Source of the DNA: Adlercreutzia sp. ZJ176
GTDB lineage: Bacteria > Actinomycetota > Coriobacteriia > Coriobacteriales > Eggerthellaceae
Assembly (NCBI RefSeq): GCF_011038975.1
Contig: NZ_JAAKEC010000013.1
Coordinates: forward strand, 1-64,000
DNA: 64,000 nucleotides
Direction of reading: 5' to 3'
Shown piece after piece: positions 1 to 64,000 of the stretch (positions are counted from its first letter, which is position 1; the number at the start of each line of letters is the position of its first letter). The notes under the pieces were generated by a model. The model was not told the origin of the DNA and did not search any database. It saw only the letters and a program-made list of their open reading frames with translations. The translations under genes and the position numbers were made by a program.

Positions 1-123
1 GCCATCGCACGCGCCGCCGCCCGCAAGCCCGCCGCACGCGCCGCCGCCCGCACGCGCCGCCGAGCGCAAGTCCGCCGCGCCGCCGCCCGCCAGCCCGCCG
101 CAGGCCGCCCGCGCTTCCCCTCC
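1..123. repeat. GC-rich low-complexity stretch at window edge
   Basis: The first 123 bases are built almost entirely of variations on gccgccgcccgc and cgcacgcgccgcc. It may be a low-complexity spacer or the edge of an alanine/arginine-rich coding region that continues outside the window. No start, stop or Shine-Dalgarno context supports a gene here. It directly abuts the stop of the prepilin peptidase gene. Confidence 0.5.
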
Positions 124-669
124 CTACGGCACGAACAGCGCGAGAGCCGACCCCAGGGCGATGGCGGGGCCGAAGGGGAACTCGCGCAGGATGGGGTAGC
201 CCGACTCCGCCGCGGCGAGGTTCTTCTCGCCCCAGCGGGTGTGCGGCAGCACGAGCGCCGACAGCAGGAACGCCGCGCAGGCCGCCAGCAGACAGAGCAC
301 GCCGCGCTCGAGGCCCAGGAACAGCCCCACCATGGTCAGAAGCTTGATGTCGCCGGCACCCATGGCGCGCTTCTTCGACACCGCCTCGTACACCACCGTG
401 ACCAGCAGAAGCGCGCCGCCGAGCGCCACGGCGCCCACGATGCCGCCCGCCAGCGACACGCCCCGAAACGGCGCGGGCGCGATCAGCGCCGTCACGAAGT
501 CGGTGCCCACGATCACGCCGCCGATCCCGAGGCCAAGCCTCCACACCAGCCACAGCCCCGCAAGGCCCAACACCAGCTGGTTGGGAATGCGCAACGTCCG
601 CATGTCGATGACCGCGGCCATCACGAGCAGCGCTGCGAACGCGAGGTATATGAGGGCGGTGAATATCAT
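124..669 (-). CDS. Prepilin peptidase, A24 (TadV/CpaA-like) family
   Basis: This 181-residue, very hydrophobic protein is predicted to be an inner-membrane aspartyl protease that cleaves the leader peptide of type IV or Flp-type pilins. The two A24 aspartate motifs are visible: Asp22 in the N-terminal IDMRTLRIPN segment, and Asp107 in MGAGDIKLL (the G-x-G-D motif). It has about five to six membrane segments. At 181 residues it is the short form without the cytoplasmic methyltransferase domain, as in TadV/CpaA enzymes of Tad pilus systems. The ATG at 669 overlaps the TAA of the upstream radical SAM gene by one base, so translation is probably coupled. The leader shows only a weak Shine-Dalgarno. 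No pilin or Tad gene is in the window, so the substrate is unknown. Confidence 0.85.
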   Translation of the reverse strand: MIFTALIYLAFAALLVMAAVIDMRTLRIPNQLVLGLAGLWLVWRLGLGIGGVIVGTDFVTALIAPAPFRGVSLAGGIVGAVALGGALLLVTVVYEAVSKKRAMGAGDIKLLTMVGLFLGLERGVLCLLAACAAFLLSALVLPHTRWGEKNLAAAESGYPILREFPFGPAIALGSALALFVP

Positions 670-2021
670 TATCCGAAGATCAGCTCACGCTCCTCGCCCG
701 TGAGCGCCGCGCGGGCTTGGTCGCGCAGGTTGTTCACGCCGATGAAGAACTGGCGCATCATCACCACCATGAGGTAGCGGCCCTTGGGCGTGAGCGTCAG
801 CTCCTCGTCGTTGTTCACGGCGAACGCGCCCGACGCCGCCATGAACGCCATCTCCACGGGCAGCCCGGCTTCCACCGAGCAGCCGAAGTCACGCTTGAAC
901 TGGCGCTTGTCGAGCCGCAGGCCGAACAGCTGCATCATGAAGCGGTAGCGCATGCGGTTGCGCTTGGAGAAGGTGGCCTTGCCCGTCATCGACATGCGCC
1001 CGCCCTCGATGGCGGCGTTGTAGTCGCGCACGGAGAACGTGTTCACGTACAGGCTCTTCCCCAAATACGTGATGCCGCCCGAGCCGATGGCCGGGTACTC
1101 CTCGTAGTCGACCACGTACTCGTCGATCATGCCCTCCTCGCCCGCGGCGCCCGTGCCGCGGCGGTTGAACGTCCAGGCGCTGCCGTGCTCGAACAGCCCC
1201 CGCTCGCCCTGGGCGCCCGCCTTGCCGCCGGCCACCTCCACGCCGGGCAGCTCGCCGGTCAGAAGCTCGCAGATGATCTCGTAGAAGCGCTGCTCGCGGA
1301 CGTAGTCCACCTTGCCCACCGTGCGCGCGAGCGACTTCTCCACGCTCGGGCTCGCCATCAGCGGATAAAACGTGGTCTGGCTCGCGCCCGACTCGATCAC
1401 GCGCTCGATGTCGCGGATGAGGACGTCCTCGGTCTGCGCCGGGAAGTTGAAGATCATGTCGGCGTTCATTGAGGTGAAGTACGGGCTCGCGTCCTGGATG
1501 CGCTCGAGGATCTCCTGCCCGCTGCCGTACTTGTCATAGCGGTCCATCTGCTTGAGGAGGTCGTCGTCGAAGCTCTGCACGCCCACGGAGAGGCGCTGCA
1601 CGCGCCCCTGCAGCTTGTCCAGGTAGCTCGGAATCAGGTGGTTCGGGTTCGTCTCACTCGAGACCTCCTTGATGGAGAACGTCTCGCGCGCCAGGTCGAT
1701 GGTGTCGCACAGCTCGTCGAGCAGGATGGTGGGCGTGCCGCCGCCGATGTAGATGCTGTCGAAGTCATACCCGAGGTCCTTGAGCATGAGCATCTCGCGC
1801 CGCATGTTCGCGAAGTACGGGCGCGCGCGGTCCTCCGCGAACGGGAAGCGGTTGAACGAGCAGTACGGACACAGCCGCTCGCAGAACGGCACGTGCATGT
1901 ACAGCATGTAGCGCTGCCCGGGCACGGGCGCGGGCATGCGGTCCTCGGTCACGGGCTTGAGGTTCAGGTAGCTCTTGGTGCACTCGCGGACGACCGCGGA
2001 GAGCATGCGCTCGGACAGCAT
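669..2021 (-). CDS. Radical SAM protein, HemW/HemN-like (coproporphyrinogen III oxidase family)
   Basis: The protein has 450 residues. The radical SAM cluster motif C-x3-C-x2-C is seen in PFCERLCPYCSFNRF near residues 47-60, followed by the glycine-rich IYIGGGTPT strand and the SVGVQSFDDD segment typical of the HemN/HemW family. The family contains oxygen-independent coproporphyrinogen oxidases, heme chaperones (HemW) and heme-degrading or anaerobic variants, so the exact reaction cannot be fixed. It is longer than most HemW proteins (about 380), with the extra length in the C-terminal half. The ATG at 2021 lies 3 bases after the purD stop, and the Shine-Dalgarno (GGGAG) overlaps the end of purD. 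This indicates coupling with purD upstream and with the prepilin peptidase downstream. Confidence 0.8.
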   Translation of the reverse strand: MLSERMLSAVVRECTKSYLNLKPVTEDRMPAPVPGQRYMLYMHVPFCERLCPYCSFNRFPFAEDRARPYFANMRREMLMLKDLGYDFDSIYIGGGTPTILLDELCDTIDLARETFSIKEVSSETNPNHLIPSYLDKLQGRVQRLSVGVQSFDDDLLKQMDRYDKYGSGQEILERIQDASPYFTSMNADMIFNFPAQTEDVLIRDIERVIESGASQTTFYPLMASPSVEKSLARTVGKVDYVREQRFYEIICELLTGELPGVEVAGGKAGAQGERGLFEHGSAWTFNRRGTGAAGEEGMIDEYVVDYEEYPAIGSGGITYLGKSLYVNTFSVRDYNAAIEGGRMSMTGKATFSKRNRMRYRFMMQLFGLRLDKRQFKRDFGCSVEAGLPVEMAFMAASGAFAVNNDEELTLTPKGRYLMVVMMRQFFIGVNNLRDQARAALTGEERELIFG

Positions 2022-2024
2022 GGG

Positions 2025-3320
2025 CTACTCCCACGCGCCGCGGCCGCGCAGGGCCTTCGCGCCGATGTCGCTGCGCAGCTGCTTGCCCTCGAAGTTGACG
2101 AGGTCGCACGCCTCGTAGGCGCGGTCGCGGGCCTCTTCGAAGGTCGCGCCGAGCGCCACCACGTTGAGCACGCGCCCGCCGTTGGTGACCAGCTCGCCGT
2201 CGGCGTTCGTCTTGGTGCCCGCGTGGAACACCGTCACGCCGTCGAGCGCCTCGGCCTCCTCGATCCCGAGGATGACCCTGCCCTTCTCGTAGGACCCCGG
2301 GTAGCCCTCGCTCGCGAGCACCACGCACACCGCCCACGCGTCGGACCACTCCAGCTCCACGTCGGCGGCGCGGCCCTCGGCCACGGCCATCATGACCTCC
2401 GCCAGGTCGCTCTCGAGACGCGGAAGCACCACCTGCGTCTCCGGGTCGCCGAAGCGCGCGTTGAACTCCACCACGCGCGGCCCCTTCGGCGTGAGCATGA
2501 AGCCGCCGTAGAGCGTGCCGCGGTAGTCGAGGCCGAACGGCTCGCGCGCGGTGGCCGCCGCGGCCGCATCCATGATGCGCACCATCTCGGCCATCTCGTC
2601 GTCGGCCACGATGGGCACCGGCGAGTACACGCCCATGCCGCCCGTGTTCGGGCCCTTGTCGCCGTCGTAGGCGCGCTTGTGGTCCTGCGCCGGGGCCATG
2701 GGGAACGACGCGCCGTTCGTGACGAAGCACAGAAGCGAGCACTCCGGGCCCGTCATGCACTCCTCGATGACCACGCGCGAGCCGGCCGCGCCGAAGGCGC
2801 CGTCGAAGCACGCGCGCACGGCCTCCTCCGCGTCCTCGAGCGTCTCGGCCACCACGACGCCCTTGCCCGCCGCCAGGCCGTCGGCCTTGATGACGATGGG
2901 GGCGCCCTGCTCGCGCACGTAGGCGAGCGCGGGCTCGGCGGCGTCGAACTGCGCGTAGGCCGCCGTGGGGATGCCGTTGGCGGCCATGAACGCCTTGGAG
3001 TACGCCTTGGAGCCCTCGAGCTGAGCGCCGTCGGCGTTCGGGCCGAACACGGCCACGCCCGCCGCGCGCAGCTCGTCGGCCACGCCCGCCACGAGCGGGG
3101 CCTCCGGGCCGACGACCACCAGGTCAACCGCGTGCTCGCGCGCGAACGCGAGCACCGCCTCCGCATCCATCATGTCGACGGCGACGTTGACGGCCTTCGC
3201 CACGCCATCGGTGCCGCCGTTGCCCGGCGCCACGTACAGCGCGTCAACGCGGGGGGACTTGCTCAACGCCCAGGTGATCGCATGCTCGCGCCCACCGGAG
3301 CCCAGTACCAGAATGTTCAT
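2025..3320 (-). CDS. purD: Phosphoribosylamine-glycine ligase
   Basis: This gene encodes GAR synthetase (431 residues), the second step of de novo purine synthesis, which joins glycine to 5-phosphoribosylamine using ATP. The N-terminal MNILVLGSGGREHAI is a hallmark of PurD. The ATP-grasp elements IVIKADGLAAGKGVVV and the GPEAPLVAG and FNARFGDPETQ segments follow in normal order. I chose the ATG at 3320 because GGAAAGGA lies just upstream and the family N-terminus begins there; a longer in-frame start at 3371 would add 17 unlikely residues. It sits 44 bases downstream of purA and is probably co-transcribed with it, which groups two purine enzymes. Confidence 0.97.
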   Translation of the reverse strand: MNILVLGSGGREHAITWALSKSPRVDALYVAPGNGGTDGVAKAVNVAVDMMDAEAVLAFAREHAVDLVVVGPEAPLVAGVADELRAAGVAVFGPNADGAQLEGSKAYSKAFMAANGIPTAAYAQFDAAEPALAYVREQGAPIVIKADGLAAGKGVVVAETLEDAEEAVRACFDGAFGAAGSRVVIEECMTGPECSLLCFVTNGASFPMAPAQDHKRAYDGDKGPNTGGMGVYSPVPIVADDEMAEMVRIMDAAAAATAREPFGLDYRGTLYGGFMLTPKGPRVVEFNARFGDPETQVVLPRLESDLAEVMMAVAEGRAADVELEWSDAWAVCVVLASEGYPGSYEKGRVILGIEEAEALDGVTVFHAGTKTNADGELVTNGGRVLNVVALGATFEEARDRAYEACDLVNFEGKQLRSDIGAKALRGRGAWE

Positions 3321-3364
3321 GTCGTTCCTTTCCAAAACCGCATCCGCCCTGCAAGCGAGACCGG

Positions 3365-4675
3365 CTACCATCCTCGCATGATCGTTTGGTCGCGGTCGGG
3401 GCCCACGCTCACGATGGACATGGGCACGCCGGTGATCTCCTCCAGGTACTCGACGTACTTGCGCGTGTTCTCAGGCAGCTCCTCGTAGGTCTTGCACTGG
3501 GTGATGTCGACGTCCTTCCAGCCGGGAAGCTCCTCGTAGATGGGCTTCGCGTGGAACAGCACGCTCTGCTGCATGGGGAAGTAGTCGTAGCGCTTGCCGC
3601 CGCACTCGTAGGCCACGCACACCTTGATGGTGTCGAAGGCGCTCAGCACGTCGAGCTTGGTGAGCGCCACGTCGGTGAGGCCGTTGACCTCGGCGGCGTA
3701 GCGCGCGATCACGGCGTCGAACCAGCCGCAGCGGCGCTTGCGGCCCGTGGTCACGCCGAACTCGTGGCCCACGCTGCACAGCGTCTCGCCGTCGACGGCG
3801 TCCTGGCCGCTGCCGCCGTCCTCGGGGAAGGCGAGCTCCGTGGGGAAGGGGCCGCCGCCCACGCGCGTGACGTAGGCCTTCTGGATGCCGAGCACGCGGT
3901 TGATGTTCACCGGACCCACGCCCGTGCCCGTGGCTGCGCCGCCGGCGCAGCAGCTCGACGAGGTGACGTAGGGGTAGGTGCCGTGGTCGATGTCGAGCAG
4001 CGTGCCCTGCGCGCCCTCGAACAGGATGTTCTTGCCCTCGCGCAGCGCACGGTTCAGCAGCTGGGCCGTCTCCTCCATGTAGGGCTTGAGGATGCGCGCG
4101 TACGGCAGGTACTCGTCGCAGATCTCCTCGACCGTGTAGGTGTGCAGGCCGTAGATCTTCTCGAGGATGGGGTTCTTCTGCGCGAGCGCCGTCTCCACCT
4201 TCAGGCGGAAGATCTTCTCGTCGAGCAGGTCCTGGATGCGGATGCCCTTGCGCGCGGCCTTGTCCTGGTAGCACGGGCCGATGCCGCGCTTGGTGGTGCC
4301 GATCTGGTTGGAGCCCAGGCGCTTCTCGTCGGCGCCGTCGAGGTCCTTGTGGTACGGCATGATGACGTGCGCGTCGCAGGAGATCTTGAGGCGCTTGCAC
4401 GAGATGCCCTCAGCCTCGAGCATGGCCATCTCCTTCACCAGCACGCCGGGGTCGATGATGACGCCGTTGCCGATCACGGGCACGGCGTTCTCGTACATGA
4501 CGCCCGAGGGCATGAGGTGCAGAGCCAGCTTCTTGTCGCCGTGGATGACGGTGTGTCCGGCGTTGTTGCCCCCTTGGAATCGCACGACGTAGTCGAAGTC
4601 GCTTGCGATGAGGTCAGTGATCTTGCCCTTGCCTTCGTCGCCCCACTGGGCGCCGACGAGCACAGTACTCGGCAT
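3365..4675 (-). CDS. purA: Adenylosuccinate synthetase
   Basis: PurA (436 residues) makes adenylosuccinate from IMP, aspartate and GTP in the committed step to AMP. The N-terminal GAQWGDEGKGK GTP loop is at residues 8-18, and the IMP-binding GTTKRGIGPCYQDKAARKGIR region and the C-terminal SVGPDRDQTI segment are intact. The ATG at 4675 is preceded by GAAAGGAC at good spacing. A start at 4693 lies upstream but lacks a good ribosome site. It is the first gene of the purA-purD-radical SAM-prepilin peptidase run. The leader at 4737-4747 contains -10-like TATACT hexamers. Confidence 0.97.
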   Translation of the reverse strand: MPSTVLVGAQWGDEGKGKITDLIASDFDYVVRFQGGNNAGHTVIHGDKKLALHLMPSGVMYENAVPVIGNGVIIDPGVLVKEMAMLEAEGISCKRLKISCDAHVIMPYHKDLDGADEKRLGSNQIGTTKRGIGPCYQDKAARKGIRIQDLLDEKIFRLKVETALAQKNPILEKIYGLHTYTVEEICDEYLPYARILKPYMEETAQLLNRALREGKNILFEGAQGTLLDIDHGTYPYVTSSSCCAGGAATGTGVGPVNINRVLGIQKAYVTRVGGGPFPTELAFPEDGGSGQDAVDGETLCSVGHEFGVTTGRKRRCGWFDAVIARYAAEVNGLTDVALTKLDVLSAFDTIKVCVAYECGGKRYDYFPMQQSVLFHAKPIYEELPGWKDVDITQCKTYEELPENTRKYVEYLEEITGVPMSIVSVGPDRDQTIMRGW

Positions 4676-4736
4676 GGTTCGTCCTTTCGTCATTCGAGCG
4701 TCAGGGAACGGAAAGCGCCCTGTTCCGCAACCTCAC

Positions 4737-4747
4737 AGTATAGTATA
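4737..4747 (-). promoter_or_regulatory. Possible purA promoter (-10 region) within an imperfect inverted repeat
   Basis: On the minus strand two overlapping TATACT hexamers occur about 65 bases upstream of the purA start. They lie in the loop between GCGCCCTGGTTCGC and GCGGAACAGGGCGC, imperfect inverted repeats at about 4716-4772. No convincing -35 is seen, so this is a weak call. Confidence 0.35.
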
Positions 4748-4826
4748 GGTGCGAACCAGGGCGCCGCGGGGCAGGGCATTTCTCCCAACGATTCCAGACA
4801 GGCGGGAGAGGGCGGGGGAACGCGCC

Positions 4827-5471
4827 CTACGCTTTTCGCGAGGCGCGGTCGTGCTCGATGGGGGCCGCCCAGGCGGCGGGGACGGCCGCTTCGGCGCGCA
4901 GGCAGCACGTCGCGTCCGCCATGGCCTCGTAGACGACGTTCGTACCCTGGGTGTCGGCCACATAGGTTGCGGCGCGGTCGGCGCGGATGCCGATCCGGGC
5001 CGCCTCAGCCGCGGCGTCGATGTTCGCGCCCATGAACAGAAACTCCCAGCCTTCCTCCTGCTTGCGCTCGATGGCGTGCTTCACCTGGTCGTACGTGTAG
5101 CGCCTGCTCGCGTTCTCCAGCCCGTCGGTGGTGATGACGAACGCCACGTGCTCCGCCTTGTACTCGTCGGGCATGTAGCGCTGCACGCGCTCGATGTGCC
5201 GGATGGCCCCGCCCACCGCGTCGAGCAGCGCCGTGCAGCCGCGCACCTGGTAGTCCGCCCTCGTGAGGGGCTGCACGTCCTGCACGTTAACGCGGTCGTG
5301 CAGCACCTCGGTCACGTTGTCGAACAGCACCGTCGACACCACGGCGTCGCCCTCGCACTCCTGGTGCTTCTTGAGCACCGCGTTGAACCCGCCGATCGTG
5401 TCGCTCTCGAGCCCCGTCATCGAACCGCTGCGGTCGAGGATGAAAACCAGTTCCGTCAGACCCTTCTTCAT
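4827..5471 (-). CDS. VWA-domain protein
   Basis: The protein has 214 residues and is essentially a single von Willebrand factor A domain. The metal-ion-dependent adhesion site is seen at ILDRSGSM (residues 11-18, the D-x-S-x-S motif). A later conserved aspartate lies in the VITTDGLENAS segment. No signal peptide or membrane segment is present, so it is cytoplasmic. VWA proteins of this compact type bind protein partners through Mg2+, but the partner is not visible here. The ATG at 5471 has AAAGGAAG upstream. It is followed, upstream in the transcription sense, by the degenerate repeat tract 5516-5755. The next gene is nearly 600 bases away, so it is probably monocistronic. Confidence 0.85.
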   Translation of the reverse strand: MKKGLTELVFILDRSGSMTGLESDTIGGFNAVLKKHQECEGDAVVSTVLFDNVTEVLHDRVNVQDVQPLTRADYQVRGCTALLDAVGGAIRHIERVQRYMPDEYKAEHVAFVITTDGLENASRRYTYDQVKHAIERKQEEGWEFLFMGANIDAAAEAARIGIRADRAATYVADTQGTNVVYEAMADATCCLRAEAAVPAAWAAPIEHDRASRKA

Positions 5472-5515
5472 GATGCGCTTCCTTTCTGTCGCCTCTTCAC
5501 CGAGCCGCCCGAGCT

Positions 5516-5755
5516 AGGTTGAGTTGGTTGTGTCTGGCCGAACCGGATTGGTTGTGCCTGACCGAACTGAACCGGGTTGGTTGCGTTTGGCCAAACTGAA
5601 CCAGGTTGGTCATACTTGGCCGAACCGGGTTGGGTTGGCCAGGCCTGACCGCACCAAGCTGGTCGTGTTGGGCCAACTAAGCTGGTTGCGTTTGACCAAA
5701 CCAAACCGGTTGTGCCTAGCCGAACCAAGTTGGTTCTGCTTGACCGAACCAGATC
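5516..5755. repeat. Degenerate 24/29-nt tandem repeat array
   Basis: About nine imperfect copies of a unit close to ggttggttgtgcctgaccga followed by acc are arranged head to tail. Some units are about 24 nt, and others carry an additional tgaac giving about 29 nt. Each unit begins with GGTTGG-like and ends with CCGAACC-like bases, so every unit is itself an imperfect inverted repeat and the array can fold into serial hairpins. Open frames across the array exist on both strands but are repeat artefacts. Confidence 0.8.
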
Positions 5756-6053
5756 GGGACGTGCTCGTTGCTTACAGCGAGCATTATGCGGAAGCGCGCA
5801 GCGCGATAGGTAAACCGCGAAGCGACATTCAACTGCCTGACGAGCGACATTCGCCGTGACAGCGTTACGCGAGACGGGGCGGTGATCCGCAAAGCAGCTC
5901 TCTCGCCTTCGCCACCCCGCTTGCCGTCAGGAAAATCCACGGCGCAGGAAGAGCAATCAAGGCCCCGAAATACCAGCCGCTCGAACGCGACAAGAATCGA
6001 GCTCGCCTCCTGGTCGCTTCCTAGACTAGAGAGCAGGATGCTCTAGTCTACCG
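5756..6053. other. Intergenic stretch without gene, with palindromes
   Basis: No credible gene is seen. The stretch has several short inverted repeats, such as gctcgttgc/acagcgagc at about 5762-5782. It ends in the perfect TAGACTAGAG/CTCTAGTCTA palindrome described separately. Confidence 0.5.
6022..6050. promoter_or_regulatory. TAGACTAGAG inverted repeat downstream of the AlbA_2 gene
   Basis: A perfect 10-bp inverted repeat, TAGACTAGAG (6022-6031) and CTCTAGTCTA (6041-6050), with a 9-base loop. It lies 4 bases beyond the stop of the gene at 6054-7724. The same sequence recurs three times in that gene's promoter region (7735-7786). Confidence 0.7.
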
Positions 6054-7724
6054 CTAGTTTAGAACCCAGACGGCGCTCCCTCTTGAGCCCTCCGGCCTCA
6101 CGCGCTGGTCTTTCCTCAGCTCTTGGAGAAGGTAGCTCACGTGCTTTTTCTTCTGGTCGTCGCTCATCCCATCTGGCAGCGCGTGGTCGATCGCCGCGGC
6201 TATCTCCGCCCGCGAGCACGGGCGCGCCCTGAGCAGCTTCACTATCAGCTCCTTGCAGATGCTCGTGTCGAGCCCCTTCTGCCTGACATACTCCTCGTGG
6301 GTCCCGATTATGCCCGCGACCCTCGACGAGATAATGAGATTGGGGTATCGGCCTTCCACCAGACCCCGAGACCTCAGCGCCCTCCCCTGCTCTTTGGTGA
6401 CGGGCTTTCCCTTTTGCACGAGGTCAAGCAGAAATACGGTATCGAAGTCCATCCCGGGCTCTGCCGCCAACAGCCGCGTGTACGCTTCGCTCAGCACTTT
6501 GCCGTATAGGGTGACGGTGACTCTGCCAGGGTCGGATAGGTCGTAAGTCGGGAGGGGGAGCATGCGGCCCCTCTGGATTTCGTAGACGTTTCGTATCCCG
6601 ATGGCGTTCTGGTCTATCATGTCAGTCTTCGCCATCGCATCGGACAGCAGCCTGTTGCGGTAATACGGAGGCCTGTACCCGAGCTCTATCGCCTTCTCGA
6701 TGGTCCCCGGTATGAACGACCCCTCGTTTATGAACACGATACGGTCCTCGTACTCAAGCACGTTGACCTTTCCGGTTTGCCTATAGTCCTGGTGGGCAAC
6801 TGCGTTGTGGAGAAGCTCGCGAATGGCCTCGGGGTCATACTTGTTCGCAAGCGTCGGGAACAGGGTCGTTTCGCTGTTGAAGTAGCGGTAGCGCTCGTTT
6901 CTGACCTTTCCCAACACCTTGTCCACTTGGAGAATGAACGGAGGGTCGAAGTGCTCGTACGCCTCGGGCCTCCCGTCGGACGAGTACAGCGTCCAGGTGA
7001 TCCTCGGGGCAGAGCCGCCGAGGAACGCGGTGGACTCGGGCCGCCCCAGCAGAACGAGCGCGGCATTAGTCACCCTTCCATGAATCAAAAGCCCCATTTT
7101 ACGCAGCATCTCCTCGTGGGAGAGCTGTCTGATCGCCGGCTGGCTGGCTCCGTATTTTTTGACGAACCTTTCGCAGGCGAATTCGACGGCATCTGGGTCG
7201 AGATCGTCATACTCTGCCTCGAAGGCTATCTGCTTCGACCAGTCAGGGCGTGACTGTCCCCAAATTGCTTCGAGCTTGAACCTCGGCATCTCCTTGAGAG
7301 CTTCGTTCTCGCGCGACCACGGAACGCCACGCCACGTGGTCGGCGTCGCAAATCCGCACGGCGGGACCTGGAAGACAACGACTCGCTTCCCCTCGAGATC
7401 GAACTCGTAGATCTCCTCGAAGATCAGTCCCTCGTTGAGGTGCCGGGCGATCTCCTGCTTTAGGTTTCGCAGCCCGACGCTCGGGCGGGATGCCTCCTTG
7501 CGATATGCCGTTCCGCACACCCTTCTCTTGTTCGTGATGCCGAATAGAAGCCACCCGCACTCGGCGTTTCTCAGGTTCGCCTCGTTGCTGAGCGCGGAGA
7601 AGTACTTGCCGATGCTCTCGAAGTCGAAGCTCTGCTTCGCCTCCTTGTACTCGACGACCTCAGTTTCGACGTCGGAGAGAAGGCCCCGGACAAGAGCGGG
7701 CATCTCGTCGAGCGATCTGATCAT
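6054..7724 (-). CDS. AlbA_2 (Schlafen-like)/HATPase ATP-binding protein
   Basis: The protein has 556 residues. The N-terminal part (about residues 15-120) resembles the AlbA_2/Schlafen-type domain, with EVVEYKEAKQSF, a GWLLFGITN strand and a VVVFQVPPC segment. The middle contains ELLHNAVAHQDY, the N-box of a divergent HATPase_c_4 domain as in proteins often labelled 'RecG-like ATP-binding'. The C-terminal 70 residues read as a winged helix. Members are usually accessory genes acting as transcriptional regulators or as parts of defence or stress loci. The ATG at 7724 follows GGAGGCGCC. The gene is flanked on both sides by TAGACTAG palindromes, which suggests self-regulation. A paralogue of the same architecture lies at 26829-28307. 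The molecular function is not established for the family. Confidence 0.8.
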   Translation of the reverse strand: MIRSLDEMPALVRGLLSDVETEVVEYKEAKQSFDFESIGKYFSALSNEANLRNAECGWLLFGITNKRRVCGTAYRKEASRPSVGLRNLKQEIARHLNEGLIFEEIYEFDLEGKRVVVFQVPPCGFATPTTWRGVPWSRENEALKEMPRFKLEAIWGQSRPDWSKQIAFEAEYDDLDPDAVEFACERFVKKYGASQPAIRQLSHEEMLRKMGLLIHGRVTNAALVLLGRPESTAFLGGSAPRITWTLYSSDGRPEAYEHFDPPFILQVDKVLGKVRNERYRYFNSETTLFPTLANKYDPEAIRELLHNAVAHQDYRQTGKVNVLEYEDRIVFINEGSFIPGTIEKAIELGYRPPYYRNRLLSDAMAKTDMIDQNAIGIRNVYEIQRGRMLPLPTYDLSDPGRVTVTLYGKVLSEAYTRLLAAEPGMDFDTVFLLDLVQKGKPVTKEQGRALRSRGLVEGRYPNLIISSRVAGIIGTHEEYVRQKGLDTSICKELIVKLLRARPCSRAEIAAAIDHALPDGMSDDQKKKHVSYLLQELRKDQRVRPEGSRGSAVWVLN

Positions 7725-7734
7725 GGCGCCTCCG

Positions 7735-7786
7735 TAGACTAGGATATAGACTAGAGCATAAACTAATTTCCTGCCATTCTAGTCTA
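7735..7786. promoter_or_regulatory. TAGACTAG operator cluster upstream of the AlbA_2 gene
   Basis: TAGACTAG at 7735-7742, TAGACTAGAG at 7747-7756 and the inverted TTCTAGTCTA at 7777-7786 are packed into about 50 bases immediately before the start codon at 7724. They overlap an AT-rich stretch that would hold the promoter (a TATGCT -10-like hexamer on the minus strand). This arrangement is typical of a repressor site. Confidence 0.6.
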
Positions 7787-8049
7787 TCTGACAGGCTTTC
7801 GCTCGTCAGCCTGTTCGCTCAAAAACCTTGAGGGGCGCCGGCAATCCGCAGGCCCTACCCCGTGCGGGGCGGAGCGCAGGCTCTTGCAGATGGACGGCTG
7901 CGACAGCTGTCGCCCCATTCTTTGGCGTTCCCTTCGTTGCCCCCATTATCGCCACCTTCGCCACCCTCTTCCCTGCCGTCCCCATTATCGCTCCCCTTCG
8001 CCACCATCTTCGCCGCGCTTGCCTCCCCCTTCGCCACGCTCCCCTGCTG
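7787..8049. repeat. Pyrimidine-rich low-complexity spacer with direct repeats
   Basis: No gene is supported here. Between about 7940 and 8035 the motifs ccccattatcg, cttcgccacc and ttcgccac repeat with a period of about 45 bases. Confidence 0.5.
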
Positions 8050-9177
8050 TTACCCGAGAAGGGGCTGGTCAAACGCGTAGAGCGCCTCGTTCACCTGGAA
8101 GATGTCGTAGATACCGTGGATGAGGAAGTACTCCACGATTACGTCGGCCTTGCTGCTGTGGGAGAGCGCGAAGCCCGCGCGGCCGAGCAGGTCACGCGCC
8201 TCGGCGAGGCTGAGCTCGAGCGCGATGGCCAGGGCGCAGGCGGTGCGCTTGGCGGGGCGGTAGTTGTCGTCCTTGCGAATCTTGGCGAACAGCTGGCGGC
8301 TCATGTTGGCGCGTTTGTACACCTGCACGTCGGTCAGGCCGCGCTCGTCGATGAGGCGCAGGACCGTGGCGGCGAACGACTCGTCGAGCGCGGCGATGCG
8401 CTCGCGCAGGTCAGAGGCGTCGAAGGAGGCCGTGTCGAAGGAGCCTGTTTCGAAGGCGGCCACCAGAGGGTTGAGGGGCATGTCCGAAGTGGCGGGCTGC
8501 GGGGCAGGCGCCGAGGGCATGCACGGCGCGGCAGCTGGCTCCCCCGCCAGCTCAACCTCTTCGGCAAGCTCGACGGCGCTGAACCCGCGGGACCCCCCGC
8601 GCCAGGGCGCGCTGCCGAGAATGCGCGTGCCCTCCAGGATGTGCTCGCGCACGTAGACGTCGTCGACGTACTCCGCCACCGACCCGAGCAGCTCGCTGCC
8701 CGCCGCCACCGACTCGCGGTCGAACAGCACCAGGTACACGTGCAGGTCGTGGTCTTCGAGGAAACGCCTGATGGCGCGGATGGTCACGTCGAACGCGCGC
8801 CGCGGCGGGAAGCCGTAGGAACCCGCGGAGATCAGCGGGAGCGCCACCGTCGCGGCGCCCTGCTCGGCGGCGAGGGCGAGCGAGCGCGTCACGCAGGAGG
8901 CGAGCTGCGCGTCCTCGTCATGCGTGCCGCCGCGCCACACGGGCCCCACCGCATGCACGATGCTGTGCGCCGGGAAGTCGAAGGCGGGCGTCGCCACCGC
9001 GTCGCCCACCGCGCAGGGCCCGATGGCGTCGCACGCCGCCTGCAGCTGGGCGAGCCCCGCCACGCGCGCGACGGCCTCGCCAGCCCCGCCGCCGATTCGG
9101 AGCGCCGCGTTGGCCGGGCAGACCACCACGTCAACCCGCATGCGGCACAGGTCATTCCGCACAATGTAACAAGGCAT
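8050..9177 (-). CDS. Macro-domain protein with C-terminal helical/HTH-like region
   Basis: The protein has 375 residues. Residues 1 to about 150 form a macro domain, the fold that binds or hydrolyses ADP-ribose derivatives: VDVVVCPANAALRIGGGAGEAV is the ADP-ribose-binding loop, IVHAVGPVW follows, and LISAGSYGFPP is the second loop. After a variable linker, residues about 255-375 form a helical region. Its segment ALDESFAATVLRLIDERG and the following NMSRQLFAKIR read like a DNA-binding or protein-interaction module often found in uncharacterised bacterial proteins next to macro domains. The ATG at 9177 has GAGGAG upstream at slightly long spacing. No ADP-ribosyltransferase partner is visible nearby. 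Upstream lies a striking 20-bp inverted repeat (9351-9402). Confidence 0.8.
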   Translation of the reverse strand: MPCYIVRNDLCRMRVDVVVCPANAALRIGGGAGEAVARVAGLAQLQAACDAIGPCAVGDAVATPAFDFPAHSIVHAVGPVWRGGTHDEDAQLASCVTRSLALAAEQGAATVALPLISAGSYGFPPRRAFDVTIRAIRRFLEDHDLHVYLVLFDRESVAAGSELLGSVAEYVDDVYVREHILEGTRILGSAPWRGGSRGFSAVELAEEVELAGEPAAAPCMPSAPAPQPATSDMPLNPLVAAFETGSFDTASFDASDLRERIAALDESFAATVLRLIDERGLTDVQVYKRANMSRQLFAKIRKDDNYRPAKRTACALAIALELSLAEARDLLGRAGFALSHSSKADVIVEYFLIHGIYDIFQVNEALYAFDQPLLG

Positions 9178-9350
9178 ACCGCAAGCTCCTCACCTCAGAC
9201 AACAATCCTGGACGGTCGCTCCGGGCAACCGCCGGCCCCGTGCTAGCTCCCGCGCCCGTCCAAAACGCCCACCTCTTCGCCATCAATTATCCTCTTCAGC
9301 TGACGTTTGCCGGCGTAAAAGCAAAGCGGCCGAGGAAATAAGACAGTATC

Positions 9351-9402
9351 AGACATAATCAGGACATGTCCTATTTAATTGAGACATGTCCTGATTATGT
9401 CT
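9351..9402. promoter_or_regulatory. Perfect 20-bp inverted repeat between macro gene and toxin gene
   Basis: Arms AGACATAATCAGGACATGTC (9351-9370) and GACATGTCCTGATTATGTCT (9383-9402) are exact reverse complements with a 12-base AT-rich loop. Each arm contains the palindrome GACATGTC. The repeat starts 5 bases beyond the stop of the toxin gene and lies about 175 bases upstream of the macro gene. It could end the toxin transcript or serve as an operator for the macro gene; it lacks the GC-rich stem of an ordinary terminator. Confidence 0.7.
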
Positions 9403-9406
9403 TAAT

Positions 9407-9766
9407 TCAGAACTCCTCGAGTCCCAGCACCACGAGCACCGTGGCCATCACCTGGGCGAGCGTACCATCATCCAGCGAGCCGACGACCTCAGCCGCGCCC
9501 TCCGCCTCCCGCACACCCAAGTCCATGGCCCTGACGGCCTCGCACTGCACGAAGCCGCGAACGGGGTTGCCCGCGGCTATCTTCACATGGAGCGGATATC
9601 CGTTGTCAACCGACGTCACCGGCACCATCAGCATGAGCGCGCACGTCTTGTTGATGCGCCAAGGACTGAGAACAACGCCGTAGTGGCGATATGCGGGCTC
9701 ATGGCCCTTCGATGGGTCGAAGTTGATGGAAACGACGTCTCCCTGCTCGCAGATCACAGCCCCCAC
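9407..9766 (-). CDS. MazF/PemK-type toxin (endoribonuclease)
   Basis: The protein has 119 residues. The N-terminal GDVVSINFDPSKGHEPAYRHYGVVLSP matches the MazF/PemK beta-barrel opening (G-D-[IV]-x-x-x-x-x-[DP] then R-x-x-V-V-[IL]-S). It is followed by VPVTSVDNGYPLHV and GFVQCEAVRAMD, the conserved core around the mRNA-binding surface. It would cleave mRNA when not bound by the antitoxin. The start is GTG at 9766, with GAAGGAAGG upstream, and it overlaps the 3' end of the antitoxin gene by 13 bases. That arrangement ensures coupled synthesis and is standard for mazEF loci. Confidence 0.9.
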   Translation of the reverse strand: MGAVICEQGDVVSINFDPSKGHEPAYRHYGVVLSPWRINKTCALMLMVPVTSVDNGYPLHVKIAAGNPVRGFVQCEAVRAMDLGVREAEGAAEVVGSLDDGTLAQVMATVLVVLGLEEF

Positions 9767-10062
9767 GCCCTTCCTTCGGCGCCAGCCATGGCGTCAGGCC
9801 GCACGCAAGCCGAGTCAGCCCGCGCATCCCCTTCGTAGCCTGCGAAGAGAGACTCGTACGTGACGTGCCGCGCTGGGCGGATGCGCCGATGAGCGCGCCC
9901 CTTAGGGACAAGCTCGATGTTTCCGCGCTCGTTGACCGCCACGTCAACGTCATCCCCCGAGGAGAGCCCTGCCGCCTTGAGGATGCCCTTGGGGATTCGC
10001 ACGGCCTCGGAGTTGCCCCACGAGGAGATCTTGGTCCTCTGAGCTGCCGCAGTCGTGCACAT
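9754..10062 (-). CDS. MazE-like antitoxin, AbrB/SpoVT fold
   Basis: The protein has 102 residues. The N-terminal half reads TKISSWGNSEAVRIPKGILKAAGLSSGDDVDVAVNE, the swapped-hairpin AbrB/MazE DNA-binding motif. The C-terminal half is the flexible toxin-binding tail. The ATG at 10062 is chosen over an upstream frame start because AGAAGGAGC lies just before it. The gene precedes and overlaps the MazF-like toxin. A perfect inverted repeat (GTATCTAC/GTAGATAC, 10082-10102) lies in its promoter and is the expected site for autorepression. Confidence 0.9.
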   Translation of the reverse strand: MCTTAAAQRTKISSWGNSEAVRIPKGILKAAGLSSGDDVDVAVNERGNIELVPKGRAHRRIRPARHVTYESLFAGYEGDARADSACVRPDAMAGAEGRAWGL

Positions 10063-10081
10063 GCCAGATGCTCCTTCTGCC

Positions 10082-10108
10082 GTATCTACCGATAGTAGAT
10101 ACAATATA
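10082..10108 (-). promoter_or_regulatory. Antitoxin operator and -10 box
   Basis: Perfect 8-bp inverted repeat GTATCTAC (10082-10089) and GTAGATAC (10095-10102), directly abutting a TATATT -10-like hexamer on the minus strand (10103-10108). The predicted transcription start falls inside the palindrome, as expected for MazE autoregulation. Confidence 0.65.
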
Positions 10109-10174
10109 TACCCTGATCACTAGGCGCTCGAAGAACGGCGTCCTTGGCGCAGCGCAACAACCCCCCGCCGCTCT

Positions 10175-10687
10175 CTACTGATCCTTGTCGGCGACGAGCA
10201 TCAGGATGCCGGCAACCATGTTCAACACCAGCAGACATGCGATGCCGAAACCCGTCGTGTTGGCCTTCTTCCCTTGGTAGATGTTGTAGCTGTGGACCGT
10301 CATGGGTATGCTCCACGCGAGCCCGATGATGCTGAAAGCCCAGCATACCGTGCTGATGATGTTGAATATGAATGCGATCATCAGCAGCGTTTTCTGCTTG
10401 TCGGGCCTTGGGTAAACAACGTCGGACGGCGTAACGGGCTGAGCCTGATACGTCTGGGCGGGCGCAGCCTGGCCGTATGCGAGTTGCTGGTTCGGCGCCA
10501 CGCTCGCGTTTACCGGCTGGGGCGCTGCCACATACGGCTGTTGATACGCCTGCTGTTGGTAGGGCATCGCTTGCTGCACCGGCTGCTGCATCTGCGAAGC
10601 AACGCTGCCCTGTCCGCCAAGCGGCGCACCGCAATGCCCGCAAAACGCCCCTTGCCTCACTTCTTTCCCGCAATTGCCGCAAATCAT
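10175..10687 (-). CDS. Zinc-ribbon multi-pass membrane protein
   Basis: The protein has 170 residues. It begins with a zinc ribbon: Cys3, Cys6, Cys16 and Cys19 in MICGNCGKEVRQGAFCGHCG. A glutamine/proline/tyrosine-rich linker of about 70 residues follows, then about three membrane helices (TLLMIAFIFNIISTVCWAF and following). The ATG at 10687 follows GAAGGAGC. It is the last gene of the long minus-strand cluster that contains the kinase, phosphatase and FHA proteins, and it shares the zinc ribbon with three other cluster members. The function is unknown; zinc-ribbon membrane proteins of this kind are common in Gram-positive envelope loci. Confidence 0.75.
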   Translation of the reverse strand: MICGNCGKEVRQGAFCGHCGAPLGGQGSVASQMQQPVQQAMPYQQQAYQQPYVAAPQPVNASVAPNQQLAYGQAAPAQTYQAQPVTPSDVVYPRPDKQKTLLMIAFIFNIISTVCWAFSIIGLAWSIPMTVHSYNIYQGKKANTTGFGIACLLVLNMVAGILMLVADKDQ

Positions 10688-10777
10688 GTCTAGCTCCTTC
10701 ACTGGCTTTAATCCTTGGCCACCGTATCCTCTTTTCAGGAGATCTCGTCGGCCAAACTGTCTTTCCGTACGCAAAGC

Positions 10778-10814
10778 GAGACCTCCTTGCGCCCTCGCCG
10801 CGCAAGGAGGTCTC
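10778..10814 (-). terminator. Rho-independent terminator after the zinc-ribbon membrane protein gene
   Basis: A perfect 14-bp stem (GAGACCTCCTTGCG at 10778-10791 with its complement at 10801-10814) and a 9-base loop, placed 5 bases beyond the stop at 10820. The minus-strand 3' flank is GCTTTGCG, a modest T-run. Confidence 0.7.
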
Positions 10815-10819
10815 AAGCT

Positions 10820-11491
10820 TTACGCTCGCGGGGATCCGCAGCGTCCGCAGAACTTCCCAGTGCCAACGTTTCCGCACTCCGGGCAGCGCCATGCCTCATG
10901 CGCCGATGGGGACACCGGCTTGACGCTGCTCGCACCCGCAGCCGGACTCGCCGCAACGCCAGCAGAACCGGCTGGCCCTACCTTCCGCTTCCGCTTGAAC
11001 GACGACTTGATCTCGTCGATAGACTCCGGCCCCGCATCGGTTGCGGCAACGTCGCCCACGATCTTGCTGCGAAGGGCGCGCACGTCAACAGCTTGGCGAA
11101 TCCCAATGAGCGCGTTCTCGAACATGATGCGGCAGAAGAACTGGCCGACGAAGAAGAACACGGCGAAGCCGATCAAGCTCACGAAGAACGCGGCAGCGCC
11201 ACCGGCGAAAGCCGCGATCAGCACGCTTGCCACGCACGTCACAGTGATAGAGATGGCGCTGAAAAGATAGAGGAAGCGCAGGACCTGCTCGATGTAGAAG
11301 TGATCGAAGTGGAAGAACTTCCCCAGACCTGACTTTCTGTCAGAGTTCTTGCCCAAGAACTTCACGTAGCCGACTATGGTCAGAACCACGACGGCGATCG
11401 TCGCCAGCAGCAGGACGATGCCCACCGCCATCGCCTGTCCCGCCATCTGCGCCGCATAAGGGCTGTATCCGTAGCTATACACCGTACACAC
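10820..11491 (-). CDS. Multi-pass membrane protein with C-terminal zinc ribbon
   Basis: The protein has 223 residues. An N-terminal tyrosine-rich tail leads into a membrane helix (about residues 20-43), then a cytoplasmic loop and two more hydrophobic segments (about 72-120). The C-terminal 30 residues carry a zinc ribbon (CPECGNVGTGKFCGRCG). The middle resembles the DUF4282-type membrane domain, with low certainty. It lies between the FHA/zinc-ribbon gene and the small zinc-ribbon membrane gene, and is followed by its own terminator. A role in assembling or sensing the envelope cluster is inferred from position only. Confidence 0.7.
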   Translation of the reverse strand: MCTVYSYGYSPYAAQMAGQAMAVGIVLLLATIAVVVLTIVGYVKFLGKNSDRKSGLGKFFHFDHFYIEQVLRFLYLFSAISITVTCVASVLIAAFAGGAAAFFVSLIGFAVFFFVGQFFCRIMFENALIGIRQAVDVRALRSKIVGDVAATDAGPESIDEIKSSFKRKRKVGPAGSAGVAASPAAGASSVKPVSPSAHEAWRCPECGNVGTGKFCGRCGSPRA

Positions 11492-11557
11492 CTTTCTCGG
11501 CTTTCGCGCCGATCGTCACAAACACAAGCCTTGGCAAGGCAGCAAGCCCTGCCTTGG

Positions 11558-12703
11558 CTAAGCGCGGCTCGCAGCCTGCGCCGCCGCAAGGCACCACTTC
11601 TCCCCTACGTGGAACACGAACTCCTCATCACCGAGAGAGAACTCCGTCTCGTCCTGGATCTCGACCAGCGCATGAGGAGACAGGGCGACCCCTCCTATCT
11701 TGGTTTTGTTTGCAGAGCCGAGGTCGCTCAGGTAGTACTTCCCGTCACGCGAGACGATCTCGGCATGCTTGCGGCTGATCGCCGAGTTGCCCGTCATGCA
11801 GCACGTCGCCTCCGAGCCGCGACCAAGCACCAAGGGGGGCTCTGCCACGAACATCTCTCCCGTCGCCTTCCTGAACAGCGACACGAGGTTCTGCTCGACC
11901 AATATGGTAGTCTCGCTGAAGTCTTCTGAGCGATAGTCCTCAGACAAGACGAGCGTCTGGTATTCGTCCTCGTCTTCAGCCTGCTCGCGCAGCGGACGGA
12001 CAGGAGGCGCGCTCTGGTCCAGGGCCTTCTTCGGCATCTCCGCCTGAGCACGTGCCGGCGTCTCCACCCGAGCCTGCTCTTGCCTTGCCACCTGCCCCGC
12101 AGCGCTGGACGCGCTCGGCACGGAAGCCGCAGGCTCAGGCTCATCTACGAGGACGCGCCCACATTGGGTGCATTTCGTCACGCTTGCGTCGAGGATGGCG
12201 GAACAACCCGGACATATGGTGATGGCGCCTTCCGGCACGTAGTCTATGCTCATCGCGCCTTCGTCATCGTACGCCATGCTGGATTCCGGCTCCGCCGTCA
12301 GCGGCTCAACGAAGGTCTGCCCTTTCGACGGCTGCCCAGCCGACGCTTGACTCATCGGCACCTGGCTCATCGGCGGCTGCTCCGCGGGCCTCGCGGGCTC
12401 TGCGGGCTCCGCAGGCTCCACGGGCTCCACGGGCTCTACGCGCACCGCTCTCTGCTCTGGCGCAACCGTGCTGGAAGCCGCCCGCGCAGGCTCTTCGCGC
12501 ACAGCTTCCCCGCTACGCGCAGGGGTCTCCTGACGCAGCGGCGCGCCGCAGTATATGCAGAACAGTCCCGTTCCTTCGACCGCCTGCCCGCAGTTACCGC
12601 AGGTAGCCGTCACCTCAACCTCTCGCGGCGTGCCGCAGTGGGTGCAAAACCTCTCATCACCCTGAAAAGGCGCGCCGCAGTGGGTGCAAAATCCTAGATA
12701 CAT
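11558..12703 (-). CDS. FHA-domain protein with three zinc ribbons
   Basis: The protein has 381 residues and no membrane segment. Zinc ribbons sit at Cys6/9/20/23, Cys35/38/49/52 and Cys164/167/178/181. A proline/glutamate-rich linker follows, then a C-terminal FHA domain at about 285-365 with the signature residues VLGRGSE, SAISRKHAEI and LGSANKTKI. FHA domains bind phosphothreonine. Just before the FHA domain two T-x-x-L motifs (Thr250 in EYQTLVLSED and Thr265 in FSETTILVE) sit where GarA/OdhI-type FHA proteins carry their regulatory phosphothreonine. The protein may therefore be a kinase substrate that folds onto its own FHA domain. The ATG at 12703 has AGAAGGAG upstream. The kinase and phosphatase genes lie in the same cluster (23251-25900). 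Confidence 0.85.
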   Translation of the reverse strand: MYLGFCTHCGAPFQGDERFCTHCGTPREVEVTATCGNCGQAVEGTGLFCIYCGAPLRQETPARSGEAVREEPARAASSTVAPEQRAVRVEPVEPVEPAEPAEPARPAEQPPMSQVPMSQASAGQPSKGQTFVEPLTAEPESSMAYDDEGAMSIDYVPEGAITICPGCSAILDASVTKCTQCGRVLVDEPEPAASVPSASSAAGQVARQEQARVETPARAQAEMPKKALDQSAPPVRPLREQAEDEDEYQTLVLSEDYRSEDFSETTILVEQNLVSLFRKATGEMFVAEPPLVLGRGSEATCCMTGNSAISRKHAEIVSRDGKYYLSDLGSANKTKIGGVALSPHALVEIQDETEFSLGDEEFVFHVGEKWCLAAAQAASRA

Positions 12704-12746
12704 GGCTTCTCCTTCTAAGCGCAGATCACATTTGCGTTGCTCGTTG

Positions 12747-13877
12747 TCAAGGCTTGACGAGGCGCACCGTCGGGAGCAGCGCCTTGAACTTGACATAGTC
12801 CTTGTTTTGCCCGGAGGAGTCTTGCGCTGCTTCCAAGGGGGCGCATATCTCGTCGCGGTGCTCGCTCGGCTTCTCGTAAGACAAGCTCACCTTCCATGCG
12901 CGGTCGATGACGTCAATGCGATTCCACAAGTACTCGTAAAGCTGGCACATGCTCTCCCAAGCGCCGTAGTTCACAGACCAAAACGGCATCTTGACGCTCT
13001 TCAAGCTCTCCCACTTCGCCTTTATCTCCGACTTCAGATTGGCCGCCGCACGGGCCTCCGAAGATCGCGTCGACATGGACTCACGCGCATAGTTGTTGTT
13101 GAAGTCGCTTGAGCATCGGGCAACTTCGGAATCATAGGCCCTGATGTCCGCAAGACTCTCAACAAGGATGTGGTAAGCCTCTGAGTCAGAAAGGCCACTC
13201 GACGAGCCAGGAGAGGACGATCCCGGAGCTGGGACCACGGGGGTTCCGCCTGACGTCATGCCATCCGAGCTCTTGCTCGAGCTGCTCTCCGATCCAGAAT
13301 GCGAGTTCAGGCTGAGGCCTCCTTCCCCTGAGGAGCTCCCGGACGCTGACGGCTGGCCGCTCGCCGACGTCGCGCTTGAAGTAGCGCCTGCGTGCGTCGC
13401 CTCGCCCTTCGGACCAGCGAAGATGACCACGAGGCTGACAACAAGCGCGATCACGGCCACGGCAGCGAGGGCGGCGAGGGCTATCACGAGCGTACGGTTC
13501 TTCTTCGCTTCGTCTGATCCGCTCGACTCGTGAGGGGAAAAGCCTGGCGAGGACGGCTGCGTCGACGCTGATGCCGGGGAGTGGGCCGTAACCACAGGGC
13601 GCACAGTCGAAGAAGGCGGGATGTTCGAGCCGGTGGCTGAGCCATATGCCGCTCCGCCCCTTGGCGAAGTCCGTCCCTCCTTCGCTCGCAGATGAACGGG
13701 CTCGACTACCGTATCCCTGAACCGGCTTGTTCCGTTGTTGAGCACTTCGGTATCTGAGCGGCCATCACCCACGGCGTCAAACTCCCCCGTTGTGCCGCGT
13801 GATCCGAGGAGCGTGCCGCAGTTTGTGCAAAAGACCAGATCAGGACTTATCTCACTTCCGCAATTCTCGCAACGCAT
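12747..13877 (-). CDS. Zinc-ribbon single-pass membrane protein
   Basis: The protein has 376 residues. The N-terminal zinc ribbon is Cys3/6/17/20. A cytosolic segment contains an acidic TxxL motif (Thr43 in SDTEVLNN). One membrane helix lies at about residues 129-153. The outer part has a Ser/Gly-rich linker and a helical domain of about 140 residues at the C-terminus (from SEAYHILVESLADIRAYDSEV). The likely topology is N-inside, C-outside. The start is the ATG at 13877 with GGAAGGA upstream; a GTG directly before it is less well spaced. The outer helical domain is not recognised. Confidence 0.75.
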   Translation of the reverse strand: MRCENCGSEISPDLVFCTNCGTLLGSRGTTGEFDAVGDGRSDTEVLNNGTSRFRDTVVEPVHLRAKEGRTSPRGGAAYGSATGSNIPPSSTVRPVVTAHSPASASTQPSSPGFSPHESSGSDEAKKNRTLVIALAALAAVAVIALVVSLVVIFAGPKGEATHAGATSSATSASGQPSASGSSSGEGGLSLNSHSGSESSSSKSSDGMTSGGTPVVPAPGSSSPGSSSGLSDSEAYHILVESLADIRAYDSEVARCSSDFNNNYARESMSTRSSEARAAANLKSEIKAKWESLKSVKMPFWSVNYGAWESMCQLYEYLWNRIDVIDRAWKVSLSYEKPSEHRDEICAPLEAAQDSSGQNKDYVKFKALLPTVRLVKP

Positions 13878-13935
13878 CACGTGTCCTTCCGTCGCTTTCC
13901 GAGCTGCTCAACCCAGCTCGTCCGCCCAACCAAAA

Positions 13936-13968
13936 GGGAGGCCGCATCACGCTGAGACGCGGCCTCCC
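13936..13968 (-). terminator. Rho-independent terminator after the protease-FHA gene
   Basis: A perfect 10-bp stem GGGAGGCCGC/GCGGCCTCCC with a 13-base loop, followed on the minus strand by TTTTGG. It lies 35 bases beyond the stop at 14003. Confidence 0.75.
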
Positions 13969-14002
13969 CCTGCGCACCTATGCGAAGGCGCCTTCCTTTT
14001 GC

Positions 14003-15613
14003 CTACGCGCTGTACTTGAACTTCTCGTCAGCGAGGGTGACCACGTCACCGCTCTTGAGCAGGATCTTCTGGCCCGGGCGAACCTTCACGCCGTTCACGT
14101 ACGTGCCGTTCGCGGCCTTCTGGTCGACGAGGTAGGTCTTGCCGTCCTCAACCAGGAAGCGCACATGGATGCGGCTGATGGAGCTGTTGCCCTCGAGGCA
14201 GTAGCTCACCTGGCTGCGCTCGCGCCCGATGGTGAACTCGGCGCTGTTGATGGGGATGTGCTCGTTCGTGCTCATGCGCGTCAAGCTGCCGCCGCTCGCC
14301 GCCTGGAACAGTATGATGGTCTCGCTGCCGTCAGGAGCGAGAACCGTGGTGCTCTCTGTCTGAGAATCAGGCAGCGGATTGACGGGATGGAAGGTGGCCG
14401 GCGCCGTGGCGGGCGCATTGTCCTTAGGCTCATCCTTCTTGGCGCCCTTCTTCTTACGCGACATCACGACGACTACGACGATGATCGCGATGACGGCGAC
14501 GATCGCGACGATGATGCCGATGATAGCCGGCAAGGGCAGTCCTTCGGGAGCCTCCTCGAGCGCGGCGACCGCGTCGTTCAGCGCCTTCGTGGCATCATCA
14601 ATCTGGGCCTTCTTGTCGTTGTACTCGCTCTCGCTGGTGTTGTCCTCAAGCTCAAGGTTGAGGGCTTCCTTCGCCGGAGCGAGCGCTGCAGTCACGGCCT
14701 TGTAGCTCTCCTCGGTGTACTTCGAGGCGTCCAGCGCCTCAGCAGCAGCAATCGCGGAGTTGAGGCTCGAGAAGGGCAGATTGTAAACCGGCTCGGGATC
14801 GGGATCTATGCCATGCTTATTATACTCAACGCCCAGGTCGTCAAGCACCTCCATGATCTTGTCACTGGCCGCCGCATAGTAGAAGCTGCTGTCGCTCATG
14901 AGGGACACGCCCACCGCGTAGCCGTTGGCGTCAACCATGGGGCCGCCCGAGTCGCCGCCCGACATGGGGCAGTTCGTCTGCAGATAGTAGCCGTTGATGG
15001 TGAACAGGTCAGAGGTCATGCCCTGGTAGATGCCCTCGACCTTGCTCACCGTGCCGTTCTTGATGGTCACATCGTCAGTCGTGTACGTGTTGATGACCTT
15101 GAGGTCGGAGTTCGCAGGGAAGCCGATGGTGTACACCGGCTCAGCAGCCTTCACTTCCATGCTGTTGCGGAACGTCAGCGGCTTGTGGTTGTTCACCACC
15201 TGGTCGAGCTTGAAGATGGCGAAGTCCTGCGCCTCCGAGGCGTTCACGAGGGTGGCGCCAACCGTGACGTCACGGTTGATGGTGACCGAATAGGTCATGC
15301 GCGACTTCAGATCCTGGATGTCCTGACCGGAGTAGCCGAACAGGTCCAGCTCGTTCTGGCTGAAGAACGTGCAGTGATAGCCCGTGATGACCGTGTCATC
15401 ATTGATCAGGAAACACGAACCGCGCGAGTACTCGGCGCCGTCAATGCTCCAGTTGAACTTCATGACACCGCTTGCCGCCGAGCGCACCGCCTCTTCGTCA
15501 GCATGTGCCTGGGTGGCAGGCAGAGCCGCTATGCCGGCCGCCATGAGCATGGCCAAGCACGCAGTGACGAAGAAGCTCAGCAAGCGCATGCCCACTGACT
15601 TCATTTCCTTCAT
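14003..15613 (-). CDS. Membrane-anchored trypsin-like protease with cytosolic FHA domain
   Basis: The protein has 536 residues. It has a signal peptide (LLSFFVTACLAMLMAAGIAALPATQAHA, cleavage near residue 38) and an extracellular trypsin-like domain with a probable triad of His80 (TGYHCTFF), Asp130 (AQDFAIFKL) and Ser222 (GGDSGGP). Next come a FIVAR-like helical repeat at about 283-351, a membrane helix at 363-384 followed by RKKK, and a cytosolic C-terminus with an FHA domain at about 440-534 (FTIGRERS, SSISRIHVRF, ANGTYVNG). Two TxxL motifs (Thr422, Thr432) lie between the membrane and the FHA domain. The ATG at 15613 has AAAGGAGG upstream. The topology links a cell-surface protease to a phosphothreonine reader inside, which fits control by the kinase in the same cluster. 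Confidence 0.88.
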   Translation of the reverse strand: MKEMKSVGMRLLSFFVTACLAMLMAAGIAALPATQAHADEEAVRSAASGVMKFNWSIDGAEYSRGSCFLINDDTVITGYHCTFFSQNELDLFGYSGQDIQDLKSRMTYSVTINRDVTVGATLVNASEAQDFAIFKLDQVVNNHKPLTFRNSMEVKAAEPVYTIGFPANSDLKVINTYTTDDVTIKNGTVSKVEGIYQGMTSDLFTINGYYLQTNCPMSGGDSGGPMVDANGYAVGVSLMSDSSFYYAAASDKIMEVLDDLGVEYNKHGIDPDPEPVYNLPFSSLNSAIAAAEALDASKYTEESYKAVTAALAPAKEALNLELEDNTSESEYNDKKAQIDDATKALNDAVAALEEAPEGLPLPAIIGIIVAIVAVIAIIVVVVVMSRKKKGAKKDEPKDNAPATAPATFHPVNPLPDSQTESTTVLAPDGSETIILFQAASGGSLTRMSTNEHIPINSAEFTIGRERSQVSYCLEGNSSISRIHVRFLVEDGKTYLVDQKAANGTYVNGVKVRPGQKILLKSGDVVTLADEKFKYSA

Positions 15614-15730
15614 CCTTTTCCTCCTTTTTCCTTGGTTACGCAAGCCGGCACATCCAGTGCGCGTCTGCTTGCATATCCCATACCTGCTATCTGAAAAGAC
15701 GGCTTGGCCGCTCTTCACAAAGGGAGAGGA

Positions 15731-15775
15731 GGGAGGCCAAGTTGCCAAGCCTCTGGCTGTCCAAGCCTCCCTCGG
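15731..15775 (-). terminator. Probable terminator after the giant surface-protein gene
   Basis: A 9-bp stem GAGGGAGGC/GCCTCCCTC with a long, partly self-paired loop, about 10 bases beyond the stop at 15786. The minus-strand 3' flank is CTCTCCCTTTG. The T-run is weak, so read-through to the protease gene is possible. Confidence 0.5.
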
Positions 15776-15785
15776 TTAGATGCCG

Positions 15786-18700
15786 CTACTGCTGAGCAGG
15801 GGCCGCCTCTTCTTCCTGGTCCTTCTTGCGCTTGAAGAGGAAGAACCAGATGAGGCCTGCCGCCACCAGCGCCGCCGCGCCTACGAGCCACATCCAGTAC
15901 AGCTCAAAGAAGTTGGTCGTCACGTGGAACTTCTCCACCACCACCTTGTCCGCAGAACGTCCTGCGAAGTCAACGGCGGTTATCTCCATGTTGCGATCAG
16001 TGAAGGCCTTCGCCGGCACCGAGACCTTGCACAGGCCGCTTGCCTCGGGAGTCACCTTCTGGGTGGCGCCGTCGAGCGAAACCTCAACCTCGTTGATGCC
16101 GATGTTGTCCGTCACCGTGAAGGTCACGTCGTAGGCGTCCGCGTTGTACATCTTGTAGCTCGCGACGTTCTCGCCGTCGATGATCGGGTCGGCCGTGTCG
16201 AGGATGAATGTCACCTCGGCGTTAGCCACCTCATGGGCCTCGGGCTCGTAGTAACTCGCCGAGTTGTTGAGGTTCGTCGCACGGTCAGTCGAGCTCACCA
16301 CCACGTGGTAGTTGCCATCTTCGGTGAAGTTAGCGCCCGGCACATGGTAGTAGTAGGAAGCCCATCCGTAGCTGTCTTCGCCAGCCTGGATGTAGTAGCC
16401 CCCCTCCTGGCCGCTTGCCGAGGAGGTCCTCTCCAGGTTCTCCGTCTTCAGGCCATGGGTGACCGACACGCCATGCTCTTCGCTCTCAGAGCCGCATACG
16501 TTGATCTCTTGAATGATGACCTCGGGAGCTTCGGCCATGTAGCCGTTGTGCTCAGCGTACTTCTCCTGATCAACCACGATGAAGTTGGATCCGAAGCGGT
16601 TGACGGAGAACACGATGCTGTTCTCGGCCTCGTTGCCGGCAAGGTCGACCAGCGTGGCCTCGAGCGTGTAGATGTCGTCAGACTCCACTTCGCGCGTGAA
16701 GTCGGCGTAGGACACCGTCTCGCCGTTGCCGTTGCCAGCACGCGATGCGTCAAAGGTCTTCACGCCGTTCTTGTTGCCCGTAAGGGTCCAAGCAACGCCG
16801 TTGCTGTCGAAGTTCTTCTCGTCCATGAAGGTGATGACCGGCGCAACCGTGTCGTTGTAGGCAACGCCTTCCTCAACCTCGCTGAACGTGATCGTCGGGG
16901 CCGTCAGGTCAACCGTGAACTCTTCCTCGGTCTGCTCGGCCGTGTTGCCGGCCTTGTCAGCGATGGCCACGCTCAGGTTGTAGTCGCCGTCCGTGGTGAA
17001 CGACACCGTGGCCGTGTGGACGTCGCCGTTGGTGGACCAGCCGCCGATGCTGCCGTTGGACGTGATCACCGAGTTGGCCTCGTCCCAGTTGTGCTCGGTC
17101 ACCGTGATGGTCGCCGTGCGGGCGGCCTTGTAGTACTTGCCGTTGCGCACGTCGTTGTTGTCCCACGTGATGGAGTTGATCACGGGCGCCGTCTTGTCGA
17201 TCGTGAACTCCTCGAAGTCCAGGGTCGTGGTGTTCGTCGCGGGGTCGACGAGCTTGGCCGCCAGCGTGTAGTGGCCGTCGCTCACGAAGTCCATCGACGT
17301 GCTGTAGCTGCTACCCGACCCGGCGAAGTCGTTGACCGTCACCGGAGCCCACTGCGTGAGGGCGCGACCTGCCGTTCCGGCGTACTGCGACACCTGGATG
17401 ACCTGCTGGCCGCCATCGAAAAGCTTAAGGTAGTTGAAGTTGAGCTCCTCGACTGTCATTCCGATGGTCTGCGTCGTGTTGTAGTAGGAGCCGGGCGTGA
17501 CGCTGGTGTTCCAGCTGAGCTTCGGCGGCTTCTTGTCGAGCACCAGGGTCATCGGATGCGCGAGCTTGTCGATTACGTCGACCAGCGCGTTATGGACGTC
17601 CTCGCTGGAGCCACGCTTGACCTCCGTCACCGTACCATCAGGCGAAATGTTCCATATGCGGCTGTTTGTCGCGTAGTCGGTCAACTTGATGATGATGTCG
17701 CGGTTGAACTCCGTTCCCTCGATCAGCGAGACGCTGGTCTCGCACTCGCGCCCCTTGTCACTGAGGAGCTTCTCACCGCCGAACGAGAAGGGCTCCTTGA
17801 CCTCTGCTTTCATGAGGCCGTTGTTGTCCTTGAAGATCATGCCCGCAATCGCGTCGCTGTTGTAGAACGCGTAGGGTTCGGAGTAGTTTTTCCCGTCCTG
17901 CTTGCCCGTGTCGCCGTTTTGGTAAGCGTTGGCGTACTTGATGCTCATCTTCACGTCCTCAAGCGTCGGAGCCGTGAGGTCGAGGATGAAACTGGTGCCG
18001 TCGACCTGTGCGCCACTCACATCCGTGGTGGCCTGAGCAGCGCCCTTGTCCATAGCCTTATCGTTGTTGTATCCGTAGGCGTACTTGTTCTCGTGGGCCT
18101 TGACGACAGCGCTATCGTCCCCCGCGCCGGCAGCTCGCACGGCCGTATTCACCTTGTCGACAGCGACAACATTCAAAGTGCTGGCGGCGCCTCTGTCGTT
18201 CTCCGTGTAAGTAACCTTGGCGGTCCACGTCTCGCCGCTCTTCGTCCTCGTCCATACGTTGCCGCCGTCCTTCTGGATAGTTCCCTTATCAGAAGGCGTG
18301 ATGGTCGTCTTCTCAGCGTCGAAGTTGCGGTCGGTCACCGTGATGGTAGCGGTCATATGCTCGCTATTCTCATCGCACGTACCGTAGTAGTCGATCCCAT
18401 CATGAGCACCCTGCTTTGCCTGGTTGATCTGCACCGACACGCTCGGTGCTGTGAGGTCGAGAACAAAGCTGTCGCCGCCGACAGGGACGCCCTTGGCTGT
18501 GGTAGCCTGTGCGCCGCCATAGGGAGCGGTCTTGCTCTCGTCCTTCTTGTCACCGTAGGCGTAGTCGTTCCCGTTCCCGGCCATGTCAATCGCAGCCACC
18601 TTGAGAGCGCCCGCCTCGCCGACAGCGTTCTCCTTGTAGGAGACCCTGGCGGTCCACTTATTGGGGTCCTTCACGTCCTGCGTCCACGTCTTGCCGTCGT

Positions 18701-21700
18701 CAACCAGGACCTTGCCGTTACCAGAGCACTCGACCATGGTGCTAGCGTCGAAGTTGCGGTCAATCACCGTGATGATGGCAAGAAGCTCGTCGTCCTTGTT
18801 GCCCGAGGCGTAATAGTCGGTCTTGTCATCACCGACGCCAACCAAAGGCTGGTCCATCTCCACAGACACGTTGGGCATCGTCAGGTCAACCGTGAACTCT
18901 TCCTCGGTCTGCTCGGCCGTGTTGCCGGCCTTGTCGGTGACGGCCACGCTCAGGTTGTAGTCGCCGTCCGTCGTGAACGACACCGTGGCCGTGTGGACGT
19001 CGCCGCTGGTGGACCAGCCGCCGATGCTGCCGTTGGACGTGATCACCGAGCTGGCCTCGTCCCAGTTGTGCTCGGTCACCGTGACGGTCGCCGTGCGGGC
19101 GGCCTTGTAGTACTTGCCGTTGAGAACGTCGTTGTTGTCGAACTCCACGTCGATCGCAGGCATCGTCAGGTCGACCGTGAACTCGTCCTCGGTCTGCTCG
19201 GCCGTGTTGCCGGCCTTGTCGGTGACGGCCACGCTCAGGTTGTAGTCGCCGTCCGTCGTGAACGACACCGTGGCCGTGTGGACGTCGCCGCTGGTGGTCC
19301 AGCCGCTGACGCTGCCGTTGGACGTGATCGCCGATTTGGCCTCGTCCCAGTTGTGCTCGGTCACCGTGACGGTCGCCGTGCGGGCGGCCTTGTAGTACTT
19401 GCCGTTGAGAACGTCGTTGTTGTCGAACTCCACGTCGATCGCGGGCATCGTCAGGTCGACCGTGAACTCGTCCTCGGTCTGCTCGGCCGTGTTGCCGGCC
19501 TTGTCGGTGACGGCCACGCTCAGGTTGTAGTCGCCGTCCGTGGTGAACGACACCGTGGCCGTGTGGACGTCGCCGTTGGTGGACCAGCCGCCGATGCTGC
19601 CGTTGGACGTGATCACCGAGTTGGCCTCGTCCCAGTTGTGCTCGGTCACCGTGATGGTCGCCGTGCGGGCGGCCTTGTAGTACTTGCCGTTGCGCACGTC
19701 GTTGTTGTCCCACGTGATGGAGTTGATCACGGGCGCCGTCTTGTCGATAGTGAATCCATCTACGGTCTTCACCGTTTCGTTGCCGGCCTTGTCGGTCACG
19801 GCCACGCTCAGGTTGTAGTCGCCGTCCGTCGTGAACGACACCGTGGCCGTGTGGACGTCGCCGCTGGTGGTCCAGCCGCTGACGCTGCCGTTGGACGTGA
19901 TCGCCGATTTGGCCTCGTCCCAGTTGTGCTCGGTCACCGTGACGGTCGCCGTGCGGGCGGCCTTGTAGTACTTGCCGTTGAGAGCGTCGTTGTTGTCGAA
20001 CTCCACGTCGATCGTCGGCGCCGTCTTATCGATCGTGAACTCCTCTAATTTCAGCTCCGCGGAGTGCATCGCGGGGTCGACGAGCTTGGCCTCCAGCGTG
20101 TAGTGGCCGTCGTTCACGAAGTCCATCGACGTGCTGTAGCTGCTGCCCGAGCCGGTGAATTCTTTGACCGTCACCGGATCCCACTGCACGGTGGCACCGC
20201 CCGCCTCGTCAGAACGCTGCGACACCTGGATGACTGGCTGACCACCGTCATGATCCTTGAGGTACTTGAAGTTGAGCTCTTTGATATCCAGTCCGATGGT
20301 CTGCGTCGTGTTGTAGTAGGAGCCAGGCGTGACGCTGGGGTTCCAGCGAAGTTCCGGGGACGTCTTGTCGAGCACCAGGGTTATCGGGTGCGCGAGCTTG
20401 TCGATCACGTCGACCAACGCGTTGCCGACGCTTTCAGGGCTGTTGCGCTTGACTTCCTTCACCTCGCCCTCGGGCTCGATGCTCCATGTGCGGGTGTTGT
20501 TCGCGTAGTCGGTCAGCGTGACGATGATGTCGCGGTTGAACTCCGTTCCCTCGATCAGCGAGACGCTGGTCTTGCACTCGCGCCCCTTGTCGCTAAGGGA
20601 CTTCTCACCACCGAACGTGAAGGGCTCCTTGACCTCTGCTTTCATGAGGCCGTTGTTGTCCTTGAGGATCATCTCCACTATGGCGTTGGCATCGTAGAAC
20701 GCGTAGGGTTCGGAGTAGTTTTTCCCGTCCTGCACGCCCGTGTCGCCGTTTTGGTAAGCGTTGGCGTACTTGATGCTCACCTTCACGTTCTCAAGTGTCG
20801 GAGCCGTGAGGTCGAGGATGAAGTCCTTGCCATCGACCTGATTGTTGTCCGCATCCGTGGTGGCCTGGGCGCCGCCGTAGGGAGCAGTCGTGCTCGCCGG
20901 CTTTTTGCCACCGTAGTTATAGTGGTTCTCGTTCCCGGCCTTGTCGACCGCGGTCACCTTGAGCGCGCCCGCCTCGTCGATGGCGTTTTCCGTGTAGTCA
21001 ACCTCGGCGGTCCACTTGCTGGGGTCCTCCGCGTCCTGCGTCCACGGCGCGGCGACGTTCTGAACAGTCCCGTTGTTCGAGGGCGTGATGGTCGTTACCG
21101 CCGCGTTGAAGTTGCGATCGGTCACTGTGATAGTCGCCACCAGTTTGTTACCATAGTAGTCGGTCGTCTGATAGGTATTCTGCTTTGCCTGGTCGACCTG
21201 CACCGACACATTGGGTGCCGTGGGATCGAAAACGAAGCTGCGATCGTCAACCTGATTGTTGTCCGCATCCGTGGTGGCCTGGGCGCCGCCGTAGGGAGCA
21301 GTCGTGCTCGCCGGCTTTTTGCCACCGTAGTTATAGCGGTTCTCGTTCCCGGCCTTGTCGACCGCGGTCACCTTGAGCGCGCCCGCCTCGTCGATGGCGT
21401 TCTCCGTGTAGGCGACCTCGGCGGTCCACTTGCTGGGGTCCTCCGTGTCCCGCGTCCACGTCACGCCATTGGTGGCTTTGACGATTCCATTGCCCGAGGG
21501 CGTGATGGTCGTCTTCTCAGCGTCGAAGTTGAGGTCGGTCACCGTGATGATAGCTGTCAGCTCGTTACTGCCGTTAACGGAAGCGTAGTAACTAGTATTG
21601 TTGTCGGTGCCAACCAGAGGCTGATCCATCTTCACGGACACATCGGGGGTCTGCGTGTCAAGCTCAAGTGCCGGAGCTGTTACTTCTTTATTTCCATTAG

Positions 21701-22346
21701 TCGAGCTAACTGAGACAAAAAGGGTCTGGCCGGCCTCGTAGTCCGCAATGTCATATGTCACGGTACTATTCGTAGCAATAATCGTTTCAATCGGCTGTCC
21801 GTTACGATTGATGGTGACTTCATCGTTTGTGAAAAGGTTCGCCACCACCACACGAATAGCTATAGGACCCTTCACTACTTTGTTGTCGGCTAGGTTTTTC
21901 CCGTCAGCAGTAAAGAACAACACCTCGGGTGACTGATTTACGGAGGGATTATCAGAAGTCGTACCAGTGCCACTGGAATCGGTGCCTGTAGTGGCATCAG
22001 ATCCAGACGTCTCGGCAACTACTGCAGGCTCCTCTGCAGCAGGCAAGCTGGAGTCGGCATCATCCTTCTCCGCGGATTCAGTCTCCCCAGATTCTGTCCC
22101 CACAGATTTAGTCTTCTCGGGATCATCTGTTTGGGGCTCGGGCGTCTCAGGCGTCTCCTTTGCCGCATTGTCTTCGCTGACAACAGCAGGCTCAGACGTC
22201 GTCGTCGCGAGGGCTGCTGCGGGGAACAGCAGGCATACAAGCGCGAAGGACAAGAACACGCGCGATGACGTGCTCAACGCGTTCTTCGCGTCGTTAATCG
22301 CTGAGCGCATGCGATTAACATGCTTACCTTTGTAGCGTTTAAACAT
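15786..22346 (-). CDS. Giant Ig-like repeat surface protein, single C-terminal membrane anchor
   Basis: The protein has 2186 residues. It has a signal sequence (hydrophobic about 30-47, ending AAALA), then an acidic Ser/Thr-rich region to about residue 115. Some 2000 residues of bacterial Ig-like beta domains follow, linked by recurring TAP and DKAGN motifs. A membrane helix sits near 2150-2170, then FKRKKDQEEE. There is no LPXTG motif, so it is anchored by the helix. A unit of about 95 residues, recognisable by GKYYKAARTATVTVTEHNWDE, occurs four times in tandem (about 770-1155) and once more at about 1715-1815. A larger domain starting near VSIKYANAYQNGD is also duplicated (about 505-669 and 1452-1615). 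The ATG at 22346 follows AAGGAGCC and lies 2 bases after the upstream stop. It is probably an adhesin or surface filament. Confidence 0.85.
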   Translation of the reverse strand: MFKRYKGKHVNRMRSAINDAKNALSTSSRVFLSFALVCLLFPAAALATTTSEPAVVSEDNAAKETPETPEPQTDDPEKTKSVGTESGETESAEKDDADSSLPAAEEPAVVAETSGSDATTGTDSSGTGTTSDNPSVNQSPEVLFFTADGKNLADNKVVKGPIAIRVVVANLFTNDEVTINRNGQPIETIIATNSTVTYDIADYEAGQTLFVSVSSTNGNKEVTAPALELDTQTPDVSVKMDQPLVGTDNNTSYYASVNGSNELTAIITVTDLNFDAEKTTITPSGNGIVKATNGVTWTRDTEDPSKWTAEVAYTENAIDEAGALKVTAVDKAGNENRYNYGGKKPASTTAPYGGAQATTDADNNQVDDRSFVFDPTAPNVSVQVDQAKQNTYQTTDYYGNKLVATITVTDRNFNAAVTTITPSNNGTVQNVAAPWTQDAEDPSKWTAEVDYTENAIDEAGALKVTAVDKAGNENHYNYGGKKPASTTAPYGGAQATTDADNNQVDGKDFILDLTAPTLENVKVSIKYANAYQNGDTGVQDGKNYSEPYAFYDANAIVEMILKDNNGLMKAEVKEPFTFGGEKSLSDKGRECKTSVSLIEGTEFNRDIIVTLTDYANNTRTWSIEPEGEVKEVKRNSPESVGNALVDVIDKLAHPITLVLDKTSPELRWNPSVTPGSYYNTTQTIGLDIKELNFKYLKDHDGGQPVIQVSQRSDEAGGATVQWDPVTVKEFTGSGSSYSTSMDFVNDGHYTLEAKLVDPAMHSAELKLEEFTIDKTAPTIDVEFDNNDALNGKYYKAARTATVTVTEHNWDEAKSAITSNGSVSGWTTSGDVHTATVSFTTDGDYNLSVAVTDKAGNETVKTVDGFTIDKTAPVINSITWDNNDVRNGKYYKAARTATITVTEHNWDEANSVITSNGSIGGWSTNGDVHTATVSFTTDGDYNLSVAVTDKAGNTAEQTEDEFTVDLTMPAIDVEFDNNDVLNGKYYKAARTATVTVTEHNWDEAKSAITSNGSVSGWTTSGDVHTATVSFTTDGDYNLSVAVTDKAGNTAEQTEDEFTVDLTMPAIDVEFDNNDVLNGKYYKAARTATVTVTEHNWDEASSVITSNGSIGGWSTSGDVHTATVSFTTDGDYNLSVAVTDKAGNTAEQTEEEFTVDLTMPNVSVEMDQPLVGVGDDKTDYYASGNKDDELLAIITVIDRNFDASTMVECSGNGKVLVDDGKTWTQDVKDPNKWTARVSYKENAVGEAGALKVAAIDMAGNGNDYAYGDKKDESKTAPYGGAQATTAKGVPVGGDSFVLDLTAPSVSVQINQAKQGAHDGIDYYGTCDENSEHMTATITVTDRNFDAEKTTITPSDKGTIQKDGGNVWTRTKSGETWTAKVTYTENDRGAASTLNVVAVDKVNTAVRAAGAGDDSAVVKAHENKYAYGYNNDKAMDKGAAQATTDVSGAQVDGTSFILDLTAPTLEDVKMSIKYANAYQNGDTGKQDGKNYSEPYAFYNSDAIAGMIFKDNNGLMKAEVKEPFSFGGEKLLSDKGRECETSVSLIEGTEFNRDIIIKLTDYATNSRIWNISPDGTVTEVKRGSSEDVHNALVDVIDKLAHPMTLVLDKKPPKLSWNTSVTPGSYYNTTQTIGMTVEELNFNYLKLFDGGQQVIQVSQYAGTAGRALTQWAPVTVNDFAGSGSSYSTSMDFVSDGHYTLAAKLVDPATNTTTLDFEEFTIDKTAPVINSITWDNNDVRNGKYYKAARTATITVTEHNWDEANSVITSNGSIGGWSTNGDVHTATVSFTTDGDYNLSVAIADKAGNTAEQTEEEFTVDLTAPTITFSEVEEGVAYNDTVAPVITFMDEKNFDSNGVAWTLTGNKNGVKTFDASRAGNGNGETVSYADFTREVESDDIYTLEATLVDLAGNEAENSIVFSVNRFGSNFIVVDQEKYAEHNGYMAEAPEVIIQEINVCGSESEEHGVSVTHGLKTENLERTSSASGQEGGYYIQAGEDSYGWASYYYHVPGANFTEDGNYHVVVSSTDRATNLNNSASYYEPEAHEVANAEVTFILDTADPIIDGENVASYKMYNADAYDVTFTVTDNIGINEVEVSLDGATQKVTPEASGLCKVSVPAKAFTDRNMEITAVDFAGRSADKVVVEKFHVTTNFFELYWMWLVGAAALVAAGLIWFFLFKRKKDQEEEAAPAQQ
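16900..17200 (-). repeat. Distant fifth copy of the 285-bp Ig repeat
   Basis: This segment is almost identical in DNA to the tandem copy at about 19460-19745 (same coding for DNNDVRNGKYYKAARTATITV), although 2.5 kb away. That level of identity points to recent duplication or gene conversion within the giant gene. Confidence 0.75.
18880..20040 (-). repeat. Four tandem copies of a 285-bp coding repeat
   Basis: Homologous positions recur at 19121, 19406, 19691 and about 19979, a period of 285-288 bases (95-96 residues). Copies are nearly identical in DNA, including silent positions. Such arrays tend to change copy number by recombination. Confidence 0.85.
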
Positions 22347-22348
22347 GG

Positions 22349-23251
22349 TTAGGCTCCTTGCTCCGCTTGTATGAGATCAGTGCTCTCCATGAGCACAATC
22401 TTCCTGACTATCTGGAAGTTCCCGCGATCTTCCACCTCGGAAACGTCGTTTTCCCGCTCTGCCGCCTCCTTGGGCTCTTCCGCAGGGGAAGGCTCAAGTT
22501 CCGGCTCAGACTCCGGTTCAGACTCGATTTCAGGTCCTGCTTCGGGCTCCGGCTCAGACTCGGGCTCGATTTCAGACTCAGCCGCCGCCTCAGGCGCATC
22601 GGACTCTTCCTCGGGTTCCTCGGAGGCCTCGGAGGCTTCGGACTCCTCAGCCTTCTCTGACTCCACCTCGTCCTCGTGGAGAATCGTCGTATGCTCACCG
22701 TCCTCGCCTTGGAGAAGAGTGGTCTCCGCGACCTCGGCTTCGGTTTCAGCTGCAGGCTCAGCCAGCGTCGTGGTCTCGGCTTCCGCCTCCTCTTCAAGCA
22801 CCCGGGTCGACTCGGCGTCCTCGCTCGAAGCGCTCGGCGCGCTTGCCGGCGCGCTTGCCACGCTGCCCGCGTTCTGGGAAGGCAGGTCCTTCGTAGGCTC
22901 AGCTGCAGTGATCGCAGCGGAAGGGGCTTCGCTCGAACTCGAAGGCGCCACCTTCGCAACCCCTTCGCTCGAAGCAGCTGCAGCGCCCGAAGAGCTCGTG
23001 GCGACGATGGGACCCGTCGGCTCCGCTGAGCTTCCGTTTCGCGCAAGCTTGCCGCTGCGATAGCGAGAAGACTGCCTTCCGCGTCCGCTCTGGCGTTCGC
23101 TCAGCTCGCGGAGCTGCTTCTTCCCGGTAAGCTCGGCATGGACGTCAGCTATGTTCCGCGAGACGAACACATAGACGGCAAGCGCGATGAACACCACCGC
23201 CAAGATGAAGAATACGATGCCCGCGAAGAAGAGGATCTGCTGTACGCTCAT
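22349..23251 (-). CDS. Acidic single-pass membrane protein with repeated TxxL motifs
   Basis: The protein has 300 residues. An N-terminal membrane helix (about 5-30, FAGIVFFILAVVFIALAVYVFV) is followed by a basic segment (to about 72), consistent with the C-terminal tail being cytosolic. The tail is Ser/Ala-rich and then extremely acidic (Glu-rich, 145-275). It carries four acidic-context TxxL motifs: Thr149 (ESTRVLEEE), Thr160 (ETTTLAE), Thr177 (ETTLLQGED) and Thr188 (EHTTILHED). A TxxI follows at Thr291 near the C-terminus. These look like multisite phosphorylation targets for the adjacent kinase and docking points for FHA domains. Its start overlaps the kinase stop (ATGA), and it ends 2 bases before the giant gene, so the three are one translational unit. 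No known family was recognised. Confidence 0.75.
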   Translation of the reverse strand: MSVQQILFFAGIVFFILAVVFIALAVYVFVSRNIADVHAELTGKKQLRELSERQSGRGRQSSRYRSGKLARNGSSAEPTGPIVATSSSGAAAASSEGVAKVAPSSSSEAPSAAITAAEPTKDLPSQNAGSVASAPASAPSASSEDAESTRVLEEEAEAETTTLAEPAAETEAEVAETTLLQGEDGEHTTILHEDEVESEKAEESEASEASEEPEEESDAPEAAAESEIEPESEPEPEAGPEIESEPESEPELEPSPAEEPKEAAERENDVSEVEDRGNFQIVRKIVLMESTDLIQAEQGA

Positions 23252-25077
23252 CAGTTCGCCCCCTTAGCCGTCGAGGAGGCCGCAGCGTCAGAAGAACCCG
23301 ACGCTGATCCTTGGTTCAGCACGCCTATGTTGTTGTACGTGTTCTTGACGTTGTTGGCTGCATTCGGATAGCCGCTGACGATCGTCTCGTAGAGGGTGTT
23401 CGTCAGCTCGTTCTTGTTCGCGTCTCCCGCCAATGCGAGCGTCTGCTGGTAGACCTCCTGCAGCAGGCTGTCCACGCGCGACTCGGAGATGCCCGCGCGC
23501 CTGAAGCCGTTCAGGTACACAGGGGAGTTGATGGCTTGGAACACCACGTCATACAGACGCAGCCTGACGATAACCGGGTCGCTGTCGTCAAGGTTGGTGC
23601 ACGCCTGCTCGAGCGCATCCCAATACGTTGCGTACGACTCTCCCTCGGTGCCCTCCTGCGTCGCGCGCGAGAGGGTCTGGGAGAACTCGCCGATGGTCTT
23701 ATAGACCTCTGCCGCGCGGCGCTCTTGGTCGCTCAGCGTGCAAGGCTGGCCCTTCCCCGTGCGGGAGTCGTAGCTTTCAATAGCATAGTTGAACCAGGTG
23801 ACGGCTTGCGATCCGCGCGTGAGTTCGTCGCCGTAGCTGAAGTAGATGAAGTAGTCGATCCCGGCGTCATAGCAGAGCTTCGCATAATCGGCGGAGTCGC
23901 TGATGCTGCCCTTGTTCGCCTCGAACAGCGCAGCCCACCTCGACGACTCTGACGTGGTGAACGCCGAGTCGTCCTTGTACACCTCGTTCACCAGGTTGCT
24001 GTACGGCTCGATGCTGTCCGGGGACACGTCGATGGCCTCGACGTAGAGGCTCTCTGCGGGCGACGCCTGGTCGCCTACCTCGGCCGTGCTCGCCACCGCC
24101 GCGCGCTCCATGAGGCTGTCGTAGCTTGAGCCGCGCACGATGGCACTCGCCGCCATGCATCCGATGCCGAGGACCAGGCACGCCACGCCCGCCACGGCGA
24201 ATCCGAGGAAGGTGTTCTGCTTGCGCTTGAGCTCCTGGATGTGCTCCTCGATCTGGTCCTCAGGCTTGTCGAGCGCGAGCCACAGCTCGTCGCAGCTCTG
24301 GTAGCGCTGGTCAGGATCCCATTTCGTGCACTTCTGGATGATGTTGTCGAGACCCTGGGCCTTGCGCCCCGAGAGAGCGGGGTTCACCTCCATGATGGAA
24401 GGCAGCGTCGGGCGATCGATGAACTGCATGGGGCCATAGCCCGTGACAAGGTGGAACAGCGTCACGCCGAGCGAGTAGATGTCAGACCGCGCATCAGTTT
24501 GAACGCCCTTCTTGAACGACTCGGGAGGCGCGTAGCCTCGCGTTCCCAAGGGCATCGTGTCATCGGTTTTGCCAGCCTTATACTCGCGCGCGATGCCGAA
24601 ATCGATAATCTTCGCCTTGCCGTCTTCGCGACGAAGCATGACGTTACCGGGCTTCATGTCGCGATAGATGACGTTCTGGCTGTGAAGATAGCCGAGCGCA
24701 TCGCATATCTGCTGGCCCCAGTCCAGCACGTCCTCCAAGGCGAAAGCCGACCCGCGCTTTTTCAGCAGGTCGCGCAGATCCTCGCCGGGAACGTGCTCCA
24801 TGACCACGAAGAGGGTCGAGTCCTCGGTGATGATGTCCACGATCTGGGCGATGCCATCATGCTTGTCAAGCTTCTGCATGATGGCGGCTTCCTTCTTCAG
24901 GCTCTCAAAGGAAACGCGATGCGTCTCGGTGCTCGCGTTCTCCTTGATTTCCTTGATAGCCCACTGCTTGTTGCTCATGTGCAGGTCTGACGCCAGCCAG
25001 ACAACTGACATGCCGCCCCTGCCCAGCTCTTCAATTATCTTGTATCTGCCGCCGACTACAGCTCCCACTTGGGCCAT
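23251..25077 (-). CDS. Transmembrane Ser/Thr protein kinase (PknB-type) with extracellular helical domain
   Basis: The protein has 608 residues. The kinase domain spans about residues 10-270: glycine loop ELGRGGMSVV (17-26), catalytic Lys42 (AIKE), catalytic loop YRDMKPGNV with Asp140 (the usual His is Tyr138), DFG at 159-161, and an activation loop with Thr171, Thr174 and Thr179 before GYAPPE. The membrane helix is at about 290-313. The roughly 290-residue outer part is helical, TPR-like, with a Ser-rich C-terminus and no PASTA repeats. It would phosphorylate Thr/Ser on cytosolic partners, with FHA proteins of the cluster as likely readers. The ATG at 25077 has GGAGGT upstream and lies 1 base after the phosphatase stop. 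Confidence 0.92.
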   Translation of the reverse strand: MAQVGAVVGGRYKIIEELGRGGMSVVWLASDLHMSNKQWAIKEIKENASTETHRVSFESLKKEAAIMQKLDKHDGIAQIVDIITEDSTLFVVMEHVPGEDLRDLLKKRGSAFALEDVLDWGQQICDALGYLHSQNVIYRDMKPGNVMLRREDGKAKIIDFGIAREYKAGKTDDTMPLGTRGYAPPESFKKGVQTDARSDIYSLGVTLFHLVTGYGPMQFIDRPTLPSIMEVNPALSGRKAQGLDNIIQKCTKWDPDQRYQSCDELWLALDKPEDQIEEHIQELKRKQNTFLGFAVAGVACLVLGIGCMAASAIVRGSSYDSLMERAAVASTAEVGDQASPAESLYVEAIDVSPDSIEPYSNLVNEVYKDDSAFTTSESSRWAALFEANKGSISDSADYAKLCYDAGIDYFIYFSYGDELTRGSQAVTWFNYAIESYDSRTGKGQPCTLSDQERRAAEVYKTIGEFSQTLSRATQEGTEGESYATYWDALEQACTNLDDSDPVIVRLRLYDVVFQAINSPVYLNGFRRAGISESRVDSLLQEVYQQTLALAGDANKNELTNTLYETIVSGYPNAANNVKNTYNNIGVLNQGSASGSSDAAASSTAKGAN

Positions 25078-25078
25078 G

Positions 25079-25900
25079 CTACTCACCTCCCAAGGGGGTT
25101 GTCTCGGCAGTCTCGTCATCTTGGCAGCACAGGCACGCGACGGTTATGTTGTCGCGCTCACCGCGTTCCAAGACCAGCTTGATGAGGGAATCGCAGCTCT
25201 GCTGGATCTGCTCCTCCGTCGCATGGCTCAGAGAGCCGAAGGACTCCACCAGCTCGTCGTCGAACAGCTCGTTGCGGAAGCCGTCGCAGCACACCATGTA
25301 CGTCTCGCCGACCTCATACGTGCCGCTGCCGAACACGGGCTGAAGCTCGCTCTGGGTTCCGACCGACTGGAGGATGACGTTGCGCTTCGGATGGAAGCGG
25401 GCCTTCTCGGGAGGGATGTTCCCTCGCGCTACCTCCTGGGCCACCCACGTCTGGTCTTTGGTGAGGATCTCCATCTCGCCGCCAGCGAACCGGTAGACGC
25501 GCGTGTCGCCGACATGTCCGATGAGGTAGCGGCCCTGGTAGAACAAAATGGCCGTGAACGTCGTTCCCAGCTGAGTGTCGTGGTCCCGTCCGTAGTCGCG
25601 AACGAGCGTGTTCATCCGGTCAAGCCCGAAGCTCCACTGGCTCTGAACTATGTTGAGCACCCCGGCGGGGTCCGACGCGAGGCGCTCGCACGTTTGAACG
25701 AACATCGTCTCGAACCAGTTCACCAGCCACGTCACAACCGAAGCGCTCGCAACCTCTCCCTGGGACAGCCCGCCGACACCGTCACATACCGCAACGAGCG
25801 CCGCTTCGCCCGAGGAGGTCTGAATTACTTCTATGCAGCAGCTGTCTTGATTGGACTTCTTGCGCGGACCAATATTCGTCTGCGCCGCAACGCGAAACAC
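25079..25900 (-). CDS. PP2C-type protein phosphatase
   Basis: This 273-residue cytosolic PPM phosphatase is expected to reverse phosphorylation by the adjacent kinase. The metal-binding motifs are in order: RKKSNQDS (Asp19), AVCDGVGG (Asp40), IGHVGDTRVY (128-136), MVCCDGF (Asp206) and RDNITVACL (Asp250, Asn251). The C-terminal tail carries AETTPLGGE, a TxxL motif like those in other cluster proteins. The start is GTG at 25900, with an excellent AAAGGAGG upstream. It is the first gene of the long minus-strand cluster, so its upstream region (25901-26280) probably holds the cluster promoter. Confidence 0.93.
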   Translation of the reverse strand: MFRVAAQTNIGPRKKSNQDSCCIEVIQTSSGEAALVAVCDGVGGLSQGEVASASVVTWLVNWFETMFVQTCERLASDPAGVLNIVQSQWSFGLDRMNTLVRDYGRDHDTQLGTTFTAILFYQGRYLIGHVGDTRVYRFAGGEMEILTKDQTWVAQEVARGNIPPEKARFHPKRNVILQSVGTQSELQPVFGSGTYEVGETYMVCCDGFRNELFDDELVESFGSLSHATEEQIQQSCDSLIKLVLERGERDNITVACLCCQDDETAETTPLGGE

Positions 25901-26280
25901 CCGTAGACCTCCTTTCGCTGCTATCCCTACGAGACAACTGCGTTAATCCGCTCTTGCTAGACAAACCTCGAGCAAACACACGCCGCGGGCATGCCTGCTG
26001 TCTGGCATGCTTGCGGCGAGGTTTATCTCGCTTTCTGTCATGAGATACACTTCTCCCTGACATAAAACTCATAAAATATATAGCATTACCTGATGATATT
26101 CAACTTTTTTGATGCATTGGGGCAACGGGATGGAATAAACGACGTATTATTTGTCCTGATCGAACCGCTTACATGCCGATATCCTCGCCTCAACGCTTTG
26201 TCAATGCTACTTATATTCTGTAGATTCATTTTCTTCTTTTCGGTTTGATTGCCTTCGTAAATAAGCAGGAAGGCGGTCTG
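25901..26280. other. Divergent intergenic region upstream of the phosphatase-kinase cluster and the Xre gene
   Basis: This 380-base AT-rich region holds the promoters of two divergent units. It contains a hairpin at 25981-26018 with paired CGCCGC/GCGGCG and CATGCC/GGCATG segments, and AT-rich runs at 26060-26110. No gene is supported; a short minus-strand open frame from 26086 crosses the Xre gene and lacks a ribosome site. Confidence 0.5.
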
Positions 26281-26751
26281 ATGAGCGACATTCAGAAAGT
26301 GTTCGCCGCAAACGTGAAGTCTTATCGAAAGTGCGCTCACATGACGCAAGAGGAACTTGCGGAGAAAAGCGGTTTGCACCGCACTTATATTGGCGGCGTC
26401 GAGCAGCAGCGCATCAACGTCAGCCTGAAGAACGTCGAGAAGATCGCCCACGCGCTTGACGTCGACCCTGCGCTCCTCTTCGTGCGAGAGGCGTCCGATG
26501 CCCAGGAAACCGGCAAGAAGACGACGCGGGCGGCTCATCCTCCGTCAGCTATACAGTGGGACCACGCCCTCTGCACGCGAACCGATGAACGCGGCATCAT
26601 GTTCGAGCCTCTCGACGTACACGACGAAGACCTCACCGTCAGCATCTTGTGCGCGCTGATCAACGAAGGGACGAACGACAACCTCGTCGAAGCCTACGAA
26701 CGAGCGCAAGCTGAGATCATCAGCTTCTTCCGCTCGGCTCACAAGCGGTAG
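26281..26751 (+). CDS. Xre-family HTH regulator
   Basis: The protein has 156 residues. The N-terminal helix-turn-helix (about residues 5-62) is classic: NVKSYRKCAHMTQEELAEKSGLHRTYIGGVEQQRINVS, followed by LKNVEKIAHALDVDPALLF. The C-terminal 80 residues are not recognised. The ATG at 26281 has AGGAAGG upstream. It is one of the few plus-strand genes on this arm and is transcribed away from the phosphatase-kinase cluster. It is a candidate regulator of that cluster or of itself, by position only. Confidence 0.88.
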   Translation: MSDIQKVFAANVKSYRKCAHMTQEELAEKSGLHRTYIGGVEQQRINVSLKNVEKIAHALDVDPALLFVREASDAQETGKKTTRAAHPPSAIQWDHALCTRTDERGIMFEPLDVHDEDLTVSILCALINEGTNDNLVEAYERAQAEIISFFRSAHKR

Positions 26752-26828
26752 TCTTCGCTGCCCTCAGGCAGCCAGCGCGAGGCAACACGCTCCCAAAACG
26801 ATGCAGCGATGAACAACGCACCCGTGCC

Positions 26829-28307
26829 TTATCCCCGCCCGGCCCAATGGATCAGCACGCGGGTGCTGCCTTCGGGGATCCTTCGCTCCAGCACGCCTGT
26901 CGCCTCGAGGGCCTCAACGGTTTTCGAGAGCTTCTTGGAGATGCCCTTGTAGCCCATTGCGCGCGCGAGGTCCGTGAGCGTCAGGTCCCCCTGCTCCAAT
27001 GCGTCAAGGATGCGCTGCTCATACAGGCGCGCCTTCTCGCTTCCCGCCTTTTGCTTCGGGGCGAAGGCGGGATGCACCGGGATGGCCACCGAGAGGAACC
27101 CGCGCTGCTCGTCACTGAAGAACTCGAGGTCAGGCGAGCCGTTCGCCTCAAGCGCCTTGTACGCGTTAGGGAAGCCCGTGTTTCGCCCCTCTATGAGCCT
27201 CAGCTCCTTCAGGAAGTCCCCGATGCGGCGGTTGCGGTAGCTGCGCGCCCTGATCCTGCGCTCGGCGACGTCCTCGTCCGATATGCTGCGGTCGAACCCG
27301 GGGAAGCTCGTGACCTCAAGGGACTCGGGCGTGATCCTCACCGTGATAGGCTCGCTGATTTGGTACGACCGATGATAGACCGCGTTCGCCAGGATTTCCT
27401 CGACCGCTGCGTACGGATAGTTGAACGCCCGCGCCGCCTCAGCGCGATCCGGGCGCTTCGTCACCTTCTCCTTGATCACATAGTTCTTTATGTAGGCGAG
27501 AGCATCCCCGAGCTGGCGCTGGATGGGACCCGTGAACACCTTCTCAACCATGTTCGCTCCCGTTGGGTCGGGGATGTCTACCACCTCGATGCGCGCGTAG
27601 CGGAAGAAGCGCTCGGGATGCTCCGTGAACATGAGCACGCCGACGTTCAAGGGCCGCACGTCCTCAACCGGCCCCGAGACCAGCTGCATGTCGCGCGCGA
27701 GGTCAAGCGTGCTCAGCTTCGCCGAATGCTCGTACAGGTCGCTGCCGATCTTCTTGAGGTGCTGGCGCATCAGACCCAGATCCAGGTCATCCACCCTTGC
27801 CAGCAAGTTCGGCCGATCGTCGAAGGGAATGTCCGTCGAAATGTAGAAGAGTTCCTTCTCTTCGTCAGGCGAGGCCACGACGGTGCTGCTGAACTTGCGG
27901 ATGTAATAGTGCTTGGCCGATCCTGCGGAATGCACGTCCTTGCACGCCTTGTAGGGGCGCCCGTGCCCTCCCGGCACCCAGATGACCACGAGGTACGCGC
28001 CCTGGAAGAGGACGGGCTCCGCGATAGGGTTGTAAAGGGGCTCTATGCGGTGGCAAAAGCCCACCATCTTCTTGAGGATGCCGTCGATTTCGCCTTGAGG
28101 TATTCCCTTGGGCGGGAGGACGGGCGAGCCGTCTTTCTCCTCAACGCCGAGGACGAGGTACCCTCCGCCTATGTTGTCAATGTCGTTCGCGAAGGCGCAT
28201 ATGGTGTGAATGACGGCGTTGGGATTGAACCCGCTTTTGAACTCGATGCGAGCCGACTCGACGATGCGGCGGTTGACCAGGTCGTCTATGTTGACGGGAA
28301 TCGTCAT
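26829..28307 (-). CDS. AlbA_2 (Schlafen-like)/HATPase ATP-binding protein, second copy
   Basis: The protein has 492 residues, of the same architecture as the product of 6054-7724. The N-terminal AlbA_2 domain includes RIVESARIEFKSGFN and GGYLVLGVEEKDG. The middle N-box is EEILANAVYHRSYQ. The C-terminal winged helix (LEQGDLTLTDLARAMGYKGISKKLSKTVEAL) ends near the stop. These proteins are often transcriptional regulators or accessory defence-locus components; the biochemical activity is unproven. The ATG at 28307 follows GGAGAAG. A good promoter and a set of GTCGAGGAC palindromes lie upstream, which suggests tight, self-directed control. Confidence 0.82.
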   Translation of the reverse strand: MTIPVNIDDLVNRRIVESARIEFKSGFNPNAVIHTICAFANDIDNIGGGYLVLGVEEKDGSPVLPPKGIPQGEIDGILKKMVGFCHRIEPLYNPIAEPVLFQGAYLVVIWVPGGHGRPYKACKDVHSAGSAKHYYIRKFSSTVVASPDEEKELFYISTDIPFDDRPNLLARVDDLDLGLMRQHLKKIGSDLYEHSAKLSTLDLARDMQLVSGPVEDVRPLNVGVLMFTEHPERFFRYARIEVVDIPDPTGANMVEKVFTGPIQRQLGDALAYIKNYVIKEKVTKRPDRAEAARAFNYPYAAVEEILANAVYHRSYQISEPITVRITPESLEVTSFPGFDRSISDEDVAERRIRARSYRNRRIGDFLKELRLIEGRNTGFPNAYKALEANGSPDLEFFSDEQRGFLSVAIPVHPAFAPKQKAGSEKARLYEQRILDALEQGDLTLTDLARAMGYKGISKKLSKTVEALEATGVLERRIPEGSTRVLIHWAGRG

Positions 28308-28379
28308 GAAGCTTCTCCTGCCGTTGGGATGCGGTGGAGCGATCCGCTTGTTTTCGAGGGTGCCCCCTCATTGCGGCTC

Positions 28380-28408
28380 AGTATCACATGGCTCGACAGG
28401 CTCGTCAA
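28380..28408 (-). promoter_or_regulatory. Sigma-70-type promoter of the second AlbA_2 gene
   Basis: On the minus strand TTGACG (28403-28408) and GATACT (28380-28385) are separated by exactly 17 bases, which predicts a transcript starting near 28373, about 65 bases before the ATG at 28307. Confidence 0.65.
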
Positions 28409-28415
28409 GCGGTTT

Positions 28416-28475
28416 GTCGAGGACTCGATAAAATTTTTGTCGAGTCCTCGACGTTTTAGTTGTCGAGGACGTCGA
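28416..28475. promoter_or_regulatory. GTCGAGGACTCGA operator-like palindromes
   Basis: GTCGAGGACTCGA (28416-28428) and its exact complement TCGAGTCCTCGAC (28440-28452) flank an 11-base AT-rich spacer. A further GTCGAGGACGTCGA lies at 28462-28475. All sit immediately upstream of the -35 box of the AlbA_2 gene. Confidence 0.7.
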
Positions 28476-28603
28476 GTTGGGGGTGAGGGGCGGGGCGCAC
28501 GTGGTGCGAGCAAGGGGACGCGCCAGAAGCGGGCGCCCCGAGCGCGGGACGGGCGCGCCAGGTACGCGGGCACCCCGAGCGCGGGGGCGGCGACGTCCCG
28601 CCC

Positions 28604-30874
28604 CTACAGCTTGATGAGGGCGGCGGGGTGGGTGGGCGCGGTGGCCTCTTGGAGCACGCGCACCACTTCCTCGTGGCAGGTGAGGAGGATCACCTGACGG
28701 GTCTCCGCGAGCTCGGCGAGGGCGCGCGCCGCGCCGCGGCGGCGCTCGGCGTCGAAGTTCACGAGGATGTCGTCGGCGAGCACGGGGACGGCGCGGCCCA
28801 CGTTGGGGGCGCACATGAGGAGCGCGATGCGCAGCGCCAGGTAGAGCTGCTGGCAGGTCCCCAGCGAGAGCAGGTTGGGCTCGCGCGTGGTGAGCGTGCT
28901 GTCGGTCACCCGCACCTCGCCGGCGTCGGCGAGCGCCACACGTGTCCACCGCCCATCCGTCATGAGCGCCAACAGGCGGCTAGCCTGGGCGAACACCTCG
29001 GGCTGGCTCTTCGACTTCCACGCCGCCACGGCGTCTTCCAGCATGCGCTGCGCCAGGAGCAGGCGCGCGAGGCTGACCGACGCCTCGTCGATGCGCGTCT
29101 TGAGCTCGTGGTAGCGCGTCTTGAGCTTGTCGAACTCGCGCGCCTGGCGCGCCTGCGCGAGCTCGCGGCTCAGCTCGCCCCAGCGGCGGTTGAGCGCCTC
29201 GGTCTTCTCGAGCGCCTCGGCGCGCTCGCTCGTGCAGCGCGCGAGCTCCTGGTCGAGCTCGGCGAGCGTCACCTCGGCGGGCACGCCCGCGCGCTCGCAC
29301 AGAAGCGCCTGCTGCGCGGCGATCTCCCCCAGGCGAGCCTCCACCTCGTTGACGCGCTGCGTGGCCGAGCGCTGGCGCTGGCGGTCGAGCGCCATCTCGG
29401 CGCGGGCGTCGCGCGCGTCGTCGAGCAGCACGCGAGCGCGGCGCAGAGAAGCGCCCGCGTCCCCCAGCCCCATCTCGGCGAGGTCGGCGCGCACGGCCTC
29501 CTCAAACTCGACCTGGGCCTGCTCGCTCAGCTCGAGGCGCTTGGCGCACTGGGCCATCGCCTCGTGAGCCGCCTCGATGCGCTCGCGGCGATCCTCGTCG
29601 CGACGGTCGGGGCGGAACAAAAGCACGAGGGCCGACGCGGCCAGGATGAGCCCGAAGAACACCATGACCAGGCCAAGCGACGTGTACGACAGACTGCCCG
29701 CGGCGCGCCCTTGGATGAACAGCGGCACGCCCAGGCACAGCAGCAGCGCGAACATGGCTGCCGTGACCGCAACCTGCACGCCGCGGCGCAGATGGGGACG
29801 CCCCTGGTCGACGCGGCTCTGCGTCTCAAGAAGCGCCTCGTAGGCGGCGCGCGCGGCGGCGTAGTCCTCGCGCGCGGCGTCGAGCAGGTGCGCCTGCTTC
29901 GCCTCGCGCTCCGCGAGCGCCTCGAGACGCTCGCGCGCGGCACGATCCTCGGCTCCCGTCAGACGCGCGAGCGCGCGGCCGACCGCCTGCTCGCGCGAGC
30001 GGCGCGCGGCCACCGCGCGGCGCTCCTCGTTGTGGAGGTGCTCGAGCTCGACGTGCAACGACGCCGCCTCCGAGCCGAGCTTCTCCAGACCAGCGCGGCA
30101 GGCCGACAGGCTCTCGACGGACGCGTTCAGGCGGTCCACGCGCTCGCTCATGCGCTGGCGCTCAGGCTCGATCGCGTGGAACTCGCGATCCTGCGCGCGG
30201 CTGTTCTCCATCTCCTCCGCGGCCGCGCGCAGCGCGCGTCGGATCTCGTCGCGTTCCTCGGTCAGCTGCACGATGGAGTCCTGCGCGCTCGCGGCGCGCG
30301 AGGTGTGCTCCGCCAGCCGCGCCTGCACGGCGGCGAGCGCCTCTGCCGGCGACGCGCCCGTGCCCGACCCAGCCGTGAGCAGGCGCGCCGTCACGTCGGT
30401 GGTATTGCGCAGGCTGCGCAGCTCGTCGCTCGTGAGGGAGAACACGGCACGGAAGGTGTCCTTGTCGATGTCGTCGACCAGGCGCGCGTCGCCCTGCAGG
30501 CCGTCGGCGTTGCGCACGCGACGCAGCTCGAGCAGCGCGCCGGGAGCACCGGGGATCGCTGGGGCACCGGCAGCCGCGCCGCCCGCTAGCACGCCATCCC
30601 CCGCCGGCACGCCGCCCTCGCCTTTCGCACCCGCTTCTCGCTCCTCGAAGAACAGCGACCCGGCGCGCTCGGTGCCGCGCGGCTTGTAGGCGTTGCGCCC
30701 GCCGCGCGCCTCGTCCCAGCCGAACAGCACGCCGCCCACGAACGCCGCGAGCGTGGTCTTGCCCGACTCGTTGGCGCCGAACACCACGTTGAGGTGCGGC
30801 GAGAACGGCCCCACCATACGGTCGCGCGCGGCGCCGAAGCTCTCCATCTTGACATGCCTCAGGTAGGGAGTCAT
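28604..30874 (-). CDS. YhaN-like SMC/RecF-type ATPase
   Basis: The protein has 756 residues. It has an N-terminal Walker A (FGANESGKTT, about 33-41), long coiled coils and two membrane-like hydrophobic helices in the middle (from VAVTAAMFALLLCLGVPLF), which is the hallmark of YhaN. A C-terminal ABC-type signature (LSLGTCQQLYLALRIALLM) and Walker B (VLADDILVNFD) complete it. With the upstream YhaO-like nuclease it should form an SbcCD/Rad50-Mre11-like complex acting on DNA ends. Its start overlaps the stop of the nuclease gene by one base (ATGA). The membrane-like segments suggest membrane association. Confidence 0.87.
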   Translation of the reverse strand: MTPYLRHVKMESFGAARDRMVGPFSPHLNVVFGANESGKTTLAAFVGGVLFGWDEARGGRNAYKPRGTERAGSLFFEEREAGAKGEGGVPAGDGVLAGGAAAGAPAIPGAPGALLELRRVRNADGLQGDARLVDDIDKDTFRAVFSLTSDELRSLRNTTDVTARLLTAGSGTGASPAEALAAVQARLAEHTSRAASAQDSIVQLTEERDEIRRALRAAAEEMENSRAQDREFHAIEPERQRMSERVDRLNASVESLSACRAGLEKLGSEAASLHVELEHLHNEERRAVAARRSREQAVGRALARLTGAEDRAARERLEALAEREAKQAHLLDAAREDYAAARAAYEALLETQSRVDQGRPHLRRGVQVAVTAAMFALLLCLGVPLFIQGRAAGSLSYTSLGLVMVFFGLILAASALVLLFRPDRRDEDRRERIEAAHEAMAQCAKRLELSEQAQVEFEEAVRADLAEMGLGDAGASLRRARVLLDDARDARAEMALDRQRQRSATQRVNEVEARLGEIAAQQALLCERAGVPAEVTLAELDQELARCTSERAEALEKTEALNRRWGELSRELAQARQAREFDKLKTRYHELKTRIDEASVSLARLLLAQRMLEDAVAAWKSKSQPEVFAQASRLLALMTDGRWTRVALADAGEVRVTDSTLTTREPNLLSLGTCQQLYLALRIALLMCAPNVGRAVPVLADDILVNFDAERRRGAARALAELAETRQVILLTCHEEVVRVLQEATAPTHPAALIKL

Positions 30875-32148
30875 CAGCGATCACCCTCCTGGACGAGCAG
30901 GTCTAACACGAGGTCCTCCGCCTCGCCGATCAGGGCGTCGAGGTCGGCCGTCACCCCGCGCGGCATCGGCACGCCGCGGCGCAGGAACTCCTCCTGCAGA
31001 TAGCCCACCTGCTCGTCAGGGGTCGCGCGCAAGGTTTGCGCCGCGCTGAGCACCGCCGCGGGGAACATCCCCTCGGCGCGCAGGGCCTCGCGGTCGAGCG
31101 GGCGCGTGGTCTTGTCCACGAGCGCGTCCACGAAGAAGTCGGGGCGCGCCTCGTTGAGCGTCGCGCGCAGGTCCTCGATCACGCCGGGGCGCGCGAGCAC
31201 GTCATGCAACGGCGTGGCGCCCGCAAGCGTGATGCGCGAGATCATCTCCTCGCACTGCGCCGTGCTGCTCGCGGTGAACTGCGCGCGCATCACCTCGTCG
31301 GCCACGGCGGGAAGCGACGCGCATTCCCCCACGTCAACCGCGTAGCGCTGCCACACCACGCTGGCCGTGGGGATGAACTCCACGCGATTCGGCGCCCCCT
31401 CTTCGAGCGTCACCAGGCTCACGCCGCGCGGGCCCGTCTCCTTCACGTCGCGCCCCTGGATGCAGCCCGAAAACACGAGGCGCGGGTCCTCCGGGTTGTC
31501 GACGAAGCGCTGGTGGATGTGCCCGAGCGCCCAGTAGTCGAAGCCCGCGGCGCGCAGCCGCGCGGGGCTCGCAGGCGCCTTCGCCGGGTCGAGGTCGAGC
31601 CCGGTGTGCAGCACGCCCACGCCGAACGGCGCTTCGACGGCCCGCGGCCCGAGCGCGGCCTCGGCAGATGCGCGCGTGAGGCCCTCGGCGATGTCGCGGT
31701 CAGCCGGCCACACCTTGTTGGGATAGCCGCGGCCGCCGAGCACGCAGAGCGGCTCGCCCGCGCGCTCGAACAGCGCGAAGCTGGGCCTGTCGGCGGCGAA
31801 CATCGTCGCGTTCGCAGGAAGCGCGAAGAAGTCCTGCTGCCACTGGGCGTACGGGTCGTGGTTGCCCGTGCACAGGTACGCTCTGATGCCCGCCTCGCCC
31901 AAACGCTCGATTCCCCTGAAGAACCGCAGGTAGTCGGCGTAGGAGGCGCGCGCCTCGTCGAACACGTCGCCCGCGATCACCACGAAGTCAACCGCGCGGG
32001 CGATCGCCGCGTCGATCAGTCGGTCGTACGCCTCGGGAATCGCCTCGCACAGGCGGTCCGCCCACTCGGGCGACAGCGCGCGCAGGCCGCGGAAGGGCGC
32101 GCCGATGTGCAGGTCGGCCGCGTGGATGAACGTAAGCCGGCGCGCCAT
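30874..32148 (-). CDS. YhaO-like metallophosphoesterase (Mre11/SbcD-type nuclease)
   Basis: The protein has 424 residues. Metal ligands appear in the calcineurin-like order: HAADLHIGAPF (about 9-19), VIAGDVFDEA, CTGNHDPY, and LGHIHQRF further on. This matches the YhaO/SbcD exonuclease family. The C-terminal half is the capping and ATPase-interaction region. It is co-translated with the YhaN-like ATPase downstream. The start lies just beyond the dnaB stop (32152), so the genes may share a transcript with dnaB. Confidence 0.88.
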   Translation of the reverse strand: MARRLTFIHAADLHIGAPFRGLRALSPEWADRLCEAIPEAYDRLIDAAIARAVDFVVIAGDVFDEARASYADYLRFFRGIERLGEAGIRAYLCTGNHDPYAQWQQDFFALPANATMFAADRPSFALFERAGEPLCVLGGRGYPNKVWPADRDIAEGLTRASAEAALGPRAVEAPFGVGVLHTGLDLDPAKAPASPARLRAAGFDYWALGHIHQRFVDNPEDPRLVFSGCIQGRDVKETGPRGVSLVTLEEGAPNRVEFIPTASVVWQRYAVDVGECASLPAVADEVMRAQFTASSTAQCEEMISRITLAGATPLHDVLARPGVIEDLRATLNEARPDFFVDALVDKTTRPLDREALRAEGMFPAAVLSAAQTLRATPDEQVGYLQEEFLRRGVPMPRGVTADLDALIGEAEDLVLDLLVQEGDR

Positions 32149-32151
32149 GGG

Positions 32152-33564
32152 CTAGAACCCGCCTACGCGCGAGTCGTCGATGAAGTCCATGAACTTGGTG
32201 TACTCCGGGTTGAACGCCAGCGTGATGTCCCGGGTGGCGCCGTTGCGGTGCTTCGCCACGATGAGCTCGGCCGTGCCCAGGTCAGGACGGTCCTCGCTCT
32301 CCGCCTCCATGTCGTCCATGGAGCGGTCGATGAACATGACGATGTCGGCGTCCTGCTCGATGGAACCCGATTCGCGCAGGTCAGACAGCATCGGGCGCTT
32401 CTTGCCGCGCATCTCCACCGCGCGCGAGAGCTGCGAGAGCGCGATGACCGGCATGTCCATCTCCTTCGCGAGCACCTTCAGACCGCGCGAGATCTCGCCG
32501 ACCTCGACGGCGCGGTTGCCGTCCTTGCGCACGGCGGGCGGCTGCATGAGCTGCAGGTAGTCCACGATGATGAGGCCGCGGCCCTGCCCCGCCGCGTGCC
32601 GCAGCTCGCGGCGCGCCTTCGCGCGCGCCTCGAGGATCGACAGGCCCGGCGAGTCGTCGATGTAGACCTCGAGCTTCGAGAGCGTGTTCGACGCGTCGGC
32701 GATGGCGCCCCAGTCGCCCTCGGACACGAAGCCGCCGCGGATCTTCGACAAGCTCACGCGCGCCTCGGCGCACAGGATGCGCTGCACGAGCTGGCCCGCG
32801 CTCATCTCCAGCGAGAAGAACGCCACGGCCGTGCCCGCCTTCGCCGCGTTCACGGCCATGTTCAGCGCGAACGAGGTCTTGCCGACGCCGGGGCGCGCGG
32901 CGAGGATGACCAGGTCGCCGCCGCGAAAGCCGTGGAACAGGTTGTCGACGTCGCGGAAGCCCGTGGGCACGCCCGCCATGTGGTCGCCCTGCGCGGCGAG
33001 CTTCGATATCTCCTCGAACGCGTCGGTGATGAGCGTGTCCATCTTCACGAACGACGACGACACGCGCTTCTCCGTGACGTTGAACAGCGTCTTCTCCGCC
33101 TCCTCGACCACCTGGTTGAGGTCGTCGGGCGCGTCGTAGGCGAGCGCGTTGATGTCGGCAGCCGCGTACACCAGCTCGCGCAGGATGGCCGTGCGTTTCA
33201 CGATGTCGGCGTGGCGCTGCCAGTTGGTGAGCGCGAAGGTGTTGTCGGCGAGCTCGGCCAGGTACGCGCGGCCTCCCACGGCCTCGAGCTGGCCCTTCGC
33301 CTGCAGCGTGTCGGCTAGGGCGATGGGGTCCACGGGGATGCGGCGGACGGAGAGGTCGTAGACCGACTCGAAGATGATGCGGTGCGCCGGGCGGAAGAAG
33401 TTCTCGGGCTTCAGGCGCAGGATCAGCTCCTCGACCACCTCGGTGTTCAGCATGCACGCCGCCAGCACCGACTGCTCCGCCTCGATATTCTGCGGGAGCT
33501 GCGCGCGCTTGGCCGCGTCGACGGTGGTGCGTTGCGTATGCGAAGTTGAGGCGGGAGCGGGCAT
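32152..33564 (-). CDS. dnaB: Replicative DNA helicase
   Basis: DnaB (470 residues) unwinds DNA at the fork. The N-terminal domain begins after a short polar tail (QLPQNIEAEQSVLAACM). The RecA-like motor carries Walker A ARPGVGKTSFALN, Walker B GLIIVDYLQLM and the ALSQLSR segment. The chosen ATG at 33564 is in the expected place, with AGGAGG upstream at slightly long spacing; the open frame extends upstream through the terminator into unrelated sequence and was not used. It lies downstream of rplI but separated by a strong terminator. No intein is present. Confidence 0.96.
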   Translation of the reverse strand: MPAPASTSHTQRTTVDAAKRAQLPQNIEAEQSVLAACMLNTEVVEELILRLKPENFFRPAHRIIFESVYDLSVRRIPVDPIALADTLQAKGQLEAVGGRAYLAELADNTFALTNWQRHADIVKRTAILRELVYAAADINALAYDAPDDLNQVVEEAEKTLFNVTEKRVSSSFVKMDTLITDAFEEISKLAAQGDHMAGVPTGFRDVDNLFHGFRGGDLVILAARPGVGKTSFALNMAVNAAKAGTAVAFFSLEMSAGQLVQRILCAEARVSLSKIRGGFVSEGDWGAIADASNTLSKLEVYIDDSPGLSILEARAKARRELRHAAGQGRGLIIVDYLQLMQPPAVRKDGNRAVEVGEISRGLKVLAKEMDMPVIALSQLSRAVEMRGKKRPMLSDLRESGSIEQDADIVMFIDRSMDDMEAESEDRPDLGTAELIVAKHRNGATRDITLAFNPEYTKFMDFIDDSRVGGF

Positions 33565-33649
33565 CGGCTTCTTTCCTCCTGCTTGGAACGGCGTTTGCGG
33601 AACAATCCTATGGTAGCGCAAAGGCGCTGGGGCGCGCCCCTGAAAAGAA

Positions 33650-33682
33650 AACTCCCCTCGCCCACGTGGGGCAAGGGGAGTT
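33650..33682 (-). terminator. Rho-independent terminator of the rpsF-rplI operon
   Basis: A GC-rich stem (AACTCCCCT/AGGGGAGTT, continued by CGCCCACGTGGGGC) is followed on the minus strand by TTTCTTTTC. It lies 34 bases beyond the rplI stop and separates the ribosomal operon from dnaB. Confidence 0.85.
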
Positions 33683-33715
33683 CGGGAGTTCGCTTGCGCG
33701 TTTCGGGCGCAGACG

Positions 33716-34246
33716 CTACTCGGCGTCCTCGGCAGCCTCGGTCTCGGTCGCGGCAGCTTCCTCGACCTCAGCCTCGACGGCCTCCTCGACCTCAGCAGCC
33801 TTCTTGTCGCCGACGGTGACGGTGACGGTGGCCTTGATGGTGCGGTACAGTGACACGACGACCTCGTGCTCGCCGGCAACCTTGATCGGCTTGCCCAGCT
33901 CCACGCGGCGCTTGTCGATCTCAACGCCGAGCTCGGCCTCGATGGCCTCGGCGACCATGGTGGCGGTGACGGAGCCGAACAGCTGGCCCTCTTCGCCCAC
34001 CTGGGCAGCCACGAACACCTTGGCGGCGTTGAGCTTCTCGGCCAGGGCGTTGGCGTCAGCGATGCGCACTTCCTCGCGCTTCGCGATGTTCTTCTTGCGC
34101 TCCTCGAGCTGCTTGAGGTTGCCCTTGGTGGCCCTCACGGCGTAGCCCTGGGTGAGCAGGTAGTTGTTGGCAAAGCCCGCGGCCACGTCGATGACGTCGC
34201 CTTCGCCGCCTTTGCCCTTGAGTTCCTTCAGCAGAATGACCTTCAT
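33716..34246 (-). CDS. rplI: Ribosomal protein L9 with acidic C-terminal tail
   Basis: L9 (176 residues) stabilises the L1 stalk region of the 50S subunit. The start MKVILLKELKGKGGEGDVIDVAAGFANNYL is canonical. The usual protein is about 148 residues; here some 27 extra acidic residues (Ala/Glu-rich) extend the C-terminus. ATG at 34246. It is the last gene of the rpsF-ssb-rpsR-rplI operon. Confidence 0.97.
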   Translation of the reverse strand: MKVILLKELKGKGGEGDVIDVAAGFANNYLLTQGYAVRATKGNLKQLEERKKNIAKREEVRIADANALAEKLNAAKVFVAAQVGEEGQLFGSVTATMVAEAIEAELGVEIDKRRVELGKPIKVAGEHEVVVSLYRTIKATVTVTVGDKKAAEVEEAVEAEVEEAAATETEAAEDAE

Positions 34247-34258
34247 GTGTCGTCCTCC

Positions 34259-34522
34259 TTAGCCACGATTGCGACGGTCGCCGCGACCGCTCACAGCGGG
34301 GACAACGTAGGGCATGAGAGCCATCTCGCGAGCGCGCTTGACGGCGTTCGCAATGTCGCGCTGGTGCTGGGTGCAGGCACCCGTCACGCGGCGGGGTTTG
34401 ATCTTGCCACGATCGGTAACGTACTTGCGCAGCATCTGCGTATCCTTGTAGTCGACGTACTCGACGTCGTCCTTGCAGAACTGGCAGTACTTACGACGAG
34501 GCTGCTTAGCGTAATCGGCCAT
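34259..34522 (-). CDS. rpsR: Ribosomal protein S18, zinc-binding form
   Basis: S18 (87 residues) pairs with S6 on the 30S platform. CQFC, together with later Cys and His in GACTQHQRD, indicates the zinc-binding (C+) variant. The remaining core ([17 protein letters not shown]) is canonical. It lies between ssb and rplI in the usual order. Confidence 0.97.
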
Positions 34523-34542
34523 ATTAACCTCTCAACTTTCGC

Positions 34543-35034
34543 TTAAAACGGGATGTCTTCGTCATAAACCGAAGAGGAGGCGTCGATGACGGGGGCCGGG
34601 GCGCTGTACGCGGGCTGCGCGTTGTATGCGGGTTGCGCATTGTACGCAGGCTGGGCGTTGTACGCCGGCGCGCCGTAGTCACCGGAGTTGTGAGCACCGC
34701 CGCTGTTGCGGCTCGACATGAACTCGAGCTCGTCGACGATAACCTCGATCTTGCTGCGCTTCTGGCCGTCGCGCTCCCACTGGCTCCAGCGAAGCTTGCC
34801 CTCGATGGAGACCTTGGTGCCCTTGGTCAGGTAGTTGCTGAGGCTCTGCGCGCGCGTGCCGAACATGGTGCAGTCGATGAAGTTGGGATAGTCCTCCCAC
34901 TCGCCGGTCTGCGGGTTCTTGCGGCGGTCGTTCACCGCAACGCCCATGCTCATCACGGGCATGCCGGACTGCGTCTGGCGAAGCTCAGGGTCGCGCGTCA
35001 GGTTACCGCTGATAACAACTCGATTGATGCTCAT
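34543..35034 (-). CDS. ssb: Single-stranded DNA-binding protein
   Basis: SSB (163 residues) has an N-terminal OB fold (INRVVISGNLTRDPELRQTQSG and WEDYPNFIDCTMFG). A linker carries four tandem copies of a YNAQPA-type hexapeptide, and the conserved acidic tip DEDIPF at the C-terminus recruits partner proteins. The ATG at 35034 has GGAGAGG upstream; the GTG two codons earlier is less likely. It sits in the rpsF-ssb-rpsR operon. Confidence 0.97.
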   Translation of the reverse strand: MSINRVVISGNLTRDPELRQTQSGMPVMSMGVAVNDRRKNPQTGEWEDYPNFIDCTMFGTRAQSLSNYLTKGTKVSIEGKLRWSQWERDGQKRSKIEVIVDELEFMSSRNSGGAHNSGDYGAPAYNAQPAYNAQPAYNAQPAYSAPAPVIDASSSVYDEDIPF

Positions 35035-35082
35035 TTCCACCTCTCCTCATGCTGGGGCGGCTTGCCACCGCCCGATCTCTCA

Positions 35083-35376
35083 CTAGTCGCGATCCGTGCG
35101 GGCCACGATCATATGACGCACTACCGCATCGGTGATGCGCAGCACGCGATCGAGCTCGGCGATGTTCTGGGGATCAGCGTGGAAATCGATGAGAGTGTAG
35201 TCACCATCGGTCAGACCATTGATCTCGTAAGCGAGTTTGCGCTTGCCCCACGCGTCGACGTTGTCGATGGAACCCTCGCCAGCGGCGATCGTGGTCTCGA
35301 TGCGCTTCATAACACCCGCGCGCGTCTCTTCGTCGATAGTAGGAGCGACAAAAAACAGCAGTTCATAAGCCTTCAT
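35083..35376 (-). CDS. rpsF: Ribosomal protein S6
   Basis: S6 (97 residues) binds S18 and 16S rRNA. MKAYELLFFVAPTIDEETRAGV is the normal N-terminus, and ATG 35376 has AAAGGAGG upstream. A much longer in-frame extension to 36108 exists but has no protein-like sequence and was rejected. It is first in the ribosomal operon. Confidence 0.96.
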   Translation of the reverse strand: MKAYELLFFVAPTIDEETRAGVMKRIETTIAAGEGSIDNVDAWGKRKLAYEINGLTDGDYTLIDFHADPQNIAELDRVLRITDAVVRHMIVARTDRD

Positions 35377-35399
35377 CAGCTCACCTCCTTTGGACTTTA

Positions 35400-35454
35400 C
35401 GGCCCCGGGCTGGTGAAGGCTCTCACCGGGGCAGGATACAGCCTGCCTAGTATA
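35400..35454 (-). promoter_or_regulatory. rpsF operon promoter and structured leader (possible S6:S18 site)
   Basis: On the minus strand TTTGGTATACT (TATACT at 35449-35454) forms an extended -10 element. The leader downstream can fold into GGCAGG/CCTGCC, and into a stem with CCCCGG and CCGGGG arms enclosing GGTGA/TCACC. rpsF leaders in many bacteria bind the S6:S18 complex through such a stem; identity here is an inference. Confidence 0.5.
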
Positions 35455-35459
35455 CCAAA

Positions 35460-36110
35460 GCGCCTCGCCTTGCGTACCCTCCGATTTTCGCTCGCTCACG
35501 TTTACCACACATATGCGCTCGTCACGCGAGGCGCGGGGCTGTTCGTGATCCCGCCCATGTCCCGCCCTGTCACTTCTCGCGCCACGCCGCGCGCGCCGAG
35601 CACCGACCCCCTGGCAAACCCGCGTGCGAGCACTCCTCCTGCCGAGTTCCTTTCGGATTGCACGCCCAACGGGGATGCCGAAGCTCTTGCCCCTCAGCAT
35701 AGCGGCGCCGCCTGGCAAGCAGATGGCGGGGGTTTGGCGAATCTGCCGCGCAGCACGGGGGCAAAGGTCGTGCCGCGCTGCGGCTGAGGGAGGCAGACGG
35801 GATGCTGCGTTTCGATGCGAAGGAGGCGAAGGGGAACGCCTGCTCCGACGCAAAGGTTGCAGAGCAGGCGTTGCGTTCTGGCATGAGAGCGGCGCGAAGG
35901 ACGTTGCGCTCTGGCGCAAAAACGGCGGACCGTCGCTTCGGTCTGACGGAAACCAAGCGGAAAGCCGCCGCAGCCCAGCGCGGGGCACAGCGGGAAACAA
36001 GAAACGACCGCCCGCCCCGCGTGGGTGCCGGGGCAAGCAGCCGCTTCCGCAAGGCGTGAGAAATAATCGCGGGCACGAAGGTCCGCCGTAGCCCGGCGCG
36101 GGGCGCAACC
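35460..36110. repeat. Intergenic stretch with degenerate ~33-nt repeats
   Basis: No credible gene is seen between the rpsF promoter and the gene ending at 36111. From about 35802 to 35960 a 30-36-nt unit recurs about five times; in one plus-strand frame it gives an 11-residue pattern (LRFDAKEA, ACSDAKVA, LRSGMRAA, LRSGAKTA). There is no ribosome site or plausible start, so it is treated as repeat DNA. Confidence 0.55.
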
Positions 36111-36632
36111 CTACTCTTCGAAGTCCTCGGGCTCGTCCTCTTCGAGGTACTTCTCCTCGATCTCCTCGTCGGTGTACTCGGAGGCGTCCTTCAGGTTACC
36201 CATGAAGTTGGGGGCCTCGCCCACGTAGGCGGGCTCGCTCTCGAACACCGGCTCGGCGCCTTCCTCCACGGTGTACAGGTACCCGATGGCGTAGCCGTCG
36301 TCGGCGCCCGGGACGCCGCCTTCGGCGATGAGCGCGTCCATCACGCCGTCGTCCGTCTCGATGTAGCCGTCATAGCACAGCGCGTACGCCTCGGCGCCGC
36401 GGGCGCCCTCGACAGTGTGGCGCGCGAAGTTGAAGCACTCCTCGGCGTCCTCGCCCGGATGCGTCTCGATGAACAGGTTGTCCTTCACGACCAGCGTGGT
36501 GAAGGGGATCACCTCAGCGCCCTGGCCCATCTTGCCCTTCGCCTCGTCGAGGGCGAACAGCAGCACCTTCTCCAGAATCTCAGGAATCTCAGGGACTTCC
36601 TGGCTTGCGTTTTCCACTTCGCGATCGGCCAT
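36111..36632 (-). CDS. Acidic conserved-type hypothetical protein
   Basis: The protein has 173 residues, soluble and strongly acidic, ending in DEEIEEKYLEEDEPEDFEE. The core has alternating strands and helices (AEVIPFTTLVVKDNLFIETHP, GAEAYALCYDGYIETDDGVMDALIAE, YAIGYLYTVEEGAEPVFE). I do not recognise the family. The ATG at 36632 follows AAAGGAGG at good spacing, which supports a real, well-translated gene; a longer frame start at 36791 lacks this. It is not clearly in an operon. Confidence 0.7.
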   Translation of the reverse strand: MADREVENASQEVPEIPEILEKVLLFALDEAKGKMGQGAEVIPFTTLVVKDNLFIETHPGEDAEECFNFARHTVEGARGAEAYALCYDGYIETDDGVMDALIAEGGVPGADDGYAIGYLYTVEEGAEPVFESEPAYVGEAPNFMGNLKDASEYTDEEIEEKYLEEDEPEDFEE

Positions 36633-36995
36633 GACGGCCTCCTTTCGTTGTAGGCTGTCGGTATTGTCGCACATTCGCCACACCTCTCCCCCCTGTAGGA
36701 GCAGATGTTCCCATTCTTCCACCCAAGGAGCAAACCCTCCCCGCCCGCTACGCCCAACGCTCCCGCTTTCCCCAACGCTCCCGCTTTCCATCGCGAGGCG
36801 GGCCGCGGCTCGCTGCGAACCCCTCCCCGCGCGTCCCCCCTCCCTTTCGGCGTGTTTTGCGAATCACATTCCGCAAAACACGCCGAAGAGGGACACAGCA
36901 GGCGAGTCCGCCTGCCCGCTACTTAGGAACGAATTCGCGCGCCCTGTTTCTCAAAGTCTAACTTACACACCCTGCTTCTCAGAGTCGAATGCCCG
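36633..36995. other. Intergenic region with a dispersed palindrome
   Basis: This 363-base region holds the 42-base palindrome at 36846-36887. It also holds a short direct repeat of the form ccctg(t/c)ttctca(a/g)agtc at about 36932 and 36970. No gene is supported. Confidence 0.5.
36846..36887. repeat. Dispersed palindrome, copy 1
   Basis: Arms TTCGGCGTGTTTTGCG and CGCAAAACACGCCGAA are perfect complements around a 10-base loop. Related copies occur at 40515-40540, 49515-49550 and 55396-55419, with half or degenerate copies near 45789, 45950 and 52150. Confidence 0.75.
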
Positions 36996-37943
36996 CTACT
37001 TCTCGGGGGCGATCTTGAACGCGATCGTGTCGCCGTTCACCATGGCGGGGCCGTGGCGGAAGAACACCGTGCCGTCGCAGGGGCTCGCGAGCGTCTCGAG
37101 CACCGAGCAGTCCTGCGTCGACAGGATCTCGGCGAGCACGTCACCGCGCCTCACCTTCGACGCCACGTACACCGCCCGCTTGAAGAAGCCCGCGCGCGTC
37201 GTGCGCACGTTCACCAGGTCAGACTCGCGCAGCAGCCGGGTGTCGCAGCGCGGCGGCACGTCGTCGCGCACCGCGCCGACGCCGTGCAGGAACCGCACGA
37301 TGCAATCGGCCACGAACGTCGCCGACTCCTCGTCGATGCTCTCCGTCTTGGGGCTGTACAGCGAGAACGCATAGGTGTTCCACACCTGCCAGTTGTAGTT
37401 GAGCGTGGTGGTGTCGAAGGGCGCGGGCTCCTTCAGCACGGCGTAGGGGAAGCGGAACAGCTTCGCCAGCTCCCACGAGCGCGCCAGGTCGATGGCGCCC
37501 GTGTCGGTCACGCGCACGTGCGGCTCGAACTCGCCGGGCAGGTAGAAGCTGCACAGCTGGATGCCGTACGTGCAGCCCTCGATCGCGCGGAAGAGCCCGG
37601 CGGCGATGCGCTGGGTGGTCTCGCCCTGGTCGTAGCCGGGGAACATCCGGTTGACGTCGGTGTTGTCCATCGGCCAGAAGCGGTGCGCGATGTTCATCGA
37701 GAACGAGTTCACCGCGGGGATCACCGTCACCCGCACGTCGCCCGTGAGCGCGCCGTCGCGCTCCATCTCCTGCAGGTGCTTGACCACCGACGCGCAGATG
37801 TAGGTTTGCTGCACCTCGTTTCCGCGCATCGCGCCCACCACGGCCACCGATGTGGCGGCGTCGGCGGGGCCGAACGCGTACGCCTCGATGGTCATCCGCT
37901 CGCGGTACGGCGTGTCGAGCTCGAACAGCCTCAGAGTCTCCAT
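36996..37943 (-). CDS. M14-family (AstE/AspA-like) protein lacking zinc ligands
   Basis: The protein has 315 residues. The fold elements follow the succinylglutamate desuccinylase/aspartoacylase family, and a C-terminal barrel-like domain (SPCDGTVFFRHGPAMVNGDTIAFK) matches its neighbour. The first zinc motif reads GAMRGNE where the family and the upstream paralogue have GIHGDE, so the ligand His is Arg. The second reads GIQLCSF where the paralogue has VDIHAS, so that His is Cys. The Glu is kept. It is therefore probably not a conventional zinc hydrolase. ATG 37943 has GGAGGTGAG upstream and lies 3 bases after the paralogue's stop, so the two are co-translated and may form a complex. Confidence 0.82.
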   Translation of the reverse strand: METLRLFELDTPYRERMTIEAYAFGPADAATSVAVVGAMRGNEVQQTYICASVVKHLQEMERDGALTGDVRVTVIPAVNSFSMNIAHRFWPMDNTDVNRMFPGYDQGETTQRIAAGLFRAIEGCTYGIQLCSFYLPGEFEPHVRVTDTGAIDLARSWELAKLFRFPYAVLKEPAPFDTTTLNYNWQVWNTYAFSLYSPKTESIDEESATFVADCIVRFLHGVGAVRDDVPPRCDTRLLRESDLVNVRTTRAGFFKRAVYVASKVRRGDVLAEILSTQDCSVLETLASPCDGTVFFRHGPAMVNGDTIAFKIAPEK

Positions 37944-37946
37944 GCC

Positions 37947-38939
37947 TCACTCACCTCCCAGGACGCGCGCCAGAAGCGAGCCGGGGTACACCACCGGGTA
38001 CTCGCGCAAGGTGAACAGCAGCCCGTTCACCGGGCAGCGCACCTCCTCGCGCACCACGCCTTCCAGCGGGTCGACGATCACGCCGATGAGCTCGCCTTTC
38101 CCCACGCGCTTGCCGTGCGCCGCCCTCGGGAGGAACACGCCCGCCGCGTTCGCGTTGAGGAAGCTCACGCGGTGGTCGCCGCTGACTATGGGCATGCCGT
38201 AGCGGCCGAACTCCCCGCTCCAGATGCCGAAGTGGTTCGCCAGGCGCAGCATGCCGTGCGTGAGGCGCGCCGTCTCGTGCGGCGTGATGCGCATGCCCAC
38301 GCCCGTCTCGACCACCAGCGTCTTCGTGCCGATGGAATTCAGCGAGTACGCCAGCGTGGACGCGAGCACCGTGGCCGATGCGTGCACCCACACGAAGTCG
38401 ATGTTGATCAGGTGCGAAAGCGGGAGGAGCTCCTCGGCGCTCTCTTCGTTGATGCGCACCTGGGGCATCTCGCGCAGAAAGATGTTCGACGCGTGGATGT
38501 CAACGCACACCTGCGCGCCTTTGATGTCGTCGATCACCGCCGCCGCGAGCGCCTCGGTGAGCGAGCCGGCGGCATCGCCGGGGAACACGCGGTTGAGGTC
38601 GAGGTCATAGCCCGGGACGCCGCGCTCGATGGAGTTGATGCCCAGCGGGTTGATGGCGGGATAGATGTCGATGATGCCGTGCACCTGGTCGAGGTGCGCG
38701 CGCAAGATGCGCGCCAGCTCGAACGCCACGTGCTGGCCTTCGAGCTCGTCGCCGTGGATGCCCGTGACGACCGCCATGCGCGGCGCGGCCTCCAGCAGCT
38801 CGGGGCGCGCGGCGGACGCGGACGGCGCGCCGGGGGCGACGCCCGCCTCGCGCGCGAGGTCAGCCCCGATGATGCGGTTCTTCTGCACCAGCAGATGCTC
38901 CCTCACCGGGAGCTCTGCGGAGAAAACGGTCTCTACCAT
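37947..38939 (-). CDS. M14-family zinc hydrolase (AstE/AspA-like)
   Basis: The protein has 330 residues from the ATG at 38939. The zinc motif VVTGIHGDELEG and the second ligand in CVDIHASN are intact. The family cleaves N-acyl amino acids or related amides (succinylglutamate, acetylaspartate), but the substrate cannot be told from sequence. The start is uncertain: the chosen ATG has only a weak ribosome site. An upstream frame start at 39086 would translate through the parS site at 39051, giving SVSRET, and is less likely. Downstream is a paralogue without zinc ligands. Confidence 0.82.
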   Translation of the reverse strand: MVETVFSAELPVREHLLVQKNRIIGADLAREAGVAPGAPSASAARPELLEAAPRMAVVTGIHGDELEGQHVAFELARILRAHLDQVHGIIDIYPAINPLGINSIERGVPGYDLDLNRVFPGDAAGSLTEALAAAVIDDIKGAQVCVDIHASNIFLREMPQVRINEESAEELLPLSHLINIDFVWVHASATVLASTLAYSLNSIGTKTLVVETGVGMRITPHETARLTHGMLRLANHFGIWSGEFGRYGMPIVSGDHRVSFLNANAAGVFLPRAAHGKRVGKGELIGVIVDPLEGVVREEVRCPVNGLLFTLREYPVVYPGSLLARVLGGE

Positions 38940-39050
38940 GTCGTTTCGTGCTCTTTCGGTTGCCAAGGGGCGCCGGGCACGCCAGCGAGCAGGGCAGGCA
39001 GGCAGGCGAACGGGCGCCGAAAAACAGTTATCCGAGATTATAAGGGCGAG

Positions 39051-39066
39051 TGTTTCACGTGAAACA
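39051..39066. promoter_or_regulatory. parS site 1
   Basis: Exact TGTTTCACGTGAAACA, the consensus ParB-binding site. It is the centre of a perfect 34-base palindrome (39042-39075). It lies between the M14 gene and a repeat-rich spacer. Confidence 0.93.
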
Positions 39067-39087
39067 CTCGCCCTTGAACGTAGCAAT

Positions 39088-39300
39088 CAATTAACAAACG
39101 GACGTGATGGGCGGAGCAGATGGGCGGCGCCGGCGCGCGCGGGCAGGCGGCGCCGGCGCGCAGATGCGCGGGCGGACAGGTGGGCGGGCGGGCAGACGTC
39201 GCGCAGATGCGCGGGCGGATAGGTGGGCGGGCGGACAGGCAGGGAAACCGCTCCACCGCGTGGAAAACAACGACGCCAAAAGCAGACCACGAGTAGAGAA
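39088..39300. repeat. GC-rich low-complexity repeat spacer
   Basis: Repeated gcgcgggcgg, aggtgggcggg and gatgcgcggg units fill about 39110-39245, with no gene supported. The tract lies between the transglutaminase gene and parS site 1. Confidence 0.55.
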
Positions 39301-39348
39301 CACGCCGAGAAGGTGCTTGCTGCGAGCTCGCCTTCGAAAGGGCCTGCG

Positions 39349-40470
39349 CTACCCCGCCTTCGCCTCGGCGGCCACCGCTTCGGCGAGATGCGCCGTGGTC
39401 GCGTTCACCGCCGGCGCGTCGTCGCCGAGCGAGGCGGACACCTTCTGCGTCTGCTCGGCCTTCCCGCGGAACATCCCGCGCTCGATGGGGCAGTCTTCGA
39501 AGTCACGTCCCGTGGCGAAGAGCATGTAGCGGTCGTCCACCACGCAGTTGTGCGTGGGGTCGAGGCCGCGCCAGCGCTCGCCGTCGTGCACCTCGACCCA
39601 CGCGTGCGTGGCGCCTTCGCCCACCATGAGGCCCGTGACGTAGCGCGCGGGAATCCCCAGCGCGCGGCACAGCGCGATGAGCACGTGGGCGTAGTCCTGG
39701 CACACGCCGCGCCCCGCCTCATACGCCTCCGCAGCCGTGGTGGTAGTGTCCGTCGCACCCGGCGCGTATTCGAAGGAATCGAACACGCGCGTGCACAGGC
39801 GCTGCGCGAGCGCCCAGGTGCTCGCATACCCCGCGTCTGCCGCGACGTCTTCTGGGGACACAGGCGCCGCGCCGACTTCGACAAGTGAACCTTCAATGAC
39901 GTCCTTGCCCGGTAAGCCTGCCAAGTCATCCCTAGCGGATGTTTCTGCCGCGACTTCCTCATCAGGTGCTTTTGCGGCGACGTCCTCGTCAGGTGTGCCC
40001 GATGTTTCACGTGAAACATTTTCACGCGCCCACGTCGCTTCCGCACCCAGGGAGTCCTCCGCGATTGAAGCAGCGTACCTTTCCGCGTTACCCTTCGCGC
40101 TCCAGCCAGCTGCCTGCGATTCTTCCTTCGCCAGCGCGCGAAGCGCGTCACTCGGCATCGTCAGCTTCGTGGCCTGCAGAAACATCGGGTGTGCGGGCGT
40201 CGGGCCCGCGTCGTCGGGCTCCACCATGGCCAGTCCCGTGGCGTAGAAGTCGAAGGACTCGTGCGCGGAGGGGCAATACCCCACGACGATGCGGTTGCCG
40301 AAGCCGTCGATCTGCTCCGACAGCGGGATGCGCGGGCGCGTGAACACCTGCGACTCCATCACCTTCTGCGTGTTCGTCGACTTCGGCAGGCAGCGCAGCA
40401 CGAAGCTGTGGTCAGTGACCGGCTCGCTGAACGCCAGCGACGTTTCGAAAACATATGAGAGCATCCTCAT
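39349..40470 (-). CDS. Transglutaminase-like protein
   Basis: The protein has 373 residues. The catalytic triad is visible: Cys257 in GRGVCQDYAH, His289 in GATHAWVEV and Asp304 in GLDPTHN. The N-terminal beta region (SLAFSEPVTDHSFVLRCLP) matches the bacterial transglutaminase family that travels with alpha-E and circularly permuted ATP-grasp genes, both of which are encoded just upstream. An acidic insert of about 100 residues (112-212) separates the two halves; it contains parS site 2, read as NVSRET. ATG 40470 has no strong ribosome site. The dispersed palindrome 40515-40540 lies 45 bases upstream of the start. The trio is thought to modify peptides or proteins, but no reaction is proven. 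Confidence 0.88.
   Translation of the reverse strand: MRMLSYVFETSLAFSEPVTDHSFVLRCLPKSTNTQKVMESQVFTRPRIPLSEQIDGFGNRIVVGYCPSAHESFDFYATGLAMVEPDDAGPTPAHPMFLQATKLTMPSDALRALAKEESQAAGWSAKGNAERYAASIAEDSLGAEATWARENVSRETSGTPDEDVAAKAPDEEVAAETSARDDLAGLPGKDVIEGSLVEVGAAPVSPEDVAADAGYASTWALAQRLCTRVFDSFEYAPGATDTTTTAAEAYEAGRGVCQDYAHVLIALCRALGIPARYVTGLMVGEGATHAWVEVHDGERWRGLDPTHNCVVDDRYMLFATGRDFEDCPIERGMFRGKAEQTQKVSASLGDDAPAVNATTAHLAEAVAAEAKAG
40003..40018. promoter_or_regulatory. parS site 2 (inside the transglutaminase gene)
   Basis: Exact TGTTTCACGTGAAACA. It lies within the coding sequence and is translated as part of NVSRET in a dispensable-looking insert. Confidence 0.92.
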
Positions 40471-40955
40471 AGACGTTCCTCCAAATAACGCGCCCTCCCT
40501 CCTCTTTTCGGCGTGTTTTGCGAAACGCGTTTCGCAAAACGTCCCGAGGAAGGCCGCAACGAATCCCGTATCTCGCGCCCACGACCTGTAGGCTCGAACG
40601 GCCTGCGACGTACAGCTTCACGCGCTTCGCCGCACACTCACGCGCTTCGCCGCACACCCACGGCCTGCGACATGCAGCTCGCAGCTCGCAGCTCGCGCGA
40701 CCGGCAGATCGCAACTCACCTCACGGCAGAGCCGCGCTGGTGCGCGTTGCAACAGCGCCCCGCGCTCACAACCAGCGCGCCCGCGCCCGCAGCATGCCGA
40801 CCTGCGCTCACAACCCGCCCACAACCCGCTCACAACCCGCAACCGCAACCGCAGCATGCCTGCCTGCAGTTCGCGGCGCGCAACCCGCTCGCAACCCACG
40901 GCCCACGGCCCACGGCCCGCAGCCCGCAACCCGCAACCACGCTGCGCACATCCTC
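40471..40955. repeat. Low-complexity intergenic spacer
   Basis: The 485 bases between the alpha-E and transglutaminase genes contain the palindrome at 40515-40540. They also contain a long run of short repeats (cgcttcgccgcacac, cagctcgcagctcgc, ctcacaacccg, gcaacccgc). No gene is supported. Confidence 0.6.
40515..40540. repeat. Dispersed palindrome, copy 2
   Basis: A perfect 26-base palindrome with core TTTTGCGAAACGCGTTTCGC, preceded by TTCGGCGT as in copy 1. It lies 45 bases before the start of the transglutaminase gene. Confidence 0.75.
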
Positions 40956-41639
40956 TCAGAACACGCGCGCGATCAGCTCGAGCATGCTCCCGAGTTCCTC
41001 GTACGTAACCTCCTCGGGAAAACGCGGTGAGAAGATCTTATCGATGAGCTCCTTGAACGCGTGGCGGTCGTACGAGATGCCGGTGCGGTCCACGCGCGTC
41101 GCGAGCTTCTGCGTCTCCTTCCGCAAGTCTCCCAGATGATAGTTCAGGCGCACGTACAGGTCCATGCGCTCGATCGACATGCCGCACTTGATGATGTTGC
41201 GCGCGGAGTCGTTCGCGATGTAGTCGTCGCACGAGCCCTTGAACGCCATGATCATGTCGATGACCGTCTGCAGGTCCAGAAGCGGCGTGGGCGACACCTC
41301 CGCACGCTCGATCTCGTTCAGCGCCATCTGCACGTAGGCGCACGACTCGGTGCCGATGACGTCGCGCAGCACCACCGCGTTGTCGTACGCCGCCGACATG
41401 GAGTAATGCGTCGAGGCGGTCAGCGTGCGGCTGAACAGGCACTCGTGAAAGAACTCCACCGGGTCGTCGTTGTCCTGATCGAAGCCGAGTTCCTCGAGCT
41501 GGCCCTTCCAGTTGCCCTCGGTCGAGTCGAGCGCGGCGTCATAGGTGGCCAGGATGAACTGCAGCGTGGTGGTGCAGCGCTCGACGTAGCGGCCCAGCCA
41601 CAGCAGGCGGTTGACGCGTTCTAGCGAGAGAGTACCCAT
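40956..41639 (-). CDS. Alpha-E domain protein (DUF403)
   Basis: The protein has 227 residues, mostly helical. MGTLSLERVNRLLWLGRYVERCTTTLQ is the family N-terminus (the 'R-A-E-N-x-A-R-W/L' region). DUF403/alpha-E proteins occur with circularly permuted ATP-grasp and transglutaminase proteins in many bacteria; the joint function is unknown. ATG 41639 is chosen from the family N-terminus and the AAGGAC upstream. It overlaps the ATP-grasp gene by 19 bases, which indicates coupled translation. Confidence 0.85.
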   Translation of the reverse strand: MGTLSLERVNRLLWLGRYVERCTTTLQFILATYDAALDSTEGNWKGQLEELGFDQDNDDPVEFFHECLFSRTLTASTHYSMSAAYDNAVVLRDVIGTESCAYVQMALNEIERAEVSPTPLLDLQTVIDMIMAFKGSCDDYIANDSARNIIKCGMSIERMDLYVRLNYHLGDLRKETQKLATRVDRTGISYDRHAFKELIDKIFSPRFPEEVTYEELGSMLELIARVF

Positions 41640-42934
41640 GTGTCCTTGAACCCTCCTCCTTGGGACGAATTGACGACGGAAGAGCCCTCCTGGCGGGCGT
41701 AGCGCGTGAGGCCGCTCGGCCACACGGCGGTCTTCTCGCCCGAGAGGACGAACGCGCGCAGGTCAGCCTTGCGCGGGACCATCTCGTGGTTGATCCACGT
41801 GGGCAGGCACTTGAAGTCGATGACCTCCTGCGCGATGAAGCGGCGCGGCTCGGCGCGCACGAAGTCCTTCAGCTCGGCGAGCTTCTCCGGCTCGAGCTCG
41901 CAGCCGAACACCACGCCGTACCCGCCGGCCTCCGCCACGTCCTTGATCACCAGGTTCTCGGCGTTCTCCATCACGTACGCCAGGTCGTCAGCGTAGTACG
42001 GCAGGTACGTGGGCGCGTTCTTCAGGATGGGCTTCTCGCCGAGATAGTATTCCACCATTTGCGGAACAAAATAGTAGATGCCCTTGTCGTCAGCCGCGCC
42101 GTTGCCGGGCGCGTTGATGATGGCCACGTTGCCCGCGCGGTATGCGCACATGAGGTTTGGCACGCCGATGAGGCTCTCGGGCAGGAAGCACAGCGGGTCG
42201 AGGTACTCGTCCGACAGGCGGCGGTACACCGCACCCACGCGCGCGTTGCGCGTCGAGTCGCGGTAGTACAGCACCTCGTCCTCCACGAACAGCTCGCTCG
42301 GCTCGGCGAGCACGGCGCCCATCTTCTCGGCCAGGTAGCTGTGCTCGAAGTACGCCGCGTTGTAGCGGCCGGGCGTGAGCACGACGTTGATGCCGCCGCG
42401 GTTCACGTTGTCCATCACGTCCTTCAGGCGGCTGCCGTAGTCGCGGTTGTCGACGAGCGGCACCTCGCGGAACGTGTCGGCGTCGCAGCGGCGGCACAGG
42501 TTGCGCGCGATGAGCGGATACGACGCGCCCGAGGGGATGCGCAGGTTATCCTCAAGCACGTACCATTCGCCGTCGTTGCCCTCCACCAGGTCGATGCCGG
42601 AGATGTGCGAGTAGATGCCCTCGGGCGGCATGGTGTTCTCGCACTGGGGGAGGTAGCCCGACGACGCGTAGGCGAAGTGCTCGGGCACGATGCCGTCGCG
42701 GATGATCTGCGCCTCGTTGTAGAGGTCGCGCAGGTAGGCGTTCAGCGCGTCGACGCGCTGGATCAACCCGCGCTCGAGGTGCTGCCACCGGTCAGCCTCG
42801 ATGATGCGCGGCACGGCGTCGAAGGGGAACAGGCGCTCCTCGAACACGCCGCCTTTGTAGATACCGAACTTGACCCCGTACCGCGCAAGCTGCTGGTTGA
42901 TCTTGTCGGTATGGCTCACTAACCTCGTGTACAT
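41621..42934 (-). CDS. Circularly permuted ATP-grasp protein (DUF404/DUF407)
   Basis: The protein has 437 residues. The family segments are YGVKFGIYKGG, SGYLPQCENTMPPEG, GEWYVLEDNLRIPSGASYPL, and further on IINAPGNGAADDKGIYYFVP and VIKDVAEAGGYGVVFG. These proteins are predicted ATP-dependent ligases that may form peptide-like bonds, working with alpha-E and transglutaminase partners. ATG 42934 has AGAGGG upstream. It is first in the three-gene set with 40956-41639 and 39349-40470. Confidence 0.9.
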   Translation of the reverse strand: MYTRLVSHTDKINQQLARYGVKFGIYKGGVFEERLFPFDAVPRIIEADRWQHLERGLIQRVDALNAYLRDLYNEAQIIRDGIVPEHFAYASSGYLPQCENTMPPEGIYSHISGIDLVEGNDGEWYVLEDNLRIPSGASYPLIARNLCRRCDADTFREVPLVDNRDYGSRLKDVMDNVNRGGINVVLTPGRYNAAYFEHSYLAEKMGAVLAEPSELFVEDEVLYYRDSTRNARVGAVYRRLSDEYLDPLCFLPESLIGVPNLMCAYRAGNVAIINAPGNGAADDKGIYYFVPQMVEYYLGEKPILKNAPTYLPYYADDLAYVMENAENLVIKDVAEAGGYGVVFGCELEPEKLAELKDFVRAEPRRFIAQEVIDFKCLPTWINHEMVPRKADLRAFVLSGEKTAVWPSGLTRYARQEGSSVVNSSQGGGFKDTWVLSR

Positions 42935-43212
42935 GGCGCCCTCTTCTGAACCTAGCCGGTTCCAGCCCTCGTCTTGGGCACCGTCGGCGCTGAAGCAGCC
43001 CCTCAGCGCACACGCGGTGCATCATGCGAAGCCCGCGAGCGCGCAATCCCCGCCGCTGCGCTTCACCAAACCATTGTAAGCGAAACCGCGTTGCCAAGCC
43101 GTTACGCAGGCGAATTATCGCGCGGGAATGAGGGGAGAAAGAAGGGGCGGAGGCGGAATCAAAAGCGAAAGAGAACGAAAAAACGCCCCGTTGTCGAGGC
43201 GTTGGAAATTCG

Positions 43213-43305
43213 TGGCGGAGGAGGAGGGATTCGAACCCTCGTTACGCGGGTTACGCGTAAAACGGTTTTCGAGACCGCCGCATTCAACCACTCTGCCACC
43301 CCTCC
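43213..43305 (-). tRNA. tRNA-Ser (anticodon CGA)
   Basis: A full cloverleaf with a long variable arm is seen on the minus strand. The acceptor stem GGAGGGG pairs with CTCCTCC, the anticodon loop CTCGAAA gives CGA (reads UCG), GGTTCGAATCC forms the T arm, and CCA is encoded. The long variable arm marks it as class II tRNA-Ser. Confidence 0.96.
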
Positions 43306-43399
43306 GCATGGGGTGCGACGCCCGGGTTTTCTCAGGCGCCTGCGTGCAGAACGCGAAGTTCGCACGCCGCATCAATATAAGACGAAGCGCTCATCAAAA

Positions 43400-43415
43400 T
43401 GTTTCACGTGAAACA
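43400..43415. promoter_or_regulatory. parS site 3
   Basis: Exact TGTTTCACGTGAAACA between the two tRNA-Ser genes. Confidence 0.93.
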
Positions 43416-43442
43416 TCGGCGCGCGCTTCCCGTAATTTCAAA

Positions 43443-43534
43443 TGGCGGAGAGATGGGGATTCGAACCCCAGATACGCTTTTGGCGCATACACGATTTCCA
43501 ATCGTGCTCCTTCGGCCAGCTCGGACATCTCTCC
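43443..43534 (-). tRNA. tRNA-Ser (anticodon GGA)
   Basis: Minus-strand class II tRNA. The acceptor stem GGAGAGA pairs with TCTCTCC, the anticodon loop TTGGAAA gives GGA (reads UCC/UCU), there is a long variable arm, and CCA is encoded. Confidence 0.96.
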
Positions 43535-43572
43535 GCGTACCTACAGCTGCACGGCTGATGCAGCGACTATGT

Positions 43573-43601
43573 ATTTTAACTCAGAATTTTCCCTTGAACA
43601 A
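43573..43601 (-). promoter_or_regulatory. Promoter of tRNA-Ser(GGA)
   Basis: On the minus strand TTGTTC (43596-43601) and TAAAAT (43573-43578) are spaced by 17 bases and predict a start near 43566, about 30 bases before the tRNA. The -35 lies in a small CCCTTG/CAAGGG hairpin that may also end the ABC-gene transcript. Confidence 0.55.
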
Positions 43602-43612
43602 GGGGGGATTTT

Positions 43613-44413
43613 TCACTCGTAGCGGCTCACCAACGCATAGCAGCCGCCGGATTCCACCACCTCAAGCGGCACGTCGAACAGCGTGCTCATGCGCTCGCCC
43701 GTGAGCAGCTCGCGCTTGGTGCCGTCACCGAACACACGGCCGTCCTTTATCAGCACCAGCCGGTTGATCTCGGGAATGATGTCCTCGGGGTAGTGCGTCA
43801 CCAGGATGATGGCGCGGCCGCCCTGCGCCAGCGCGCGCATGGTGCGGCGCACGTAGTACATGCCCTCGGGGTCGAGCCCGGTGCACGGCTCGTCAAGCAC
43901 GAGCACGTCAGGGTCATGCACGAGCGAGCGCGCGATGAGCACGCGGCGCGCCTGCCCCGTCGAGAGCGTCATGATGTCGCGCGGCGCCAAGTCGGCGATG
44001 CCGAGCTTGTCCATGACGTCGTAGGCGCGTTGGCGCTGCTGCTCGGTCACGCTGAACCGCCGGGGGACGCCGAGCGCGCCGAACAGCCCGCCCACCACCA
44101 CGTCGACGGCGGGAAGGTGAACGGTGATCTGGTCCTGCATGGTCGATGACACGATCCCCAGGCACGCGCGCACCTCTTCGAGCGTCGCCCGCTCGCGGCC
44201 GCGGAAGAGAACCGGCGGCTCATCGCGGTGCAGCGGGAACGCCTCGCGCGTGATCAGGCTTATGAGCGTCGACTTGCCCGAGCCGTTCGGGCCCAAAAGC
44301 GCTACCGACTCGCCTTCGGGCAGCACGAGCGACTCGACCGACAGAATGTCACGAGCTGCGCGACGCACCACCGCGTCGCGCAGCTCGAGGAAGGGAGGAG
44401 CAGGGTTGTTCAT
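43613..44413 (-). CDS. ABC transporter ATP-binding protein
   Basis: The protein has 266 residues. Walker A LLGPNGSGKST, signature LSTGQARRVLIARSL (LSTGQ in place of LSGGQ), Walker B VLVLDEPCTGLDP and the H-loop VTHYPED are present. The closest general resemblance is to ModF/YlmA-type stand-alone ATPases, but no permease is next to it, so the substrate is unknown. ATG 44413 lies 7 bases after the upstream stop with only a weak ribosome site, so it depends on coupling with the PrsA-like gene. Longer upstream frame starts run inside the previous gene and were rejected. Confidence 0.87.
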   Translation of the reverse strand: MNNPAPPFLELRDAVVRRAARDILSVESLVLPEGESVALLGPNGSGKSTLISLITREAFPLHRDEPPVLFRGRERATLEEVRACLGIVSSTMQDQITVHLPAVDVVVGGLFGALGVPRRFSVTEQQRQRAYDVMDKLGIADLAPRDIMTLSTGQARRVLIARSLVHDPDVLVLDEPCTGLDPEGMYYVRRTMRALAQGGRAIILVTHYPEDIIPEINRLVLIKDGRVFGDGTKRELLTGERMSTLFDVPLEVVESGGCYALVSRYE

Positions 44414-44420
44414 GGAGGGG

Positions 44421-45737
44421 CTACGACTCCGCAGGCTGGGAGGATGCGCTCGCGGAAGAGCTCGCGGCGGCGTCGGCCGCCGCGTCGCCAGCCTCCCCAG
44501 CGTCGGCGGCGGCGTCGGCTGAGCCCGCGGCAGCGGCCCCAGCGTCGCCGCCCGCAGCCTCACCCTCGCCCGCAGCAGCCTCGGCACCGTCAGCCGTGTC
44601 AGTTCCCTGGGCGTCGGCGCCCGAGCCGTCGCCAGCGGCGTCAGCGGCATCCGAGCCGTCCGAGCTCGCCTCCGCGTCCGAGCTGCCCTCGGTCTCGTAC
44701 TTGCTCATGTCGACGTCGTACGGCAGGCCCTCGGGCATGTCGTTGATCACCACGTCAGACGCGTCGCGCTTCTCCTTCAGCCACGCGTCGAGCGCCTCGC
44801 TCTTCTCGGAATCCGCCGCGTACGTGCGCACGCGCTCGATGAACTCAGCCGGCAGCTGGTTGACGTCGGTCAGCTCCTCAGGCGCCGTGAACACCTCGGT
44901 GCACTTGATGATGTGGATGCCGTAGTCGGTGGTGACCAAGCCGCTCACCTGGTTGACCTCGAGGCCGTCGAGTGCCTCCTGGTACTCGGTCACGAACGTG
45001 GTGAGCTTGTCCCAGCCCACGTTGCCGCCGTCGGCCGCCGAGCTGTCCTTGGAGTACTGCTGCGCCGCCGCGGCGAAGTCGAGCGTTCCGGCGTTGATCT
45101 CGTCGAGCACCTGCTGCGCGGTGGCTTCGTCACCTGCCTCGAACAGGATGTGCGACGACTTCTTCGCGCCGTTGTAGGAGGTGGAGAACATCTTACCGTA
45201 GGTCAGCATGCTCTCGTCGGACGGGTTCTCGACCGCGAACGAGTCGGTCACGCCCTGGTACAGCAGCGAGAAGCGGATGTTGTCGCGGTAGGTGTCCTCG
45301 GTGAGGTTCTTCGACTTGAGGGCTTCCTGCCACTTCTCGTCATCGGCGTAGTTCGAGCGCGTCTTCTCGAAGCCCTCCTCGACCTGGGCGTCGTCAACCG
45401 TTACGCCGCGCTCCTCGGCGAACTGGCGGATGAGCTCCTGCCCGATGAACCCGTCGATGAAGGACTCGCGCATCTTCTCGGGCGTGCTGCCGGACTGCGC
45501 GAGGTACTTGCCCCACGCGTCCTCGGTGTCAAGCGAGTTCGCCGCGCGCTGATTCTCGATCATGATGGTCACGTCGTCTTCCGCGATCTCGACGCCGTTG
45601 ACGGTGGCGGCCACGCCTCCCGTGAGCTTCACGCCGTTCGCGCTCGTCGACTCCATCGCGCAACCCGCAAGGCCCCACACGCACGCCGCTGCCAACCCCG
45701 CCGCGAGCAAGCTCTTCGCAAAAGACATCTTCTTCAT
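44421..45737 (-). CDS. PrsA-like parvulin peptidyl-prolyl isomerase lipoprotein
   Basis: The protein has 438 residues. The lipoprotein signal ends in the lipobox LAGC (Cys26). A SurA/PrsA N-terminal helical domain follows, then a rotamase core (KKSSHILFEAGDEATAQQVLDEI, FAAAAQQYSKDSSAADGGNVGW, GLVTTDYGIHIIKC). The last 90 residues are a low-complexity Ala/Gly/Ser/Asp/Glu tail with no counterpart in typical PrsA. It should fold secreted proteins outside the membrane; the giant surface protein elsewhere in the window is the kind of client such foldases serve. ATG 45737 has GGAGGAAC upstream. Confidence 0.9.
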   Translation of the reverse strand: MKKMSFAKSLLAAGLAAACVWGLAGCAMESTSANGVKLTGGVAATVNGVEIAEDDVTIMIENQRAANSLDTEDAWGKYLAQSGSTPEKMRESFIDGFIGQELIRQFAEERGVTVDDAQVEEGFEKTRSNYADDEKWQEALKSKNLTEDTYRDNIRFSLLYQGVTDSFAVENPSDESMLTYGKMFSTSYNGAKKSSHILFEAGDEATAQQVLDEINAGTLDFAAAAQQYSKDSSAADGGNVGWDKLTTFVTEYQEALDGLEVNQVSGLVTTDYGIHIIKCTEVFTAPEELTDVNQLPAEFIERVRTYAADSEKSEALDAWLKEKRDASDVVINDMPEGLPYDVDMSKYETEGSSDAEASSDGSDAADAAGDGSGADAQGTDTADGAEAAAGEGEAAGGDAGAAAAGSADAAADAGEAGDAAADAAASSSASASSQPAES

Positions 45738-46067
45738 GCTTGTTCCTCCCGAGAACACGGGACCATCGTCAAGCCCCGTGGTAGTTTCGGCGTGTATTTT
45801 CGCATACGGACAATGACGTGGGAGAACGCGCACAATATGACCACTTTCGTTCCACACGCGACGAATACTCGCCGCGGGGCGTCAGCAGCGAACAGCGGAC
45901 GGCGGACGGCGAAAAGGCCCCTCGGCTTGCTTGCCTGAGGGGCCTTTGGCGAAACGCGTTTCAAAAAACCGCCCGAAGGGGATGCGCGGCAGGGCGGATG
46001 CGCGAGATGCGGGAAGCGGGGTGGGCCGCCGCGCGCAGGCGTCCGCCGCGCGCGGGCGGGGGCGCCC
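45738..46067. other. Intergenic region between typA and the PrsA-like gene
   Basis: This 330-base region contains the typA terminator and degenerate dispersed-palindrome half copies: CGGCGTGTATTTTCGC near 45789, and GCGAAACGCGTTTCAAAAAA near 45950. No gene is supported. Confidence 0.55.
45913..45947 (-). terminator. Rho-independent terminator downstream of typA
   Basis: A perfect 11-bp stem AAAGGCCCCTC/GAGGGGCCTTT with a 13-base loop, followed on the minus strand by TTCG after CCTTT. It lies about 120 bases beyond the typA stop. Confidence 0.75.
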
Positions 46068-47879
46068 TTACTTCTTCGCAGCCTTCTTGCGGTCGGTCGC
46101 CGACAGCAGGCGCTTGCGCAGGCGGATGCTCTTCGGCGTGATCTCCACGAGCTCGTCGTCCTCGATGTACTCGAGCGCCTCCTCGAGCGTGAAGGTCACC
46201 GGCGGCGTGAGCTGGATGGCCTTGTCCGCGGTGCTCGAGCGCTGGTTGCCCAGGTTCTTCGTCTTCTCCACGTTGACCACCATGTCGGAGTCCTTCGCCG
46301 ACTCGCCGACGATCATGCCCTCGTAGCACTCGTCGCCCGGGCCCACGAACAGTCGACCGCGCTCCTGGAGCGTATCAAGCGCATACGCCACCGCCTTGCC
46401 CGTCGACATGGCGATCATGCCGCCGTTCTTGCGGCCCGCCATCTCGCCCGAGTAGGGGCCGTACTCCTTGAAGTGGTGGAACAGCACCGCTTCGCCGTGG
46501 GTGGCGTTGAGGATGCGCGTCTTGAGGCCCATGGTGCCGCGCGACGGGATGCGGAAGGTGAGGTGCGTGATGGCCTCGTCGGACGCCATGTCCTCCATGA
46601 TGCCGCCGGCGGTGCCCATGACCTCGATGGCCTTGCCCGCGTAGTCGTTCGGCACGTCGACGGTGGCCTCCTCGATCGGCTCGAGCTTGTTGCCGTGCTC
46701 GTCGACCTTGTACACCACCTGCGGGCGCCCCACCTGGAACTCGAAGCCCTCGCGGCGCATCGTCTCCATGAGGACGGACAGGTGCAGCACGCCACGGCCT
46801 GCCACCTCGATGCCGGTCTTGTCCTCGGTCTCGCGGATGCGCATGGAGATGTTGCTCTCCTTCTCGCGCAGCAGGCGCTCCTTCAGCTGGCGGCCGCCGA
46901 CGATCTCGCCCTCGCGGCCCACGAGCGGGCTGGTGGACGCCTCGAACACGACGGCCATCGTGGGCTCCTCGACGGCGATGGGCTCCATGGCCACGGGGTT
47001 CTCGGGGTTGGTGATGATGTCGCCGATGTCGGCGTCCTCGATGCCGATGACGGCCACGATGTCGCCGGCGTGCGCCTCGGGGACCTCGACTTTGCCCAGG
47101 TTTTCGAACGTGTACACCTTGCGGATCTGCGCGGTATAGTCCTCGCCGTCAGCCTTCACCACGAGCACCTGCTCCTTCTCGTGTAGCGTGCCGCTGTGCA
47201 GGCGCCCCACGCCGATGCGCCCCTCGTAGCTGCTGTGGTCGACGGTGCAGACCTGCAGGGCCACCGGGCCGTCGGCGTCGACGTCAGGCGCAGGGATCTC
47301 CTTGAGGATCATGTCGAGCAGCGGAACCATGTCCATGTTGCCATCGCCGGGCTCGAGGCGCGCGTAGCCGTTCACAGCCGAGGCGTACACCACGGGGAAG
47401 TCGAGCTGCTCGTCCGACGCGCCGAGCTCGACCATCAGGTCGAACACCTTGTCGACGGCGCCCTCGGGGTCGGCGTTCGGGCGGTCGATCTTGTTCACGA
47501 CCACCACGATGCGCAGGCCGCGCTCGAGCGCGTGGGACAGGACGAAGCGCGTCTGCGGCTTGGGCCCCTCGTACGCGTCGACGATGAGCAGCGCGCCGTC
47601 GGCCATGTTGAGCACGCGCTCCACCTCGCCGCCGAAATCGGCGTGGCCCGGCGTGTCGATGACGTTGATCTTCACGTCCTTGTACGTGATCGAGATGTTC
47701 TTGGACAAGATGGTGATGCCGCGCTCGCGCTCCTGGTCGTTGGAGTCGAGCACGCGCTCGGCCACCTGCTGGTTCTCGCGGAACACGTGCGAGGCCCACA
47801 GCAGGCGGTCGACCAGGGTGGTCTTGCCGTGGTCGACGTGCGCGATGATGGCGACGTTGCGAATGTTCTCCTGCTTCAT
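46068..47879 (-). CDS. typA: GTP-binding ribosome-associated protein TypA/BipA
   Basis: TypA (603 residues) is an EF-G-like translational GTPase that supports ribosome assembly and stress growth. G1 (AHVDHGKTT), G2/switch (RERGITI), G3 (DTPGHADF), G4 (NKID) and the TypA-specific C-terminal region ([21 protein letters not shown]) are intact. ATG 47879 is at the canonical N-terminus with GAGGGAAG upstream. It is transcribed alone, ending at the terminator at 45913-45947. Confidence 0.97.
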
Positions 47880-48063
47880 GTTGCTTCTTCCCTCTTCTTG
47901 ATATGCTCGGCAGCCTCGTGAGTGACAACCGCATCTTGCGCGCACGTTGCGCAAACCTCGCGCTTTGGCCTCACGCCTTTGGCGAAACTTTGGCGAATTT
48001 CACCCGCGCATCTCTGCGCGCGCTGCGCAAAACCCTCGCGGTATCTCACACGGTGCTGCTTTT

Positions 48064-49485
48064 TTACTGATGGAAACTGCTGTATGGTACCACTTCGCGT
48101 GCGAGCCATCGCGCGCTTTTGACGCTCGGCGGCAATAACAGCGCGATTGTCAGCGCCAACATCGCAAGGTCACCACAATTCCCCGTGAGGTAGGTGGCGG
48201 GGACGGCCCCCGTCGCAACCAGCAAGGGACCCAGGTAGAGCACGTTGAAGGCAGCGTGGATCATCACGGGCTGTTTGATCGATCCTGCTTCCAAAAACAC
48301 TGCCGCCATGCAGAAGCCGAAGAGTCCCGCCTGGAGCGCCTTGAGGAGAGCCTGCACAGCGAGGATGACAGCGGGAGGAAGAGCTGCGAAGAGGAGGGCT
48401 GACGAAGGAGAGAAAAGGCTGCTGGCAGAGGCGTACGGGCTGTCTGCAGGAACACACCCGGCAAGAGCGCACGAGCTGTCAGCAAGAGCGTACCCGACAG
48501 AGGTGCACGAGCTGCCGGAAAAAGCGCACCCGACAAGATCACAAGGGCTGCCGGTAAGAGCGTACCCGGCAGAAGCGTACGAGCTGTCTGCCGGAGCATA
48601 CCCAGCAGAAGAGCTGAAAGCATCTCCGGCAAGAACAGCTTGCGAAAAGAAGCTGCCATCCGAAGATCCCGATGCGTGCAGAATGCCGAAGACGAGCGCG
48701 CTGAACACAGCCGCAACGAGCACGGGGTTAGCACGCCAACCTTTGCCCTTGGACTGTTTCACGCGTTCTCTTTCAGACCGTTTTCCGAACTCCTCCTCCA
48801 ACTTATTCTCTGATTTACTTCTAGCCGCCCTCCCTTCAGTTTCCCTTCTGAACTCTCCCTCCGGGTCTTCCCCGAACCCCCTCTCGGTCTTTTCCTCAGA
48901 ACGCACGCGCGTAATCACGCAGGGAATCACGATCCCCCGGAACAGACCCTCTTCGAATACAGCCGTCGCCGCGCAGAGCAGCAGAACCAAGGCGCAGCGC
49001 GCCACAAGATCCGTTGCGCTTAGCGAGAGAATCCCGCCCGCAGCGCCGCCTGCCATGCTCCACGCTCCTCCAATAGCTGCAGCCAGCAGGAGCAACGCAT
49101 AATGTTTCACGTGAAACATTCGGTGAGGCTCCGAGCGAAGGTCAGGATCTCCCAAAGCTTGCGAGTTCGATGAGCACTCGCCAAGACCAGCAGGAGTCAT
49201 CTCATCCGACAAACAGCCGTCAGACTTTACAAGAGACAGCTCAGGGGAGTTCCCTCTCCTCTCATCAGGAGTTTGCGCGCCCGGAAGGCGACCACCCAGC
49301 CTGCCGAGAGACTGCGGCACGAGCAGCCGTATCAGCAGCATGACCACAGCGGCGGCAAATGCAGTGCTCACTACCTGTGCAGCCAAGTCGCTTCCGCGCA
49401 CAACCCCCGAGCAGACACCTGCCAACACGAACGCGCCCGCCATGGTGACAAGCGGGTACCGCATGTATGCGTCTCTGAGCTTCAT
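48064..49485 (-). CDS. CPBP-family intramembrane protease with enlarged loops
   Basis: The protein has 473 residues. The CPBP (Abi) motifs are present: AVFEEGLFRGIVIP (E-E-x3-R), FGILHA (His) and MIHAAFN (H-x3-N). Three non-membrane inserts make it much longer than typical (about 200-300). The first is a 60-residue loop near 75-130, ending with parS site 4 (read as MFHVKH). The second is a charged loop after the first motif. The third is a low-complexity stretch of degenerate 10-11-residue repeats (SSAGYAPAD, YASAGYALTG, SVGYALAD). The ATG at 49485 has no ribosome site, but TATACT lies at 49492-49497, 6 bases before it, so the mRNA may be leaderless. Confidence 0.8.
   Translation of the reverse strand: MKLRDAYMRYPLVTMAGAFVLAGVCSGVVRGSDLAAQVVSTAFAAAVVMLLIRLLVPQSLGRLGGRLPGAQTPDERRGNSPELSLVKSDGCLSDEMTPAGLGECSSNSQALGDPDLRSEPHRMFHVKHYALLLLAAAIGGAWSMAGGAAGGILSLSATDLVARCALVLLLCAATAVFEEGLFRGIVIPCVITRVRSEEKTERGFGEDPEGEFRRETEGRAARSKSENKLEEEFGKRSERERVKQSKGKGWRANPVLVAAVFSALVFGILHASGSSDGSFFSQAVLAGDAFSSSAGYAPADSSYASAGYALTGSPCDLVGCAFSGSSCTSVGYALADSSCALAGCVPADSPYASASSLFSPSSALLFAALPPAVILAVQALLKALQAGLFGFCMAAVFLEAGSIKQPVMIHAAFNVLYLGPLLVATGAVPATYLTGNCGDLAMLALTIALLLPPSVKSARWLAREVVPYSSFHQ
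48425..48640. repeat. 30-33-nt degenerate tandem repeats inside the CPBP gene
   Basis: Units built around gcgtacccggcagaagcg and acgagctgtctgccggagca recur six to seven times in the coding sequence, with the reading frame kept. Confidence 0.65.
49103..49118. promoter_or_regulatory. parS site 4 (inside the CPBP gene)
   Basis: Exact TGTTTCACGTGAAACA. It is read in the gene as MFHVKH within a soluble insert. Confidence 0.92.
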
Positions 49486-49514
49486 GGGTAAAGTATAATC
49501 TCCCCAACTCCCCC

Positions 49515-49550
49515 GGCGTGTTTCGCGAAACGCACTTCGCAAAACACGCC
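49515..49550. repeat. Dispersed palindrome, copy 3
   Basis: Arms GGCGTGTTTCGCGAA and TTCGCAAAACACGCC (one mismatch) lie between the divergent CPBP and TraX-like starts. Confidence 0.7.
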
Positions 49551-49578
49551 AGAGTGATGAAGGAAGGCTCAACTCACC

Positions 49579-50610
49579 GTGCCAACCGGCCCCTCCAACA
49601 TATCGAGCGCGCCCAATGCAACCAACGCGCCCGGACCCGTCGCTCTGCCCGACGCAGAGCCCGCTGCGCCTTCCGCCACATCACCCATCACATCACCCGG
49701 AACGCCGTCTGACGCACCCCCCGACGCGCCCGCAAGCTCCCCGCCTGCTACCTCATCCGTCACGTTGCCTGACACAGAGCCCGCCGCACCATCTGACACA
49801 GCGCCCGCCGCACCATCCCGCACAATAGGCAGCATGTCACCCCGTCCGACCACCGGCTTACGCCCGGATGTGTCCGCATTCACCCTCAAGGTAGCCGCCA
49901 TCATCGGTATGACCTGCAACCATGTGGCGAACGTGTTCTCGGGCGCTTTTGCGGGATATGACTTATGGGGCGCCCCCGCGCTCCTGATCCTCTACGCACT
50001 CGGAGGCATGACCTTCCCCGTCATGGCATTTCTCGTGTCGGAGGGATACGCGCGCACCTCGAACATGCGACGCTACGCCAAGCGGCTTCTCGCGTTCGCC
50101 CTCATATCGCAAGTCCCCTTCTCACTGTTGTGGGGCCTTGAGGGGAACGTTATGTTCACGCTTCTCGCCGGCCTGGGTATCCTCTACGCGCGCGACCACT
50201 GCAAAAGCCCCGGCGCGTTCGCCGCCTGCTTCTGTCTCGCGCTCGGCATCAGCGCCTTCTGCGACTGGCCCGTGATCGGCCCGCTCATGATCTTCCTCTT
50301 TCACGAGCTCAGGAGCCAAGGAGCGCGCGGCATCATGCTGACCATGCTCGTCCCCTTCGCCTCGACGGGCATCCCCGCCCTTGCGAACATCCTGACGGGA
50401 GGCGCGCTCCCCTCTTATTCGCTCGCAGGTACGACAGCCCTGTTCACCTCCTGGTGCGAACTCGGCTACGCCTGCGTCGGGATCCTCTTCGCCGCCACCT
50501 TCATCACCCGCTACCAGGGCCGTCGCGGCCGACCCCTCAAATGGTTCTTCTACGCCTACTACCCTGCGCACCTTTTGGTGATAGCGGCGGCAGCCCACCT
50601 GATCCTGTAG
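49579..50610 (+). CDS. TraX-family multi-pass membrane protein
   Basis: The protein has up to 343 residues. From about residue 95 the protein is the TraX fold: FTLKVAAIIGMTCNHVANVF, GGMTFPVMAFLVSEGYARTSN, and repeated membrane helices to the C-terminus. TraX in F plasmid acetylates pilin; chromosomal relatives are poorly understood membrane acyltransferase-like proteins. The first 85 residues are Pro/Ala/Ser/Thr-rich with repeated segments such as LPDAEPAAPS and LPDTEPAAPS. The true start may be the GTG at 49579 (AAGGAAGG upstream, long spacing) or the ATG at 49834. It is divergent from the CPBP gene. Confidence 0.8.
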   Translation: MPTGPSNISSAPNATNAPGPVALPDAEPAAPSATSPITSPGTPSDAPPDAPASSPPATSSVTLPDTEPAAPSDTAPAAPSRTIGSMSPRPTTGLRPDVSAFTLKVAAIIGMTCNHVANVFSGAFAGYDLWGAPALLILYALGGMTFPVMAFLVSEGYARTSNMRRYAKRLLAFALISQVPFSLLWGLEGNVMFTLLAGLGILYARDHCKSPGAFAACFCLALGISAFCDWPVIGPLMIFLFHELRSQGARGIMLTMLVPFASTGIPALANILTGGALPSYSLAGTTALFTSWCELGYACVGILFAATFITRYQGRRGRPLKWFFYAYYPAHLLVIAAAAHLIL

Positions 50611-50848
50611 CCATTCTCAGCAAGAATAACCCCCCAACCGCAACAACGCCGGCCGTCCTTCGTCTCTCAGGCGAAGACACCTGCAGTCCTCAACCGGGTC
50701 GTTTCCTTAAAGCACCAACAACGTCCGCGATGCTTAGGGTTGCGGCAACTGCGGAAAGCCAAGGTTCTCCGCCCAGATTCGGTTCCAATTCGCCAGATTC
50801 GTCCATATCTAGCCGAGCGGATAATTTTAAAAAAGTTAAAATTACTTC

Positions 50849-50878
50849 TTGCAGCGCGCGCCAAATCAGGTGTATGAT
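50849..50878 (+). promoter_or_regulatory. Promoter of tRNA-Ile
   Basis: TTGCAG (50849-50854) and TATGAT (50873-50878) with an 18-base spacer, preceded by an A/T-rich UP-like stretch. The predicted start near 50885 is 12 bases before the tRNA. Confidence 0.7.
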
Positions 50879-50896
50879 ATTTAAGCACTTTTTCAA

Positions 50897-50973
<77 letters not shown>

Positions 50974-50981
50974 TTTTTGCG

Positions 50982-51025
50982 ATAAACGCTCCACCGTGAG
51001 CCGAGTTAGCCGGTGGAGCGTTTAT
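50982..51025 (+). terminator. Hairpin terminator after tRNA-Ile
   Basis: A perfect 15-bp stem, ATAAACGCTCCACCG and its complement, with a 14-base loop, starting 8 bases after the tRNA. The T-run after it is short. Confidence 0.6.
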
Positions 51026-51050
51026 TAATGTCTGGGCGCTTTTCACAGAA

Positions 51051-51066
51051 TGTTTCACGTGAAACA
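51051..51066. promoter_or_regulatory. parS site 5
   Basis: Exact TGTTTCACGTGAAACA, between tRNA-Ile and tRNA-Ala. Confidence 0.93.
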
Positions 51067-51090
51067 TCAAGAAGAAGTGCTTGGTGACAT

Positions 51091-51166
51091 GGGGCATTAG
51101 CTCAGCTGGGAGAGCGCGGGCTTTGCAAGCCTGAGGTCAGGGGTTCGATCCCCCTATGCTCCACCA
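51091..51166 (+). tRNA. tRNA-Ala (anticodon TGC)
   Basis: The acceptor stem GGGGCAT pairs with ATGCTCC (one G-U). The anticodon TGC is in the gctttgcaagc arm, the T arm has GGTTCGATCC, and CCA is encoded. Confidence 0.97.
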
Positions 51167-51174
51167 CTAAAACC

Positions 51175-51208
51175 GCAGGTCAGAAGCAATTTCTGGCCTG
51201 CTTTTTTG
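51175..51208 (+). terminator. Rho-independent terminator after tRNA-Ala
   Basis: Stem GCAGGTCAGAA with TTCTGGCCTGC (one wobble pair), followed by TTTTTTG. It lies 8 bases beyond the tRNA. Confidence 0.85.
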
Positions 51209-51214
51209 TTGGCG

Positions 51215-51645
51215 GGATATTGGCTGCCAACTTCCAACCAACATTCTGCCAACATCACTTTCATCCATCATGGGCGAATTGCATTCCCCTTCGAAGGGAC
51301 GGCTCTTCCTTTCCTGCCAAAGCCCACCATGCAAAGCTCACGCGCGCCCTTCGAAACGAGAGTGCTTCCATCTTACTGAATCTCACCACGCAAAACACAC
51401 CTGCATCCCTTGAAGCGTGGGTGTCCTCGTCTTCCGGGTTGCGTTCACCCGTGCCCTTCGAGATGCGGAATGCGGCGCACTTCCCGCGCAACATGAATCC
51501 CTGGATCTACCCAGATAAACACGAACACAGGGGCCGGTCATCCCTTAGGGTGGCCGTCGTCTGGGTTCGTCGCGCACCGAGGTCGGCCGCTGTTTTCCCA
51601 TCAGCTAAGATTAGGGAAACACGCTCATGCCGGCAGGAGGATTCC
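51215..51645. repeat. Intergenic region with ~60-bp degenerate repeats
   Basis: Three imperfect copies of a unit of about 60 bases begin with cccttcgaa/cccttgaa at about 51290, 51349 and 51409, with a fourth partial at 51458. Each has a following g-rich step and a cca(c/t)..caaa element. No ribosome site or protein-like frame was found, and the first 30 bases lie just beyond the tRNA-Ala terminator, where elements often integrate. Confidence 0.45.
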
Positions 51646-52146
51646 ATGGTTCCACTTCACGTGCTCACGCTCATCGTCACGGGCCCCGCACAGCCCTCCG
51701 TGCTCGTGCTCGAGCCCGTGGAGGACTCGCCCGCGGGGAAGTCGCGCATCGTGCCCATCTGGATCGGCGTGACCGAGGCGTCCCAGCTCGGCGTGGCCAT
51801 TGAGCACGTGAGGCTGCCCCGACCCATGACGCACGACCTGTTCCTCGACGCCATGACCAACCTTGACGCGCGCGTCGACCACGTGGTGATCAATCAGGTG
51901 AAGGGGCAGACCTTCTTCGCACAGCTCATTCTGCGCCAAGGCGCGCGGCTGATCGCGCTTGACGCGCGCCCCACCGACGCGCTCGCACTCGCGCTGCGCC
52001 AGGAGGCGCCGTTCTACATAGAGGAAGACGTGCTGGAGAAGGCGTCGTTTCCCTACCTCTTCAAGGAGAACAAGGACGAGGAGAGCGAGCTGCAGGAGTT
52101 CCGCACCTTCCTCGAGGGCATCGCTCCGGACGATTTTGCAGGTTAG
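51646..52146 (+). CDS. Bifunctional nuclease family protein (DUF151)
   Basis: The protein has 166 residues. The family core is clear: IVPIWIGVTEASQLGVAIEHV, MTHDLFLDAMTNLDARVDHVVINQVKGQTFFAQLIL, and LDARPTDALALALR. DUF151/BFN proteins are small conserved nucleases (DNase and RNase activity shown in plants); the bacterial role is unclear. ATG 51646 has GCAGGAGG upstream at ideal spacing; a longer frame start at 51220 crosses the repeat region and was rejected. It converges on gyrA. Confidence 0.92.
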   Translation: MVPLHVLTLIVTGPAQPSVLVLEPVEDSPAGKSRIVPIWIGVTEASQLGVAIEHVRLPRPMTHDLFLDAMTNLDARVDHVVINQVKGQTFFAQLILRQGARLIALDARPTDALALALRQEAPFYIEEDVLEKASFPYLFKENKDEESELQEFRTFLEGIAPDDFAG

Positions 52147-52584
52147 GACTTGCAAAACACGCCGAAAAGGGGGGAGCGAAGGGAGCAGGGAAGAGAGAGG
52201 GGGGAGTGTTTCACGTGAAACACTCCCCCCGTGCGCGTGCTGACGATCACAGCTCGCGGCTCACTTGGCACAGGCGTGTTAGAGCACGCAGACTGCGAGT
52301 CGCCGCCCGCTCACAAACCCCGCAGCCGGCAGCTCACGACCTGCAGCTCGTCACTCGCCTGCAACTCACCCGCAACCCGCGCCGCACAGCGCGCCGTAGC
52401 TGCCGCAACCCGCGCCGCACGGCACGCCGTATCTGCCCGCAACTCGCAAAGCGCAGCGCGCTGCAACCGCGCGCGACCCGCAAAACACAGCACGCCACAA
52501 CTGCCCGCGACCCGTACAGCACGCCGCAGCTGCGCGGAGCGCGCCGTTGCGGCGCAGCGACGCACGGCGCGCCGCGCAGCAGCC
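52147..52584. repeat. Low-complexity spacer downstream of gyrA, with parS 6
   Basis: This 438-base region holds a half copy of the dispersed palindrome (TTGCAAAACACGCCGAAAAG at 52150-52169), the extended palindrome around parS 6, and a long tract of short repeats (ctgccgcaacccgc, gccgcac, gcgcgccg) to the gyrA stop. No gene is supported. Confidence 0.6.
52207..52222. promoter_or_regulatory. parS site 6
   Basis: Exact TGTTTCACGTGAAACA, the centre of a perfect 32-base palindrome (52199-52230) with GGGGGG/CCCCCC arms. It is placed between the convergent gyrA and DUF151 genes. Confidence 0.93.
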
Positions 52585-55356
<2,772 letters not shown>

Positions 55357-55395
55357 ATGTCTCCTTTCGGACATATTTCTTCACACTCAAATGCG

Positions 55396-55419
55396 TTTTG
55401 CGAAACGCGTTTCGCAAAA
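55396..55419. repeat. Dispersed palindrome, copy 4
   Basis: A perfect 24-base palindrome with core TTTTGCGAAACGCGTTTCGC, 40 bases before the gyrA start. Confidence 0.75.
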
Positions 55420-55444
55420 TCGCCCGAAACGGTGCGGAGCGGAG

Positions 55445-55560
55445 CGGCGGGCAGTTGCAACCAGCCGGCAACCGCTCACGTTCCCGCAGCGCAGTTGCAG
55501 CTAGCCGGCAGTTGCTTACGTGCCCGCGGTGCGATGCGACCGACAGTTGCGAAACCCGCC
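55445..55560. repeat. Two ~40-bp direct repeats in the gyrB-gyrA spacer
   Basis: gcagttgcaaccagccggca (from about 55452) and gcagttgcagctagccggca (from about 55492), each followed by a similar (c/t)acgt(t/g)cccgc segment, are imperfect copies. A third partial gacagttgcg follows. Confidence 0.55.
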
Positions 55561-55622
55561 CTACAGCGTCAGCGACACGACGCCGGCGGCTGCCGACAAC
55601 CTCCGCCCTTCCGCGCGACCTC

Positions 55623-57695
<2,073 letters not shown>

Positions 57696-57756
57696 TCAGG
57701 TGGTGTTTTCACTTTTTATGAGAATTATGGCGTTTTTCTGCGAATCGGCCGTCAGT

Positions 57757-58338
57757 TTACACGCCACGTGCCTTCGCGGCCTTCTCGCCCTTTTCTTGGC
57801 AGAGCGACGCCTCCATGGCATGCTCGAAGCGCGCGCGCAGGCGCGGGTCCTCGATGCCCGCGGAGGCGCGGCTGACGCGGGCGCGCTCGTGCTCCGTCAG
57901 CGGAAGGGGCGGCGCGGCTGACGCGGGCGCGTTGGCGCGCTCGTCCTGCTCGCGCGAGGCGTACGGGTGGCGGTTGCGCATGTTGAAGCGCGACGGGAAG
58001 GTCTTGAACACCTCTATCTCCTCGCCGTAACGCTCCTTGAGCAGCAGCATGATGAGGTGCTGGCGGCTGTGCACGTCGCTGCGGAAGCTGCCGTCGTCCA
58101 TGTAGATCAGAAGCGAGCGCACCGTCTTGCCCGCCTCCGGTGCGCCGACCGGCTCCTTCTTGATGTACACCGCGTTCACGTGCTCGAGCACGTAGCGCGC
58201 GTTCTCCTTGTAGATGTGCTCGATGGCCGCCTTGAACATCGCCTGCACCTGCGCCGCGCGCCGCGCGATGCGTGCAGCCTGGTCGGTGGAGGAGAGCCCG
58301 CCCGTCACCGCGGACAGCTCGCTGCCGAGCTTCCTCAT
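57757..58338 (-). CDS. DUF721/DciA-like protein
   Basis: The protein has 193 residues. The central region (AAIEHIYKENARYVLEHVNAVYIKKE, LLIYMDDGSFRSDVHSRQHLIMLLLKERYGEEIEVFKT) is the DUF721 fold. The family includes DciA, the predicted helicase operator or loader of bacteria without DnaC; the place after recF near dnaA is typical for Actinomycetota. The ATG overlaps the recF stop (ATGA). The N-terminal 30 and C-terminal 60 residues are less conserved. Confidence 0.85.
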   Translation of the reverse strand: MRKLGSELSAVTGGLSSTDQAARIARRAAQVQAMFKAAIEHIYKENARYVLEHVNAVYIKKEPVGAPEAGKTVRSLLIYMDDGSFRSDVHSRQHLIMLLLKERYGEEIEVFKTFPSRFNMRNRHPYASREQDERANAPASAAPPLPLTEHERARVSRASAGIEDPRLRARFEHAMEASLCQEKGEKAAKARGV

Positions 58339-59792
58339 GATGTCACGCTCCTCTCCTGCGCCAGTGCTCCCGACGTGTGCGAAAATTCCACTACGTCAGC
58401 TTGCCGTGCAGGGAGGCCGAGTGTTTCACGTGAAACATTCGAAGGCTCTTGCGCGCGACCTTCACATGACGGTGAAAGAGGCATCTTTCCCATATCGGTT
58501 TGTCGCGCGGAGGCAGAAGCATCCTGCAAATCTTCACGCAACGAACCTATCTCCAGCGCGTCGGCTTGCCGCGCAGGGAGGCCGAATGTTTCACGTGAAA
58601 CATTTCCCTTTGGCTGCTCTTCTTCCCCCTGCGCCCGCGCAACTCCCTTGCGCGACGGTGCAAGCGGCAGCTCCACTACGTCAGCCGTGGCGAGCATGCC
58701 TGCGTCGAAGTACGCGAGGTTGGCGGTGGTGACGAAAGTCTGCACGTCGCGCGAGATGTAGCCGACGAGCGCCTCGCGGCGGGCGCCGTCAAGCTCGCTC
58801 ATCACGTCGTCGAGCAGCAGCACCGGCTTGACGCCGAGCACTTCCTCGATTGCCGCCGCCTCGGCGAGCTTGTACGCGAGCACCACCGTGCGCTGCTGGC
58901 CCTGGCTGCCGAAGTGGGTGGCGTTGCTACCGTCGATCATGAAGGTGATAGCATCAGCATGCGGGCCCACAAGCGCGCGACGGCGCCGCAGCTCCTCGTC
59001 GCGGCGGACAGCAAGCGCGCGCTCAAGACACGCGCGCGCCTCATCACGCGTGAGATGGTGGGACGCCAGCTCTTTCACCGCGCAGGCGGGCACGCCCGAG
59101 CCGTCCCCCCATTCATCCCATGACGGCACGTAGCACGCGTCAAAGCGCTCCCGCTCGCCGGCGATCTGCTCGTAGCGCGCCCTCATGTGCGGGATCAATC
59201 GCTCGAAGAGCGCCGCGCGGTAGCAGGTCAGCTGCGCGCCGCAGGTCACGAGCATCTCGTTGATGCTGTCGATGAGCGTCGGCGACGTCTCTTCCTTCAA
59301 CAGGCGGTTCTTATGGCGGATCACCTTCTCGTAGTCCTTCTGGATCAGGTAGTAGTTCGCGTTGATCTGCGAACCCAGCGCATCAAGCGCGGCGCGGCGC
59401 ACGCTCATCGACCCTTTGACGAGCCCCAGGTCATCAGGTGTGAACGTCACCGAGGGCACGAGCCCCTTGAGGTCGGCCGGGCGCTTCGCCTTGCCGTTGA
59501 GCCGGTAGCGCTTCGCATGCCCCTCAGCCGCAAGCTCCACGTCAAGCAGGCGGTTCCCGTCAGTCAGCGAGGCGCTGAGGTGCGCTGCGGCTTCCCCGTG
59601 CCGCACGAGCTGGTCAATGGTGGCATGGCGAAACGACGAGAGCGCAGTGAGCAGCTGCACGCCTTCGACGATGTTGGTCTTCCCCACCGCGTTCGGGCCG
59701 ACGAGCACGGTGAGCATGCCCAGTTTGCCGAGACGCAGCTCCTCGTATGACCTGAAGTTTCGAAACGTTATGTCCGTTATGCGCAGCGTCAC
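58335..59792 (-). CDS. recF: RecF with parS-bearing C-terminal extension
   Basis: RecF (485 residues) is an ABC-type ATPase that helps load RecA at gaps. Walker A is GPNAVGKT (32-39), the signature SQGQQRTVVLAYKLAEA, and Walker B VLLLDDVMSELD. The normal protein is about 360-380 residues; the last 100 residues are extra. They contain two similar segments, NVSRETFGLPARQAD and NVSRETLGLPARQAD, each encoded by a parS site and its flank. The start is GTG at 59792, with GGGAGG upstream. It lies 42 bases after dnaN and overlaps the DUF721 gene by 4. Confidence 0.95.
   Translation of the reverse strand: MTLRITDITFRNFRSYEELRLGKLGMLTVLVGPNAVGKTNIVEGVQLLTALSSFRHATIDQLVRHGEAAAHLSASLTDGNRLLDVELAAEGHAKRYRLNGKAKRPADLKGLVPSVTFTPDDLGLVKGSMSVRRAALDALGSQINANYYLIQKDYEKVIRHKNRLLKEETSPTLIDSINEMLVTCGAQLTCYRAALFERLIPHMRARYEQIAGERERFDACYVPSWDEWGDGSGVPACAVKELASHHLTRDEARACLERALAVRRDEELRRRRALVGPHADAITFMIDGSNATHFGSQGQQRTVVLAYKLAEAAAIEEVLGVKPVLLLDDVMSELDGARREALVGYISRDVQTFVTTANLAYFDAGMLATADVVELPLAPSRKGVARAQGEEEQPKGNVSRETFGLPARQADALEIGSLREDLQDASASARQTDMGKMPLSPSCEGRAQEPSNVSRETLGLPARQADVVEFSHTSGALAQERSVTS
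58422..58437. promoter_or_regulatory. parS site 7 (inside recF)
   Basis: Exact TGTTTCACGTGAAACA in the recF 3' extension, preceded by gcagggaggccgag, which is shared with site 8. Confidence 0.92.
58587..58602. promoter_or_regulatory. parS site 8 (inside recF)
   Basis: Exact TGTTTCACGTGAAACA, 165 bases from site 7, preceded by gcagggaggccgaa. It is the parS nearest to oriC in this window. Confidence 0.92.
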
Positions 59793-59834
59793 CGCGCGCC
59801 TCCCGCGATGCGGGCGCGTGAGCTCGGCATGTGC

Positions 59835-60935
59835 CTAGGAGATGCGCACGGGCATGACCAGGTACAGGTAGTTCTCCGGCGGCAGCGCGCGGAAGATGCC
59901 CGGCTTGACCGCCGACTGGGCCTCGAGGTACACCTCGTCGCCCATCACGGCGGCAAGCCCCTCGAGCACGTAGGAGTAGTTGAAGGCGATCTCCACGTCC
60001 TCTCCCTCGATCTCGCACGGAAGCGTCTCCTGCGCGGAGCCCACGTCCTGCGAAGCCGCGGAGATCTGGGTGGTCTGCGAGGCGCCGTTGAGGTCGAAGC
60101 GCACCGGCGAGGTGGATGACCCGAGCAGCGACGCGCGCTTGACGCCCGCGACGAGGCGGTCCACCTCGAGCGTGGCGCGAGTGGCGTAGGTGTCAGGGAG
60201 GAGCTGCTTGTAGTTGGGGAAGTTGCCCTCGATGCGGCGGTTGATGAACACCGTGTCCTCGCAGGTCACGACGATCTGGTTGTCAGCGAGCGCGATGGAG
60301 ACCGGCGAGGAGGTCTTCGGCAGCGAAGCGATCTCGGAGAGGAAGCTGCCGGCGATCACCGCTTGGAACTCGTCGGCCGTGGCGTCGGACAGCGCAGCTT
60401 CCGTGACGGCGAGGCGATACGAGTCGGTGGCCACCATGCGCAGCTGGCCGGCCTCGAGCGTGATCAGCACGCCCGTGAGGATGGCGCGGCTCTCATCCTT
60501 CGACACCACGCGCGACACGCGCTTGACCATGGAGGAGAACTGCGCGAAGGGAATCTCGATGCGCTGGTGCGTGTCGACGGAGGGGAATCCCGGGAAATCC
60601 TCATGGTTGAGCACCTTGATGGAGAACGACGAGGTGTCGCAAGTGATGTACGCCTGGTCGTCGCGCGCCTCCACATGCACGGCGGCGTCGGCGAGGTTCT
60701 TCACGATCTCGGAGAAGAGCTTGCCCGGAACGACCGTCTTGCCTTCCTCCTCCACGAGCGCCGCGACGGAATATTGGATGGAGAGCTCGAGGTCAGTCGC
60801 CTGCATCACGAGTTTGTCATCGCGGGCGTCGAGCAAGATGCCTGAGAGGACCGGCAGGGTCGAGCGCGTCGAGACGCCCTTCAACACGATGGATATGGCG
60901 TTCTGAAGCTCTGATTTGTTTATGCTGAATTTCAT
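59835..60935 (-). CDS. dnaN: DNA polymerase III sliding clamp (beta)
   Basis: DnaN (366 residues) is the ring clamp. The N-terminus MKFSINKSELQNAISIVLKGVSTRSTLPVLSGILL and the C-terminal YLVMPVRI are canonical. ATG 60935 has GAGAGG upstream; the longer frame start at 61088 would translate the hairpin at 61044-61075 and was rejected. dnaN is divergent from dnaA, with oriC and one gene between them. Confidence 0.96.
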   Translation of the reverse strand: MKFSINKSELQNAISIVLKGVSTRSTLPVLSGILLDARDDKLVMQATDLELSIQYSVAALVEEEGKTVVPGKLFSEIVKNLADAAVHVEARDDQAYITCDTSSFSIKVLNHEDFPGFPSVDTHQRIEIPFAQFSSMVKRVSRVVSKDESRAILTGVLITLEAGQLRMVATDSYRLAVTEAALSDATADEFQAVIAGSFLSEIASLPKTSSPVSIALADNQIVVTCEDTVFINRRIEGNFPNYKQLLPDTYATRATLEVDRLVAGVKRASLLGSSTSPVRFDLNGASQTTQISAASQDVGSAQETLPCEIEGEDVEIAFNYSYVLEGLAAVMGDEVYLEAQSAVKPGIFRALPPENYLYLVMPVRIS

Positions 60936-61655
60936 GCGACAAACCTCTCGGTAAGAACCCGCCGGCGGGGATGAGCGGCGCAGGACGGATGACAGGTGAA
61001 TGCGTTCTCGGGATATTATAGCGTCACCAAGGCGGCTGCTCGGGCGTCTTTCAGCCGCGCGGCGCTGAAAGACGCCTCTGCTTTCCACAATTCTTTCCCT
61101 CCCCCTTGTGGAAAATGTGGATAACTCGCCTCAAACACCTTCAAACCGGCAGAGCCAAGGGAAAAACCCCTCATCAGCAGAGACTTGAGCCTAAAGGACA
61201 CGGTTGATTACTTTTTCGACCATCAACGGCACTTTACGTTAAAAGTAGCCTTTGACCAGGTGTTTTACATTATTCTTTACAAAAGCGAACATACGGACGC
61301 CTTAACGCCGCTGCTTTTTCACCGACAATCCCGAACATGACGAAAAAGGGCGAGTTCGAGCAGGAGAAACTTAAACAGCTAAAAAGTCAAGGGAAATCTC
61401 AACACTTTTTAACAACGGGAGCTGATTTTCAGCGTTTCTGTTTTCATGTCTTTCAGTGTTTTCCACTTTCTCTGAATTAAATGTTGATAACTCTGAAAAC
61501 CCCTTGTCGAATAGCTTTCAGTATTCACATTTTGTTGAAAAATGTTGAAAACTTCTTTTTGGGCCTGATAAAACCGCAGGTGAGTAGATTTCAGCCCCTG
61601 AAAAAAGCTACAATGTCGGTGAATAACCCTGAACTTTCCTGAAAACGTACTTAAA
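60936..61655. other. Probable chromosomal origin region (oriC)
   Basis: This 720-base region is much richer in A/T than its surroundings and lies between divergent dnaN and the gene before dnaA. It contains a perfect DnaA box (TTATCCACA on the minus strand, 61116-61124). Adjacent is TTTTCCACA (61107-61115), with CTTTCCACA at 61081-61089. Near matches are TTATCAACA (61482-61490), TTTTCCACT (61459-61467) and two TTTTCAACA (61533-61541, 61543-61551). CTGAAA/TTTCAG hexamers recur nine times, two of them in a perfect hairpin at 61044-61075. The AT-rich part (about 61200-61620) may hold the unwinding element. Confidence 0.8.
61044..61075. promoter_or_regulatory. Hairpin with TTTCAG/CTGAAA arms upstream of dnaN
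   Basis: Arms GCGTCTTTCAGC and GCTGAAAGACGC are exact complements with an 8-base loop. They contain the same hexamer that repeats in the AT-rich part of the origin region. Confidence 0.6.
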
Positions 61656-62846
61656 ATGGAGCAAGCCGTGGATCAGATTCCGCTGAAGAACGACGCACCC
61701 GAGATGCCCGACGAGCCGGCAGGCGCGCCCTACGACTACGCTTACGTGTCAGCCACCGCGCGCATCGCGCTTTACGATGACCTGCGCAGCGCGCCGCGCG
61801 TCACCGAGATCCCGCCCGCCGAGACGGGCGCCTACATCGAAAACCTCGCGTCGAAGGTGTATGAGCAGGCGCGCGCGGCAGGGGGCGCCATCCCCTACAC
61901 GGTGATTCGCGAAGTGTCGGAGAACTTCATCCACGCGCGCTTCAAGGAGATCATCGTGTCCATCCTCGATCGGGGAAGCACCATCCGCTTCGCCGACCAG
62001 GGGCCGGGCATCAACCACAAGGACAAGGCGCAGCTGCCGGGCTTCTCCTCAGCCGTCGAGCCCATGAAGAAGTACATTCGCGGCGTGGGCTCGGGGCTGC
62101 CCATCGTCAAGGAGTACCTCGAGTTCTCACACGGCACCATCAGCATTGAGGACAACATGGGCGCGGGATCCGTCGTGACCATCAGCATGGACCCCGCCGC
62201 GGTAGCGGGCTCGCCCGAGGCCGTGATGGGGCAGGCACCGACGGGAGCCGCCCAGGCAGTGGGACTGACGGGCACCAGCAGCGCGGCGCAGGCCACGACG
62301 TCAGGGCAGACCCCAATGGTCGCGCAGCCCGCGTACCAGCCGCAAGGCGCAGGGATGCCGGGAGCGGGACCGCGCGTCACGGGCATGCCGAACGCGGGCG
62401 GGAGCGTTCCGTTCGCGGGCGGCGCGACCGCGGGGATGCCCTACCCGTACGCCGACGCCGCCTACGCAGGCGCGCCGTCGGGCGCCATGGCGGCCGCTCC
62501 TGCGGCGCAGTACGCCCAGCCGTTCGGGGCGATGCCGCAAGCCGTTGGCATGCCGGGAGCGTATCAGCAGGTCAATCCCGCCTTCGCCTCCCAGATGGCA
62601 GCACATGAGGCAACCCGCATCCAGATGGCCCTCGCTCCCCTCTCGCCGCGCGAGCGCGACTTCCTCCCCTTCTTCCTCTACGAGGGCCCGCTCGGCGTGA
62701 CCGAGATCGCGCAGCTCACCGACACGCCCGTGTCGAGCACGCACGTCGCGCTGCGCAAGCTCGAGGAAGCCGGGCTCGTCGAGCGGATCGCGGCGAAGAA
62801 GCGCACCCTCACGCCGCTCGGCCGCGACGTCGCGCAGGCGCTCTAG
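61656..62846 (+). CDS. HATPase plus winged-helix protein upstream of dnaA
   Basis: The protein has 396 residues. A GHKL-type ATPase domain fills about residues 60-178: N-box EVSEN (Glu86, Asn90), G1 box DQGPGI (114-119), G2-like GVGSGL (143-148) and GAGS (169-172). It lacks a dimerisation/His-phosphotransfer domain, so it resembles anti-sigma/SpoIIAB-type kinases more than a sensor kinase. A Gly/Ala/Pro/Met-rich linker of 150 residues follows, then a winged helix at 329-396 (LSPRERDFLPFFLYEG, EIAQLTDTPVSSTHVALRKLEEAGLV) of MarR/ArsR style. The ATG at 61656 has no ribosome site. It ends 28 bases before dnaA and is probably co-transcribed with it. The function is unknown; control of initiation is an attractive inference. 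Confidence 0.82.
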   Translation: MEQAVDQIPLKNDAPEMPDEPAGAPYDYAYVSATARIALYDDLRSAPRVTEIPPAETGAYIENLASKVYEQARAAGGAIPYTVIREVSENFIHARFKEIIVSILDRGSTIRFADQGPGINHKDKAQLPGFSSAVEPMKKYIRGVGSGLPIVKEYLEFSHGTISIEDNMGAGSVVTISMDPAAVAGSPEAVMGQAPTGAAQAVGLTGTSSAAQATTSGQTPMVAQPAYQPQGAGMPGAGPRVTGMPNAGGSVPFAGGATAGMPYPYADAAYAGAPSGAMAAAPAAQYAQPFGAMPQAVGMPGAYQQVNPAFASQMAAHEATRIQMALAPLSPRERDFLPFFLYEGPLGVTEIAQLTDTPVSSTHVALRKLEEAGLVERIAAKKRTLTPLGRDVAQAL

Positions 62847-62874
62847 TCGAACTCACAAACAAGGGGTAGAGAAC

Positions 62875-64000
62875 ATGGACAGCAGCAAGATCAAAGAAAA
62901 CTGGAGCGAGGCCTGCGCGCGCGTCAAGGGGTACGAAGGCATCGACCCGTCCCAGATCAACGCCTTCTTCTCGCGTCTCGAGCCGCAGGCCATGAGCGAG
63001 GGCTTCCTCATGCTCACCGCCGACAACGACTTCATCAAGACCTGGATCGAGCGGCACTACGTCGAGGTCATCAAGCGCGCGCTCTCCGAGATGTACCAGG
63101 TCCCCTTCACGGTGGTCATCGAGGTGGACACCACCGCAACAGCCCAGCCCGCGGCACAGGAGCCGGCCCCGGCTGCCACAGCTCAGGCACCGGTGCAAAC
63201 CCATTCCACCGCAACGCCTGCGCTTGCGCCGGGCCAACCCGCCGTGAGCGCTGGCGCGCCGACAACCGCGCACCCCCTGCCCGGCGCGCCAGCGCTCACG
63301 GCGCTCACACCGGCCGTCACCCCAACCTCCTCCGCCTCGGCGCGCGCGGCAGCCACGCTGGCACCCTACCCAGACCACTACATCGACCAACGCGCGGCGC
63401 AGCAGAAGGCCGCCGCCCGGCGCGGCGGCTGCGAAGGGCCCACGTCCACACTCACCTTCGAGAACTTCGTCATCGGCGACTCGAACCGCATGGCCTACTC
63501 GATGGCTGTCGGCGTCGCCGAGATGCCGGGCAAGACGCCGCTGAATCCCCTGTTCATCTACGGAAAGAGCGGGCTGGGCAAGACGCACCTCATGCGCGCC
63601 ATCCAGAACTACATCTGCGAGACGCAGCCCTATCTGCGCACCGTCTACGTCGACTCGGCCGAGCTTCTGTCCGACTACATGGAGGCCAGCGCCGCGCACG
63701 ACAAGGAGAAGTCGAGCTACAAGAACTTCAAGACACACTACGAGGAGGCCGACGTACTCCTCATCGACGACATCCAGTACCTGCAGGGCAAGAAGCAGAC
63801 GCTCGACATCGTCTTCCAGATATTCAACAAGCTCACCACACAAGGGCGTCAGATCGTGCTCTCCGCCGACCGCGCGCCTAAGAACATCGACATCGACGAG
63901 CGCTACCACTCGCGTTTCAACCAGGGCGGCACCATCGACATCCAGCCGCCCGAGATCGAGACGAAGCTCGGCATCGTCAAGAGCTTTATCAAAGAATACG
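62875..64000 (+). CDS. dnaA: Chromosomal replication initiator DnaA (partial, 3' end outside)
   Basis: The first 375 residues are present. Domain I (1-80) is followed by an unusually Ala/Pro-rich linker (about 85-185) and the AAA+ domain: FENFVIGDSNRMAYSM (195-210), Walker A YGKSGLGKTHLM (229-240) and Walker B LLIDDIQYL (295-303). Sensor residues (SADRAPKNI) and the arginine-finger region (DERYHSRF) follow; the window ends before the DNA-binding domain. ATG 62875 has AAGGGG upstream. The linker DNA contains a perfect 20-bp inverted repeat (63241-63260 with 63283-63302). Confidence 0.97.
   Translation, partial: MDSSKIKENWSEACARVKGYEGIDPSQINAFFSRLEPQAMSEGFLMLTADNDFIKTWIERHYVEVIKRALSEMYQVPFTVVIEVDTTATAQPAAQEPAPAATAQAPVQTHSTATPALAPGQPAVSAGAPTTAHPLPGAPALTALTPAVTPTSSASARAAATLAPYPDHYIDQRAAQQKAAARRGGCEGPTSTLTFENFVIGDSNRMAYSMAVGVAEMPGKTPLNPLFIYGKSGLGKTHLMRAIQNYICETQPYLRTVYVDSAELLSDYMEASAAHDKEKSSYKNFKTHYEEADVLLIDDIQYLQGKKQTLDIVFQIFNKLTTQGRQIVLSADRAPKNIDIDERYHSRFNQGGTIDIQPPEIETKLGIVKSFIKEY
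63241..63302 (+). repeat. 20-bp inverted repeat in the dnaA linker
   Basis: GCCGTGAGCGCTGGCGCGCC (63241-63260) and its exact reverse complement (63283-63302) are separated by 22 bases, inside codons for the low-complexity linker. Confidence 0.75.

Follow-up and report, generated by a model that had tools for sequence, protein, structure and literature searches.

A recurrent acidic T-x-x-L motif as a candidate phosphothreonine tag of a kinase, TsdH-like and FHA membrane module in Adlercreutzia sp. ZJ176

A gene cluster of Adlercreutzia sp. ZJ176 encodes a membrane kinase, a PP2C-type phosphatase and two FHA proteins, and several of its products carry short acidic stretches in which a threonine is followed by leucine at position +3. 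The question is whether this motif is a shared phospho-switch, written by the kinase, read by the FHA domains and erased by the phosphatase, as a first-pass annotation of the locus had inferred. The window, by which we mean the whole 64,000-nucleotide stretch of contig NZ_JAAKEC010000013.1 that was analysed, carries all of the cluster genes on the minus strand, and they are given here in order of transcription from the PP2C to the zinc-ribbon FHA protein, followed by two downstream genes.

25079-25900, minus strand: PP2C-type phosphatase (TsxF-like) with C-terminal motif AETTPLGGE; PF13672, 54% identity to the PP2C of locus L206.
23251-25119, minus strand: membrane Hanks kinase (TsdD-like) with a cytosolic kinase domain, one TM and an extracytoplasmic C-terminal region; PF00069, E=2e-49.
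22349-23251, minus strand: TsdH-like acidic protein with an N-terminal TM, juxtamembrane segment (I..V..LTG), acidic tail and C-terminal element FQIVRKIVLMESTDLI.
15786-22346, minus strand: TsdI-like giant protein with a signal peptide, Ig-like repeats (Big_13 and related families) and a C-terminal TM.
14003-15748, minus strand: protease-FHA protein with a signal peptide, trypsin-like protease domain, TM, tandem motif (14303-14356) and FHA domain; PF13365, PF00498.
12747-13880, minus strand: ZnR-TM, a zinc-ribbon TM protein with SDTEVLNN; zinc-ribbon match.
11558-12796, minus strand: ZnR-FHA, with a double zinc ribbon, disordered part, tandem motif (11894-11959) and FHA domain; PF13240, PF00498.
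10820-11491, minus strand: DUF4282 membrane protein (domain match) with a C-terminal zinc ribbon; downstream, possible operon member.
10175-10816, minus strand: zinc-ribbon membrane protein; downstream, possible operon member.

The nature of the cluster can be judged from relatives of its kinase, which shows 33-40% full-length identity to kinases of WXG100/EssC clusters. In other Coriobacteriia, kinases alignable over the whole length adjoin WXG100, an FHA-bearing EssC-type ATPase, and giant Ig-like and single-TM proteins, and those neighbourhoods are the reason for regarding the window proteins as TsdD-like (kinase), TsdH-like (acidic TM protein) and TsdI-like (giant protein). The kinase qualifies by full-length alignment and profile match, the acidic protein by its position, TM and shared juxtamembrane and C-terminal elements, and the giant protein by its Ig-like repeats, signal peptide and C-terminal TM, as well as by sharing 31-38% identity with the TsdI-like proteins that other clusters encode. 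A homologue of ZnR-TM was sought in related clusters and none was found. Judged from sequence alone, the cluster matches the kinase/TsdH/TsdI part of T7SSd/T7SSe, the Olsenella uli type of system, for which the published description likewise gives a TM kinase, a TsdH with one TM, a giant Ig-like TsdI and this gene neighbourhood, with PP2C and FHA proteins also present in T7SSe (PMC11217815).

Unlike T7SSd and T7SSe, the window genome (99.7% complete, 49 contigs) contains no PF06013 match for TsdA/WXG100 and no TsdC/EssC-type FHA ATPase, the sole match to the latter being a 918-aa FtsK-like frame comprising the ATPase part only. Positive-control genomes in the same search have both, with WXG100 detected in G087, G017, G074, G132 and G158. 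Assignment of the cluster as a T7SSd was rejected on the absence of WXG100 and EssC from the genome, and since the secretion ATPase and WXG100 are both missing, the module is alone there. In four other genomes (G415, G354, G343 and G408), some of them fragmented assemblies, the kinase has PP2C, TsdH- or TsdI-like neighbours, and neither EssC nor a convincing WXG100 was found. The T7SSd membrane module thus seems to exist also in a stand-alone form, with loci at L206, L199, L200, L210 and in the window, the ATPase having been lost or never present in such relatives.

All ten motif strings that the first-pass annotation had reported are indeed encoded on the minus strand, in five proteins, and an eleventh segment of the same T-x-x-L form, absent from its list, lies in the activation loop of the kinase.

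22787-22813, 22757-22777, 22700-22726 and 22670-22696, minus strand: ESTRVLEEE, ETTTLAE, ETTLLQGED and EHTTILHED, in that order, in the TsdH-like acidic protein.
11936-11959 and 11894-11917, minus strand: QTLVLSED and SETTILVE in ZnR-FHA.
14330-14356 and 14303-14326, minus strand: ESTTVLAPD and SETIILFQ in protease-FHA.
13734-13757, minus strand: SDTEVLNN in ZnR-TM.
25082-25108, minus strand: AETTPLGGE at the C-terminus of the PP2C.
24541-24564, minus strand: DDTMPLGT in the kinase activation loop.

The cytosolic location claimed for the ten sites agrees with prediction from hydrophobic segments and flanking charges in every case. A structure model of ZnR-FHA places its sites in a segment modelled as disordered (pLDDT mostly <50) beside a well-modelled FHA domain. 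The kinase, PP2C and FHA phosphate-site motifs are all intact in the window: the kinase retains K/HRD/DFG, and both FHA domains score above the Pfam cut-off and conserve the phosphate-site residues (GR, S-x-x-H, N-G/K), which read GR, SRKH, NKT in one and GR, SRIH, NGT in the other.

The sites were set against a background of 754 proteins from about 1 Mb of own-genome stretches, which is not the full proteome, using a score matrix trained only on TsdH tails of other species. Sites of at least 8 bits number 9 among 418 cluster Thr, versus 63 among the other ~12,400 Thr (hypergeometric p = 0.0005), and the cluster is also enriched at 11 bits (p = 0.00016). Without TsdH the values are p = 0.025 at 8 bits and p = 0.0016 at 11 bits, and all ten sites fall within the top 99 of 12,834 Thr by matrix score. 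The loose pattern, T-x-x-L with an acid within 3 residues, occurs 3.7 times per 1000 residues in the cluster versus 1.3 elsewhere; because it is common in the proteome, no single site is proof. The top own-genome matrix match, ETDVL, is in an apparent alanyl-tRNA synthetase, a folded protein, and was taken as coincidence. The PP2C and ZnR-TM sites are single, their conservation is not shown, and they could be coincidental.

Lack of conservation in orthologous clusters had been set beforehand as grounds for refutation, and the motif withstood this test with strong, Thr-specific conservation in TsdH tails and directly upstream of FHA domains, in both Actinomycetota and Bacillota. TsdH homologues were chosen by position and hydrophobicity, so a few may be false members, which would dilute the signal, not create it; the tail was taken from residue 51 onward. 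The 59 TsdH-like tails that include the window contain T-x-[VIL]-L 135 times versus 7.6 +/- 2.8 in shuffled tails (maximum 18 in 1000 shuffles), and the 58 non-window tails contain it 132 times versus 7.6 +/- 2.7, a 17-fold enrichment of Thr. At the same position Ser stays at chance (7 versus 6.4 expected), and Asp and Glu are at or below it. The strict motif is present in 33 of the 58 non-window tails, 26 being individually significant at p < 0.05, and about 25 are without it, some with variants (PTVV, PTQV, AKTTV) and some with none. The window tail has three copies versus 0.06 in shuffles (p = 0.001), that of L206 reads TTVI/TTLR, and unrelated repeats share the core (EEATDILREDD, DEAGTTLLSAD, SEAPTTVLGAE). 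When the 832 genes called from related loci are scored, most sites of 12 bits or higher belong to TsdH and FHA proteins. As a separate observation, TsdH has a conserved C-terminal element, approximately F-x-V-x-K-x-I-x-x-IHT-x-E-x-I (in the window FQIVRKIVLMESTDLI, 22349-22430), which goes beyond the published 'short unstructured region' and whose function is unassigned.

The FHA proteins give the second line of evidence. For 43 proteins encoded beside such kinases, a set left incomplete by rough gene calls in low-GC loci, the 90-residue stretches leading up to the FHA domain together contain 38 Thr sites versus 2.3 expected, and 2 Ser sites versus 2.4. Two or more sites occur in 17 of 45 FHA proteins, both window proteins included, spaced mostly 9-12 residues apart and with the second site of the pair about 10-16 residues ahead of the domain; the window pairs lie at -20/-10 and -24/-9. 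Across 10 aligned FHA proteins the Thr and +3 Leu of both sites (T250, L253, T265, L268) are invariant and the rest of the linker is unconserved. Used as a direct query against genome contigs, the protease-FHA protein found no relative, whereas the kinase alignment did, and relatives in L206, L201, L123 and L119 also have the tandem motif. In L206, the nearest orthologous cluster (kinase 46%, PP2C 54% identical), the linker carries E[VI]TTVLNDRG twice, at the place where the window protein has ESTTVLAPDGSETIILFQ. The protease domain of the L206 protein (L206:6581-8914) lacks two catalytic residues, His (TSYSC in place of GYHC) and Ser (RDVGG in place of GDSGG), and is likely a sensor, not an enzyme, going by these residues; the window copy keeps both.

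Placement of the sites so close to the FHA domain raises the alternative that the switch is purely internal, as in GarA and OdhI, each FHA domain binding its own phosphorylated upstream motif and TsdH serving as a decoy or bulk substrate. The tandem sites, 9-30 residues ahead of the domain, are what such a switch would use, and the best structural match for the window FHA model is the DgcB FHA-phosphopeptide complex (6hc1; PMC6733907), where the domain binds the phosphorylated N-terminal tail of its own protein; OdhI and GarA are among the matches listed as well. This account, which we regard as improbable while keeping it in play, does not explain why TsdH, which has no FHA domain, should repeat the motif as many as ten times with Thr and +3 Leu kept just as strictly, and it sits poorly with the FHA phosphate-site residues, the pThr-binding consensus, reported as conserved in T7SSd/e ATPases (PMC11217815).

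The motif might instead act without phosphorylation, as a hydrophobic docking or beta-augmentation element for, say, the kinase or a protease. Hydrophobic residues at +2/+3 with acidic flanks are typical of such short linear motifs, and the tails are kept alongside kinases that have no activation-loop Thr; a strict Thr, with Ser at chance in two protein families, is nevertheless hard to explain without a pThr reader, and we give this option little credence. Chance recurrence is scarcely tenable, since biased composition of acidic, Thr-rich low-complexity tails, repeats that inflate counts and a loose pattern frequent in the proteome can be invoked for it, but same-composition shuffled tails give about 18-fold fewer motifs, Ser is not enriched despite a similar chance expectation, and unrelated repeats have arrived at the same core as single-copy FHA linkers.

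We therefore prefer, with a probability of roughly three in four, to think of the motif as a phosphothreonine tag common to the proteins of one membrane signalling module, written by the kinase, read by FHA domains and removed by PP2C. Were a Ser/Thr kinase the only constraint, Ser should be tolerated as well, and selection of Thr and not Ser therefore points to a reader that accepts only pThr, as FHA domains do. The original reading of the locus is in this respect well supported by comparative genomics and remains biochemically unproven: the sites, with their conservation, placement and restriction to Thr, and the intact domains are demonstrated, but there are no phosphorylation or binding data for these proteins, and phosphorylation, binding, assembly and signal are all inferred. 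In the proposed mechanism the TM kinase would sense through its outer domain and phosphorylate Thr in acidic T-x-[VIL/P]-L sites, its own activation loop included, marking the cytosolic TsdH tail repeatedly and, in the FHA proteins, the tandem pair just ahead of the FHA domain. FHA domains might then bind pThr-x-x-L both in cis, in the manner of GarA, OdhI and DgcB, and in trans on the TsdH tail, a multivalent dock at the membrane, so that phosphorylation would assemble FHA adaptors, and the FHA-bearing EssC-type ATPase where present, on the kinase/TsdH/TsdI complex until PP2C reversed it and reset the switch. By analogy with PpkA/Fha/TssL of T6SS (PMC3953482), the ATPase FHA domains of a full T7SSd/e would dock too; as ATPase and WXG100 are absent from the window genome, the switch there would control the TsdI/protease-FHA envelope complex itself.

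There are published precedents. PknA-dependent sites of M. tuberculosis show a preference for acidic residues at -1 and -3 to -6, for Pro at +2 and for Leu/Val at +3 (PMC7164672), and the FHA domains of DgcB and OdhI bind their own tails with hydrophobic residues at +2/+3 (PMC6733907). Like GarA and OdhI, the window FHA proteins have a phosphorylatable TT-type Thr with hydrophobic +2/+3 residues directly N-terminal of the FHA domain, but they differ in their zinc ribbons or protease-TM parts, tandem sites and T-x-x-L form, and against the curated OdhI model they reach only 16-18 bits (cut-off 200). Bdellovibrio DgcB (6hc1) likewise has an N-terminal tail Thr that its own FHA domain reads, whereas the window proteins have no GGDEF, two sites each and a separate multivalent membrane tail. 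In the T6SS PpkA/Fha/PppA system the TM kinase phosphorylates a Thr of a membrane component (TssL pThr14), an FHA protein binds the mark and a PP2C-type phosphatase opposes it to control assembly (PMC3953482), as is proposed here; the window differs in having a motif array instead of a single site, no T6SS genes were seen in it, and the TagH model (T6SS TagH/PpkA) gives 25 bits against a cut-off of 120. The Hanks kinase/FHA/PP2C switch is an already known type, of which the window system is a variant.

A broader proposal, on which the evidence leaves us evenly divided, is that T7SSd/e and their ATPase-less relatives use a dedicated Thr-specific phospho-code, with TsdH as scaffold, the FHA tandem as a cis/trans switch, and kinase, TsdH, TsdI, PP2C and FHA proteins as an autonomous envelope-signalling module. 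If so, T7SSd/e machines would use this module, which would not be merely a part of the secretion apparatus. The 2024 description presents TsdH as one TM helix plus a cytosolic part that is short and likely unstructured, and in the section consulted names no phosphosite (PMC11217815); this core component would gain a concrete, testable role as a multivalent phosphothreonine scaffold with named sites to mutate, and the conserved FHA phosphate sites of the ATPases a candidate pThr ligand. Secretion control in Coriobacteriia and Lachnospiraceae would be linked to T6SS-like phospho-assembly logic, and an apparent stand-alone form of the module is brought to light.

The kinase loop adds a weaker thread. 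Its +3 residue matches the tails across loci (28/39 versus 2/19, Fisher 1e-5), yet only about five changes on the tree underlie this, so it is not independent evidence; as independent proof, loop/tail covariation was rejected, the raw association collapsing to two supported independent pairs, and the match is suggestive only. Several family kinases have lost the loop Thr while their tails keep the motif, which means that the coupling of loop to tail is not obligate, and joint loss of the two emerged as no general rule. Kinases without the loop Thr (for example GGRHLGT, DGKIVGT) that keep K/HRD/DFG-type residues are found among T7SSd-type kinases from several Coriobacteriales (L198, L203, L204, L207, L215-L217, L224, L225, L227, L230, L231), suggesting, on residues alone, loop-independent activation. 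In L195, L197 and L064, AKTTV or PTVV tails accompany odd activation loops (ETKVFRT, DTIVSKT), hinting that the kinase loop and the tail code drift together.
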